This document shows positions 1 through 44,895 of a stretch of DNA of 44,895 nucleotides, in pieces (position 1 is the first letter of the stretch; every line of letters begins with the position of its first letter). Position numbers and translations under genes: made by a program. Source of the stretch: Cytophagales bacterium (lineage in GTDB: Bacteria > Bacteroidota > Bacteroidia > Cytophagales > CCMP332); assembly GCA_028279065.1 (NCBI GenBank), contig JANQSY010000073.1:1-44895 (forward strand), given 5' to 3'. The notes beneath the pieces were generated by a model that was not told where the DNA came from, did no database searches, and saw nothing but the letters and a program-made list of their open reading frames with translations.

Positions 1-567
1 TCCTGAGGGCAGCTCCACGAGATATCTGGCCCCCCAGGAAGGAAAGATCCTGGTAATATGATCAACTTCCGGAAGTTGTTCTTTTAATGCCGGAGCGAGG
101 GCAGGAGGCGTTGTGGCATCAGGGATTCGCTCTCCTTCCTGAAAGACGAAATCGATCACAACCCGTTTAATGTCCCGGTATTGAGGATGGAAACGGTCCC
201 ATTTGAATTCCTCAAGAATATAGAGAGAGATGAACAAAAAGCAGGAAATGCCGAGGGTGAGGCTTCCGATGTTCATCAAGGCATCGAGGGGATGCTTCTT
301 CATTTGCCTGAATGCGAAGCGTGTATGCTGTTGATAAAAAGAGAAGAAGTTACTCAAGAGGTTGGGCTTGAGGGCAAAGGGCCTGATCATTTGAATGACT
401 TGCTTCCAATACCAGAATCTTGCCTTGGCATTGCCCCTTTTGCTAAGCTCTTCCTGGAATTGTTCATGAAGATCGCCTTGAAGGTGTTCGACAAGACCCG
501 GCTTGCAAAACCAGCGGAAGAGGCGATCGGCCAGCCTGGGTGGTTCTTGAGATTTACTTGATGACAT
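1..567 (-). CDS. FtsX-type ABC transporter permease with permease prefix domain (partial, N-terminal 189 residues)
   Basis: The frame is open from an ATG at 567 down to the window edge, so only the N-terminal 189 codons are present. Residues 10-65 (starting LADRLFRWFCKPGLVEHLQG) resemble the 'permease prefix domain 2' found before MacB/FtsX permeases in Bacteroidota. After it come a basic stretch, one hydrophobic segment (about residues 92-110, IGSLTLGISCFLFISLYI) and the start of a MacB-type periplasmic domain. The ATG lies inside the 3' end of the padR-like gene (14 bp overlap), which suggests translational coupling. PadR plus prefix-domain permease is a common pairing in this phylum. The protein should sit in the inner membrane; its substrate is unknown and the C-terminal FtsX domains are outside the window. 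Confidence 0.85.
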   Translation of the reverse strand, partial: MSSSKSQEPPRLADRLFRWFCKPGLVEHLQGDLHEQFQEELSKRGNAKARFWYWKQVIQMIRPFALKPNLLSNFFSFYQQHTRFAFRQMKKHPLDALMNIGSLTLGISCFLFISLYILEEFKWDRFHPQYRDIKRVVIDFVFQEGERIPDATTPPALAPALKEQLPEVDHITRIFPSWGARYLVELPSG

Positions 568-907
568 AAGCGTAGTTGAGACCCTTCAGTACCGGAGCCG
601 GTATCTGATCCCAAAGGGAATTTCGTATCTCCTTACTCTTTGCAATTGCAGCCTTCCCTTCCGATGTGATCGAAAAGATTTTCTTGGGTCTTCCTCCACG
701 AGCTCCGCTGCCCGGTTTGAGTTCCGACTGCAAAAACCCCTTCTCCTCAAGTCGGACAAGGGCCGCATGGATTGCTCCTATGGCAGCCTTTCGGCCTGTT
801 TGTGTCTCTAATTCTTTGGCTATTGATACGCCGTATGCATCCGGGTAAAGGACACCGGTGATCAGGAGTACCAGTTCTTCGAATTCGCCAAGTTGGGTTC
901 CTTTCAT
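554..907 (-). CDS. PadR family transcriptional regulator
   Basis: This 117-residue protein has the PadR winged-helix pattern: an N-terminal 'GEFEELVLLITGVL' helix, 'AYGVSIAKELE', then 'GAIHAALVRLEEKGFL' (recognition helix and wing) and the 'GRPKKIFSITSEG' wing strand. It is short, like the PadR proteins paired with transporters. It is followed with overlap by the prefix-domain permease, so it probably represses that permease and itself. A 7-bp-arm inverted repeat lies 18-41 bp upstream of the ATG and is a plausible operator. The effector is unknown. The ATG at 907 is chosen because the PadR domain begins only a few residues later. Confidence 0.92.
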   Translation of the reverse strand: MKGTQLGEFEELVLLITGVLYPDAYGVSIAKELETQTGRKAAIGAIHAALVRLEEKGFLQSELKPGSGARGGRPKKIFSITSEGKAAIAKSKEIRNSLWDQIPAPVLKGLNYAYVIK

Positions 908-924
908 GTTGGTTTTTTCGTAAA

Positions 925-948
925 TGTAGAACTAATAGTTTTTCTACA
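925..948. promoter_or_regulatory. Candidate PadR operator
   Basis: TGTAGAA (925-931) and TTCTACA (942-948) form a perfect inverted repeat with a 10-bp spacer. A second, offset palindrome AACTA-A-TAGTT (930-940) lies inside it. The site is just upstream of the padR-like start codon (907). PadR proteins typically bind ATGT...ACAT-like dyads near their own promoter, so autoregulation is inferred. Confidence 0.5.
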
Positions 949-1007
949 AATACGAAATTACATGAGCGGTGGGGTGGTATTTCTTAGCTCAGTTGTTTCC
1001 CAGGGAT

Positions 1008-3392
1008 CTAAGACTCACGAAAGGATTGGGCTGGGTTGACCGATATGGCTTTGAATGTCTGAAAAGAAACGGATAAGAGTGCTACCAATAACAAAAGACT
1101 TCCTGCTAATAGATAGTTTTCCCAGTTTATCGGTGCTCTGTATGCAAAAGCATCCAACCAATAGGAGGAGTAAAGCAGGGCAATTGGTATTCCTATCCCG
1201 CAGGATGCAATTACCAGGGTGAGGATTCTAAAAACCATCAACCGGAAGATCTGGACCTGGCTGGCTCCAAATATTTTTCTTAGAACCACTTCCTTGCGCT
1301 GTTTGATCAGCAGATAAAAGGAAATGCCAATCAATCCTATTGAACTTATCACCAGGCTCAGAACAGAAAAGAAACGCAAGGAGGTTTTTACTACTTCAGG
1401 GGCCATGTACTGATTAGCAAGCCTGTCTTTTTGGCTTCTATTATCCAGCGGAGAATTGGGGAAATGCTCTTTCCATTTTGCTTCTAACATTTTCGCGGTG
1501 GTGAGCTGATCTTGCGAATTTGATTTGATGGAAATCATGGAAAACCGTTCTTGTACCGGGAATACAACCAATGGCCCAACGTCTTTATAAAGGTCATCAA
1601 AATGAAAATCCTTTACGACTCCAACGACACGCACTTCAGCACGTCCGTAATTGATCTTCATGGCCAAGAGATCCTGAGGATCTGAATATCCGATTTCCGT
1701 TCCGAAGCTTTCATTCACCAACACCTGTAATTCGTTTCCTTCCGGACCACCCTGAGGGATCCTTCCGGTCAACAGAGGGATTCCATAGGCTTTCAAGAAT
1801 TCCTCATCCGCACTTAGTTCAAATGTTTTCAATTGTAGGGGACCATTTATCCCCTCGGCTTCGATCAGTATTTCATCCAAACCTCCACCTATGGAAGAAT
1901 TGCTTCGGGATACGGCGCTGATATCTGGCTCTCCAAGCAGGTCGTTTTTGAAGTTTTGAAACCCCTCGATTACTTCTGTACTTCCATTGACCTTAAATAA
2001 CTCCACTCCGTCCGCCTCAAAACCCAGATCCCGATTTTCTATAAAACTCAATTGATCCTGGACTGTACCGAGCATGATCAATAGAAAAATGGAGATGCTG
2101 AACTGAAATACCACAAGGGCATTCCTCATGAGCTGGAATTTTCTTCCCGGTTGAACAATGGTCTTTAACAGGGTTAAAGCCGAGAATTGTCTAAACCAGA
2201 TTCCCGGGATCATACCTGTTACCATGCCGATGAGAATTGCGGTGAGCACCAAGAACACCAGTGTTACTCCAATTGAAATATCCTTTATTGCAAAAGGCAG
2301 GCAGGTCTGAATAAATGGGAATAAACTCAGAATAATGATCATGGACGCAATACCTGAGAAAAGTGAAATGAAATTGGATTCAAGAATGAATTGCATGCTC
2401 ATTTGACTTGGATTTTGACCAAGTAGTCTTTTCATTCCCGCCTCTTTTTGTCTGTAGGAAAGTATTGAGAAGGTGAGATTTAGAAAATTTGAAAACGCAA
2501 GAAAAAGTATCATCAGTCCTACTATGAAATAAAGCCAAAGACGCTGAACATTTCCTTTTTTTCCTATCTCCCCATCCAAATCTGGACCCAGGTAAATGCT
2601 CTCAAATTTCTGAAGCGCATAGGAGTTTGGTGATTCCAAACCGAGAATTGAGCTTTCGTTTTCTGCGATCATGGGTAGTAGTACTTCAAGGTCAGCTGCC
2701 TCGGAGTTGAAATAATAGTAGACCCTGTCATAATCCCACTTTCGATCGTGATTCCATTCCATCATGAAGCGATCCGGAGTTTTGAATGAGCTCAGGAAAT
2801 TGAAGGTTAGATGAGAATCAATAGGAGGGTCCTGCACCACCCCGGTGACCTGGTACAACGCACCCTCATTGGTCTCATCATACTCATAAATTCTAATCTG
2901 CTTTCCCAAGGGAGATTCCTGGCCAAAATACTTTTGGACCATACTTTCAGTGAGAATGATTTTGTAAGGATCTTCCAGAGCCGTTTCTACATCTCCCTCG
3001 AGTAATCGGAAATCAAACATTTTTAAAAATGTGGGATCCACGAAATAAACATCATCCTCCACATACCTTTGGTCCCGGTAGGCCATGCTGGCATCTCTTT
3101 TTATGATCCTGGTGAACTGGTTTTCCAGAGAAGGATACTTGTCCAACAGATCCTTAATTCCGTAGGGATTTCTTGCGCTTCCTTCAGAATTGTTTGCATC
3201 TGGCTTTTGTATCAAACGATATAGTGAGTCGGAATTGCTATGAAATTGATCATGAGCATACTCAAACTGTAGATACATAAAGATCAAACCTGTGGCTATA
3301 AGAGAAAGGGTCAAGCCAAAGAGATTAACCAGGGTATAAGATCTTTTATTATGCAAAAAAGTTAGGGCAGACCTAAGTAGGGAGGGATACAT
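1008..3392 (-). CDS. FtsX/MacB-type ABC transporter permease
   Basis: This 794-residue inner-membrane protein has the duplicated MacB_PCD-FtsX architecture. TM1 is at about 20-42 and is followed by a large periplasmic domain. A first FtsX block (TMs about 285-310, 340-360, 372-400) carries 'RQKEAGMKRLLG'. A further TM at about 425-442 leads into a second periplasmic domain, and a C-terminal FtsX block (about 665-790) carries 'RKEVVLRKIFGA'. There is no prefix domain and no Walker motif. No ATP-binding subunit gene lies nearby, so its ATPase must be encoded elsewhere. Proteins of this kind usually act as mechanotransmission or efflux permeases rather than importers. It is transcribed in the same direction as the downstream padR/permease pair, about 100 bp away. 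Confidence 0.88.
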   Translation of the reverse strand: MYPSLLRSALTFLHNKRSYTLVNLFGLTLSLIATGLIFMYLQFEYAHDQFHSNSDSLYRLIQKPDANNSEGSARNPYGIKDLLDKYPSLENQFTRIIKRDASMAYRDQRYVEDDVYFVDPTFLKMFDFRLLEGDVETALEDPYKIILTESMVQKYFGQESPLGKQIRIYEYDETNEGALYQVTGVVQDPPIDSHLTFNFLSSFKTPDRFMMEWNHDRKWDYDRVYYYFNSEAADLEVLLPMIAENESSILGLESPNSYALQKFESIYLGPDLDGEIGKKGNVQRLWLYFIVGLMILFLAFSNFLNLTFSILSYRQKEAGMKRLLGQNPSQMSMQFILESNFISLFSGIASMIIILSLFPFIQTCLPFAIKDISIGVTLVFLVLTAILIGMVTGMIPGIWFRQFSALTLLKTIVQPGRKFQLMRNALVVFQFSISIFLLIMLGTVQDQLSFIENRDLGFEADGVELFKVNGSTEVIEGFQNFKNDLLGEPDISAVSRSNSSIGGGLDEILIEAEGINGPLQLKTFELSADEEFLKAYGIPLLTGRIPQGGPEGNELQVLVNESFGTEIGYSDPQDLLAMKINYGRAEVRVVGVVKDFHFDDLYKDVGPLVVFPVQERFSMISIKSNSQDQLTTAKMLEAKWKEHFPNSPLDNRSQKDRLANQYMAPEVVKTSLRFFSVLSLVISSIGLIGISFYLLIKQRKEVVLRKIFGASQVQIFRLMVFRILTLVIASCGIGIPIALLYSSYWLDAFAYRAPINWENYLLAGSLLLLVALLSVSFQTFKAISVNPAQSFRES

Positions 3393-3524
3393 GGAGATCG
3401 ACTTTTAACAAATTTGAAAAAGCCAATCGGGAAATCGGAGCCGTTCATAAAAATATAGGAAGGATCATTTCAAGGACACGTATAAGATAGGCAAGCGGCA
3501 CCGCGATATCTTTGTTCTTCTTTC

Positions 3525-3532
3525 TAGATTTG
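3525..3532 (+). promoter_or_regulatory. Candidate Bacteroidota -7 promoter element
   Basis: TAGATTTG matches the Bacteroidota -7 consensus TAnnTTTG. It lies 20 bp before the ATG at 3553. No TTTG -33 element is found at the usual 19-21 bp spacing, so the call is weak. Confidence 0.3.
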
Positions 3533-3552
3533 CCCCTCATAACACCCCTTCA

Positions 3553-4017
3553 ATGAAACTCATCTTCACATTTCTAATTCTTAGTTCTTCATTTTTAATC
3601 ATTCTTCATGGTGGTCACGAAGCCTTTTTCACGATTGAAAGTTCATCAGAAGGCTGGATCCTTTCCACCAAAATGGAGCAGGGAGATCTGGAAGAGGAAC
3701 TGAAGAAAAATGGATATTCAACAGGAAATCTGGCGGCGGGACTTAATGCCTATTTGAAGGACAAACTGAGTATCAAAGTTGATGGAACTGAGCTCCAATT
3801 GACTTTCGAATCCTCATTTACGGAGAAGGGTTATTTACATTCAAAATATTCCCTCACCCCTGTTGTTGAAGACATCTCTGAGATGGAGATTGAGAATCAT
3901 TGCTTTGAAGGATTTGACCATAATTATTTTAACTTGGTTACCGTAAGGGTTAGCGGAGTGGAGGTCAGCTATAAAATGACTGATGAAAGGCCCCTGATAG
4001 TCCATAAATTCGAATAA
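3553..4017 (+). CDS. Exported DUF6702-like protein
   Basis: This 154-residue protein has an N-terminal hydrophobic segment (about residues 3-18). A mature part begins near 'HGGHEAFFTIESS' and alternates beta strands with an amphipathic stretch at about 45-70. The layout resembles the DUF6702 family of Bacteroidota: an HxFxxS-like start, a helical 'DLEEELKKNG' region and a final 'VNLVxVxVxG'-like strand. The match is by eye and distant. It ends 5 bp before the YHYH gene on the same strand, so the two are probably co-transcribed. No catalytic motif was recognised. Confidence 0.55.
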   Translation: MKLIFTFLILSSSFLIILHGGHEAFFTIESSSEGWILSTKMEQGDLEEELKKNGYSTGNLAAGLNAYLKDKLSIKVDGTELQLTFESSFTEKGYLHSKYSLTPVVEDISEMEIENHCFEGFDHNYFNLVTVRVSGVEVSYKMTDERPLIVHKFE

Positions 4018-4022
4018 TTGCC

Positions 4023-5201
4023 ATGAAAACGATCTACCTAATGGCCTTTTTGGCCATGAGCTATAATGCATTCTCTCAATGTGACCCCAGCACCATTTTT
4101 GCCAATACCACGACGAATGCGGTTTGCACCGAGGTGAATGGTGCTGTCCGGTATTTCTATTCAAATTCTCTTCCTGATCATAGCACTGGGACCTTTCCTA
4201 ATACTGGAAATCCGCATTCAATATCCGCCCAACAGCTTTCCCTAACCCTTTGTGCTTTTCCTCAGATGTCCGGTACCACCGCCTGGCTTGACCAGGGAAG
4301 TGGCCAATGTCCTTATTGGGAATTCGGTGTCGCGAACAATGGATTGATCTTCGATCCCATCGCTGCCGAGTATTTTGAAAATCCGAACAACGGACAACTG
4401 AATACCGACTGGAACCTTAATGCCCTTTCCTCAAACAATAATCTGGGTCTTGACTTCAATGATGCCCACGTTCAGCCCTCAGGCAAATACCATTATCATG
4501 GTTTTCCAGATGTCTTGGCTACTTCCTTCGGGGTTCAAGCAGGGTCCCATTCTCCGCTTCTGGGATATGCGGCAGATGGCTATCCTGTTTATGGAAAATA
4601 TGGCTATTCAGACCCAAACAACAGCAATAGCGCCATAGTAGAGGTCACTTCGAGCTACCAACTCAAATCCGGTATGCGTCCGGGTGATGGGATCACCGCG
4701 CCGGATGGTGCATATGATGGAACCTATACCCAGGATTATGAATATGTCTCAAATCTTGGAGACTTGGATGAGTGCAATGGCCGGACAGGGGTGACACCGG
4801 AATATCCAGGTGGGACCTATTATTATGTGATGACAGCTGATTTCCCTGTGATTCCTCGCTGCCTTCTAGGAAATCCTGATAATTCATTTACCATTGGCCC
4901 TCCTGGTCAGGGATGTGGCACTTCCAATGCCAGTTCGATCTGCAGCATTACAGGATTGCATGAGCATTTGTCCATGGATCAAAGAATTAACATTTATCCC
5001 AACCCCTCCGCGGATCGAATCAGCATCGAAACCGATCTGAATATTGTTTCGGTCAAGATCTTCGACGAGACCGGCAAAGAAATTTTAATCCTGGACCCAC
5101 TGGCTATTTCTGTTTCTGTTTCGGATCTGGAGTCGGGCCTTTACTTCGTTCAGTTCAGGGTGGAAAGTGAGATGGTTACAAAGAGTTTTATTAAAAAGTA
5201 A
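4023..5201 (+). CDS. YHYH domain-containing protein with T9SS C-terminal sorting domain
   Basis: This 392-residue secreted protein has a signal peptide at 1-18 (ending NAFSQ). The YHYH domain contains the signature 'GKYHYHG' with Y156-H159, followed by 'GYAADGYPVYGKYGY', as in YHYH proteins often found in secreted or sulfatase-linked contexts. Several paired cysteines suggest disulphides. The last ~75 residues form a type IX sorting domain ('INIYPNPSADRISIE ... GLYFVQF ... KSFIKK'), so the protein should cross the outer membrane through T9SS and be anchored or released there. The domain's biochemical role is not established. It follows the DUF6702-like gene with a 5-bp gap. Confidence 0.9.
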   Translation: MKTIYLMAFLAMSYNAFSQCDPSTIFANTTTNAVCTEVNGAVRYFYSNSLPDHSTGTFPNTGNPHSISAQQLSLTLCAFPQMSGTTAWLDQGSGQCPYWEFGVANNGLIFDPIAAEYFENPNNGQLNTDWNLNALSSNNNLGLDFNDAHVQPSGKYHYHGFPDVLATSFGVQAGSHSPLLGYAADGYPVYGKYGYSDPNNSNSAIVEVTSSYQLKSGMRPGDGITAPDGAYDGTYTQDYEYVSNLGDLDECNGRTGVTPEYPGGTYYYVMTADFPVIPRCLLGNPDNSFTIGPPGQGCGTSNASSICSITGLHEHLSMDQRINIYPNPSADRISIETDLNIVSVKIFDETGKEILILDPLAISVSVSDLESGLYFVQFRVESEMVTKSFIKK

Positions 5202-5221
5202 AAGACTTGCTCTTCCAAAAC

Positions 5222-5240
5222 CTCAACCAATTATGTTGAG
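5222..5240. terminator. Weak hairpin between convergent genes
   Basis: CTCAAC (5222-5227) and GTTGAG (5235-5240) pair around a 7-nt loop, between the convergent YHYH gene and the barrel gene. No U-tract follows on either strand, so a terminator role is only positional inference. Confidence 0.25.
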
Positions 5241-5263
5241 CCTTTGGGTCTAACAATTACAAT

Positions 5264-5878
5264 TCAATAGGGAGCTGACTTGTAAACGGATTTTTTTTCT
5301 CTCACCAGACCGAAAAGAACGCTCACCTCCAGACCACCGCTTGCTTTTTCGGAATTTCTTAGCCAATAGGGGCTAAGGCGCAATCCTGCATATTTTGAAA
5401 ATGCCCATTCAAAGGAAGGCTTGATAACTAGTGAAACCACGTTTACCCTCCTTTCCTCAAAGACATACTCAGGAGCAATTCCAAAGAGGAAATAGGAAAA
5501 ATACCCTATCTGGACATAGTTCACCTTCAGATTCATATAGGTGCTTGCTACTCCCATTGAGATATTGAATCGGATTTTGGGCTTGTCCTTGATTTTGATG
5601 TTCACTCCGGGGAGGAAATACCAGGAATAGATCGCATCCCTGGGATAGCGATCCAAAAAGGGTTCTCTGTAATCATCAGGTTCCTGATCGGGAGCCCTGA
5701 ATACCTGGGAATAGCCTAATTGCAAGGAAAAGGTCTTTTTGAAAACGTAGTTGATGCCAACATGACTACCGGAGTAATTCCCCAATGAAAACCCTGCTGA
5801 TCCGTAGATCCAATGGTTTTCTTCAAATTGTGCAAGGCAAATTGAGGTGGAGAGTATAACTAAGGTTAACGTTTTCAT
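5264..5878 (-). CDS. Putative outer-membrane beta-barrel protein
   Basis: The reading frame extends further upstream, but the start is placed at the ATG at 5878. This gives 'MKTLTLVILSTSICLAQ', a clean signal peptide of about 17 residues; the upstream in-frame residues are charged and unlike a leader. The 204-residue product alternates hydrophobic/aromatic and polar residues in strands (for example 'HVGINYVFKKTFSLQLGYSQVF' split around a turn, and 'GVNIKIKDKPKIRFNISMGVA'), typical of small outer-membrane barrels of the OmpW/porin-like kind. The C-terminus does not end in a classic aromatic residue but in 'KSAPY'. No family-specific motif was recognised. Confidence 0.6.
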   Translation of the reverse strand: MKTLTLVILSTSICLAQFEENHWIYGSAGFSLGNYSGSHVGINYVFKKTFSLQLGYSQVFRAPDQEPDDYREPFLDRYPRDAIYSWYFLPGVNIKIKDKPKIRFNISMGVASTYMNLKVNYVQIGYFSYFLFGIAPEYVFEERRVNVVSLVIKPSFEWAFSKYAGLRLSPYWLRNSEKASGGLEVSVLFGLVREKKSVYKSAPY

Positions 5879-6224
5879 GTTTATGGCCTTACAAATATGG
5901 GGTAATAAATCCTCTTGGGCCTCCAAGGAAATAAGACTGGGTTTCATGGAATGCTGATTCCTTTTTTGGCTACTTAAAGACGAATGACTATATAATTTCG
6001 TCACTCAGAGCCTGTTCCGGAGGGCAGGCGCCTTGCTTCGCTGAAGCGGCTACGCGAAGGCAAAGAAGAGTCTCACGGATACGTGTTCTTTCTGTTTAGA
6101 TTCTTCCCCTTCAGAATGCTCCACACTCTTCAGGGTCTGAATGACGAACTTGGGAGGTGGCAGGGTAATGAGAAAAAAAAATGACGGAAAGGAGGATGGT
6201 ATGCTTGAATTTTTCCCTTGGGAT
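5879..6224. other. Intergenic stretch without a convincing gene
   Basis: Both neighbouring genes are on the minus strand. The only short open frames here lack a signal peptide or domain. The right part (about 6030-6145) looks like a degenerate palindromic intergenic repeat, listed separately. The left part presumably carries the promoter of the barrel gene, but no clear element was found. Confidence 0.5.
6030..6145. repeat. Degenerate palindromic intergenic repeat
   Basis: Two imperfect dyads sit side by side. GCCTT...AAGGC (6030-6061) contains inner arms CTTCGC (6036-6041) and GCGAAG (6054-6059). GAAGAGTCT (6065-6073) pairs with AGATTCTTC (6098-6106) with one mismatch. The minus strand reads like the dispersed 'GTCATTCtGA...GAAGAATCT' repeats common in many bacterial genomes. 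Assignment to such a family is from memory; copy number was not tested. Confidence 0.4.
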
Positions 6225-6920
6225 CTATTCAAGACTCAGTCGGAGCAGGGAAGACACCTGAAAAGGAGGCACAACTACCCCAAATTTCTCATAAACCTCT
6301 TTGGGAATTCCCAGGTCGGCGATGAAGATCTCGGTTTCAGGGAGATCATATAGTATGGTTTTTGGATAGGCAAGAGTAAGAACCTGATGGGCCTTGAAAT
6401 AAGGAAAGGCAAGATCTCCTGTATATCCGGTAGGGAGATCCAATGAAAGTTTGAAGGCCGAAGTTCGAGGTTCGGAGGTGACTCTTGTTAAGAATTCATC
6501 TCGCAGGGGTAGTTTCTGAGAAAACCCAAGGTAGGCATCAACCCAAATGGAAGGGTTGTCAATCGTTTTTTCTTTTGCTCCAAATTTCAGGGCCCTTTCC
6601 AATTGAGTTTTGGGTAGGTCCCGGCTGATCTCAGTGGCCAAATCAAGGTAAACATCGTATCCCCATGCAGCAAGCCTTCGGGCTGCTACCAACCCTCCAC
6701 CTCCATTGTTGCCATTACCGACACCTATCAGAATTAGATCTTCCTTTTTTGCGCGCATCGCGACCAGCCTTGCGAGATTCAATCCGGCATTTTCCATCAT
6801 CAGTTCTATGGGCAGGGCATAATTCTCGACTGCATAGTAGTCCATTTGCCTGAAGTCTTCCAGTTCAAGGGCTTGAGAACGCGGGATGAAAAAATGGGGG
6901 GATCTAATCTTTTCTTCCAT
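6225..6920 (-). CDS. nnrE: NAD(P)H-hydrate epimerase (YjeF_N domain), stand-alone
   Basis: This 231-residue YjeF_N protein carries the nucleotide-binding signature 'GVGNGNNGGGGLVAARRL' and the preceding 'LPIELMMENAG'. NnrE interconverts the R and S epimers of damaged NAD(P)HX so that the dehydratase NnrD can repair it. In most bacteria NnrE and NnrD are fused in a protein of about 500 residues; here the protein ends after the epimerase domain and no NnrD is nearby. The last third is divergent, so a lost or altered activity is possible. The ATG at 6920 is preferred to a TTG nine bases upstream. It is divergent from the protease gene across a palindrome-rich spacer. Confidence 0.8.
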   Translation of the reverse strand: MEEKIRSPHFFIPRSQALELEDFRQMDYYAVENYALPIELMMENAGLNLARLVAMRAKKEDLILIGVGNGNNGGGGLVAARRLAAWGYDVYLDLATEISRDLPKTQLERALKFGAKEKTIDNPSIWVDAYLGFSQKLPLRDEFLTRVTSEPRTSAFKLSLDLPTGYTGDLAFPYFKAHQVLTLAYPKTILYDLPETEIFIADLGIPKEVYEKFGVVVPPFQVSSLLRLSLE

Positions 6921-6943
6921 TAAGATCAAAACTGGTCATGATA

Positions 6944-6990
6944 AATGGTTAACTACCTTTCTAGATTTTGTAGTTAATCAACTAACCATT
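6944..6990. promoter_or_regulatory. Nested inverted repeats in a divergent promoter region
   Basis: AATGGTTA (6944-6951) pairs perfectly with TAACCATT (6983-6990). The overlapping arms TGGTTAACTAC (6946-6956) and GTAGTTAATCA (6970-6980) match at 10 of 11 positions. They lie 24-70 bp upstream of the nnrE-like ATG. The role could be an operator or a degenerate AT-rich intergenic repeat. Confidence 0.4.
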
Positions 6991-7038
6991 AACAATTTAC
7001 CATTTTTAATCTTCGCCTCCCTTAAATCAAGTCTTTAA

Positions 7039-7051
7039 ACCCAAGTTGGGT
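7039..7051. promoter_or_regulatory. Perfect 13-bp palindrome upstream of the protease gene
   Basis: ACCCAA-G-TTGGGT is a perfect dyad 50 bp upstream of the protease ATG at 7101. It is placed where an operator could act on the plus-strand promoter. No regulator is assigned. Confidence 0.3.
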
Positions 7052-7100
7052 CAATATGTCAGTAATTTTTATTTGGCCTCATTCTGGCTAAGACTGGTTC

Positions 7101-8024
7101 ATGGATTCATATTCTAACACCATAATCAACGCCGTGGAGAGGGTCAAGAACTCCGTGGTGAAGATCGATACCTTTCAAAAAAGACGTGGACGTGAAATGT
7201 CGGCAGGAGGTGGAAGTGGGTTCGTCTTTTCCTCAGACGGATACCTTTTCACCAATTCCCATGTGGTCAATAACCGGAACAAGCTTGAAATTAGCCTCCT
7301 GAATGGTGAAACCGGTTCAGCAGAACTTGTGGGAGAGGACCCAGGCTCCGATATCGCCATTCTTAAGACCTATGTAGATGGTTTTGGGATCGCCACACTG
7401 GGTGATTCCTCAAATCTTCAGATCGGTGAGCTTGCTATTGCCATAGGGAATCCATTTGGCTATCAACATACGGTGTCTGCCGGGGTGATCTCTGCTCTTG
7501 GCCGTACCCTTAGAACTCCACAGGGAGCCATAGTTGACAATGTCATTCAGTCCGACGTTTCATTGAATCCGGGAAATTCCGGCGGTCCGATGATCAATGG
7601 ATCAGGACGGGTGATTGGCGTAAATACTGCAACACTGAGAGGAGCTCAGGGATTGAGTTTTTCAATAGACATAAACCTTGCAAAAGCCCTGGCAGGAGAT
7701 CTGATCAAATATGGAAAGATCCAAAGGGCGATGATCGGCATCATGGCTCATGAGATACAGTTGAATCAGCGTTTGATCAATCGGCATAGATTGGAGACCA
7801 ACAAGGGATTGCTGATCCGTGAGATCATAAAGAAAAGTCCTGCGGAAGGCGCAAAACTCCACACCGGGGATATCATTGTCCAGTTGGATGGTCAGGATGT
7901 CACCTCGATGGGAGATCTATTGAAGAGGCTGACCAGGGATCATGTCGGAAGAGCTATGAAGCTCGGGATTGTCAGGAGAGGTGAGATGAAGGATGTGGTG
8001 TTGGTTCCCACGATTAAGCAATAA
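7101..8024 (+). CDS. DegP/HtrA-type trypsin-like serine protease with one PDZ domain, no signal peptide
   Basis: This 307-residue S1C-family protease has all catalytic residues: H54 in 'TNSHVV', D84 in 'GSDIAILK' and S160 in 'NPGNSGGP'. A PDZ domain follows at about 215-300 ('GLLIREIIKKSPAEGAKLHTGDIIVQLDG'-like, quoted in part). The N-terminus 'MDSYSNTIINAVERVKNSVV' has no hydrophobic leader. The protein therefore looks cytoplasmic, unlike typical periplasmic DegP/DegQ or membrane-anchored DegS. No alternative upstream start supplying a signal peptide was seen. It could act in stress-linked protein turnover in the cytoplasm. It stands alone, divergent from the nnrE-like gene and convergent with the sigma/anti-sigma pair. 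Confidence 0.9.
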   Translation: MDSYSNTIINAVERVKNSVVKIDTFQKRRGREMSAGGGSGFVFSSDGYLFTNSHVVNNRNKLEISLLNGETGSAELVGEDPGSDIAILKTYVDGFGIATLGDSSNLQIGELAIAIGNPFGYQHTVSAGVISALGRTLRTPQGAIVDNVIQSDVSLNPGNSGGPMINGSGRVIGVNTATLRGAQGLSFSIDINLAKALAGDLIKYGKIQRAMIGIMAHEIQLNQRLINRHRLETNKGLLIREIIKKSPAEGAKLHTGDIIVQLDGQDVTSMGDLLKRLTRDHVGRAMKLGIVRRGEMKDVVLVPTIKQ

Positions 8025-8029
8025 TTGGA

Positions 8030-8353
8030 TTAATGATTAAGAATTTTTCCTTTTTTGATCAGAATATGTTCCAGGATCTGGAATAGGATCAATAGGGCTC
8101 CGAGCCCTGCAAGATGGGGAAGCCAAGGCAGAATAATTGAATTATTGACCCCGACGATCAAAAGGGCAACTATTCCGACTGAAACGGCCAAAAGGGACAG
8201 TGCCCATTGAAGGATGAGGCTTTTCCAAATCCGGGTTTGTTTTCTTTTGTTGATCTTTTCCTTGATCACCGAATTGAAATCCTGGCTTAATTCGGTTTTG
8301 GCATTTTCCTCCAGGGCCGTTTTCAGTATGTGATCTAATTGTTCTTCTTTCAT
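8030..8353 (-). CDS. Putative anti-sigma factor, small two-TM membrane protein
   Basis: This 107-residue protein has a charged cytosolic N-terminal part (1-45) and two hydrophobic segments (about 47-67 and 74-94), ending in a short basic tail. Its ATG overlaps the sigma gene stop by 4 bp (ATGA), so translation is coupled. Position and topology suggest that it holds the sigma factor at the membrane. No zinc-binding HxxxCxxC anti-sigma motif is visible, so the function is inferred from context only. Confidence 0.6.
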   Translation of the reverse strand: MKEEQLDHILKTALEENAKTELSQDFNSVIKEKINKRKQTRIWKSLILQWALSLLAVSVGIVALLIVGVNNSIILPWLPHLAGLGALLILFQILEHILIKKGKILNH

Positions 8354-8901
8354 AGTATTCCAGTTTCTCTTTCCAGGAATGGCGCCATCATGGCTTCCAA
8401 TTTCTTTTTTGCTCTGAAAAGGTAATTTTTTACCGTACCATCTGGTAGTCCGGTTACATCCATGATCTCTTTATAGCTCATTTCCTCCAGGTAATATAAA
8501 CTCAGGATGGTCTGATATGGATGAGGCAATTTATTGACCATTTGCCTCACAAATCTTGCGTTATCTTTTTTTTCAGTAGAAAGATCTTCATGACCTAATA
8601 TGGCATCCAGCTCCCGGAGATCATCAGTGGCTCGTGGCATCTTTTTTCTTTTTAGATAATTCAGTCCGGTTCTATATGCAATCTGCCCTATCCATGTACT
8701 CAACTTGGAATCGAACTTGAACCTCTCAAGGTTTTTATGAACCTTAAGAAATACATCTTGGATGATCTCTTCACGATCTTCAGTGTTTGGCACCATAGGT
8801 GCGATCATATGAATAACCAAGCCAAGATGCTGATTAAGGAGGAGTTCAAAAGCTCCCGGGTTACCCCGTAAAACCGATTTAACGAGCTGTTTTTCCTCCA
8901 T
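8350..8901 (-). CDS. ECF-family RNA polymerase sigma factor
   Basis: The 183-residue protein contains sigma region 2 (about 15-85, with 'DREEIIQDVFLKVHKNLERF' and 'STWIGQIAYRTGLNYLKR') and region 4 (about 118-172, with 'YLEEMSYKEIMDVTGLPDGTVKNYLFRAKKKL'-like helix-turn-helix, abridged). Regions 1 and 3 are absent, as expected for the ECF class. It is followed by a coupled small membrane protein. Upstream is a promoter-like sequence identical to one facing the opposite operon, which argues for autoregulation and control of the DUF6249-permease genes. With that promoter the transcript would be almost leaderless, since the -10 ends 9 nt before the ATG. Confidence 0.93.
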   Translation of the reverse strand: MEEKQLVKSVLRGNPGAFELLLNQHLGLVIHMIAPMVPNTEDREEIIQDVFLKVHKNLERFKFDSKLSTWIGQIAYRTGLNYLKRKKMPRATDDLRELDAILGHEDLSTEKKDNARFVRQMVNKLPHPYQTILSLYYLEEMSYKEIMDVTGLPDGTVKNYLFRAKKKLEAMMAPFLERETGIL

Positions 8902-8910
8902 TCAACAGGA

Positions 8911-8940
8911 TTAGACAGTAGTCCAAGACAGAATGTTGCA
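8911..8940 (-). promoter_or_regulatory. Predicted ECF-type promoter of the sigma factor gene
   Basis: Read on the minus strand, TGCAACATTCT (8940-8930) is followed by TGTCTAA (8917-8911). The spacer is 17 bp between GCAACA and GTCTAA. The AAC-containing -35 and GTC-type -10 fit the general pattern of ECF promoters. The same pair at the same spacing faces the other way at 8970-8999, and both arms are centred on 8955. Confidence 0.65.
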
Positions 8941-8969
8941 ATCTATGGAAAAAAATTTTCGAGCATTCC

Positions 8970-8999
8970 TGCAACATTCTTCCCGGGCCCTCTGTCTAA
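8970..8999 (+). promoter_or_regulatory. Predicted ECF-type promoter of the DUF6249-permease operon
   Basis: TGCAACATTCT (8970-8980) and TGTCTAA (8993-8999) are separated by the same 17-bp spacer as the copy upstream of the sigma gene. Transcription would start near 9006. That supports translation from the ATG at 9023 rather than any upstream in-frame start. Confidence 0.65.
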
Positions 9000-9022
9000 C
9001 CCTTCAAAAACAATTAGAAATC

Positions 9023-9376
9023 ATGAATGAAACACTAGCAGATCTGTTAAGTCCGGTTGCAGTCATGGGTACTTTTACCATTCTTCTGGTATTATTTACC
9101 CGAACCCTCACCGACTATTTCTTAAAAAAGAGGATGGTTCAAAGTGGTTTAAACCCTGAGGAAATGAAAACCCTCTTGAAAGAAAGAGAGCAGGGAAAAT
9201 ATACCGCCTTAAAATGGGGATTGATCGTCTTTTTTGGCGGGCTGGGCTTGTTGATCATTTCTTTTGTTCCTTATGAACCTAGCTCTCCTTTTCCTTTTGG
9301 GATCCTTGCCATATTCCTTTCAGCTGGATTCTTGGTGTACTACTTCATGGTTAAAAAGGACAACCCTCCTTCATGA
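9023..9376 (+). CDS. DUF6249-like two-TM membrane protein
   Basis: The product is 117 residues from the ATG at 9023. The frame is open up to 8933, but those codons overlap the predicted promoter. Hydrophobic segments lie at about 10-29, 57-76 and 86-107. A basic/amphipathic linker 'LKKRMVQSGLNPEEMKTLLK' between them matches the style of DUF6249 proteins, in which a membrane helix is followed by 'R..li..G..pe'. The stop overlaps the permease ATG by 4 bp, so the two are coupled. It may be an accessory or regulatory partner of the permease; this is inference from the overlap. Confidence 0.65.
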   Translation: MNETLADLLSPVAVMGTFTILLVLFTRTLTDYFLKKRMVQSGLNPEEMKTLLKEREQGKYTALKWGLIVFFGGLGLLIISFVPYEPSSPFPFGILAIFLSAGFLVYYFMVKKDNPPS

Positions 9377-11784
9377 TCCGGAATTACCTGCTTATCGCCT
9401 CCAGGGCCTTTTGGAAAAACAAGGGCTTTACGGCTATCAACCTGGTCGGATTGGCAGTTGGAATGTCGGTTTGCTTTATGGTCATCCTATTGGTGTATGA
9501 TCAGGTGAATTATGATGAGTTCCATGCCAATAAGGATAGGGTGTACAGAGTACTAAGTCTTAAAAAGGGAGAATCAGCCTTCTTTGATGCACGGGCTACC
9601 ACCACTCCGATGTTTAAGGAGCATATAATGGATAGGGAGACCGGAATAGAAAGTATGACTCTGATGAGCAGGTATTTTAGAGGAGAAGTCCGTTCCGATG
9701 AAAAGGTGATGGAGTTTCGGGGGTTCTACACAGATCCTGAGTTTTTTGATGTTTTTGGGTTTCAATTGGAGGGAAATTCAGCTCAGAAAGCATTAGGAGA
9801 TCCTTTTGGAGTTGTATTAAGTGAGGAGTTTGCAAAGAAGCTCTTTCCGAATTCCGATGCTATTGATAGAGTAATAGAGATCAATGAGGATGAGGAATAC
9901 ATAGTAAGGGGAATTGTAAAGAAGTCAGAAGGCAAAAGCCATATCAAATTCGATATGTTGGCTTCCTATTCAAGCGTTCATTCTTTGATACAAAAAGAAA
10001 CCCTTGGTAAGAGGGCGCACCAATGGGAGAACGTATCCATGACTCATTGCTATATGGTATTAAATGAAAGCATGGATCCGCAATACATCGAAGGTCAATT
10101 AAATCATCTTGCCCAGGAGAATATGGATCTTCCGGATGACAACCCCGGATACGAATTTGAGCTTCAACACCTTAATGATATTACTCCGGGAAGGGTGATG
10201 GCTAACGAGGTGAGTTTTACATTGCCATTGATCTTTCTTGCATTCTTCCTATTTCTGGGCGTAATAGTAATTCTTACAGCAACCATCAACTATTCAAATC
10301 TTGCAATTGCCCAGGCTTTGAACAGAATAAAGGAAGTAGGTATACGCAAGGTAAACGGGGCTTCCAGGGCTTCCATCATATTGCAATTCCTTGTTGAGGC
10401 CATGCTGATCAATTTAGGAGCTATGATCCTGGCAATGATCTTCTATAGGCTTATGATCGGGCAGTTCAATGGATTGTGGCTGTTCAACCTTGTGGATCTC
10501 AATATTGAAGATAACGGTTGGGCCTACCTTTATTTCTTTCTTTTTAGTCTTGGATTGGGGCTGATCACAGGCGTTGGTCCGGCTCTCTATGTAAGTCGGT
10601 TTGATCCCAGCCTTTCTCTTAAGCCAGGTTTTAGTCCCAGGTCTGGCAAAGGAAGAAGGTGGTATTCTTTTTCTGGAAAGAAACTCATGATCGGGGTGCA
10701 ATTTTTTCTTGCATTGATCCTGATCATCAGTATAACGCTTGTAACCGACCAGACCAACAAATTGGTGAATTCAAAATACGGGTTTGATGAAGAAAATATT
10801 TTTTTCATCGAGCTACAGGGACATGATCCTGAGATCTTGCGTACTGAATTTTCCAAACAAAGCACGGTGCTTTCTACAGCCCTTGCTTCCCATCACACAG
10901 CAGTAGGCAGAACCATGGGTACCAAATTGAAAAGAGCTCAAAACGATGAAAAAGTGGAGTTCAATTACTTTTCAGTCGATGACCAATACCTTGATCTCTT
11001 AGGCCTTAAGCTTTTGGCAGGTCAAAAGTTTGGCACCAAGGGCTCAACAGCCGAGAAAACCTCAGTTCTTATCAATGAAGTTGGTGCGGAAAAGCTGGGC
11101 TATGAAGACCTGGATGACTGTATTGGTGAAATTGTTTATCAGAATGATACCACTCAATTAAAGATCATGGGAGTGATCAGAGATTATAATTATGAGATAT
11201 TGATGCGTGATATATACCCAATGATGTTGTTATGGGATCCGGAAGAGATAGAGTACTTATATCTGAAACTTAATGATGTTGAGGTTGGAAAGACGAGGGA
11301 GGAGTTTGAGGAGATATGGGAGTCACTTGACCCCAGGAGGGAATTCAAGGCTGGGTTTTTGGATGAAGAGATGGATCAGTTTTATGCAGTTTTTGGGGAT
11401 CTGATAAAGATTTTAACATTGATCGCCACTCTTGCAATAGTGATAACATGCTTAGGATTGATTGGAATGGTTGATTTCGCAACCAGGGTAAGGATCAAAG
11501 AGGTGGGCGTGAGGAAGGTCCTGGGAGCGGAAAATAGAAATTTGATATGGATACTATCAAGAGAATTTTTAGTACTCATTTTGATCACCATAGTTCTTGC
11601 GACTCCACTTGCATTATTCCTGAATTCACTATGGCTGAATACCATGGCCAATCATATCGATTTTAATGCATGGAATACGTTACCTGGGATTTTCCTGATC
11701 CTTCTGATCAGCATGTCCGTGATCTTTTATAAGACGGTTTCGGCTTCGAGATCAAATCCGGTGGTGTTGCTTCGTAACGAATAG
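9373..11784 (+). CDS. FtsX/MacB-type ABC transporter permease (ECF-linked)
   Basis: This 803-residue permease has two FtsX units. TM1 is at about 20-40, then a periplasmic MacB-like domain. FtsX block 1 carries 'RIKEVGIRKVNGA' (about 318-330), a TM at about 443-460 leads to a second periplasmic domain, and FtsX block 2 carries 'RIKEVGVRKVLGA' (about 710-722) with final TMs to residue 795. There is no ATPase domain and no ATPase gene in the window. It is translationally coupled to the DUF6249-like gene and lies under a predicted ECF promoter, so it is probably part of an envelope-stress or efflux response. It is convergent with the T9SS gene, with a 2-bp gap. Confidence 0.9.
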   Translation: MIRNYLLIASRAFWKNKGFTAINLVGLAVGMSVCFMVILLVYDQVNYDEFHANKDRVYRVLSLKKGESAFFDARATTTPMFKEHIMDRETGIESMTLMSRYFRGEVRSDEKVMEFRGFYTDPEFFDVFGFQLEGNSAQKALGDPFGVVLSEEFAKKLFPNSDAIDRVIEINEDEEYIVRGIVKKSEGKSHIKFDMLASYSSVHSLIQKETLGKRAHQWENVSMTHCYMVLNESMDPQYIEGQLNHLAQENMDLPDDNPGYEFELQHLNDITPGRVMANEVSFTLPLIFLAFFLFLGVIVILTATINYSNLAIAQALNRIKEVGIRKVNGASRASIILQFLVEAMLINLGAMILAMIFYRLMIGQFNGLWLFNLVDLNIEDNGWAYLYFFLFSLGLGLITGVGPALYVSRFDPSLSLKPGFSPRSGKGRRWYSFSGKKLMIGVQFFLALILIISITLVTDQTNKLVNSKYGFDEENIFFIELQGHDPEILRTEFSKQSTVLSTALASHHTAVGRTMGTKLKRAQNDEKVEFNYFSVDDQYLDLLGLKLLAGQKFGTKGSTAEKTSVLINEVGAEKLGYEDLDDCIGEIVYQNDTTQLKIMGVIRDYNYEILMRDIYPMMLLWDPEEIEYLYLKLNDVEVGKTREEFEEIWESLDPRREFKAGFLDEEMDQFYAVFGDLIKILTLIATLAIVITCLGLIGMVDFATRVRIKEVGVRKVLGAENRNLIWILSREFLVLILITIVLATPLALFLNSLWLNTMANHIDFNAWNTLPGIFLILLISMSVIFYKTVSASRSNPVVLLRNE

Positions 11785-11786
11785 AT

Positions 11787-12953
11787 TCAATTATGGATGA
11801 TGAATGATGCATTATGGATTGCTTGATCACTTTCCAGGATAATTAATTTATAGTTACCCGGTACAAGATCTGAGGTGTTGATTCTTTGATCTTCAGATTG
11901 GATTTTCACCCTTTTGATCTCTCTTCCTTGAGAGTTGTAAATAATCAATGTTCCGGCTTCCCAGCTTTTTAAGTATTGTATTTGTAGGTAATCCTTAGCC
12001 GGGTTGGGAAATATTTTTATTGATGATTGCTTGCTTCCGGATTCAGTTGGAAGAAGCATCATCCTGTGACGCATGTATATCTCAAATGTGTCATTGATCT
12101 TTCGGTGGTAATACATTTTTTGTTTATCAGTGGTAAGGCAGGGTGCCTCGTTGAAATCAAGCATAATATTGGATGTAAAAAGAACATGGGGCTGTCCAAA
12201 GGGGGATGAAGTATTTTGGCGGGTTGCGACCATTATCTCTCCAATATCATTTGGACTGGTGATGGTATCGGGTATTCTTGTCCAATACAATTCCAGTAGG
12301 TCAGGGGTGATATACGGAGCGTAATAGACATAGTTGCTTTGATTAATGTTGGCCATTATGCTTTGAGAGTTGGCGAGAGTAAGGAAAGTACTATCATTGA
12401 CCTTCTGAGCAAGTCCCATTTCTGTATCACATGGACCATTGCATCTTGACCCTGCAAATCTTGCATTATTGGTGACCAGGATCTGGCCGTCCAGGCTTAT
12501 GCCATGGTCCATTTCGATCCAGCCATATTGAGAGTCCTTGTAAAAATCTCCTCTTACTCTTCTGATATTTGAAACCGTCCCGGAACTGAATTCCCCCATC
12601 CAAAGGTTGTTTGTTTCCTGAGGATAACCTCTTGCAGATGTCCAAATAAAGATTCCGTTGGAATCCAGGTCAGGAACAGCATTTAGCTGTGAGCCAGCAA
12701 TTTGATTTACCCCAACTACCTCTCCTACAAAGTTCCAGGTGGTATCGTTTACCCTTGTACCATAGTATAATTTGGTGTCTATGCCATTGTTCTCGCTATT
12801 CCAGATCAGGTATTGTCCATCAGGACTGATAAAGGGCTCCATGGCATCCCCGAGGGTCCAACCATTAATGGTCACCGGGGTCTCCATCTCATATGTAAAA
12901 GTTTGACCATATGAATAAAAGGAGAGGAGGATCAGGAGAATAAAAAGTCGCAT
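11787..12953 (-). CDS. PD40/TolB-like beta-propeller protein with T9SS sorting domain
   Basis: This 388-residue secreted protein has a signal peptide at 1-16 (ending FYSYGQ). Repeats such as 'EPFISPDGQYLIWNSENNG' and 'APYITPDLLELYWTRI' resemble PD40/WD40-like beta-propeller blades, as in TolB. The C-terminal ~75 residues form a type IX sorting domain ('IKIFPNPAKDYLQIQYL ... VPGNYKLIIL'). The very end, 'AIHNASFIIHN', is encoded by low-complexity ATT/CAT-rich DNA, so the last strand may have been altered. The ligand is unknown. It is monocistronic as far as can be seen. Confidence 0.82.
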   Translation of the reverse strand: MRLFILLILLSFYSYGQTFTYEMETPVTINGWTLGDAMEPFISPDGQYLIWNSENNGIDTKLYYGTRVNDTTWNFVGEVVGVNQIAGSQLNAVPDLDSNGIFIWTSARGYPQETNNLWMGEFSSGTVSNIRRVRGDFYKDSQYGWIEMDHGISLDGQILVTNNARFAGSRCNGPCDTEMGLAQKVNDSTFLTLANSQSIMANINQSNYVYYAPYITPDLLELYWTRIPDTITSPNDIGEIMVATRQNTSSPFGQPHVLFTSNIMLDFNEAPCLTTDKQKMYYHRKINDTFEIYMRHRMMLLPTESGSKQSSIKIFPNPAKDYLQIQYLKSWEAGTLIIYNSQGREIKRVKIQSEDQRINTSDLVPGNYKLIILESDQAIHNASFIIHN

Positions 12954-13130
12954 TCGAAAAATGTTAATAAATAATATGACCTTGATTTTTGTTCAAGGCC
13001 TAAAAATTTAGGGTTAAAGGATTGCAAAAAAGAAGAATTTTAAACAATATATGAACCTTAGTCCTTCTTAAGATGCAAAGTGTTTTTCTTTTGGATTCCT
13101 TTGTCCTATTCTATTTCAGATCGATTATTG

Positions 13131-14300
13131 GTGAAAACAACTGGCCTCCAGATAGCCCTTCTTCTTTTCTTGACAATGTCCCTTTCGGGTTGCGGGTATT
13201 ATGCTCAACTAAAAAGGGGCAGCTTCAAGCATTCCGGCGATGTACAGGAAATAGACCTGAACATTAAGAAACGCTTGCTTTTTGTAGAGGTAATGATCAA
13301 TGGAAAAAAGAAAAGGTTCATTATTGATAGCGGTGCTCCAAATCTGATCGATCAAAAACTTCAGGATGAGTTTGGTTTCAAAAAATTAGGTAGCATTGGG
13401 GTTAATGATGTAGGCGGCAGGACCAAAAACATGATCTATGTGAAGGTCCCAGAGCTTAAAATGGGAGGTATTACGGTGAAAAACACTGTAGCAATAGTAG
13501 GTGACTTTAGCAAGTTCACCTGTTTCGGGATCGATGGAATTATCGGAACAAATGTTATGTCCCACTTCGACTGGAAGCTTGATTATTCCAGTAAGAAGGC
13601 TTTTCTCTACCCTGATCCGATCCTTCAGGAAGAACTTGAAAAATTCCTGGGCCCTATCGAAATGCTGCCCAACCGGCAAAACAGCCCTTATGTTGAAATG
13701 GCCTTCCAGGGCGGCGAAAGCAAAAGGACCCTGATCGACCTTGGTTCCGCCGGGTCGATCTCAATCAGAAAATGGGAAGGTTTTAGCAGCTCAGGATTCT
13801 TGGAAAGTGGTTGGATCATTGGGGAGTCCTCCATAGGTATGCATGGCAGTATCAGCGATACAGCTGAGTACGTCTACCTGAATCAAATCAGTTTTGACGG
13901 GATCGATGCAGGGCCTTCCATGGGAAAGGTTACCAACAGCTCGGATTATTCCATTGGTAACGGGTTCCTAGCAAACTTCGAAGTTATCATGAGTTGGAGT
14001 GCTAAGGCCATGTATTTGAGACCAGTAGGTGAGCCTCTAATCCAGTTACCTGAAAAGACCCTTTATTTGGGATACAAGGAAGGTGGAGCTTATCTGAAGG
14101 CATTTAGTTCGGGCCTTGATCTCAACAAAGCCGAGATAGGAGATCGAATTGATCAGTTGAATAGTAACAGAATGCAAGGGATTACTGAGGAGGAGTTTTG
14201 TGAGATCATGGATCAGCCGCTGGAGAATGTCAAGGTTTCCGTCCTGGGTTCTCCTGAAGATGTGATCTATATGCTGGAAGCTCCTCAGGTCAAGTACTAG
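13131..14300 (+). CDS. Retropepsin-like aspartic protease lipoprotein
   Basis: The start is set at GTG 13131, giving 'VKTTGLQIALLLFLTMSLSGC', a lipoprotein leader with a lipobox cysteine at 21. A GTG at 13080 would add 17 hydrophobic residues and is less likely. The protein has 389 residues. The first half carries the aspartic-protease signature 'RFIIDSGAPNLID' (D-S-G), followed by 'GIDGIIGTNVM', a normal second hydrophobic-hydrophobic-Gly motif. The second half has a parallel 'RTLIDLGSAGSISI' in which the Ser/Thr after Asp is Leu, plus 'SIGNGFLANFEVIM'. It thus looks like a duplicated retropepsin fold with one degenerate copy. The C-terminal ~70 residues resemble a PDZ-like region ('LNKAEIGDRIDQLNS'). 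It is probably anchored facing the periplasm. Confidence 0.75.
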   Translation: MKTTGLQIALLLFLTMSLSGCGYYAQLKRGSFKHSGDVQEIDLNIKKRLLFVEVMINGKKKRFIIDSGAPNLIDQKLQDEFGFKKLGSIGVNDVGGRTKNMIYVKVPELKMGGITVKNTVAIVGDFSKFTCFGIDGIIGTNVMSHFDWKLDYSSKKAFLYPDPILQEELEKFLGPIEMLPNRQNSPYVEMAFQGGESKRTLIDLGSAGSISIRKWEGFSSSGFLESGWIIGESSIGMHGSISDTAEYVYLNQISFDGIDAGPSMGKVTNSSDYSIGNGFLANFEVIMSWSAKAMYLRPVGEPLIQLPEKTLYLGYKEGGAYLKAFSSGLDLNKAEIGDRIDQLNSNRMQGITEEEFCEIMDQPLENVKVSVLGSPEDVIYMLEAPQVKY

Positions 14301-14347
14301 ATTTCTTATGGGATACGGTCTTTTCCCCGAAATTAATACCGGGCCAT

Positions 14348-16153
14348 CTATTTCTTTGATGCTCTCCTTCTTGCGTTTTCGTCCAAAAGGATCTTGCGCA
14401 GGCGAATCGATTTTGGTGTCACCTCTACATATTCATCTTCCCCGATATATTCCATGGCCTCCTCCAGAGAAAAGCGGATAGGAGGCGCAATAGTTACCTT
14501 ATCATCAGAACCTGCCGCTCTGATATTGGTCAGTTGTTTGGTCTTGGTCACATTGAGAACCAGATCATCCTGCCTTGTGTTTTCACCTATCACCTGTCCT
14601 GCATAGACCTGATCATTAGGCTCGACAAAGAACTTACCCCTGTCTTGCAATTTATTGATGGAGTATGCAATGGCGGTTCCGGTCTCCATTGCTATGAGAG
14701 CTCCATTTCTCTTTCGTTGAATGTCCCCTTTCCAGGGTTCATACCCATTAAATCTATGCGTAATTACTGCCTCGCCTTGCGTTACGGTCAATAATGGGTT
14801 GGTAAGGCCTATTAATCCCCTTGCCGGAATCTTGAACTCCAGGGTCACACGATCCCCCTTGGTTTCGATATGATGCAGATCTCCCTTTCTGGCTGTGACG
14901 ATCTCAATAACCTTTCCTGACAATTCTTCTGTTACATTCACATTGAGAAGTTCTATCGGCTCATGCTTAAATCCTTCGATTTCTTTAACCACTACTCGAG
15001 GCTGGCCCAGTTGCATTTCATATCCTTCGCGGCGCATGGTCTCAACCAATATCGCCAAATGCAATATCCCTCTGCCAAATACATTTAGTTGATCCGGTGA
15101 TTCGGTATCCTCAACTCGCAGTGCAAGATTCTTTTCTGTTTCCTTTATCAGTCGTTCTCTGATATGCCTTGAGGTCACATACTTTCCCTCTTTTCCAAAG
15201 AATGGTGAATTATTGATGGTGAACAGCATAGACATGCTTGGTTCATCAACGGCAATGGGTTTCAGACTTTCTGGTTCATTATAGTCGGCCACCGTATCCC
15301 CGATGTCGAAGTTCTCGATGCCCATAATTGCAACGATCTCACCGGATTCAATTCTTTCCTTGGTTTTTTCCTTTCCAAGGCCTTCAAAGGTGTAAAGCTC
15401 CTGCACCCTTCCCCTTTGGATCTCTCCATTCCGCTGAACTATTGAAACTTGATCGTTTTGTTGAATGCTCCCCCGGTGGATCCTGCCTACGGCTATTCTC
15501 CCCTTATAAGATGAATAATCGAAGGAGCTGACTTGCAGCTGCAAGCTTCCTTCACGCTTTTCAGGTTCCGGGATATGTTCGAGGATCTGGTCCAGAAGGA
15601 AAGAAACATCTTGCGTTGGGGATTTAAAGTCGGGCCCCATCCAGCCTTCCTTGGAAGAGCCATAAACCAATGGGTAGTCCAATTGCTCTTCAGTGGCATC
15701 AAGATTGAACATCAGCTCGAAGACCTGTTCATTGGTTTCCTCAGGATCACAGTTCGGTTTGTCTACCTTATTGATTACCACGATAGGTTTTAAACCCAAC
15801 TCCAAAGCCTTTTGCAACACAAACCTTGTTTGTGGCATAGGTCCTTCAAAAGCATCAACCAGCAAAAGAACCCCGTCTGCCATATTGAGAACCCTTTCTA
15901 CCTCACCTCCGAAGTCGCTGTGCCCGGGTGTATCAATGATATTGATCTTGGTTCCCTTGTATTGGATGCTAACATTTTTGCTTAGGATAGTGATCCCCCT
16001 TTCCCTTTCCAGATCGTTGGAATCAAGGATTAATTCTCCAACCTCCTGGTGCTCCTGAAATAATTTGGACTGAACCAGGATCTTATCCACCAACGTGGTT
16101 TTGCCATGGTCTACGTGAGCGATGATGGCGATGTTTTTTAAGGACTTTGACAT
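14348..16153 (-). CDS. typA: Translational GTPase BipA/TypA
   Basis: This 601-residue protein is the expected length for TypA. It has the P-loop 'AHVDHGKTTL' (12-21), switch I region 'ERERGITILSKN', G3 'DTPGHSDFGGEV' and G4 'NKVDKP'. Domain II and EF-G-like domains III and V follow, ending in a TypA-specific C-terminal domain ('TPKSIRLRKILLDENARRRASKK', abridged). TypA binds the ribosome and is needed for ribosome assembly or translation under cold and other stress. It is monocistronic, convergent with the aspartic protease gene. A heptamer tandem repeat lies about 70 bp upstream of its start. Confidence 0.97.
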   Translation of the reverse strand: MSKSLKNIAIIAHVDHGKTTLVDKILVQSKLFQEHQEVGELILDSNDLERERGITILSKNVSIQYKGTKINIIDTPGHSDFGGEVERVLNMADGVLLLVDAFEGPMPQTRFVLQKALELGLKPIVVINKVDKPNCDPEETNEQVFELMFNLDATEEQLDYPLVYGSSKEGWMGPDFKSPTQDVSFLLDQILEHIPEPEKREGSLQLQVSSFDYSSYKGRIAVGRIHRGSIQQNDQVSIVQRNGEIQRGRVQELYTFEGLGKEKTKERIESGEIVAIMGIENFDIGDTVADYNEPESLKPIAVDEPSMSMLFTINNSPFFGKEGKYVTSRHIRERLIKETEKNLALRVEDTESPDQLNVFGRGILHLAILVETMRREGYEMQLGQPRVVVKEIEGFKHEPIELLNVNVTEELSGKVIEIVTARKGDLHHIETKGDRVTLEFKIPARGLIGLTNPLLTVTQGEAVITHRFNGYEPWKGDIQRKRNGALIAMETGTAIAYSINKLQDRGKFFVEPNDQVYAGQVIGENTRQDDLVLNVTKTKQLTNIRAAGSDDKVTIAPPIRFSLEEAMEYIGEDEYVEVTPKSIRLRKILLDENARRRASKK

Positions 16154-16191
16154 GACTTTCCTTTGAGCTGCGAAAATAGGACTCCTTAGAA

Positions 16192-16202
16192 CGCAATTTG
16201 CG
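16192..16202. promoter_or_regulatory. 11-bp palindrome upstream of typA
   Basis: CGCAA-T-TTGCG is a perfect dyad 39-49 bp upstream of the typA ATG, between the start codon and the heptamer repeat. It could be an operator or part of the promoter. The minus-strand TATTTTCG at 16178-16171 is a one-mismatch -7 candidate. Confidence 0.25.
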
Positions 16203-16220
16203 ATTTTGATAAATTAAATT

Positions 16221-16296
16221 GTGATGTGTGATGTGTGATGTGTGATGTGTGATGTGTGATGTGTGATGTGTGATGTGTGATGTGTGATGTGTGATG
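16221..16296. repeat. Heptanucleotide tandem repeat (GTGATGT), ten full copies plus a partial
   Basis: The unit GTGATGT is repeated ten times without any change (16221-16290) and followed by a partial copy (GTGATG). Perfect copies suggest recent expansion and probable length variation. It lies between the stop of the four-helix-bundle gene and the typA upstream region. The unit length of seven would shift a frame if it lay in a gene, but here it is intergenic. Confidence 0.97.
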
Positions 16297-16298
16297 GC

Positions 16299-16661
16299 TT
16301 AGCGCCCCCTTCTTGATTTTGCGGTGGATATTATTCTTTTCAGGATTTTTAGATTTCTCTCTGCTAGGTCTTTCATTTCCTGGTAATCGGAGATTGATAT
16401 GTAGTAGGTTTTGTATAGTAGCTCAATCCAGTATATGGTTTCGGCAGCCTCTTTTTGAGCAATTCCTAGTTTGTGGATAAAATCAGGTTTGCTTTCCGCG
16501 TTTACAGCCTCACTTACATTTGCACCTACGGAAGTGCCTGATTTTAATAACTGTTTGCTCAGTACATATTCCTTTTTGTTTTGTGAAAGTGCTTTGTATT
16601 TCTCAACCGAGGCGACAGCGAGTTCAAAAGATTTGTCGATGATTAAATTTCCAGTGTTCAT
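16299..16661 (-). CDS. Four-helix-bundle protein (23S rRNA-intervening-sequence / S23 family)
   Basis: This 120-residue protein matches the S23/four-helix-bundle family: 'DKSFELAVASVEKYKALS', 'LSKQLLKSGTSVGANVSEAV', 'DFIHKLGIAQKEAAETIYWIELL' (abridged) and a terminal helix ending in a basic tail. In spirochaetes such ORFs occur inside 23S rRNA intervening sequences. In Bacteroidota they occur as isolated small genes, often next to repeats, with unknown function. Avd of diversity-generating retroelements shares the fold, but no reverse transcriptase is nearby. The stop lies 2 bp from the heptamer repeat, which suggests that gene and repeat moved or arose together. Confidence 0.9.
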   Translation of the reverse strand: MNTGNLIIDKSFELAVASVEKYKALSQNKKEYVLSKQLLKSGTSVGANVSEAVNAESKPDFIHKLGIAQKEAAETIYWIELLYKTYYISISDYQEMKDLAERNLKILKRIISTAKSRRGR

Positions 16662-16776
16662 AATACATTTTTTAGGACGTGATTGAATTTACGAATTCAT
16701 GAGGTCACTTGCAATGTGACAATCATTAATCACACATCCCTCATCAAAAATCCGGTGGCAGGAAGCGCTGGGTAAT

Positions 16777-17418
16777 TTAAAATTCGACCATAAACCTTCC
16801 TTTCGGAGTGGAGAATTCGATCTTAAAGGAATTGGTCACGGCGGGTTGGCCCGTAGGTAGCCAGGGACGTCCGAGTTTAGGGACGAGGATCACGCCTTCG
16901 AAATCACCGACCCAACAGAATTCATCATCAAAGCGTTGCTTTGCAATTGGAACAATGCCATAATCTTGTATTAATTGATCTGCTCTTCGTAATGCGTCCT
17001 TGCTTGGCAAACCTATTTCGTTGAGCCTTACCACTTCAGATATCTGAAATGGTCCTCCTTTTTCTCGTATTGCGTTAGGCCTTTCAATGAACTCTGCAAT
17101 ATTTCCATCGGAATCATGAAAGTATATTGCTCGACCCCTGTCAAAATGAATTACCTTCTCACCTTTAAAAGGAAGAAGTTCGACCCCGAGGCCCTCAACA
17201 AATTCAATGCACTCTTCCAAACTGGTTGTTGGGATCATAAAGGCAAAATGGTAGAGTTGGTCGCTATCGCTCTTTTGGAATGTCAACTCTGTTTTGCCAA
17301 TTTTTATTCTGACAGAATCTTGCGTTTCGGAAATGAGTTTGAAACCGAGCCTTTCAGTATAAAAATCCTTTTGAGCTGCTAGATCTCTTGAATCCAGAGT
17401 TAATGAGTGAATAAGCAT
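16777..17418 (-). CDS. VOC family (glyoxalase/dioxygenase-like) protein
   Basis: The 213-residue protein starts with a VOC fold: 'IHSLTLDSRDLAAQKDFYTERLGF', 'FAFMIPTTSLEECIEFVEGLGV' and 'HFDRGRAIYFHDSDGNIAEFIER' (each abridged). Candidate metal ligands include H4, H63 or H106 and E123. The second half (from ~130) has a similar length and includes 'GDFEGVILVPKLGRPWLPT', so it may be a second, degenerate VOC module. Substrate unknown. It is divergent from the unknown lipoprotein gene by about 100 bp. Confidence 0.82.
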   Translation of the reverse strand: MLIHSLTLDSRDLAAQKDFYTERLGFKLISETQDSVRIKIGKTELTFQKSDSDQLYHFAFMIPTTSLEECIEFVEGLGVELLPFKGEKVIHFDRGRAIYFHDSDGNIAEFIERPNAIREKGGPFQISEVVRLNEIGLPSKDALRRADQLIQDYGIVPIAKQRFDDEFCWVGDFEGVILVPKLGRPWLPTGQPAVTNSFKIEFSTPKGRFMVEF

Positions 17419-17516
17419 CCTATAATTGTTTTTGTAAAAATCAGAGGATTTTCAAATCTTGTGAGTCTAAATTTCCTGTCCTGAGCTTTCAAAAGCAAAT
17501 CCTTCATTCACTCTTA

Positions 17517-18446
17517 ATGGGTCTTTTTCTTTTCTCCTGTAAAAGTCATCAGAAGACCATTAATTCCTCACCCTATGAGTATGACTGCATCGACATTCTG
17601 GACATAAAAGATCCTCAAATTCTCCCAATTGATGAGGTTTTTGGGGATACCCTATTGAATTCCAGATATTCCAAAAGGAGTTTGACCATTGCGAATGCTT
17701 TTGGACTGGTTAATGAAGTTCGCAAGTATGAAGCACTTAGAAAGAGGGCTAAAAAGCTTGGATATCCTGATAGCTTGAAAATTGAATTATTGACCCGTGA
17801 AAACGATTTTGACGATGCTTTGGATAATGGAATGATCGAGTTGATCTCTGTTGGAAACAGGATAGATTGTGCGATTCTTAACCTTGAAAAGGTCAAAACC
17901 GAGGTGCAGAAATCCAATCTTAAATCCCAGAGTTCGCTTACGAATGCTGCGGTAATCGTTGGTGGTGCTGCTTCTGTGTTTGTAGCCGGGATTTTGGTAG
18001 CTGAGAACAATGGGATCGAACCAGGAAGGGCTATTGACTGGATTGGAGTGGCGGGAGGCCTTGCAGCGGTTTATCTAGCCGCCCGATCAACCAAGGTGGA
18101 TAAGAAGGTGATGGTTAAACCCAATCGAAATGTTATTGAGGCTATCGAGTCTGGGCGGGCGAGCCAAGGCGATTTCCCAACTTCAACCTGGTATCTTTTG
18201 AATCAGGGTTATCTGATTGACAGCACTGATCTAACCATCAGAGAAAGAATTCTTGATACCTGGCATGATTCGAAAAGTATGCTTGGCTCAGAGAAAAATA
18301 TGGAGTACTATCCTGTCCTCTTGCAAGGAGAGGGTATATACACAGAGGAAATGTTGGAATTAAGAATTGATCTGCTTGAAACTGTGGGTGTCGGGATAGA
18401 TGCCATTTTAAGGTCTATCCACGAGATCAATTCGGAAAGACGCTGA
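17517..18446 (+). CDS. Unknown protein, probable lipoprotein with two hydrophobic segments
   Basis: From the ATG at 17517 the 309-residue protein begins MGLFLFSCKSH. The 'LFSC' looks like a lipobox but the leader is too short. The frame stays open upstream to 17415 without ATG, GTG or TTG. A CTG at 17481 would give a normal lipoprotein signal. Two glycine- and alanine-rich hydrophobic stretches lie at about 144-164 and 175-190, and the C-terminal third is helical. No known domain was recognised. It is convergent with the DUF1801 gene, with adjacent stop codons. Confidence 0.7.
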   Translation: MGLFLFSCKSHQKTINSSPYEYDCIDILDIKDPQILPIDEVFGDTLLNSRYSKRSLTIANAFGLVNEVRKYEALRKRAKKLGYPDSLKIELLTRENDFDDALDNGMIELISVGNRIDCAILNLEKVKTEVQKSNLKSQSSLTNAAVIVGGAASVFVAGILVAENNGIEPGRAIDWIGVAGGLAAVYLAARSTKVDKKVMVKPNRNVIEAIESGRASQGDFPTSTWYLLNQGYLIDSTDLTIRERILDTWHDSKSMLGSEKNMEYYPVLLQGEGIYTEEMLELRIDLLETVGVGIDAILRSIHEINSERR

Positions 18447-18908
18447 TCAGCGCTTTACATTGGCAACATAGAAATTAATCCAATCCTGGCACTTAACCTT
18501 GGTTACCAACTCCCCGATCAGATCATAGGGGATATGTTCGAATTTCTTGAAACGTACGCAGCTTTTTCCCATATCCAATTTTGTTGGGACCGCTTTTGCA
18601 TATTCCTTCTTCCACCATTCGTTTAGGTCAGGCATTGCATAAAGCCCTGAATGATATAAGGCTATGAAATTCTTTTGGGAGGCAAAAGCCATAAAAGGAA
18701 GGGGTTCTTTTGGATCGCAATGATATCCTTCCGGATATATGCTATGCGGGACATTATATGCAGGCATCTTATATTGCAGTGCTTCCTCAAATCCTTCGGG
18801 TAGATTATCGAGAATTACCTGCCTCAGCCTTTGCATTGGCAATTGCCTGTCTTCGGGTAAAACATGGAAATAGTCCTCTACCTTTTTTACCGCAATATCC
18901 GTTTTCAT
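18447..18908 (-). CDS. DUF1801 domain-containing protein
   Basis: This 153-residue protein matches DUF1801 (YdhG-like): 'DRQLPMQRLRQVILDNLPEGFEEAL', 'YKMPAYN', 'ASQKNFIALYHSGLY' and 'GKSCVRFKKFEHIPYDLIGEL' (each abridged). The family has an unclear function; some members are linked to iron. It is the last gene of a four-gene run and its ATG overlaps the previous stop by 4 bp. Confidence 0.85.
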   Translation of the reverse strand: MKTDIAVKKVEDYFHVLPEDRQLPMQRLRQVILDNLPEGFEEALQYKMPAYNVPHSIYPEGYHCDPKEPLPFMAFASQKNFIALYHSGLYAMPDLNEWWKKEYAKAVPTKLDMGKSCVRFKKFEHIPYDLIGELVTKVKCQDWINFYVANVKR

Positions 18909-19435
18909 TCTACTTTTTTCCAGGTGAACTCAAATGTTTTAGGCCAATAATCAGGCTTCTCATTTTCATAGTGATTGTATTCAATACTTGTCACAGTTTT
19001 TCCATCTTCACTTATCTGCCAGGTGACTTTTTCCTCGGCAGGGGTGTTTCCCTCGGCCATGAAATAATCCTGCCCCGAGAAGGTTTTGGTTTTTTGATCG
19101 AAGTACAAAGCATAATTCACTTTCCCAGGCCAGTTATCATATAAATAGAGGATATCATAAAAATTCTGGCGCTTGTCAAAGTTGAAGAAGGTCCTCAATT
19201 CCCGGTTATTCCCGGCCTGACTAGTCCAGGTGGAAAGGCATTCAACGTAGGTTCCCTTTAGAGCTCTTTTGCACTCAGCCTGTACCGTCTCTATTCTTGG
19301 TTCCTTTCCTTTTTCTCTTGGGTAATATGCTGTGGCAGTCCCTTCCCAAACGCCTACCAATGGAGCTAATCGTCCAAGTGTGCTTTGGCCAACAAGGGTT
19401 AGTGGAAGAAGGATTGTAAAAAGGAATACCTTCAT
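18905..19435 (-). CDS. Exported DUF1579-like lipocalin-fold protein
   Basis: The 176-residue protein has a signal peptide at 1-16 (ending TLVGQ). The mature part begins 'LGRLAPLVGVWEGTATAYYP' and continues through beta strands with 'RELRTFFNFDKRQNFYDILYLY'. It resembles DUF1579 or related lipocalin-like proteins that begin with an L.G.W.G motif; the match is approximate. It is the third gene of the S9-META operon, 17 bp after the META gene and overlapping the DUF1801 gene by 4 bp. Confidence 0.65.
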   Translation of the reverse strand: MKVFLFTILLPLTLVGQSTLGRLAPLVGVWEGTATAYYPREKGKEPRIETVQAECKRALKGTYVECLSTWTSQAGNNRELRTFFNFDKRQNFYDILYLYDNWPGKVNYALYFDQKTKTFSGQDYFMAEGNTPAEEKVTWQISEDGKTVTSIEYNHYENEKPDYWPKTFEFTWKKVE

Positions 19436-19452
19436 TTGAGAGCAAATAGAAA

Positions 19453-19863
19453 TTAGTCAGTCCGACCGAAAAGCATAATGGGTTCTTTCCCTTCATCAAG
19501 AAGAGAAAGCATCCCGTTACCGTCAACAGACCAAAATCTTACCTCTTCCAGGGCCTTCATAAATGTGGATTCCAGTTCTGCCATATCCTGACAAAATTTC
19601 TTCGTCATGGCTACAGGTCCGAATACTATCTTGTCCCCTTCGATCTCCTGGATAGTACCAGAATAATCATTACAACCACTATTACCGAGGAAGCGAAGAT
19701 CTTCGACATAGATCTCCAGCCTGGGTTGTTTTCCGGATCCATAATCAAAATCCCCACCCCGGATCTTTTCAAGAACCCAGATATTATGTAATTGCTTTTG
19801 ATCCTGCCCCATCACAGCAAAGGAGATGGAGAGGAGAAGGCAAAGGGAAAAAAGTATTTTCAT
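19453..19863 (-). CDS. META domain-containing (HslJ-like) exported protein
   Basis: This 136-residue protein has a signal peptide at 1-19 (ending AVMGQ). A META domain follows with 'NIWVLEKIRG', 'RLEIYVEDLRFLGNSGCNDYSG' (abridged), 'DKIVFGPVAMTKKFC' and a final 'GKEPIMLFGR' strand. The Cys pair C69 and C96 is typical of the family. HslJ-like proteins act in the periplasm or outer membrane and are linked to stress or antibiotic resistance. It starts 3 bp after the S9 peptidase stop. Confidence 0.88.
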   Translation of the reverse strand: MKILFSLCLLLSISFAVMGQDQKQLHNIWVLEKIRGGDFDYGSGKQPRLEIYVEDLRFLGNSGCNDYSGTIQEIEGDKIVFGPVAMTKKFCQDMAELESTFMKALEEVRFWSVDGNGMLSLLDEGKEPIMLFGRTD

Positions 19864-19866
19864 GAA

Positions 19867-21780
19867 TTAGGAGTCAGCCGCCACTTCCTCCTCTCCACTC
19901 AAATACTGATCCAGAAAATCAAGGATCTTTCCATACCCATTGATCTCGTTCTCCTTTTTGATAAATCCATGGCCTTCATCTGGAAATACAACATACTCTA
20001 CAGGAATGCCATTTGCTTTTACCGCTTCAACGATCTCATCTGACTCTACCTGCAATACCCGGGGATCGTTGGCTCCTTGCAATACCATGATAGGATTTTT
20101 GACATTTTCTGCATGGAACAAGGGAGAGATATTGTACAGTCTTACCGAGTCTTCGGTATTTGGGTCACCCATTTCAGTGTAAAGGGCCTCCCTGAAGGCT
20201 TCCCAGTAAGGTGGAATAGATTTTAGGGTCCTCAACCAGTTGGTAACCCCAAAGATATTGACCCCTACCTTGAACTCATCCGGGGTGAATGTCATTGCCG
20301 CCATGGTCATGTAACCTCCATAGCTTCCACCTATAATGCCTATCTTGTCAGCATCGATATAGTCCTGCGACTGAAGCCATTTTTTTCCATAAATGCAATC
20401 CTGAAGATCCTTATCACCGTGATTTTGGTCATCCATTTTGTAAAAGGTCTTTCCATACCCACTGCTTCCTCTGTTATTGACCGCAAGAATTGCATATCCA
20501 TGGTTTACCAGGTATTGGATCAGTGAGAAATATCCAACCCGACTTTGCCCTCCGGGACCGCCATGAACCCAGACCAAAGCAGGGGCTTTGTTGTCAGGAC
20601 TTGCTGTCAGCGGCTTGTAGTAGATTGCCGGTATATCCAGTCCATCGAAAGATTTATAACGAACGACCTCCGCTGAGACAAGATCATCAGGGTTTATATC
20701 CGGATTCAGGTTTTCTGTCAACTTATTTAGGTCTCCCGTTTCGATATTATACATGTACAAATTGCCGGGTGCTTTCGATGTTGACACATAAAGACGCATA
20801 AGGTTTTCGCTTTCAGAAATTCCAACAGATGAGATGTCCCCATCTTGGATGTCGGGAAGTTCAACCTCCTGCCCGGTGGTATTATCAACCATCACGAGGC
20901 TGTTCTTTCCGTCCTCATTTATTGATGTCACCCTGTATTTTTCGTTCTCGCTCATATAGCTGTATCGAACATCCCAGTTGGTTTCAAAAATGGTTTCTCT
21001 TTCGCCTGTTTCGATCTCATATTTTACAAGGTAGGTGAACTCCTTGTCCACATCAGTGGTATAGAAAAAGTACTTGCTGTCCTTGCTGAATCCTGAGCTG
21101 CTATAGTTCCCTGGTGCGTCATCAGAAGAAACCTCGGTCATTTCTCCAGTCTCCCTTTCCATCAAGAACAACTTTGATTCACTTGTTGTGATGGGCTGGC
21201 CAATGCTAAAAAATTTCTCATCATCAGAGATGTCCCCGATATCCAGCCCGTTATCGTTCTGGTAGATCATTTCAGATGACCAATCATCGGTATTCATTTT
21301 ATATAGGTCAAAAAACTGTGGGTTCCTTTTATTGGAGTAATAGAACATGAATTGATCATCTGCACTCCAGCCTCCGAAGAACACCTTTTCGTTTTCTCCT
21401 GGGGTGAGGTCAGTAGAAGTTCCGTCTTCATTCAGAAGATATATATGGTCGATCTCATTTCCCCCCTTGTCCGCAGAATACAGGATCTGACCAGTTCCAG
21501 GGACATAATCGACTGCAAAATATGACTCCTCAGTAGAGTTGGTCACCTGGGTCATGGAACCATCGGCAATATTGATCTCATATAGATTGAAAATGCCTGA
21601 TTCATCACTGTGGACGAGCAATTTGGTTTCATCGTTTGAAAAGGCCCCACCACCAATTCTGGTGTTTTGATAGAACTGCTCGATGGAGTATTCTTTCGGA
21701 ACATAAACCTCCTCTTTTGGTGCTTCAGAACAAGAGGAGATTATCACAATGCATAGAAGAAGGGAAAAAAGGGTTTTCAT
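19867..21780 (-). CDS. S9 family prolyl oligopeptidase-type lipoprotein
   Basis: The ATG at 21780 is chosen because it yields the lipoprotein leader MKTLFSLLLCIVIISSC; an upstream ATG adds seven charged residues. The 637-residue protein has an N-terminal beta-propeller (~25-370, 'AFSNDETKLLVHSDES', 'FFGGWSADDQFMFYYS') and an alpha/beta-hydrolase domain. The catalytic triad is S486 in 'GGSYGGYM', D572 in 'GANDPRV' and H604 in 'DEGHGF'. It is a dipeptidyl or acylaminoacyl peptidase that degrades peptides at the cell envelope. It heads a run with META, DUF1579-like and DUF1801 genes. Confidence 0.93.
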   Translation of the reverse strand: MKTLFSLLLCIVIISSCSEAPKEEVYVPKEYSIEQFYQNTRIGGGAFSNDETKLLVHSDESGIFNLYEINIADGSMTQVTNSTEESYFAVDYVPGTGQILYSADKGGNEIDHIYLLNEDGTSTDLTPGENEKVFFGGWSADDQFMFYYSNKRNPQFFDLYKMNTDDWSSEMIYQNDNGLDIGDISDDEKFFSIGQPITTSESKLFLMERETGEMTEVSSDDAPGNYSSSGFSKDSKYFFYTTDVDKEFTYLVKYEIETGERETIFETNWDVRYSYMSENEKYRVTSINEDGKNSLVMVDNTTGQEVELPDIQDGDISSVGISESENLMRLYVSTSKAPGNLYMYNIETGDLNKLTENLNPDINPDDLVSAEVVRYKSFDGLDIPAIYYKPLTASPDNKAPALVWVHGGPGGQSRVGYFSLIQYLVNHGYAILAVNNRGSSGYGKTFYKMDDQNHGDKDLQDCIYGKKWLQSQDYIDADKIGIIGGSYGGYMTMAAMTFTPDEFKVGVNIFGVTNWLRTLKSIPPYWEAFREALYTEMGDPNTEDSVRLYNISPLFHAENVKNPIMVLQGANDPRVLQVESDEIVEAVKANGIPVEYVVFPDEGHGFIKKENEINGYGKILDFLDQYLSGEEEVAADS

Positions 21781-21826
21781 TTCTTTGATTTTTTCGTTCA
21801 AGAGCGTGAAAATAGGTCATTTTGGT

Positions 21827-21843
21827 CTATTTGCTGGAAATAG
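21827..21843. other. Hairpin upstream of the S9 peptidase gene
   Basis: CTATTT (21827-21832) and AAATAG (21838-21843) pair around GCTGG. After one mismatch the stem extends by GG/CC. It lies about 45 bp upstream of the S9 start on the minus strand. Neither strand shows a convincing U-tract directly after it, so it may be an operator rather than a terminator. Confidence 0.25.
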
Positions 21844-21910
21844 TCCTATGTGATTTTTTATTTATTGCTGCTAAAACGATGTCAGGAAATCCAGCTCAAA
21901 AACTGTGTTC

Positions 21911-23209
21911 TTAATTCTTCACGAACCTGACGATCTGAGAATACTGCCTTGATTCGACTTTCAGGAAGTAAACACCCGATGGAATACCATGCACAGAGAT
22001 AGATTCTCCTGAGATCACATCACCAGAAATAATTGATCCATCCGGGCTTAGTATGGAATATTTTGAGAAGTCTTTTACATCTCCAAGAATATGCAATTCA
22101 TTCTGGACAGGGTTTGGGTAGATCCTGATGAGTTCCTCTGTTTCTAGTTTTTCAGTACCTGTAACCGAGAATGGTTTCCAATAAACATCCCTAGCACTCA
22201 TTGGCATCATAATGTGACTTTCATATTCCAAAAATGCGCTTCCATAAAGCGTTCCTGCAGGATCATGGAATAGCCCGGCTGTGTCGTAAGTCGAGTTAGA
22301 GATCCCGGAATTGGAACTAAGAACATCCAGACTACTTTGATTGGTGTCGTTTTCCAAGCCAATAAATATATTTGGTCCTTTCGCCCAAATGGATTTTACC
22401 TCCTGCTGGCCCCCGTTCACATCTGTACCTATGAAATTGTCAAGATCGGCTTTGGTCCAATTTTGTCCTGAATCATCAGAGTAGTAAATCCCATATTCCG
22501 ATCCATCTGTTTTTCCACCTGCGACGTATATCCTGGAACTTTGTGAATTTGCTACCAGCAAATCACCCTTGAATGGAGCTGGAAGGTTGTTCGTAACAGT
22601 ATTCCAAGTGGAGCCATCATCCGTGGATTGGTATAGGATATTGACTCCGGAGTTGTCAAAAGCAAATATTGATCCATTGGAATAGCATATCGGGTCACCT
22701 CCGCCATTAAATAAAGTGGCAGCATCAATATGTTCCCAGGTCGTGGCAGAGGTGTCTTTCAACCAGTATCCTGCACTTCCAAGGTTCGCAATTATTTTCC
22801 CATTCGGAAAATATTGTAATCCCACGGGGGTAGATATTCCGGTGAAAAATTTTGGGAGTCCAACCGTGTCCAAGGTAAAGCTGTTGCCATTATCTACCGA
22901 AGAGTAGATCATTCCAAAGCCAAGACCAAATGAGCTTAAATACAGTTTTGAGCCAGCGCTTTTTAAGGCTTGAGGAATTTCGCTGACTCCGGAAATCGAT
23001 TTCTGATTCCATGAGGGTCCGGTATTGTCGAATTCATAGATATCCGCAGAGATCCCATTAAAGACGATGCTTAAGGCTTTTGATTGATGTACTTCGGTGG
23101 AAGGGATCGACAAAAAGTTGAATTGGGTTAAGTTCGTTGGTCCCCAGTTTTGGGCATTCAGGGACTTCACCGAGACAATCAGGAAAAGGAATAACGGTAA
23201 GATTTTCAT
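21911..23209 (-). CDS. BNR/sortilin-like beta-propeller protein with T9SS sorting domain
   Basis: This 432-residue secreted protein has a signal peptide at 1-19 (ending SLNAQ). Repeated Asp-box-like motifs ('SSVDNGNSFTLDT', 'QSTDDGSTWNTVT', 'YSDDSGQNWTKAD') mark a sialidase/VPS10-type beta-propeller. The C-terminal ~70 residues are a type IX sorting domain ('IRIYPNPVQNELHILGD ... GVYFLKV ... IVRFVKN'). No sialidase catalytic set was seen, so it is probably a binding or structural surface protein. It is the last of three T9SS genes in a row. Confidence 0.85.
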   Translation of the reverse strand: MKILPLFLFLIVSVKSLNAQNWGPTNLTQFNFLSIPSTEVHQSKALSIVFNGISADIYEFDNTGPSWNQKSISGVSEIPQALKSAGSKLYLSSFGLGFGMIYSSVDNGNSFTLDTVGLPKFFTGISTPVGLQYFPNGKIIANLGSAGYWLKDTSATTWEHIDAATLFNGGGDPICYSNGSIFAFDNSGVNILYQSTDDGSTWNTVTNNLPAPFKGDLLVANSQSSRIYVAGGKTDGSEYGIYYSDDSGQNWTKADLDNFIGTDVNGGQQEVKSIWAKGPNIFIGLENDTNQSSLDVLSSNSGISNSTYDTAGLFHDPAGTLYGSAFLEYESHIMMPMSARDVYWKPFSVTGTEKLETEELIRIYPNPVQNELHILGDVKDFSKYSILSPDGSIISGDVISGESISVHGIPSGVYFLKVESRQYSQIVRFVKN

Positions 23210-23275
23210 ATAGCAGTACTTTAAACTTCTGGTAGATTAAAGTCGCAATAATGTTCAGAGAGGTTTTCTATTTCA

Positions 23276-23293
23276 ATACCCCATTTGGGGTAT
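23276..23293 (-). terminator. Hairpin after the glycoside-hydrolase-like gene
   Basis: ATACCCCA (23276-23283) and TGGGGTAT (23286-23293) form a perfect 8-bp dyad, 18 nt after the stop of the upstream minus-strand gene. No U-tract follows, so efficiency is uncertain. Confidence 0.45.
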
Positions 23294-23311
23294 AGTTCGA
23301 TTTTGATGAAC

Positions 23312-24658
23312 TCAACGAATCAGCACTTTCTTTACCTCTAATCCTTGACTTTTAGGTATCAGGAAATAGATGCCCGCATCAAGATCTTCGGTTAAGATAC
23401 TTTGTACACCTGGGGGAATGATCCTCTGAGTTTTACCGGTTGCGTCAATCAAATGAATGGAAAACTCTTTTTGCTGGCCGTAGTCAATATTTAGCATTCC
23501 TTGGGCAGGATTTGGATAAATCTTCCATGATCGATCAAGAGTTTCTTCTAAGGCGAGGACACAATTTGCAGAAGGGCACCAGTTCCTCTGATCCAATTCA
23601 CACATGATGGTATTGTAGGCAGGTTTGGGAGTCCCATCTCCCTGATAGGTAAACACCCCAAGAGTTCGGAGGTATTCCAGAAAAACCGAATCCGTTATCC
23701 CATAATACAAACCCAGTGTATCCACGGTGGCCTGTGACCAATCATGGGTTTTGAACAGAGTAAGGTACCTGATGTTGTCCTGGAGACTGTCCCAGGTATT
23801 GAAAACATGATGAAAGAAATCGGCTTGTTGTTGGGGTGAGCTATTGCAAACGGGGCTGGAAGCATAACCGCATTCTACGAAGTATATAGGCTGACTGGTA
23901 TCGGGATAGAGCTTGACCAATTCGGAAAAGTCATGGCCAACTTCATCAGCAGGTCTCATGGTAAAGTTAGGCGCCAGGGGATAATATGTGGTGGAAATTA
24001 TATCTCTGTTTACGTTAACCGATGCGCAAAGAGCGGATCTGGCCGGATCGGTCAATCCGGTATGCGTGAATGTGGTTCCAACCTTCAGGTTTTGCCCATG
24101 TAGCGCATTGTACCATGCCTTTGCATATGGGGTGATCGAATCCAGGAAATTGTTGAATTCCGAATACAATTGTGCATTGGTCCCAAAAAGGATATCCGAC
24201 TCGTTTCCAATATTCAATGAAGTCAAGGTGACGAATGGGATATGTGAGAACAGGGTATCGAGTGCCTTTTTGAAGTTTCGTATAACTGCAGGATGATCAA
24301 AAGGTAAGGATTGCAGTTCCGAAGGGGCCTCTTTGACAACAGTATTCGTTACAGCCATTTGCAATTCCACAGATGTTCCTGAAACTGGGTAATAAATATT
24401 GATGATGTCTAGATAGGATGCTATGAAGGTCTGATCGAATGCCCCGGTGTCAGGTTGAAGGTCATTCCATTTAAAGAAAAGATGAATGGATTCCATACAT
24501 GCCTGTTGAGCTGAATAGAATGCGGTGTCGTAGTTCCCAGATTCCGGAAGGTCTACCTGCCAGGCCAGTATCCTATCACCTCTGGAAGATTGTGAAAAGG
24601 AGTAATTGGCAAAAAGTAAGGCAAGGATCAGGAAAGGAGTCCAGATGGATTTATTCAT
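23312..24658 (-). CDS. Probable clan-A glycoside hydrolase (TIM barrel) with T9SS sorting domain
   Basis: The 448-residue secreted protein has a signal peptide at 1-22 (ending YSFSQ). The catalytic module looks like a clan GH-A TIM barrel: 'SIHLFFKWNDLQPDTGAFD' resembles the early strand of cellulase-like enzymes. 'LNIGNESD' gives a candidate acid/base E153 and 'PIYFVECGYASS' a candidate nucleophile E262, followed by 'LTLFKTHDW'. I cannot assign it to a numbered GH family. A type IX sorting domain ends the protein ('WKIYPNPAQGMLNIDYG ... GIYFLIP ... KKVLIR'). Probable role: extracellular polysaccharide degradation. Confidence 0.72.
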   Translation of the reverse strand: MNKSIWTPFLILALLFANYSFSQSSRGDRILAWQVDLPESGNYDTAFYSAQQACMESIHLFFKWNDLQPDTGAFDQTFIASYLDIINIYYPVSGTSVELQMAVTNTVVKEAPSELQSLPFDHPAVIRNFKKALDTLFSHIPFVTLTSLNIGNESDILFGTNAQLYSEFNNFLDSITPYAKAWYNALHGQNLKVGTTFTHTGLTDPARSALCASVNVNRDIISTTYYPLAPNFTMRPADEVGHDFSELVKLYPDTSQPIYFVECGYASSPVCNSSPQQQADFFHHVFNTWDSLQDNIRYLTLFKTHDWSQATVDTLGLYYGITDSVFLEYLRTLGVFTYQGDGTPKPAYNTIMCELDQRNWCPSANCVLALEETLDRSWKIYPNPAQGMLNIDYGQQKEFSIHLIDATGKTQRIIPPGVQSILTEDLDAGIYFLIPKSQGLEVKKVLIR

Positions 24659-24689
24659 TCGAAAAAATTAGTAAAAGTCGGATTCTTCT

Positions 24690-24732
24690 CCAACCAAGGT
24701 TGGTTTCAAAACTCAAAACCAATTTGTATTGG
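24690..24732 (-). terminator. Terminator-like hairpins after the T9SS gene
   Basis: On the minus strand, the hairpin CCAAT-ACAA-ATTGG (24732-24719) is followed by TTTTGAGTTTT, 21 nt after the stop of the 24754 gene. A second perfect dyad, CCAACC-TT-GGTTGG, follows at 24703-24690. The first is the better terminator candidate. Confidence 0.45.
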
Positions 24733-24753
24733 CAGGGACCTAATTTTCTCGTG

Positions 24754-26241
24754 TCAATGTCTGATCATGATTTTGCTTGAAACTGTTTCTCCAGTGTCCC
24801 TTAGTTCAGCCCGAATAATATAAAGGCCATTTGGTACCTCGCTCAGGTCGATGTTTTCAAGATCTTGCGTTTTATATATGGAATTTCCCAATAGGTCGAT
24901 TATTTCAAGGGATCGAAAAGATTCGTGAGACGAGATTGAGATACGGGAGGAGGTTGGGTTGGGGTAGAATGTAAAAACGGTTGACTTGCCAATGGGAACT
25001 TCAATATCAACGGTTGTGTTCCCCAAACTATCAAATCTTACAATCTTTAGTCTTTCGACATCCCAATTTATACTCCCATCATCTACGGATAGCACCGTTC
25101 GTTCGGAATGACCGGTAAACAAGAATCCACCCTTGGCGGTCAATGAAATATTATTTGCTCCATGCGTACCCCAGGACCATGGCACTTTCCTGGTCCAAAT
25201 TTCATTAAAGTCATTGCCCAGCTTTATTATTTCCTGATGTGCCCCTTCAATTAAGCAGGTATTCATCCATGGTGTATAACATGCATAACCGAAGGATGAA
25301 ATGATCAGGTTGCCACCATGCTCCTTTTTGAAGTATACCGGAACAAATGCTTTCGTATATGTCGTATCACCCTGCCAGTAAGTCAATGGGCTTAAATAAG
25401 ATCTGAGATTCGGATTTCGAATTGTATCCCCATTCTTATTAAATTCAAATAGACTCCCCATGACAGTGAAGTCATCCCACAATAAAAATGGTTCATAGTA
25501 TTGAAACCCTACCAGATAGGTAGAATCCACGGTTAAAACCTCCATTGCTTGGTGGAATACTGCGCTCCCATATAGATGATCATATGTCTTTCTCCAGATT
25601 ATGTTTCCATCTCTGCTTACTTTTATTAAAAGAGGAATAGTTTCACCAAGCATGCTTCCGGGTAAAGTATCCGAACCGACAAGTATGTAGCCTGAGTCCA
25701 GAGCAACATCGAAACCATTGATTTTTTCTTGAAGAGCAAAAGAGTTAGTGAGATTACCAATGCTATCATACTCATGAATTTTTGAAGGTCCGGACTGTTT
25801 TGAGAGAATTAAAACGGCGAATTTTCCCGAATCCAATTCTTTTACCTCCAGGCCCCCGAGAGAAAAATCGGTGGAGCTCGAGTCGAAAGTCGGATTTAGC
25901 CAGGAATAATTGCCTATTGAATCCATCTCGGCAACATATGTAAGGTTATCCTTTGTCCCAACGACTAAAAAGTTCCCATTTGATCTTGTAAGAACCTGAA
26001 AGGGCTTTCTTCCATCTGCTATCAGAGTATCCCAGATTGTATTCCCCAATGGGTCAGTTTTTAAAAGGTAAGGGCCTGATGCGGTCCTGTTTATGCTGAA
26101 AAGATTGCCTGAGGGAAGTTCATGAGTTGCAACACCCTGCACATTTTGCCCCTGTGGTTTTTCATAGTACTTGTTGAATCGGATTTGCTGTCCTTCAGAT
26201 AAAAAGGGTAATAGAAGTAGGGGTATGATAAACCATCTCAT
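24754..26241 (-). CDS. Secreted repeat protein with T9SS sorting domain
   Basis: This 495-residue protein has a signal peptide at 1-17 (ending LSEGQ). The body contains recurrent 'LPSGNLFSINR', 'RSNGNFLVVGT' and 'AKGGFLFTGHSE' segments, typical of delta-60-like or beta-propeller repeats in Bacteroidota surface proteins. The C-terminal ~75 residues are a type IX sorting domain ('FTFYPNPTSSRISIS ... PNGLYIIRAEL ... KIMIRH'). No catalytic motif was found. It is the first of three consecutive T9SS genes. Confidence 0.83.
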   Translation of the reverse strand: MRWFIIPLLLLPFLSEGQQIRFNKYYEKPQGQNVQGVATHELPSGNLFSINRTASGPYLLKTDPLGNTIWDTLIADGRKPFQVLTRSNGNFLVVGTKDNLTYVAEMDSIGNYSWLNPTFDSSSTDFSLGGLEVKELDSGKFAVLILSKQSGPSKIHEYDSIGNLTNSFALQEKINGFDVALDSGYILVGSDTLPGSMLGETIPLLIKVSRDGNIIWRKTYDHLYGSAVFHQAMEVLTVDSTYLVGFQYYEPFLLWDDFTVMGSLFEFNKNGDTIRNPNLRSYLSPLTYWQGDTTYTKAFVPVYFKKEHGGNLIISSFGYACYTPWMNTCLIEGAHQEIIKLGNDFNEIWTRKVPWSWGTHGANNISLTAKGGFLFTGHSERTVLSVDDGSINWDVERLKIVRFDSLGNTTVDIEVPIGKSTVFTFYPNPTSSRISISSHESFRSLEIIDLLGNSIYKTQDLENIDLSEVPNGLYIIRAELRDTGETVSSKIMIRH

Positions 26242-26278
26242 GTCATTAGGATCAGCCTCTTAATTTACAAATTTTCTG

Positions 26279-26896
26279 CTATTTAAGGTATTCTTCGATC
26301 ATTTCGATGGTCTCTTCGTATTCACCGATCATCATCATCTGCGTTCCCCAGAGATCCTGTCTGACCTGAGCAATGAGTACCACCGCCTCCCGATATTTAG
26401 TTTCTGAGTCGAAATTCAGGAACTTTTCGAGGTAAAGGTTTCGGATCGAATAAATATCATTTTGATCGTTGTAGACCTGCGAGATCTCTTCCAGCAGTTC
26501 CAAATCCATTCCGATCAGAACATTCCCTGATTTGGCAGCATCAAACATGCTATGCCTGGGGTTATAATCACCAATACCTTTCCAATCCGGCAGGCGTTCA
26601 AGCATGGGACGATCAAAGAAGTTTTCTGCCATTACCTCTTCAGTAAGATCCTTTCTGAGACTATCGAATGCCCGGAGAAAGGACTTGCGGGTCTCATGAA
26701 GCCTTCTGGCATCCCTAAGGTTTATTTCAAGCTCCTTTTTGATCCCGTGGAGAGCTTCCTTTCTATCCCTCTTTAACCTTTCGTTTGAGCTCCATTCGGA
26801 AAGAAGCATTCCCAGCCATACCCCGAGAAGGACGATGATGAGTTCGACCAGGTATTCTCCAACTCTGGATTTCTTGATATTGGGCAGTAACTTCAT
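26279..26896 (-). CDS. DUF6090-like membrane protein
   Basis: The 205-residue protein has one N-terminal TM (about 15-31, 'YLVELIIVLLGVWLGMLLSEW') followed by a long helical region. That region includes 'RDRKEALHGIKKELEINLRDAR' (abridged), the hallmark pattern of DUF6090. Function unknown. Its ATG overlaps the YHS gene stop by 4 bp, so the two are coupled. Confidence 0.78.
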   Translation of the reverse strand: MKLLPNIKKSRVGEYLVELIIVLLGVWLGMLLSEWSSNERLKRDRKEALHGIKKELEINLRDARRLHETRKSFLRAFDSLRKDLTEEVMAENFFDRPMLERLPDWKGIGDYNPRHSMFDAAKSGNVLIGMDLELLEEISQVYNDQNDIYSIRNLYLEKFLNFDSETKYREAVVLIAQVRQDLWGTQMMMIGEYEETIEMIEEYLK

Positions 26897-27369
26897 TGGA
26901 ACTTGATCTTCTTCCAGTTTTGATCGGCTTTTTTTCTCAGCTCTTCCGTATCCTCCTTCAGCCAGGCTTTCATGGTATTGTTGAAGTAAGCATTGTAAAA
27001 TAGGTACAGCTTGCCATCCCTGATCTCAAAGGTTTCAGGGTTGATATCAACTTTTTCTCCAGTCTGGCCCATGGCATATGCACACCAACCTCCGTACTGA
27101 GGTATGAACTTCTCCGGATGATTGTTGAAGGAGACCAGGTTGCCTTCAGAAGCAAAATGGTATGTAGCCCCATCCACCTTGAGGGCGTATTTTTCAATTC
27201 CCTTTTTTGGTTTTCCATTGAAATACTCCACCACATCATATCCATAAGCAACTATGCCCTTTTTCAGATTGTAATCTATCTCTTGCGCATGGAGTGATAA
27301 AGTGAATAACACAAGGCCGGAAAACAAAAGGTAAAACTTCAGGATGCAGGTTCTTTGGATCAAAAGCAT
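26893..27369 (-). CDS. Exported YHS domain protein
   Basis: This 158-residue protein has a signal peptide at about 1-29 (ending LSLHAQ). The YHS-type domain follows: 'GIVAYGYDVVEYFNGKP', 'HFASEGNLVSFNNHPEKFIP', 'YGGWCAYAMGQTG' and 'KLYLFYNAYF'. YHS domains are small, Cys-containing, possibly metal-binding folds. It probably lies in the periplasm. It is first in a two-gene operon with the DUF6090-like gene and divergent from the outer-membrane pair. Confidence 0.85.
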   Translation of the reverse strand: MLLIQRTCILKFYLLFSGLVLFTLSLHAQEIDYNLKKGIVAYGYDVVEYFNGKPKKGIEKYALKVDGATYHFASEGNLVSFNNHPEKFIPQYGGWCAYAMGQTGEKVDINPETFEIRDGKLYLFYNAYFNNTMKAWLKEDTEELRKKADQNWKKIKFQ

Positions 27370-27464
27370 TCCAAATCAGGGTTTATAATTTGAATAAAAT
27401 ATGAATATTTTCACAAGTAGTTTAATGAGGCCCCAACAAACCTGAAAAGCCTACTTTTGAAAGA

Positions 27465-28586
27465 ATGACCATGAAACAGCTGATACTAGCTACATTTCTT
27501 TGTTTGGCCGCCACGCCGGCAATCTCCCAAATATTTAGTAATAAGGAGGTTTCAAAGAAACACCAAGATAAGATCGACAGCCTAAAGGAATCTGAATATC
27601 CCTACATTCTACCGATATGGGGCTCTAAGGCTACTGCGGCAGGATTTTCTCTTCCTCTGTCTGCAGGTCTGGGTCTCAATTACCTTTGGCAGGAGTCCTC
27701 CATCATCATCGAAAACCTGAATGTGGGGTTTAACGGGGGGCAGATGTACAATCTCGATAATATTGTGCGCTTTGATGAGGCCATCAGCCGGTCGGCGGGT
27801 TTGAATGTACGGCCCGATGTTTGGCTTTTTCCTTTCCTAAATGTTTATGGTATCCTGGCCGCAGTCCGAACCAGTACCGATGTAAATTTTGGGGTTTGGA
27901 TACCGGATACCACCTCTTACAGGGAGTTATTCTCTGCAAGTACCACGGCGGATTTCAATGGAACAACCTTTGGATTTGGATTAACCCCGACAATCGGAAT
28001 TGCCGGTGGGTTTTTGGCTGTTGACATGAATTTCACCTGGACCGATCTGGATGCCTTGTCCCAACCAGCCCAGGCCTTCGTGATCGCACCGCGGTTTGGA
28101 AAGTCCTTCAGGGTCAGTAAGAGGAGATTGGACCGAAGCGTGGCTGTCTGGGTCGGTGCCTTCCGCTTGAATATCAGAAGCGAAACAGCGGGATCGATTC
28201 CTTTGAGCGATCTAAGCGATTTTGAAGAGGTTTTTGGCAAGATCGATGAAGGGAAAATGCGGGTTGAGGATGCTCAGGTCAGACTCGATGAATGGTGGAA
28301 TGGTTTGACGGATCAGGAGCAGGCGATTAGGGAGCCGATCTATGACAAGGCCAATAACTTGTTGCAAAGGACTTACGAGGTTCTGAACGATGCCGAAAAC
28401 GCAGCTGAAAATGTTGAGAGTTCGACGGTTCAATACACTTTGGACAAACGTCAAAAGAACCTCTGGAACATGGTTGTCGGTGCGCAATACCAGCATAACA
28501 AGCATTTTATGATCCGGGCCGAGTATGGTTTTCTGGGCAGCAGGGACCAGCTTCTTGTAGGTCTTCAGTATAGATTCGGACTCTAA
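27465..28586 (+). CDS. Outer-membrane barrel protein with a helical insertion
   Basis: This 373-residue protein has a signal peptide at 1-21 (ending PAISQ; a second ATG two codons in is equally possible). Strands alternate between residues 60 and 240 and resume at 333-373, ending in 'LLVGLQYRFGL'. Between them, residues ~250-330 form a highly charged helical segment ('FEEVFGKIDEGKMRVEDAQV', 'YDKANNLLQRTYEVLNDAEN'), unusual inside a barrel. Function unknown. The downstream barrel gene starts 3 bp after the stop, so the two form an operon. Confidence 0.65.
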   Translation: MTMKQLILATFLCLAATPAISQIFSNKEVSKKHQDKIDSLKESEYPYILPIWGSKATAAGFSLPLSAGLGLNYLWQESSIIIENLNVGFNGGQMYNLDNIVRFDEAISRSAGLNVRPDVWLFPFLNVYGILAAVRTSTDVNFGVWIPDTTSYRELFSASTTADFNGTTFGFGLTPTIGIAGGFLAVDMNFTWTDLDALSQPAQAFVIAPRFGKSFRVSKRRLDRSVAVWVGAFRLNIRSETAGSIPLSDLSDFEEVFGKIDEGKMRVEDAQVRLDEWWNGLTDQEQAIREPIYDKANNLLQRTYEVLNDAENAAENVESSTVQYTLDKRQKNLWNMVVGAQYQHNKHFMIRAEYGFLGSRDQLLVGLQYRFGL

Positions 28587-28589
28587 ACA

Positions 28590-29744
28590 TTGAAGCCCTT
28601 TCTTTTATTGCTTGGGTTGCTTGTTCTTTTATCCACCGGAACATACGGTCAGGATCAGGAACCGAACGATAAGAAAGCAACAAGAAAGGCAGAAAAGGAG
28701 CGAAAGGTGAGGGAAGGGAGAACCATGTTCACCCCGTTGGCCGGACCAGCGTATACTCCGGAGCTCGGTGGGGTCATCGCTGCGACGGCAATGATCTCTT
28801 ACAAGACCAACCGATTTGACAGTCTTATCCAACGGTCTTCAAGTCCAATAACCTTTGGTGCCAGCACCACGGGCGCGGTCTTTTTTTCCAATATCAATAC
28901 CACCTTCTGGTTCAAGGACAAGCTGAGGATCTACTCGGATTTTTGGGGTAAGGATATGCCGGATAACTATTGGGGTGTCGGCTATGATAATGCTTCCAAC
29001 ATTGAGCAAGGGGATTCCACAACTGCTTATACCAGATCATGGCTTTGGTTCAACCCAAGGTTCCTGTACCAGTTCAAAAAGCACAATTTCGTCGGGCTTA
29101 ATGTAGACATCAACTATACCGAGGCATCGGATGTCAATCCTTTGATGGAGGAAGATGAAACCTATATTAAGTACAAGGACAAGCCCTTTAATTCCGGAAT
29201 AGGAGTTATTTACCAATTTGACTCTAGAGATGTTCCGGTGAACGCCTGGGAAGGATATTATCTAAATGTAGCTTATACTCTTTTTAGGGATGTTATCGGC
29301 AGTCAGAACAACTATGATATCCTTCTTGTGGATTTCCGGACCTATCAGAATATAGGAAACAGGATGGGTAGCACTTTGGCCCTACAGGTCAAGACAAGGT
29401 TGGGTAGGGGAGATGTTCCATGGGGCGATATGTCACAATTGGGGACGCCTTTCGACCTGCGCGGCTATTACTGGGGCCGGTACAGGGATGAATCCCTGGT
29501 TTTTGGAATTGTGGAGTACCGGAGAATGTTCATGAAAGCCGATGGGCAACTTTCAAAATCAGGCTTGGTTTGGTGGGCCGGGGCGGGATCAATCGGGACT
29601 GATCCGTCCACTTTTACCAATTGGATACCGAATCTGGGAATAGGTTACAGACTTGAAGTACAACCGAGAATGAATCTTAGGATCGACATCGGGGTGGGAA
29701 GGGAATCTGCCGGTTTCTATTTCAATTTCAATGAGGCATTCTAA
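28590..29744 (+). CDS. Omp85/BamA-like outer-membrane barrel protein without POTRA domains
   Basis: The only start giving a signal peptide is the TTG at 28590, yielding MKPFLLLLGLLVLLSTGTYG. The 384-residue protein lacks room for POTRA repeats and goes straight to the barrel. 'GIGVIYQFDSRDVPVNAWEG' matches the conserved D-R-D/P..G element of surface-antigen (D15/Omp85) barrels, followed by 'YLNVAYTLFRDVIGS' and 'DLRGYYWGRYRDESLVFGIVE' (abridged), the region equivalent to the 'RGY..G....G' motif. It ends in 'FYFNFNEAF', with a terminal aromatic as in outer-membrane proteins. It probably inserts into or secretes across the outer membrane; the substrate is unknown. Confidence 0.8.
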   Translation: MKPFLLLLGLLVLLSTGTYGQDQEPNDKKATRKAEKERKVREGRTMFTPLAGPAYTPELGGVIAATAMISYKTNRFDSLIQRSSSPITFGASTTGAVFFSNINTTFWFKDKLRIYSDFWGKDMPDNYWGVGYDNASNIEQGDSTTAYTRSWLWFNPRFLYQFKKHNFVGLNVDINYTEASDVNPLMEEDETYIKYKDKPFNSGIGVIYQFDSRDVPVNAWEGYYLNVAYTLFRDVIGSQNNYDILLVDFRTYQNIGNRMGSTLALQVKTRLGRGDVPWGDMSQLGTPFDLRGYYWGRYRDESLVFGIVEYRRMFMKADGQLSKSGLVWWAGAGSIGTDPSTFTNWIPNLGIGYRLEVQPRMNLRIDIGVGRESAGFYFNFNEAF

Positions 29745-29935
29745 TATCTCATAAAGGGATTTTTAATGATGGGGGCGACTTGAATCCTGATGTTCCGTCG
29801 GGCCACAAAATCCTCAGACTTGATGATTGAATACTGAGGTTCAACCCTGAGCTTAGTGGGCATTTTTCCCCACTTTGTTGTTTTTGTTATCCCGAGCCCA
29901 ATTGGAAATGTTACCCGGTTCCAAGTCTCTTGCTC
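29741..29935 (-). pseudogene. C-terminal remnant of an outer-membrane protein gene
   Basis: The minus strand just after the sulfatase encodes 'WNRVTFPIGLGITKTTK', 'GKMPTKLRVEPQYSII' and 'RRNIRIQVAPIIKNPF', then a TAG at 29741. This matches the last ~60 residues of the outer-membrane 'neuromedin-U-like'/porin proteins (pattern W.vPiGlGi.KT.kiGk.P.k....YsvI...DF) that often follow arylsulfatases. No signal peptide or other barrel strands precede it, and the frame runs back into the sulfatase gene in another frame. The rest of the gene therefore appears deleted. The stop overlaps the stop of the convergent barrel gene. Confidence 0.6.
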
Positions 29936-30008
29936 AAAAACCAAAAGAGGGCAAAGGAGAATAGTCCCCAATGCCCTCAATGCTATCTGTCCTAACAAAG
30001 TCCCGGGG

Positions 30009-31724
30009 TCAATGTCCCCAATCCCCGTCAACCTTCAGTGAAGGGTCATCGAATTTGATATACTCGTTGACATCAAAGGGCATAGCCTTCATATTCTTCT
30101 CGATCATGGTCTTGATCTCCTTGGTTTCAGGCCTTGCATTTGAAATTCCGGTCAAAGGAATTCCCTTGGCATTGGATTTATCGGGATACTCCATCTTCAT
30201 CATTTCATGACGGATCTTCATCCTGGTAAACTGCCCTTGAGTGTGGATCAGTGGAACCAGGTGTGGGTTCTCTTCCCTCGGGTCCTGATAGAGGTCATAG
30301 AATGAAGCCGCAATTCCGGTCGCAGCCCCCGGGTCATCCGATATAATATGCCTCTTATATCTTCCTTTGATGATTGCTGCCAGGGTATGTCCTTGATACA
30401 CATATACATAATCCCGTCTTCCATGGGTATCTCCATTCAGAAAAATGGCAGTTTGATCTACACCATCGATCACCCTGTCTGTTGGAATGTATTGAGCGGC
30501 ACCAGCGATTCGCGCAAATGTGGTATATAGGTCGGTCACATGGATGATATCACCAACCAATTGTCCCGGAGCAATTGTCCCGGGCCACATGGCCATAGCT
30601 GGGGGCCTGATCCCGCCTTCGGTAAAGTCGCCCTTTCCACCACGGAACATGATCTCGGTCATCGCCCATCCAGGAGGCGGATTGTGGACCATTGGTCCAT
30701 TATCGGCCATGATGACCACAAGGGTATTCTCTTCGATTTTAAGATCTTTCAGGGTTTGCATCATCCGGCCTATCCAGGCATCAAGTCTGGCGTAGGCATT
30801 TGGAACCTTCCCTCCGTTGAGTGAGGATTTCATTGGTTCAGGGGCAAGGAAATTCAGGAAATTTGGCCAATACTCCACAAAAAATGGTTTTTTGGCGGCT
30901 GCCTGGCGACGAATGAAATCAAGACTTCTTTCTTCAGACTCTGCCATCATTTTGCTAAAACACTCGCTGCCCAGTCCGCACCATTCTTTGGCCTGCTCTC
31001 CTTTTTTACCCTCCAGGATCTGTACCCAGCCTTTAGGCAGCAAGCCGGGCTCATCCAGTTTGTAAGGGTCAGGTGGCGACTGCTCAGGATGAAAACCAAG
31101 AACGGCATTTGCGGCTGTCCCCATTGGATCATAGAGTGAGGTGATCTGGTTCATGGGAGTGAAGAAGGCCTCGTCAAATCCCTGGTTGTGCAGATAACTT
31201 TCCTCGATATCGCCGAGATGTCCCTTTCCAAAGTGGGCTGTTGCATAACCTGCCTGGGAAAGAATTTCCGCTATGGTAACTTCTTCTCCGGCTAGTCCGG
31301 AAAATTCATGTGGCATACCAACCACGCCCATTCCGTTTCGAACCGGATGTCTTCCGGTAAGAAAAGCCGCCCTCGTTGGTGTACAGGCAGGCTCAGAATA
31401 CATCCTGGTAAAATTGATTCCCTGGTCTGCGAGGCTATTGATGTTCGGCGTTGAATAACCCAGGGCTTTTTGAATTTCAGGAAATCCAACGGATCCGAAT
31501 TGCTGATCATCCCAAAGGACATATATGATATTTGGAGGATTACCCCCGTTTTTCTTCCTGAGCTTTTCCAGCCTGGCATCCAGATCCTGGTCCTCCTGAG
31601 CCCAGCGTTCCCCGTTTTGAGATTCAAGGATATAGAACTCAGCATCGTGAATAATTTTCTCTTGAGTGTATCCAAATTTTGGTAGGGCAAGGATAAGTGC
31701 AAGCCCCGCTATCAGTATTCTCAT
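30009..31724 (-). CDS. Arylsulfatase (S1 sulfatase family)
   Basis: This 571-residue sulfatase has a signal peptide at 1-20 (ending FGYTQ). The formylglycine site is C114 in 'CTPTRAAFLTGR', a Cys-type site that needs an FGE-like maturase. Metal ligands include D72-D73 ('LWDDQ') and D-N in 'MADNGP'. 'HFGKGHLG' carries the active-site Lys and His. The substrate is unknown; marine sulfated polysaccharides or small sulfate esters are possible. A partner outer-membrane gene once followed and is now a remnant. Confidence 0.93.
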   Translation of the reverse strand: MRILIAGLALILALPKFGYTQEKIIHDAEFYILESQNGERWAQEDQDLDARLEKLRKKNGGNPPNIIYVLWDDQQFGSVGFPEIQKALGYSTPNINSLADQGINFTRMYSEPACTPTRAAFLTGRHPVRNGMGVVGMPHEFSGLAGEEVTIAEILSQAGYATAHFGKGHLGDIEESYLHNQGFDEAFFTPMNQITSLYDPMGTAANAVLGFHPEQSPPDPYKLDEPGLLPKGWVQILEGKKGEQAKEWCGLGSECFSKMMAESEERSLDFIRRQAAAKKPFFVEYWPNFLNFLAPEPMKSSLNGGKVPNAYARLDAWIGRMMQTLKDLKIEENTLVVIMADNGPMVHNPPPGWAMTEIMFRGGKGDFTEGGIRPPAMAMWPGTIAPGQLVGDIIHVTDLYTTFARIAGAAQYIPTDRVIDGVDQTAIFLNGDTHGRRDYVYVYQGHTLAAIIKGRYKRHIISDDPGAATGIAASFYDLYQDPREENPHLVPLIHTQGQFTRMKIRHEMMKMEYPDKSNAKGIPLTGISNARPETKEIKTMIEKNMKAMPFDVNEYIKFDDPSLKVDGDWGH

Positions 31725-31797
31725 TTTAGATAAATTTGGCTACTAAGTAAAGAAAGATAGGCCTGAAAAGTTTGATTGAAGTACTATAAAGCCAAGA

Positions 31798-32568
31798 TTA
31801 GATCTTTTTCAGGATGTTTTTGAAACGGGTGCCGCTGATATAATGATCTTCAAGCAAAACACCATCCTTGATCAAAGCAAAGGTGCCAAACCCAGAAGGT
31901 GCTTTTTTCGCTTCTTCAGGAGTCTTGATCTCCTTCAATTTTAGTTCGATTCCTTCGTCCATTGCAATTCCCACCAGAGCGGTGAGGCAGCTGTCATGCC
32001 ATGGACACTGGTTTGAGTACACTATATTCCATCCCTGGTATTCATCCAGATTTTCCTCCCAATTGTTGATCTTGGGTTTCGGAGTTGCTTTGTCGAATGG
32101 GAAATACATTAGTTCGAATCTGCCCTTTGTATCAGAAACTTGATAGCCCCTTTGTTTAAAGATCTTCGAATCAGCCAACCAGGATCCATTACTCGTGAAA
32201 GTGCAGACTCCTGCCTTTTTTAGGTCCCTTGCTGCTTTTTCACAGTACCCGATCAAAGCATTGCCTACACCCGAAGCCCTGTCTTTTTTTGACTTGACCA
32301 TAATGCAATGAATGAAGAGGAAATTAACCGCTGCAACTGGCCTCCAGGCGTGTTCTGCAGGGGCATACTCGATAAAGCCCAGCTGCTTTCCCTTTTCGTC
32401 CTCAGCGGTCACCAACCTCAGGCCATTTTTGTGCTGCTTTTGATACCAGGCTTTCTTTTCCTGGAAACCATTTGATTTGGTATCCAAAATGCAATAGAGG
32501 CTTTTTTTGCCAATATTGTCTGGGTCTGTTTCGATCAAATTGATCTGGTTTGATGCCATCTCTTTCAT
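31798..32568 (-). CDS. GNAT N-acetyltransferase fused to a YoaP-like domain
   Basis: The 256-residue protein has a GNAT fold at ~20-150 (acetyl-CoA loop region 'KKDRASGVGNALIGYCEKAA', then 'GYQVSDTKGRFELM'). A C-terminal YoaP-like/thioredoxin-like domain follows from ~165: 'YSNQCPWHDSCLTALVGIA' with two cysteines, then 'FGTFALIKDGVLLEDHYISG' (abridged). The same pairing exists in Bacillus YoaP. The acceptor substrate is unknown. An ATG three codons later is an equally good start. It lies after the RRM gene terminator, so it probably has its own promoter. Confidence 0.8.
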   Translation of the reverse strand: MKEMASNQINLIETDPDNIGKKSLYCILDTKSNGFQEKKAWYQKQHKNGLRLVTAEDEKGKQLGFIEYAPAEHAWRPVAAVNFLFIHCIMVKSKKDRASGVGNALIGYCEKAARDLKKAGVCTFTSNGSWLADSKIFKQRGYQVSDTKGRFELMYFPFDKATPKPKINNWEENLDEYQGWNIVYSNQCPWHDSCLTALVGIAMDEGIELKLKEIKTPEEAKKAPSGFGTFALIKDGVLLEDHYISGTRFKNILKKI

Positions 32569-32633
32569 TTTGGAAACGAATTTTCAAAAAAGTCTCTCAA
32601 GGAAAAATGGCATTCATCAGAAGAAAAATTGAC

Positions 32634-32662
32634 AAAAAAACGGCTTCCTTTTTAGGAAGCCG
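32634..32662 (-). terminator. Rho-independent terminator of the RRM gene
   Basis: On the minus strand, CGGCTTCC (32662-32655), loop TAAAAA and GGAAGCCG (32648-32641) form a perfect 8-bp stem followed directly by TTTTTTT (32640-32634). It starts 28 nt after the RRM stop codon. Confidence 0.92.
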
Positions 32663-32689
32663 TGGCAAAAAAATCTTAAGATTTGGTAT

Positions 32690-32938
32690 CTACTCGTCTT
32701 TCGGTCGTGCTTTTTTTACGACCATGTTCCTTCCTTTGTTTTCGGACTCGTTCAATTGGTCAATCGCGGCTAAAGCCTCTTCCTCATTTGGCATCTCAAC
32801 GAAACCAAATCCTTTGGAACGACCAGAGAATTTGTCCTTAATGATGGTAACAGAGTCAACCTGTCCATGTCCTTCGAAAAGTGCTCTGAGATCATCTTCC
32901 TGGACTGAGTATTCCAGGTTTGCTACAAAAATGTTCAT
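32690..32938 (-). CDS. RRM-type RNA-binding protein
   Basis: This 82-residue protein is a single RNA recognition motif with RNP2 'IFVANL' (3-8) and RNP1 'KGFGFVEM' (42-49), including the aromatic residues that stack on RNA. Such proteins are common in Bacteroidota and cyanobacteria, are often cold- or stress-induced, and may act as RNA chaperones. It has a clear terminator and a long leader of more than 30 nt, and is probably monocistronic and well expressed. Confidence 0.94.
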   Translation of the reverse strand: MNIFVANLEYSVQEDDLRALFEGHGQVDSVTIIKDKFSGRSKGFGFVEMPNEEEALAAIDQLNESENKGRNMVVKKARPKDE

Positions 32939-32981
32939 GAAAAAAAAGTGTTAGTGAAAAATTGAAATGTTTTAGATCGGT

Positions 32982-33015
32982 AAATTTTATAACCTGTAAA
33001 AATCGCCCCATCAAA
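32982..33015 (-). promoter_or_regulatory. Candidate promoter of the RRM gene
   Basis: On the minus strand, TTTG (33015-33012) is followed after 20 bp by TATAAAATTT (32991-32982). The first fits the Bacteroidota -33 element; the second is a sigma-70-like -7/-10 variant. A perfect palindrome ACATTT-T-AAATGT (33038-33050) lies just upstream. Confidence 0.4.
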
Positions 33016-33058
33016 GGAACGTGGGTTAAATATAATCACATTTTAAATGTAAACACTT

Positions 33059-33096
33059 CCGCTCATGAAAATGGGGATACTTCTGTTTTCGAGCGG
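33059..33096 (-). terminator. Long bulged hairpin after the lipoprotein gene
   Basis: CCGCTC (33059-33064) pairs with GAGCGG (33091-33096). After a 2-nt bulge, GAAAA (33067-33071) pairs with TTTTC (33086-33090) around a 14-nt loop. It begins 17 nt after the stop of the 33114 gene. There is no U-tract, so the terminator role is positional. Confidence 0.4.
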
Positions 33097-33113
33097 CTTG
33101 GGATATTGAGACT

Positions 33114-34418
33114 TTATAGATTTAAACTATCCTGAAGCTTGATCACATAATGACCGACCAGTGCATGCCTCTCAAAAGACAACAACCAAATATTCAATTT
33201 TTGTTTGTCATGAGCATCCAAATGGATCAATGGCCCATCGATCCCAACCTTGTGACTGTCCAACCATTTATCACTTTCATCTAACAACAATCCATAGTAT
33301 GGACTCGAAAGTGTCTTCTTATTTCGTTGTTCGTCATAGCTCTCATAGAAAGAGTGATTCCCGATTCCCATTGAGGTTTTCCAACCCATATTAGCTTCGT
33401 CTTCTTTAAGGGAAGGAAATAGATCAGGATCTAATCCACCCAAAATGAGCTTGGTTTTTGTCCTGTCTGCTTTATCTGAGAAGATCATTCCGATCTCAAT
33501 TAGGGCCTGATCATTATTCCTGCTTTTGATCCGATTAACAAAGGCGGAATCGAGCTTGAATATTCTTCCCAGCTCAGTGAGCCGAGGGTCTGTTCGATCA
33601 TAGATCCCCGGGGGACTGAATGTAGCGAAGCTGGTGCTGTCGGATTGGAGTTCTCGCATAGTTTGAAATTCCGATGGCGAGATAATCTCTTTGAGCTTCC
33701 TAAGCCTTTCACCTGAAACCGGATACATTTTATCTGAATGGTCGGAAAAGCTGACCTCAAGTTCCATTTCCACGGATCTAAAAGAGTTGAGGTCAATGAA
33801 TTTGCTTTCCGGATCGATCCAGTTCTCAAGTGGCTTCCGGTAGTTTGAAAATGGAACCCCATTCTTTTCTTCAAAAAGCTCCCGGTATAACTCACCTGGA
33901 AAATTGAACCAGACATGGTCGTAGGGAAGAGCCTTTCCGTCTTCTTCAGAGTAAAGGATCATTTCCCAGAGGTAGGAGTTCAGGCAGTTCCGAGCAATAT
34001 CCGCTCTCACAATTCTTTCATATGTGGTATAGAATTGGCCTTTACTAAACTTTACCTGATTCCGGTTCCATTCCTGGTTGATCAAAGAAATATGTTCCAG
34101 ATATTCCTTCCCTTGGACGTATTTTGGAATGGTTGGGATAAATTCCTCGATGACCAGGGAATGAAAGGCAATGGTATCTGCTCCGCTATTTGAAACCACA
34201 ATGAGGTCAAATCCTGTATCCGATTTAACCACCTGTCCGAATTTCAGATCAAGTTCCCCGTAATCCCCGCTCCTAAATCCTATATCTGGGTTATCAGGAT
34301 AATCCTTATCACTTAGTTGTTTGAGATTAAATGAAAAAGTTGCTTCGGCTTCCTTTTCCTGGGAACAGGATAGCATCAATGCCATCGAAAGAAAAAACAA
34401 GGAAATTACTCTGGCCAT
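33114..34418 (-). CDS. Unknown lipoprotein
   Basis: The ATG at 34418 gives MARVISLFFLSMALMLSC, a lipoprotein leader with cysteine 18; an upstream in-frame ATG adds six residues. The mature ~416 residues are mixed alpha/beta with no recognised motif. They contain 'PGELYRELFEEKNG', 'RKLKEIISPSEFQTMREL' and a late 'GPLIHLDAHDKQKLNIWLL'. It lies 60 bp downstream of the permease gene on the same strand and may be co-transcribed. Function unknown. Confidence 0.75.
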   Translation of the reverse strand: MARVISLFFLSMALMLSCSQEKEAEATFSFNLKQLSDKDYPDNPDIGFRSGDYGELDLKFGQVVKSDTGFDLIVVSNSGADTIAFHSLVIEEFIPTIPKYVQGKEYLEHISLINQEWNRNQVKFSKGQFYTTYERIVRADIARNCLNSYLWEMILYSEEDGKALPYDHVWFNFPGELYRELFEEKNGVPFSNYRKPLENWIDPESKFIDLNSFRSVEMELEVSFSDHSDKMYPVSGERLRKLKEIISPSEFQTMRELQSDSTSFATFSPPGIYDRTDPRLTELGRIFKLDSAFVNRIKSRNNDQALIEIGMIFSDKADRTKTKLILGGLDPDLFPSLKEDEANMGWKTSMGIGNHSFYESYDEQRNKKTLSSPYYGLLLDESDKWLDSHKVGIDGPLIHLDAHDKQKLNIWLLSFERHALVGHYVIKLQDSLNL

Positions 34419-34478
34419 TTGAATAGAAAGAGCCAAAGGTTAAAAGATAATTCCCTTTAGCAATGGGTAGTCTGGATT

Positions 34479-36860
34479 TTACTCGGAATGAATAAAGACC
34501 GCCGGGTTGATGGAAGCCGCCTGGTAAATCTTTCTTGCTACTGTAAAAGCTCCGATCAGGAATAAAATTCCAATGGAGAATAAAATCACCGCTAAGCCCA
34601 CATCGACATGGTAAGCCCAAATACTTGACATGAGAAGGTTAGCCAGAAATACCCCTGCCCCTGCACCAAGCACCGATGCTATGATCAGTATTATAAAGAA
34701 TTCCCGGCTTATCCTTTTTGTTATTTGTAGGCTTGATGCCCCTACGATCTTCCTGACCCCGATCTCTTTTTGCCTCTTCTTCAGATTAAGAGTGACAAGA
34801 CTAAATTGCCCGATACTGGAAAGCAAAACAGCTATGATAGCCAGGAAGAGGAACATGATCTTGATGTTGTGATTTACCTCAGCAGCAGAAGCTCCCTGCT
34901 CATTCATAAATCTTACAGTTGATAATTCATCAGGGAAATATTCCTTCCAGATCTTGTCCATGTCCTCTTTGACCTTTGCCAGATTCTCGACCTTGGTCCT
35001 GACTGTGATATAGCGGTAATCTTCGGGGAGTGAATACCTTAACAGCATTGGATCTATGGGGCTCCAAAGGGCTCCTGACATGTACATGTCTTTTACAACT
35101 CCTATGACCTCAAGGTTGAAACTGTCTTTAAGAAGCAATCTCTTCCCTATCGGATCTTTCCAATCAAGCGTTTTAACCAACACCTCATTTACGATGACCG
35201 AATTCTCTGCATCCTGAATACTTTTTGGGATGAAATCCCTCCCTAGTTGGATCTTCGCTCCAATGGAATTCAGGTAATCGTGACCTATGTCCATCAGATC
35301 TACATCATATTCGCGATTCTGAACCTTTATAGGGTCGGTGTACCAGGAACCGCTTACGCTGTGCCTGGATCCACTGATGCTCAAAACCCTTGGATTCTTT
35401 TCCAATTCGCTTTTGAAGGCATTAAACCCTGCCTGATTTTTCACATTTGCATAGACCACGGTTTCCTTGTCAAAACCCAGATCGAATTTCTCCTGGTATA
35501 TGGCATTTTGATAAAACACAAAACCACAGATCAAAGAAATAAGTGAAATGGTGAACTGAAGGGTTAGCAAGACCCTGGTAAGAGGGTTTGTCCCACTAAA
35601 TTTTACTGTTCCCCTGAAAATAGCGCTGGGTTGAAAGCTGCTGATGTAAAATGCAGGATAGGATCCTGCAACCAGTGCGGTAAAGATCAAAAGGAGGAAC
35701 AGAAAAGCGACCAGATCTACATCGCTAAAAGGGTTGAGACTTAGGTCCAGGAATGCCCACATCGAACTGTATTGTGGCACCAGCCAAGCAGAGAGCAACA
35801 AAGCGATCAAAATGGAAAGAAAGCATAGCAGCATGTTTTCACCAAGGAACTGCCAAACCAATTGCCTTTTCACTGCCCCATGAACCTTTCTTACACCGAT
35901 CTCTTTGACCCTTCTGTTTGATATCGCGATGGAGGTATTGGTGAAATTAAAGCAGGCGATCATGAGGATGAGAAAGGCCATAATTATTGGTGAGATCGAT
36001 GCAGGAGTGGGCAGGCTGTTGTTGAACCAATGGTTCCAAAATTCTTCTTTTTGAGCGCGAACAGCCATTCCCTTGAAAGGATCCAAAAAGAACTTATCCA
36101 CCTTATAATCAGGCTTAGACTTATTTTGGATCTCCTTGTAGGCTTGCAAAAGGCTTTCGATCTCAGAAACTCTTGATGGTTCTTTAATTCTTAGGAAAGT
36201 TGAATTGAACCGGGCCCAATTATTATCCTTCCACCCCCTTATTTCAAGGATATTCTCATAATTGAAGTAAGCATCGTTATCATAGAAACTCGAATTCTGG
36301 GGTTGAACTTCGAAGACCCCTCTAATTATAAAATCGATCTTTTTTTCTCCCTGAATATAAGTGAGAGTTTTGCCGACCGGATCGGGGTCGTCCGGGAAGT
36401 GCTTGCTCTGAAGTTCATCACTGATCACTATAGCTCTTTTATCCCGGATCGAATGAAGATCTCCTTTGAGTGTCTTGAAATCAAAGAACTGAAAGAACTC
36501 AGGATCCACTCCTGCCAAGGAGGATCTGAAGATATTCTGATCAAATTTGAAGTTGCCACCAGTAGGGTAGAGCCTGGCTACCTGATCCACTTTTTCAATG
36601 TTCTGGCGGACTATACTGCCCAGAGGCAAGGGGGAGTTTCCATTCTTTATTGGTTCCCCATTTGTGATCCTGACATAGGCGATCCGATAGATCTCATCTG
36701 CCTGTTTGTGATTGCTATCAAAATTCTGATTGAAATTCCAGTTCAGGAAGGCTACGATACAACATGAAAGAGCGGTGCCCAGTCCAAGGACATTTACTGC
36801 CACGAAACCCAGATTCTTCTTAAGGTTCCGCAGAGTGCTTTTTAAGTAGTGTTTAAGCAT
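34479..36860 (-). CDS. FtsX/MacB-type ABC transporter permease
   Basis: This 793-residue permease repeats the MacB-FtsX layout: TM1 at about 20-40, first FtsX block with 'RRVKEIGVRKVHGA' (about 312-325), mid TM at about 425-445, and second block with 'KRQKEIGVRKIVGA' (about 695-708) and terminal TMs to 785. Both FtsX signature stretches are intact. No ATPase gene is adjacent. It is followed by an unknown lipoprotein gene, which could be a periplasmic partner; that is inference. Confidence 0.9.
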   Translation of the reverse strand: MLKHYLKSTLRNLKKNLGFVAVNVLGLGTALSCCIVAFLNWNFNQNFDSNHKQADEIYRIAYVRITNGEPIKNGNSPLPLGSIVRQNIEKVDQVARLYPTGGNFKFDQNIFRSSLAGVDPEFFQFFDFKTLKGDLHSIRDKRAIVISDELQSKHFPDDPDPVGKTLTYIQGEKKIDFIIRGVFEVQPQNSSFYDNDAYFNYENILEIRGWKDNNWARFNSTFLRIKEPSRVSEIESLLQAYKEIQNKSKPDYKVDKFFLDPFKGMAVRAQKEEFWNHWFNNSLPTPASISPIIMAFLILMIACFNFTNTSIAISNRRVKEIGVRKVHGAVKRQLVWQFLGENMLLCFLSILIALLLSAWLVPQYSSMWAFLDLSLNPFSDVDLVAFLFLLLIFTALVAGSYPAFYISSFQPSAIFRGTVKFSGTNPLTRVLLTLQFTISLISLICGFVFYQNAIYQEKFDLGFDKETVVYANVKNQAGFNAFKSELEKNPRVLSISGSRHSVSGSWYTDPIKVQNREYDVDLMDIGHDYLNSIGAKIQLGRDFIPKSIQDAENSVIVNEVLVKTLDWKDPIGKRLLLKDSFNLEVIGVVKDMYMSGALWSPIDPMLLRYSLPEDYRYITVRTKVENLAKVKEDMDKIWKEYFPDELSTVRFMNEQGASAAEVNHNIKIMFLFLAIIAVLLSSIGQFSLVTLNLKKRQKEIGVRKIVGASSLQITKRISREFFIILIIASVLGAGAGVFLANLLMSSIWAYHVDVGLAVILFSIGILFLIGAFTVARKIYQAASINPAVFIHSE

Positions 36861-36974
36861 CTAATGCAACTATGCCAAACCCTTGACCATCTGAGACCCA
36901 AAGATGTTCTTTTCATCAAAGGTTTCATGGAAGATGATCTTTCGAAGGGAATGGTTGCATCTATACCTCTTGGA

Positions 36975-37409
36975 TCATTTCCTTAGGTACTCTCTTAATC
37001 GACCTTTAATGAAGTACTCCCAGCCACCTACACAAGCTTCCTTGCTAAACTCAGGGATCTCAGCGGGGAATGAATCCAACCCTTCGTTGGTGAGCACTAG
37101 TTCAGAATTTTTGTCTTCTCCAGATATCTCAAAAATGACTTTTCCCTTTCCAGGATATTCCTCATAGCTCCAGTCATAGACTATCCTCTTTTCTTCTTCC
37201 ACTTCCAAGATCTTCCAAAGATGCATGAACTGCCTTTCGCCGGCATCCACATTAAACCTGGTGGAAAATCCTACCACGGCCTCGAATTCCGGAATTTCCT
37301 TGAAGAACCATTTTACAAGTTGATCCTGTTCGGTTATCGCTTTCCAAAGGGTAGACCTTGGAACGTCAAAAGTTTGGCTAACGACTATAGGCTTGCTTCT
37401 GTCTTCCAT
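36975..37409 (-). CDS. SRPBCC/AHSA1-family protein
   Basis: The 144-residue protein has the AHSA1-like START fold: 'VSQTFDVPRSTLWKAITEQDQLVKWFF' (abridged) at the N-terminus, 'IVYDWSYEEYPGKGKVIFEI' in the middle and 'GGWEYFIKGRLREYL' in the final helix. It probably binds a small hydrophobic ligand. It lies 36 bp after serA on the same strand and may be co-transcribed. Confidence 0.88.
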   Translation of the reverse strand: MEDRSKPIVVSQTFDVPRSTLWKAITEQDQLVKWFFKEIPEFEAVVGFSTRFNVDAGERQFMHLWKILEVEEEKRIVYDWSYEEYPGKGKVIFEISGEDKNSELVLTNEGLDSFPAEIPEFSKEACVGGWEYFIKGRLREYLRK

Positions 37410-37445
37410 TCCCTCAATTTAGGGATAAGGCAGATAAAATGGGTT

Positions 37446-38369
37446 TCAGTTGACCTTGAAAGTATGATCACCCATATTGAAGAATCGAATGATCTGCTTT
37501 ACTGCGGCTATTCCCGCATTGATATTTGCTTCGGCGGTTTGGGCACCCATCTTTTTGGTGGTAAAAAGGGTTTGATCCGGAAAGCTTTTTTCAAGTTCTT
37601 CCTTGCAAGATGGGGCCACATCGGAGGCGTACATATACTTTGGCCGTTCTTCTAAAATCCTTTTTAATCCTTCTTCATCCACCAATTCCTTTCTTGCCGT
37701 GTTAACAAGGAAAGCGTTTTTCTTTGTTTTTGAAAGCAGTTCGTAATTGATGATACCAGCGGTCTCAGAGGTAGCGGGAATGTTAATGGTGATAAAATCC
37801 CCAACCCTGTAAAGCTCTTCAAGGGTGCTACAGCTCAATACTCCGTAATTGCCTATTTCAGCCTGGGCGATAAACGGATCATAGGCAAATACCTGCATAC
37901 CAAATCCCTTTGCTATTAGTGACAGCCTCCGTCCGATATTCCCAAAGCCATGTAAAGCGATCTTCTTATCCTTTAGTTCCGTACCCGGCATGCCATTGTA
38001 CTTATGACGGATCAAACCCAGCATCAACCCGAAGGCCAGTTCTGCAACCGCATTTGCATTTTGCCCAGGAGTATTCATAACGACGATTTCATTCTTGCTG
38101 GCTTCATCAAGATCTACATTGTCAACTCCCGCCCCTGCTCTAACGATTATTTTAAGGTTTTTTGCTGCCTCCATTACATTGCCGTTGATCTTATCGCTTC
38201 TGATGATGAGGGCATCTACATCCTTAATGGCATTGATCAGTTCCTGCTCATTCTCGTAGCGCTCGAGAAGCTTTAGTTCAAATCCCTCATTCACATTTAT
38301 TTCAGCCTGGATACGCTGGATCGCTTCTTTTGCAAATGGCTTTTCTGTAGCTATCAGAATGGTTCGCAT
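37446..38369 (-). CDS. serA: D-3-phosphoglycerate dehydrogenase, short form with Lys at the catalytic His position
   Basis: This 307-residue D-2-hydroxyacid dehydrogenase has no ACT or ASB domain. The NAD-binding 'HGFGNIGRR' starts at residue 140 and the active-site Arg is R226 in 'NTARKELVDE'. The usual 'TPHxGAsT' is 'TTKKMGAQT', so the catalytic His is replaced by Lys (K273). From memory, this Lys variant is known in ACT-less enzymes such as that of Entamoeba. It lies 5 bp after serC, which supports serine biosynthesis: oxidation of 3-phosphoglycerate, then transamination. Lack of an ACT domain suggests no serine feedback through that route. Confidence 0.9.
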   Translation of the reverse strand: MRTILIATEKPFAKEAIQRIQAEINVNEGFELKLLERYENEQELINAIKDVDALIIRSDKINGNVMEAAKNLKIIVRAGAGVDNVDLDEASKNEIVVMNTPGQNANAVAELAFGLMLGLIRHKYNGMPGTELKDKKIALHGFGNIGRRLSLIAKGFGMQVFAYDPFIAQAEIGNYGVLSCSTLEELYRVGDFITINIPATSETAGIINYELLSKTKKNAFLVNTARKELVDEEGLKRILEERPKYMYASDVAPSCKEELEKSFPDQTLFTTKKMGAQTAEANINAGIAAVKQIIRFFNMGDHTFKVN

Positions 38370-38374
38370 GGTAA

Positions 38375-39457
38375 CTAGGAATTTTTATTATCGAAATCCT
38401 GAATAAAAGCTGCTAATCTTTGACACCCTTCCAATGGCATCGCATTATATATGCTTGCCCTCATCCCCCCAACAGAGCGATGTCCCTTAAGATTGACCAT
38501 TCCCATTTCTTCGGCTTCTTTCAAAAATGCCTTATTGATTTCATCTGAATCGCTGAAAAAGGGAATATTCATCAGGGACCTGTCCTTTTCATTTTCTACA
38601 TGGGCCTTGAAAAGCTTTGAGCTATCTATAGCATCATAGACCAATGAAGCTTTTTTCTTATTGTTCTCTTCCATTGCCCCGACCCCGCCCATTCTGACCA
38701 GGTTTTCGAAGACCAGCTTCATGATATAGATGGCATAGGTAGGAGGGGTGTTGTACATAGATCCCGCCTCCTCATGGGTCTTGTAATCTAGCATGGTAGG
38801 AATATCCTGATTCTTTCCGATCAGGTCCTTCTTTACAATAACTGTGGTTACCCCTGAGGGTCCGATATTCTTTTGGGCTCCGGCGTAGATCAAGGCATAA
38901 TCTGCGACATTGATCCTCTCCGACAGGATGCAGGAGGACATATCGGAAACCAGCGGAATTTCAACTCCAGGTGGATCGTCAAATCGGGTTCCGTAGATAG
39001 TATTGTTGGTAGTGATATGTAGATAGCTTGAATCCTTGCGGACCTTTTGGGGATCGACCTCCGGGATATAGGAGAAGGTCTTGTCGGATGAATCAGCCAC
39101 CACGTTAACATCTCCCATCATTTTTGCCTCTGCTATGGCTTTTTTGGACCATGCTCCTGTATTGACGTAATCCATTTTGCCGCTGGGATTCATCAGATTG
39201 GCCGGTACCATGTAGAACTGAGTGGAAGCTCCACCCTGAACGAACAATACGGAATAGGTATCAGGTATGGAAAGCAGGTCCCTTAAAAGCTGCTGGGCTT
39301 CATCCATTATGTCCTGAAACCATGTAGAACGGTGGCTTAATTCCATCACGGACATTCCGGAACCCTTGTAATCCAGCATTTCCGAGGCAGCTTTTTTTAG
39401 AACGGATTCCGGTAATACTGCCGGTCCTGCGGAGAAGTTCAATACCCTATGATCCAT
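38375..39457 (-). CDS. serC: Phosphoserine aminotransferase
   Basis: The ATG at 39457 gives a 360-residue protein beginning MDHRVLNFSAGPAVLP, the canonical SerC N-terminus; upstream in-frame starts fall in or before a hairpin. Conserved features are 'LFVQGGASTQFYMVP', 'HITTNNTIYGTRF', 'VSDMSSCILSE' and the PLP lysine K196 in 'YAGAQKNIGPSG'. It converts 3-phosphohydroxypyruvate and glutamate to phosphoserine, and also works in the pyridoxal phosphate pathway. It is followed at 5 bp by serA. Confidence 0.96.
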   Translation of the reverse strand: MDHRVLNFSAGPAVLPESVLKKAASEMLDYKGSGMSVMELSHRSTWFQDIMDEAQQLLRDLLSIPDTYSVLFVQGGASTQFYMVPANLMNPSGKMDYVNTGAWSKKAIAEAKMMGDVNVVADSSDKTFSYIPEVDPQKVRKDSSYLHITTNNTIYGTRFDDPPGVEIPLVSDMSSCILSERINVADYALIYAGAQKNIGPSGVTTVIVKKDLIGKNQDIPTMLDYKTHEEAGSMYNTPPTYAIYIMKLVFENLVRMGGVGAMEENNKKKASLVYDAIDSSKLFKAHVENEKDRSLMNIPFFSDSDEINKAFLKEAEEMGMVNLKGHRSVGGMRASIYNAMPLEGCQRLAAFIQDFDNKNS

Positions 39458-39483
39458 GGATGTCTTCTTATTCAATATTTGGG

Positions 39484-39552
39484 TCATTGAGCGGGAGCTC
39501 AATGAAGGGCCAATATTGGAAAAAAATTCCCTGGATTGATATGACTCAATCC
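39484..39552. promoter_or_regulatory. Palindrome cluster upstream of serC
   Basis: Three perfect dyads lie between 39484 and 39552: TCATTGAGC-GGGA-GCTCAATGA (39484-39505), CCAATATTGG (39510-39519) and GGATTGA-TATGAC-TCAATCC (39533-39552). The first and third share ATTGA...TCAAT arms. They sit 27-95 bp upstream of the serC ATG and are good candidates for paired operators, or the first for an mRNA hairpin near the start. The third could alternatively end transcription from the SDR gene, since TTTTTTT follows 5 nt later on the minus strand. Confidence 0.5.
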
Positions 39553-39600
39553 ATTTTTTGGGCTGACAGGAGTCAGACTTTGTTTCTTAGGATGGGTGAA

Positions 39601-40434
39601 TTAATAAACTACAGATTCACTAATGGTCCTATAAGCATCCAGGTCGGATTGTAGACTATCTATCTTGGCTTGAACCGATTGGACCGCTACCTTGCCCAGG
39701 ATCAATCTTAGGGGTGGATTGTCAGAATTAACAATATTGATCATGGCCTTTGAGGCCTTGACCGGATCCCCTTCCTGCTTTCCATCCCCACCTAAGATCA
39801 GGTCCCTGAATTTCCCTGCGGACTCATCATAATCTTCAATTCTTTTTGGTGCGGTCTTTAGGCTGCTTCCGGCGAATTTAGTTCGAAAGGGTCCGGGTTC
39901 AACTATGGTAACCCAGATCCCCAATGGTCTTAATTCCAGCGCCAGGGCTTCACTGAATCCTTCCAATCCAAACTTGCTAGCGTTATAGATCCCAAATCCA
40001 GGATTGGCACGAATACCTGAGGCGGAGGATAACTGAAGGATGTTTCCGGATCCCTGTTTTCTGAATTGAGAAAGGAAGGCCCTGGTCACATTCAATGCAC
40101 CTATAAGATTCGTTTCAATGACCATTCTGATATCTTGATCCTCAGCCTCTTCTATGGCTCCGACATACCCAAATCCCGCATTGTTTACCAGGACATCTAT
40201 CCTTGAATGGGTGTGGAGACATTCGCTAACCACCTGATCGATCTGATGTTTATTGGTAACATCCAGGATAACGCCTTCAGCTTTTCCTTCAAATTCCTTT
40301 TCAAATGAAGCCCTCTGTTCCTCTTGACGGAAAGTGCCAATGACATAGTCCCCTGCGTTGATCACCTCTTCTGCCAGGGATCTCCCGAGGCCTGTAGATA
40401 CTCCTGTAATAAACCAGATCTTCTTTTCGCTCAT
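39601..40434 (-). CDS. SDR family oxidoreductase
   Basis: This 277-residue classical SDR has the cofactor motif 'TGVSTGLG' (10-17), 'LVNNAGFG' and the catalytic S-Y-K as 'LSSASG ... YNASK'. It probably uses NADP(H). It resembles the DUF-like 'oxidoreductase/short-chain dehydrogenase' group that acts on aldehydes or ketones. Its substrate is unknown. The small monooxygenase-like gene 56 bp upstream is on the same strand. Confidence 0.93.
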   Translation of the reverse strand: MSEKKIWFITGVSTGLGRSLAEEVINAGDYVIGTFRQEEQRASFEKEFEGKAEGVILDVTNKHQIDQVVSECLHTHSRIDVLVNNAGFGYVGAIEEAEDQDIRMVIETNLIGALNVTRAFLSQFRKQGSGNILQLSSASGIRANPGFGIYNASKFGLEGFSEALALELRPLGIWVTIVEPGPFRTKFAGSSLKTAPKRIEDYDESAGKFRDLILGGDGKQEGDPVKASKAMINIVNSDNPPLRLILGKVAVQSVQAKIDSLQSDLDAYRTISESVVY

Positions 40435-40490
40435 GATTTTTGCTTTTGTTCAATGATTGTGTTTTTCAATATGTCGTTCTACGAGAAACC

Positions 40491-40829
40491 CTATTTGTAC
40501 TCGATGCGTTTTCCTTTTTCGTTCACCAGGGATTTTGCGGTCTTCCAGTTCGGGAATTCGTTTCCTTCCATTTCATAGATCCGTATTTCTGAAGCAATCC
40601 TTCTTGCATTTTTGACCGCCTTGGCATGATCCCCTGATCTGCTGAATTCCAACATATCCTTCCTGTTCTCCCAAATGGATAAGGTGTAGTGATCGGTAAG
40701 GCCAATGTTGGCCTTGAAGTTCACGCATTTGGATTTATTGAGCTGTTGAACCGCCTTGGCTGTATAGGACATGAAGCTTCCAAGCTTCCAAGCCGATCTG
40801 AGTTTTAGCCTGGTGATTGAAACGATCAT
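40491..40829 (-). CDS. Small dimeric alpha/beta-barrel (DUF3291/monooxygenase-like) protein
   Basis: The 112-residue protein has the pattern of a ferredoxin-like dimeric alpha/beta barrel: 'HYTLSIWENRKDMLEFSRSG' followed by a His-containing 'DHAKAVKNARRIASEIRIYE'. This resembles DUF3291 or antibiotic-biosynthesis-monooxygenase-type proteins. It is divergent from the HxlR regulator and could be its target. Substrate unknown. Confidence 0.65.
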   Translation of the reverse strand: MIVSITRLKLRSAWKLGSFMSYTAKAVQQLNKSKCVNFKANIGLTDHYTLSIWENRKDMLEFSRSGDHAKAVKNARRIASEIRIYEMEGNEFPNWKTAKSLVNEKGKRIEYK

Positions 40830-40848
40830 TTCTTATCTGAAGCATTCA

Positions 40849-40912
40849 TATTATAGTCAGTAAATTTAGCCTATTATAGAAAAAATTACTAGTTTAATAT
40901 TTCATACTTTTG
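40849..40912 (+). promoter_or_regulatory. HxlR upstream region with direct repeat and -7-like element
   Basis: TATTATAG occurs at 40849-40856 and 40872-40879 (23 bp apart). TACTTTTG (40905-40912) fits TAnnTTTG. These lie between the divergent monooxygenase-like and HxlR genes. They may be a promoter and operator half-sites; no clear -33 element was found. Confidence 0.3.
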
Positions 40913-41263
40913 CAAAAAATAGTTTTGAGTGCTATTTCCCAGGAAGAGACTTGTCCCGTGACCATTTTCATGAAAGAAATTGGTGGGAAATGGAAACCTA
41001 TTATTATTTACAGGATCGCAGGGGGGATAAACAGGTTCGGGGTTCTTCTCAGGTCAATACGTGGTATCAATAAACAGATGCTATCCAGGCAGCTCAGAGA
41101 ATTGGAGGCGGATGGGTTTATTAATAGAAAGGTGTTTCCCCAGATCCCTCCAAAGGTTGAGTACTCAATTTCTGAAAAAGGAAAGAGCCTTTACCCTGTA
41201 ATCAACAATATGCGTATTTGGGGTGAGCGGCAGATCAAGCCGGTCAGGGAACGGCCTGACTGA
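40910..41263 (+). CDS. HxlR family transcriptional regulator
   Basis: This 117-residue MarR-like winged-helix protein of the HxlR/DUF24 family has 'CPVTIFMKEIGGKWKPIIIYRI', 'GVLLRSIRGINKQMLSRQLRELEADG' and 'PKVEYSISEKGKSLYPVI' (each abridged). A single Cys precedes 'PVTIFM', at the position of the redox-sensing Cys of QorR and HypR. There is no ATG before the domain; the start is the TTG at 40910 or, if 40905-40912 is a promoter element, the TTG at 40925. It is convergent with the QorB-like operon and overlaps its last gene by 20 bp. Confidence 0.9.
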   Translation: MQKIVLSAISQEETCPVTIFMKEIGGKWKPIIIYRIAGGINRFGVLLRSIRGINKQMLSRQLRELEADGFINRKVFPQIPPKVEYSISEKGKSLYPVINNMRIWGERQIKPVRERPD

Positions 41264-41651
41264 TCTCGAAGAGGTGACCATCCGGGTCGGAAAAGAAACA
41301 ACGGATCTCTCCACCCCAATCCTTTGGAGGGGTAATAAATACTGCTCCACGGGACTTAAGGATCTCGTAAGAAGCCTTACAGTCTTCTACCCGGATGGTA
41401 AACGAATGGCTTGTTCTTTTGTGATCATCCGGAGGGACAAAGTATGTCTCTGGCTTATCTTCGGTAGGTCCCCCTTCTGTAACCAACAGTATCCAATGAC
41501 CAAGAAACTTCAATACAAGGGAACTGCCTCCATATTCCCTGTAAAACTCTCCTCCCAGGATATCCAGATAAAACTTCTTTGACTTTTCCATGTTGGATAC
41601 CACAAGGATGGTTGTGATCTCCATTCCCTTTTCCGGAAACATCTCAGCCAT
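41244..41651 (-). CDS. VOC family protein
   Basis: The 135-residue protein (ATG at 41651) is a single VOC module: 'ITTILVVSNMEKSKKFYLDIL', 'SFTIRVEDCKASYEILKSRG' and 'GEIRCFFSDPDGHLFEISQ' (each abridged). Candidate metal ligands include a His near residue 88 and E131. It overlaps the QorB-like gene by 8 bp and the convergent HxlR gene by 20 bp. It is probably a glyoxalase- or dioxygenase-like detoxification protein. Confidence 0.87.
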   Translation of the reverse strand: MAEMFPEKGMEITTILVVSNMEKSKKFYLDILGGEFYREYGGSSLVLKFLGHWILLVTEGGPTEDKPETYFVPPDDHKRTSHSFTIRVEDCKASYEILKSRGAVFITPPKDWGGEIRCFFSDPDGHLFEISQAVP

Positions 41652-42501
41652 TGTGCTTTGCTTTATATTCTCTGATGATCTCTTCGGTTGATTTGTGCGG
41701 TCTCCCCGCTGCCTTCTCAAAATCAGATGGTGGATTGAAATACCCATTCCGGATCCCTGCATAGATGCCACCTATAATAGTCCCAAGAAAATCCCCTAAA
41801 GCTTTTTTTCTCTCCTCTGTGTAATCCTCAACACTCATGGGAGTGTAATTCAATTCTACATTGAAGACCTTGTTGATCAATTCGGCTAATTGAAATTGAG
41901 TGATCGGCTCGCCAACCATATTGTAAGTCAGACCATTGTGTTTTTCCTCAATGGCCATTTTTGCATAAGCCGAGGCCAACTCTTCCCTTGTAGTGTAAGC
42001 GCTTAATCCCTCTCCGGCGCAGTTCTTAATTCCTCCCTCTTCAATATATTTCCCAATGTACTCAAGGTCCGGTTCCAGATAGAGCCCATTCCTTCCAATG
42101 GCCCAATCCAGTCCAGAGGATTTTATATCCTCCTCGGTTTGTCTGTTGCTTTTAACCACAGGACTAAAGGAATCTCCTTCGTCTGAGCCACAAATACTGG
42201 TGTAAACGATCTTCTTAACCCCATTTTGTTTTGCTCCCTCTATAATGTTCCGATGTTGTGGAATGCGTTTTTGCGGGTCACCATTGGCTGAAAGGATCAC
42301 CACTGCGTCTATCCCCTCTAGACTTGAAAGGAAATCGGCAGCATTGTCATAATCCCCTGGCCTGATCTCTATTCCAAGCCATTTTGCCTTTTCTGGTGTT
42401 CTTGCCAATCCTATTACATTCTCCTGCCCGACCTCTTTAATAAGGGCCTTGCAGATCTCAGATCCAAGCTGGCCGCTTGCTGATGTTACTGCTATCTTCA
42501 T
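41644..42501 (-). CDS. NmrA/QorB-like NAD(P)-dependent oxidoreductase
   Basis: The 285-residue atypical SDR has the N-terminal cofactor motif 'TSASGQLG' (TxxxGxLG) and 'LDWAIGRNGLYLE'. It resembles QorB/YtfG-like quinone reductases: 'VVILSANGDPQKRIPQHRNI' and 'VKKIVYTSICG' match well. QorB-type genes are commonly controlled by HxlR regulators (YtfH/QorR), and one is adjacent here. It is coupled to the GH53 gene upstream (4-bp overlap) and the VOC gene downstream. Confidence 0.87.
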   Translation of the reverse strand: MKIAVTSASGQLGSEICKALIKEVGQENVIGLARTPEKAKWLGIEIRPGDYDNAADFLSSLEGIDAVVILSANGDPQKRIPQHRNIIEGAKQNGVKKIVYTSICGSDEGDSFSPVVKSNRQTEEDIKSSGLDWAIGRNGLYLEPDLEYIGKYIEEGGIKNCAGEGLSAYTTREELASAYAKMAIEEKHNGLTYNMVGEPITQFQLAELINKVFNVELNYTPMSVEDYTEERKKALGDFLGTIIGGIYAGIRNGYFNPPSDFEKAAGRPHKSTEEIIREYKAKHNG

Positions 42502-43592
42502 TTTAGAATATTATCGAAAACCTGTATTGCTGGAACTGCCCTGTTTTCAAAGCTAAAGAGGGCCTGGTTCTCCCAATCCGATCCATTTGTTGACTCAGGT
42601 CCATCATAGGCTACCATTTCACCTCCCCAGTAACAAACACCCAAACCTTCCTGCTGATCCCCAAGGATCTCAAAAATTTTGGATAGAAAATTCCGTTGAC
42701 CGATAGGGATGGCTTCGTAATCAGGAAGTATAAGCTGATCTTCTTGTCCAACTATATTATTTGTAAGGTCGTTCCAGTCCAAGGTAAAGGGGTATGCGGT
42801 CTCGGCGATCAGGATCTGCCTTTCATAATCAGAAACCAGACCTGCGATTGCATCGCTTAGACTGTTCAGGTCCTTACCATGCCAGATCGGGTAATAGGAC
42901 AAAGCCATCACATCATAATCAAGGGTATCAACCACTCCGAAGAACCAATCCGATTCCTCAAAACCCGCAAAATGAAGGATGATCTTGCATAAGGAGTCCT
43001 GGGATCTAACCGCATGAATAGCCGTGTCCAGGATGGTCAGGAATTGATCTTCATTATCAGGAAATTCGCCATATGGAAAGAGAATTCCTGAATTGATCTC
43101 ATTTCCGATCTGGATGAGGTCAGGCTGGATCTCCAGCATTAGTTTATTTGTATAGTCGTACACCGAATCAAGCAATACCGGATAACTCAATCCATCCCAT
43201 TTTTCGGGAGGTGTCTGATTACCAGGATCTGCCCATGTATCAGAGTAATGGACATCCAGGAGTATCTTCATCCCAAATGACCTTGCTTCATTAGCGAAAT
43301 TCTTGACCTGGTTCAAGCCGGAATTTCCATCACCGGGGCTATGCCATATCCTAAGCCTGACAGTATTCATTGAATACCTCTCCAAAACCGAAAGTATATT
43401 TTCAATATTTCCGTTTTCATTCAGGTACTCCACACCCTTGTTTCTGATATAGGGTACGCTGGAAAGATCGGCGCCCCTTATCTCCATGATGTTATCATTT
43501 GAAGGCTGAAGTGGATTGTCTGATGATCCGCAGGATAGTGAAATCGCGGCCAACAGTACAAGGAGAAGATGATAGGGAAATAGAGCCTTCAT
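42498..43592 (-). CDS. GH53 endo-beta-1,4-galactanase lipoprotein
   Basis: This 364-residue protein has a lipoprotein leader (cysteine 21 in 'AISLSCGSS'). The GH53 module shows 'IRGADLSSVPYI', 'NTVRLRIWHSP', 'MKILLDVHYSDTWADPGNQ' and 'PDLIQIGNEINSG' with acid/base E165, and 'ILIAETAYPF' with nucleophile E264. It should cut galactan side chains of pectin-type arabinogalactan at the cell surface or in the periplasm. It overlaps the QorB-like gene by 4 bp, an unusual partner. No SusC/SusD pair is in the window. Confidence 0.94.
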   Translation of the reverse strand: MKALFPYHLLLVLLAAISLSCGSSDNPLQPSNDNIMEIRGADLSSVPYIRNKGVEYLNENGNIENILSVLERYSMNTVRLRIWHSPGDGNSGLNQVKNFANEARSFGMKILLDVHYSDTWADPGNQTPPEKWDGLSYPVLLDSVYDYTNKLMLEIQPDLIQIGNEINSGILFPYGEFPDNEDQFLTILDTAIHAVRSQDSLCKIILHFAGFEESDWFFGVVDTLDYDVMALSYYPIWHGKDLNSLSDAIAGLVSDYERQILIAETAYPFTLDWNDLTNNIVGQEDQLILPDYEAIPIGQRNFLSKIFEILGDQQEGLGVCYWGGEMVAYDGPESTNGSDWENQALFSFENRAVPAIQVFDNILK

Positions 43593-43650
43593 TTCCTTTC
43601 AAAGATTTTAAATAAATCCTCCCCACAGCCAGCTTTTAAAGAAAATAATC

Positions 43651-44616
43651 TCAAAAATCTGATTCCAGATCGAGAAAAGGGGAATACCGTTTCAATATCC
43701 TCAAAGCTCTCAGGGTATTCCATCGACTTGGTTTTCCGGCTTTCTCCATTTCGAAATAGACCTGTCCAGGGTATTTTGAATTAAGCTTCCAGGTTCTATC
43801 CGAGCCTCTCCTGTCAATAATGATATCCATTGCGTCTCTCATTCTTGGATCCCATTCCTGATTTGAGAATTGGAAATAGTCCATTGCTCTTAAAATATCA
43901 TACCTCCATCTTCCAGGGAAAGGAAATTTGATGAATGCCGGGTTGATCACCTCACCTGTATGGTCTGACCGGAACAAACGATGAAGCAGGATGAACTCAT
44001 TCCCGGTCCGGATCACCTCCTCAATTTCCTTTTTCCTATAAGTGTAACCGTTCCTTAGGTATTCAAATAGACCCTCAAGTGTGGTGAGGGTGGAATGGAG
44101 TGAGCTATGAACCGCTCCGGACCTGTTTGACATGCAATTGAATCCACCATCCTTCATTATTTGCCCCAGCAGGAAGTCAATAATGGACCGGATCTCTTTT
44201 TCTTCCACTCCAAAATAGCATGCATAATTCAGGAACATTCCGTTGACGCAGACATCGCTGGCAAGATTGGATCGGTTTGGATTGATACCCCCGTCCCATC
44301 CGATGTTCTTTTGGGTCAGGACCTCAATGGATTTCCTTACTTCCGGATGATTTTGGGGAAACCATAGATTTCTAAGATCCAGAAGTACATAGTGGGTAGA
44401 AGTCCATTTAGGTTGATAAAAGCTATGTCCCCAATGGCCATCCTTATTCCTGTTTTTGATGAATTGTTTTCCCCAACCCTCCTCAGATATTCGTTTTTGG
44501 ATTTCAGGATGTATTTCACCCTTTAGATCCTTGAGGGTCTGATATTGGAGAGATACATCCCCCTCAAGAAGCCATTCGATCAGTTGATCAGGCTCCAAGG
44601 GCTTTAAAGGCTTCAT
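43651..44616 (-). CDS. Terpenoid-cyclase/prenyltransferase-like alpha-toroid protein
   Basis: The 321-residue protein is rich in helices and resembles squalene-cyclase/prenyltransferase toroids: 'RNKDGHWGHSFYQPKWTSTH' (QW-like), 'NIGWDGGINPNRSN', 'QIMKDGGFNCMSNRSGAVHS' and 'FPFPGRWRYDILRAMDYFQF' repeats. No DxDD or DCTAE motif is visible, so a cyclase reaction is not established. It has no signal peptide. Its N-terminal 29 bp overlap the upstream small membrane protein gene. Confidence 0.72.
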   Translation of the reverse strand: MKPLKPLEPDQLIEWLLEGDVSLQYQTLKDLKGEIHPEIQKRISEEGWGKQFIKNRNKDGHWGHSFYQPKWTSTHYVLLDLRNLWFPQNHPEVRKSIEVLTQKNIGWDGGINPNRSNLASDVCVNGMFLNYACYFGVEEKEIRSIIDFLLGQIMKDGGFNCMSNRSGAVHSSLHSTLTTLEGLFEYLRNGYTYRKKEIEEVIRTGNEFILLHRLFRSDHTGEVINPAFIKFPFPGRWRYDILRAMDYFQFSNQEWDPRMRDAMDIIIDRRGSDRTWKLNSKYPGQVYFEMEKAGKPSRWNTLRALRILKRYSPFLDLESDF

Positions 44617-44770
44617 AAACCAAAAAAGCAGGCCAGACTATTGATTTAAGCAAACCAACTACCCCCATCCAGAACCCACTTGCTGTGCTGATGTAATAAA
44701 TGGCTGCTCCTACGAAGCCAAGGCCATAGATGCCTCCTCCTCCGTCGGCATTGTTTTTAAAATTTTTCAT
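44588..44770 (-). CDS. Small glycine-rich membrane protein (60 residues)
   Basis: The ATG at 44770 has AGGG six bases upstream, a rare good ribosome-binding site here; earlier TTG and ATG starts are less likely. The protein reads MKNFKNNADGGGG, then a hydrophobic helix rich in Gly/Ala ('YGLGFVGAAIYYIS', abridged) and a second, 'WMGVVGLLKSIVWPAFLVYE', ending 'AFKALGA'. I recall similar small proteins from diverse bacteria; function unknown. It overlaps the toroid gene by 29 bp. Confidence 0.8.
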   Translation of the reverse strand: MKNFKNNADGGGGIYGLGFVGAAIYYISTASGFWMGVVGLLKSIVWPAFLVYEAFKALGA

Positions 44771-44895
44771 GATCATCCCTTTTTGCTGCAATAAGCAAAG
44801 CTTTTGCCCAGATTTATATGAATTTGAACAAGGAAGAGGCTGATCTATTTCAGAAAAATTGAAGCTGGGATTGGTGTTTTATTCTTTTTTCCCAA

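Follow-up and report, generated by a model that had tools for sequence, protein, structure and literature searches.

The back-to-back elements centred on position 8955 of the window (the whole stretch of 44,895 nucleotides that was analysed) are very probably two copies of one ECF promoter, each of the form GCAAC-N18-GTCTAA, one directed toward an ECF sigma factor gene and the other toward the DUF6249-FtsX genes. On the basis of related loci, we are confident that these are divergent promoters of one kind, and that both would be read by the adjacent ECF sigma factor.

Promoters and genes of the locus

Two pairs of perfect reverse complements, TTAGACAG (8911–8918) with CTGTCTAA (8992–8999) and AGAATGTTGCA (8930–8940) with TGCAACATTCT (8970–8980), share the centre 8955, and both the coordinates and the complementarity given for them in an earlier note on this DNA are exact. 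Counted over runs of at least 7 bp, this centre-sharing symmetry amounts to 19 bp and is the highest in the window, with 14 bp for the next best centre and at most 16 bp in six Markov surrogates of the same length. Read outward from 8955, either side gives TGCAACATTCT followed by TGTCTAA. The 17-bp spacer previously assigned to the promoters is correct when measured from TGCAACA to GTCTAA and incorrect for TGCAACATTCT to TGTCTAA, which is 12 bp; from GCAAC to GTC the spacer is 18 nt in both promoters. The features of the locus are as follows.

8030–8353, minus strand: probable anti-sigma gene, 107 aa, two TM segments, 4-bp overlap with the sigma stop
8350–8901, minus strand: ECF sigma factor gene, 183 aa, Sigma70_r2 and Sigma70_r4_2
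Residue N159 of the ECF sigma factor (8350–8901): located in the region 4.2 recognition helix
8911–8916, minus strand: −10 box GTCTAA of the sigma-facing promoter, 9 nt before the ATG at 8901
8935–8940, minus strand: −35 box TGCAAC of the sigma-facing promoter (extended box TGCAACATTCT, 8930–8940)
8941–8969, no strand: gap of 29 bp between the −35 boxes, A/T tract (GGAAAAAAATTTTCG)
8970–8975, plus strand: −35 box TGCAAC of the DUF6249-facing promoter (extended box 8970–8980)
8994–8999, plus strand: −10 box GTCTAA of the DUF6249-facing promoter, 23 nt before the ATG at 9023
9023–9376, plus strand: DUF6249 membrane protein gene, 117 aa, three TM segments, PF19762 (2.5e-13)
9373–11784, plus strand: MacB_PCD/FtsX-type duplicated ABC permease gene, 803 aa, 4-bp overlap with DUF6249

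The sigma factor has the composition by which ECF sigma factors are recognised (regions 2 and 4 only, about 180 aa), with PF04542, PF08281 and TIGR02937 scoring over cut-off. The PF19762 match of the DUF6249 protein reached 50.3 bits against a curated cut-off of 33, and both MacB_PCD and FtsX domains of the permease were over cut-off; no ATPase gene was seen beside the permease in the surrounding ORF list. The DUF6249 gene most likely starts at the ATG at 9023 rather than at 8933, where the mechanically called ORF begins, because a relative from the same genus begins at the former position and 8933 lies inside the promoters. In this nearest relative (L114) the sigma factor is 67% identical, the genes stand in the same order as in the window (HtrA-like protease, anti-sigma, sigma, DUF6249, FtsX), and both promoters are kept.

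The A/T tract at 8941–8969 is possibly a shared UP-like element. Similar tracts occur upstream of many, though not all, of the −35 boxes in relatives. The HtrA-like serine protease with a PDZ domain (7101–8024), a neighbour kept in L114, is convergent with the anti-sigma gene and has no evident signal peptide; a link to anti-sigma turnover is possible.

Conservation within the order

A protein search of 390 genomes of the order gave sigma relatives in 37. The DUF6249 gene is divergent from sigma in 19 loci and lies downstream of it on the same strand in 11, or 12 with L139, which was counted as co-directional as the promoter scan finds a second site there and a DUF6249-like ORF follows. The sequence GCAAC-N17/18-GTC (GAC in one case) precedes 30 of the 31 sigma orthologues of the order, and this retention of the sigma-facing promoter supports the autoregulation that had been predicted for the window.

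A promoter matrix, trained on the sigma-facing sites alone, was then scanned toward DUF6249, and it detected a DUF6249-facing promoter in every divergent locus (19/19, 14–31 bits), equalled by none of 200 shuffles in 17 loci and by at most 2 of 200 in the other two. The 12 co-directional loci have no divergent copy, save for a weak match of 9.6 bits in L138; directly upstream of DUF6249 all 12 carry the gene's own promoter copy (15–30 bits, above the best shuffle). The spacer is 18 nt in the divergent clade, with the exceptions of L119 (17 on both sides) and L121 (18 and 19), and 17 nt in the co-directional clade. In L123, the −10 sequence is GACTAC in both promoters.

Phylum-wide pairing of DUF6249 and sigma genes

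PF19762 is present in 124 of 395 Bacteroidota genomes, and an ECF sigma gene was located within 2.5 kb of DUF6249 in 66 of 70 loci, 56 of them divergent; L222, an artefact, was left out of the 66. The DUF6249 loci L205, L206 and L223 have no ECF sigma gene in the stretch retrieved. Outside the window's order, the −35 sequence is mostly GTAAC or GAAAC. Twin promoters of the strict pattern were found in 49 of the 56 divergent phylum loci, as against about 6% per strand when the regions were shuffled. Of the 52 loci in a second set, 33 are divergent and 28 of these have both copies. By the strict pattern, a site is missing on one or both sides in 7/56 and 5/33 divergent loci, respectively. Reading these failures by eye, L251, L248 and L232 also carry both copies, and L199, L216 and L250 have an altered −10 that is alike on both sides. 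In six loci (L182, L183, L192, L195, L255 and L256) DUF6249 is the first gene of an operon that includes sigma, and the one promoter lies ahead of DUF6249.

Retention of both boxes in related genomes had been named in the earlier note as a point on which the reading depended; with about 150 Bacteroidota loci compared, both promoters are kept. They also vary together. The second base of the −35 (C, T or A) is common to both promoters of a locus in 76 of 77 pairs, i.e. 48/49 in the first set (permutation mean 29, maximum 40) and 28/28 in the second, and the spacer length is equal in 69 of the 77 (permutation mean 50, maximum 63). Genomes G594 and G640 have two modules each, one GTAAC/GTAAC (L184, L186) and one GCAAC/GCAAC (L297, L296), and since both module types are internally matched within one genome, genome-wide composition is not the cause of the agreement. 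Promoters so conserved and covarying support the view that the sigma factor has a defined recognition sequence, as had been proposed.

Sigma residue 159 and the −35 base

In the sigma alignment, the column of window residue 159 was the most informative for the second −35 base, followed by residue 160. Residue 159 lies within the GTVKN of the region 4.2 recognition helix, and its identity corresponds to the promoter base as N/S to C, V/I to T, and T/A to A. By our reading of the GTVRS/GTVKN motif, it aligns with S172 of SigE and T171 of SigW, which in crystal structures bond base −34, the second base of the −35 (PMC6713349). The threonine of SigW is paired with GAAAC, matching the combination of T/A159 and GAAAC in these sigma factors. 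The rule is broken in 6 of 127 rows, one of which (L273) is from a locus with a failed DUF6249 call.

On a sigma tree built without the recognition region, the second −35 base changed at least 8 times. Both promoters of L251, a long-branched member of the GCAAC clade (99 for the set enclosing it), read GTAAC, and its sigma factor has V159. Significance was out of reach for tree-aware pair tests of residue 159, with at most 7 independent pairs; as the independent changes are too few, the link rests on the ranking and the known contact. The combined pattern indicates that the promoters and the part of sigma predicted to read them changed together. The code from residue 159 to the second −35 base is testable, and natural paralogue pairs are available within single genomes.

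This correspondence also bears on the possibility that the promoters are of ECF type and are read by other ECF sigma factors of the cell as well or instead. The genome has further sigma candidates (17 first-look candidates listed), and overlapping use of ECF promoters has been discussed for Flavobacterium psychrophilum (PMC9723704). Against this, the promoter variant tracks residue 159 of the local sigma factor, even in genomes with two differing modules, which leaves recognition by other sigma factors improbable.

Spacing and orientation of the paired promoters

In divergent relatives, the two −35 boxes stand as little as 12 bp and as much as 234 bp apart. As gap and orientation both vary, the selected unit is the single promoter before each gene and not the palindrome, and the shared two-fold axis pointed out in the earlier note carries no separate function. 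The same variation decides against an operator, in which a dimeric regulator on the symmetric arms would control both genes. The two arm pairs in perfect two-fold symmetry favour such a site; however, 12 loci have both copies in the same orientation, one before each gene, and the constant distance is that from −35 to −10 within each copy. The shared-axis operator was rejected and is judged very unlikely. The least credible reading, a hairpin (attenuator, terminator or cruciform) formed in DNA or RNA by the inverted repeat, was likewise rejected on the varying gap and orientation of the arms, for although the region folds as single-stranded DNA at z = −4.8, this fold follows automatically from the symmetry, no terminator-like site was found between 8900 and 9020, and the predicted transcripts begin outside the repeat.

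The probable anti-sigma gene

Directly after sigma, a TM-containing ORF is present in 31/31 loci of the order and in 61/61 phylum loci with room for one. The motif HxxxCxxC was found in 12/12 proteins of the co-directional clade and in 0/19 of the window's clade, and hhalign shows the two groups to be homologous (98%, 2e-13, TM part included). Class I (ASDI) anti-sigma factors combine an N-terminal cytoplasmic anti-sigma domain, in many cases bearing HxxxCxxC, with one or more TM segments after it. No Pfam family scored over cut-off for the 107-aa protein (8030–8353). Given its homology to the HxxxCxxC set and the absence of the motif, it is most plausibly a relative of class I anti-sigma factors that has become shorter and has no zinc motif, and we infer that it would inhibit sigma from its position, its coupling and the homology to the zinc-motif family. 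The earlier description of the system left out this gene. A homology of the anti-sigma TM hairpin to DUF6249 (Pfam E 0.015) found no support in profile comparison, which gives a probability of 2–3%.

Position of the sigma start codon

Of 28 order loci, 26 have the sigma ATG 5–9 nt past the −10; a distance of 11 nt or less is seen in 38 of 50 phylum loci. The DUF6249 start follows its −10 at a median of 40 nt (at most 11 nt in 2/48). Transcripts usually start 5–8 nt from the −10, so with such short distances the sigma mRNA is expected to start at, or a few nucleotides before, the AUG and should be leaderless. The near-leaderless sigma transcript suggested previously thus gains support from the −10-to-ATG distances of relatives, which refer to predicted starts. 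In L117, where the sigma start stands at 32 nt, the frame beginning with an ATG 8 nt past the −10 has only five codons (MPGPY) and stops short of that start; it possibly encodes a leaderless leader peptide.

Leaderless mRNAs make up 5.5% in F. psychrophilum (PMC9723704), and 5′ UTRs under 10 nt 3.7% in Bacteroides thetaiotaomicron (PMC7366714). A conserved leaderless sigma mRNA is predicted here in a phylum in which such mRNAs amount to a few percent.

Proposed mechanism and comparison with known systems

In the proposed mechanism, the two-TM anti-sigma encoded directly after sigma would hold the sigma factor. An envelope signal would lead to its release, and RNA polymerase with sigma would start from both promoters. 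The sigma-facing promoter would yield more sigma and anti-sigma from an mRNA beginning at, or a few bases from, the sigma AUG, and the other promoter would yield the DUF6249 membrane protein together with the FtsX-type permease, whose gene overlaps that of DUF6249 in this lineage. DUF6249 is the conserved partner of this sigma lineage across Bacteroidota and has a promoter copy to itself in each arrangement, be it divergent from sigma, downstream of it or at the head of an operon with it. The symmetry axis simply reflects that the spacers of the two copies are equal.

Autoregulated ECF promoters are already known. SigE of Escherichia coli and SigW of Bacillus subtilis likewise use an AAC-containing −35 and a GTC-containing −10 (PMC6713349), and in both systems sigma promotes its own operon and a TM anti-sigma gene lies directly downstream. 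Unlike in these, a second matched promoter is here tied to the DUF6249 partner, the sigma mRNA is predicted to be leaderless, and the anti-sigma is short, its zinc motif lost in the window's clade. The SM6 promoters of F. psychrophilum are likewise of Bacteroidota ECF type, their −10 region containing a CGT box, and one precedes an ECF sigma/anti-sigma pair, as here; unlike at the window locus, a link to type IX secretion exists for several of the SM6 genes (PMC9723704).

In the same phylum, EcfO/Reo and CirY/CirZ of Bacteroidales are sigma/anti-sigma pairs which, according to the available parts of their accounts, are themselves strongly induced under envelope stress or colitis (PMC9308784, PMC13114119). 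The same parts describe Reo, the anti-sigma of EcfO, as very large and spanning to the outer membrane, unlike the short protein of the window, and CirYZ as co-transcribed with a Spy-like chaperone; no mention of a DUF6249 partner was found in them (PMC9308784, PMC13114119). The literature searched gave no connection of DUF6249 with a sigma factor, nor did it yield an account of the phylum-wide DUF6249 pairing, the covarying twin promoters or the conserved leaderless arrangement, though earlier notice is possible. The widespread PF19762 family gains a functional context as the conserved neighbour of one lineage of ECF sigma factors and as its conserved, predicted direct target.

Predicted regulon and targets

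Exact matches to TGCAAC-N17-19-GTCTAA in the 3.59 Mb of the own genome comprised the twin promoters and one further site (G000 contig C83:8113–8142, L001), located about 40–75 nt upstream of a gene for a carboxypeptidase-regulatory-domain type protein. By chance, about one such site would be expected, and the C83 site had no counterpart among the matches in G028 of the same genus. A large motif-defined regulon was not seen in the own genome, the consensus having this one further site. Over 31 sigma-bearing genomes, the consensus gave 35 matches against 3 with the reversed control; by our count 26 of these were at the sigma/DUF6249 locus, and 9, including C83, were off-locus, against the 3 of the control. 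No recurrent gene family was seen downstream of the six off-locus sites examined.

With so few off-locus sites, the core regulon looks very small, comprising sigma, anti-sigma, DUF6249 and, in loci that have them, the genes after DUF6249. More tentatively, and with considerable doubt, sigma, anti-sigma and DUF6249 may constitute one Bacteroidota stress module that is itself the core regulon, with an obligatorily leaderless sigma mRNA and with DUF6249 feeding back on the anti-sigma or the signal. If true, the obligatorily leaderless mRNA would permit sigma synthesis when normal initiation fails.

The direct control of an FtsX permease, also proposed earlier, is favoured by the 4-bp DUF6249/FtsX overlap. 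In the order set, however, FtsX follows DUF6249 only in the window, L114, L117, L121, L122, L126, L127 and L129, and the conserved target is DUF6249; FtsX control in this locus is plausible as a lineage-specific trait. One off-locus consensus match, L175 (G389 C7:12464), lies 67 nt upstream of another FtsX-type permease gene. The window itself contains a second FtsX-type permease gene (1008–3392, minus strand), related to that at 9373–11784 (phmmer 4e-61).
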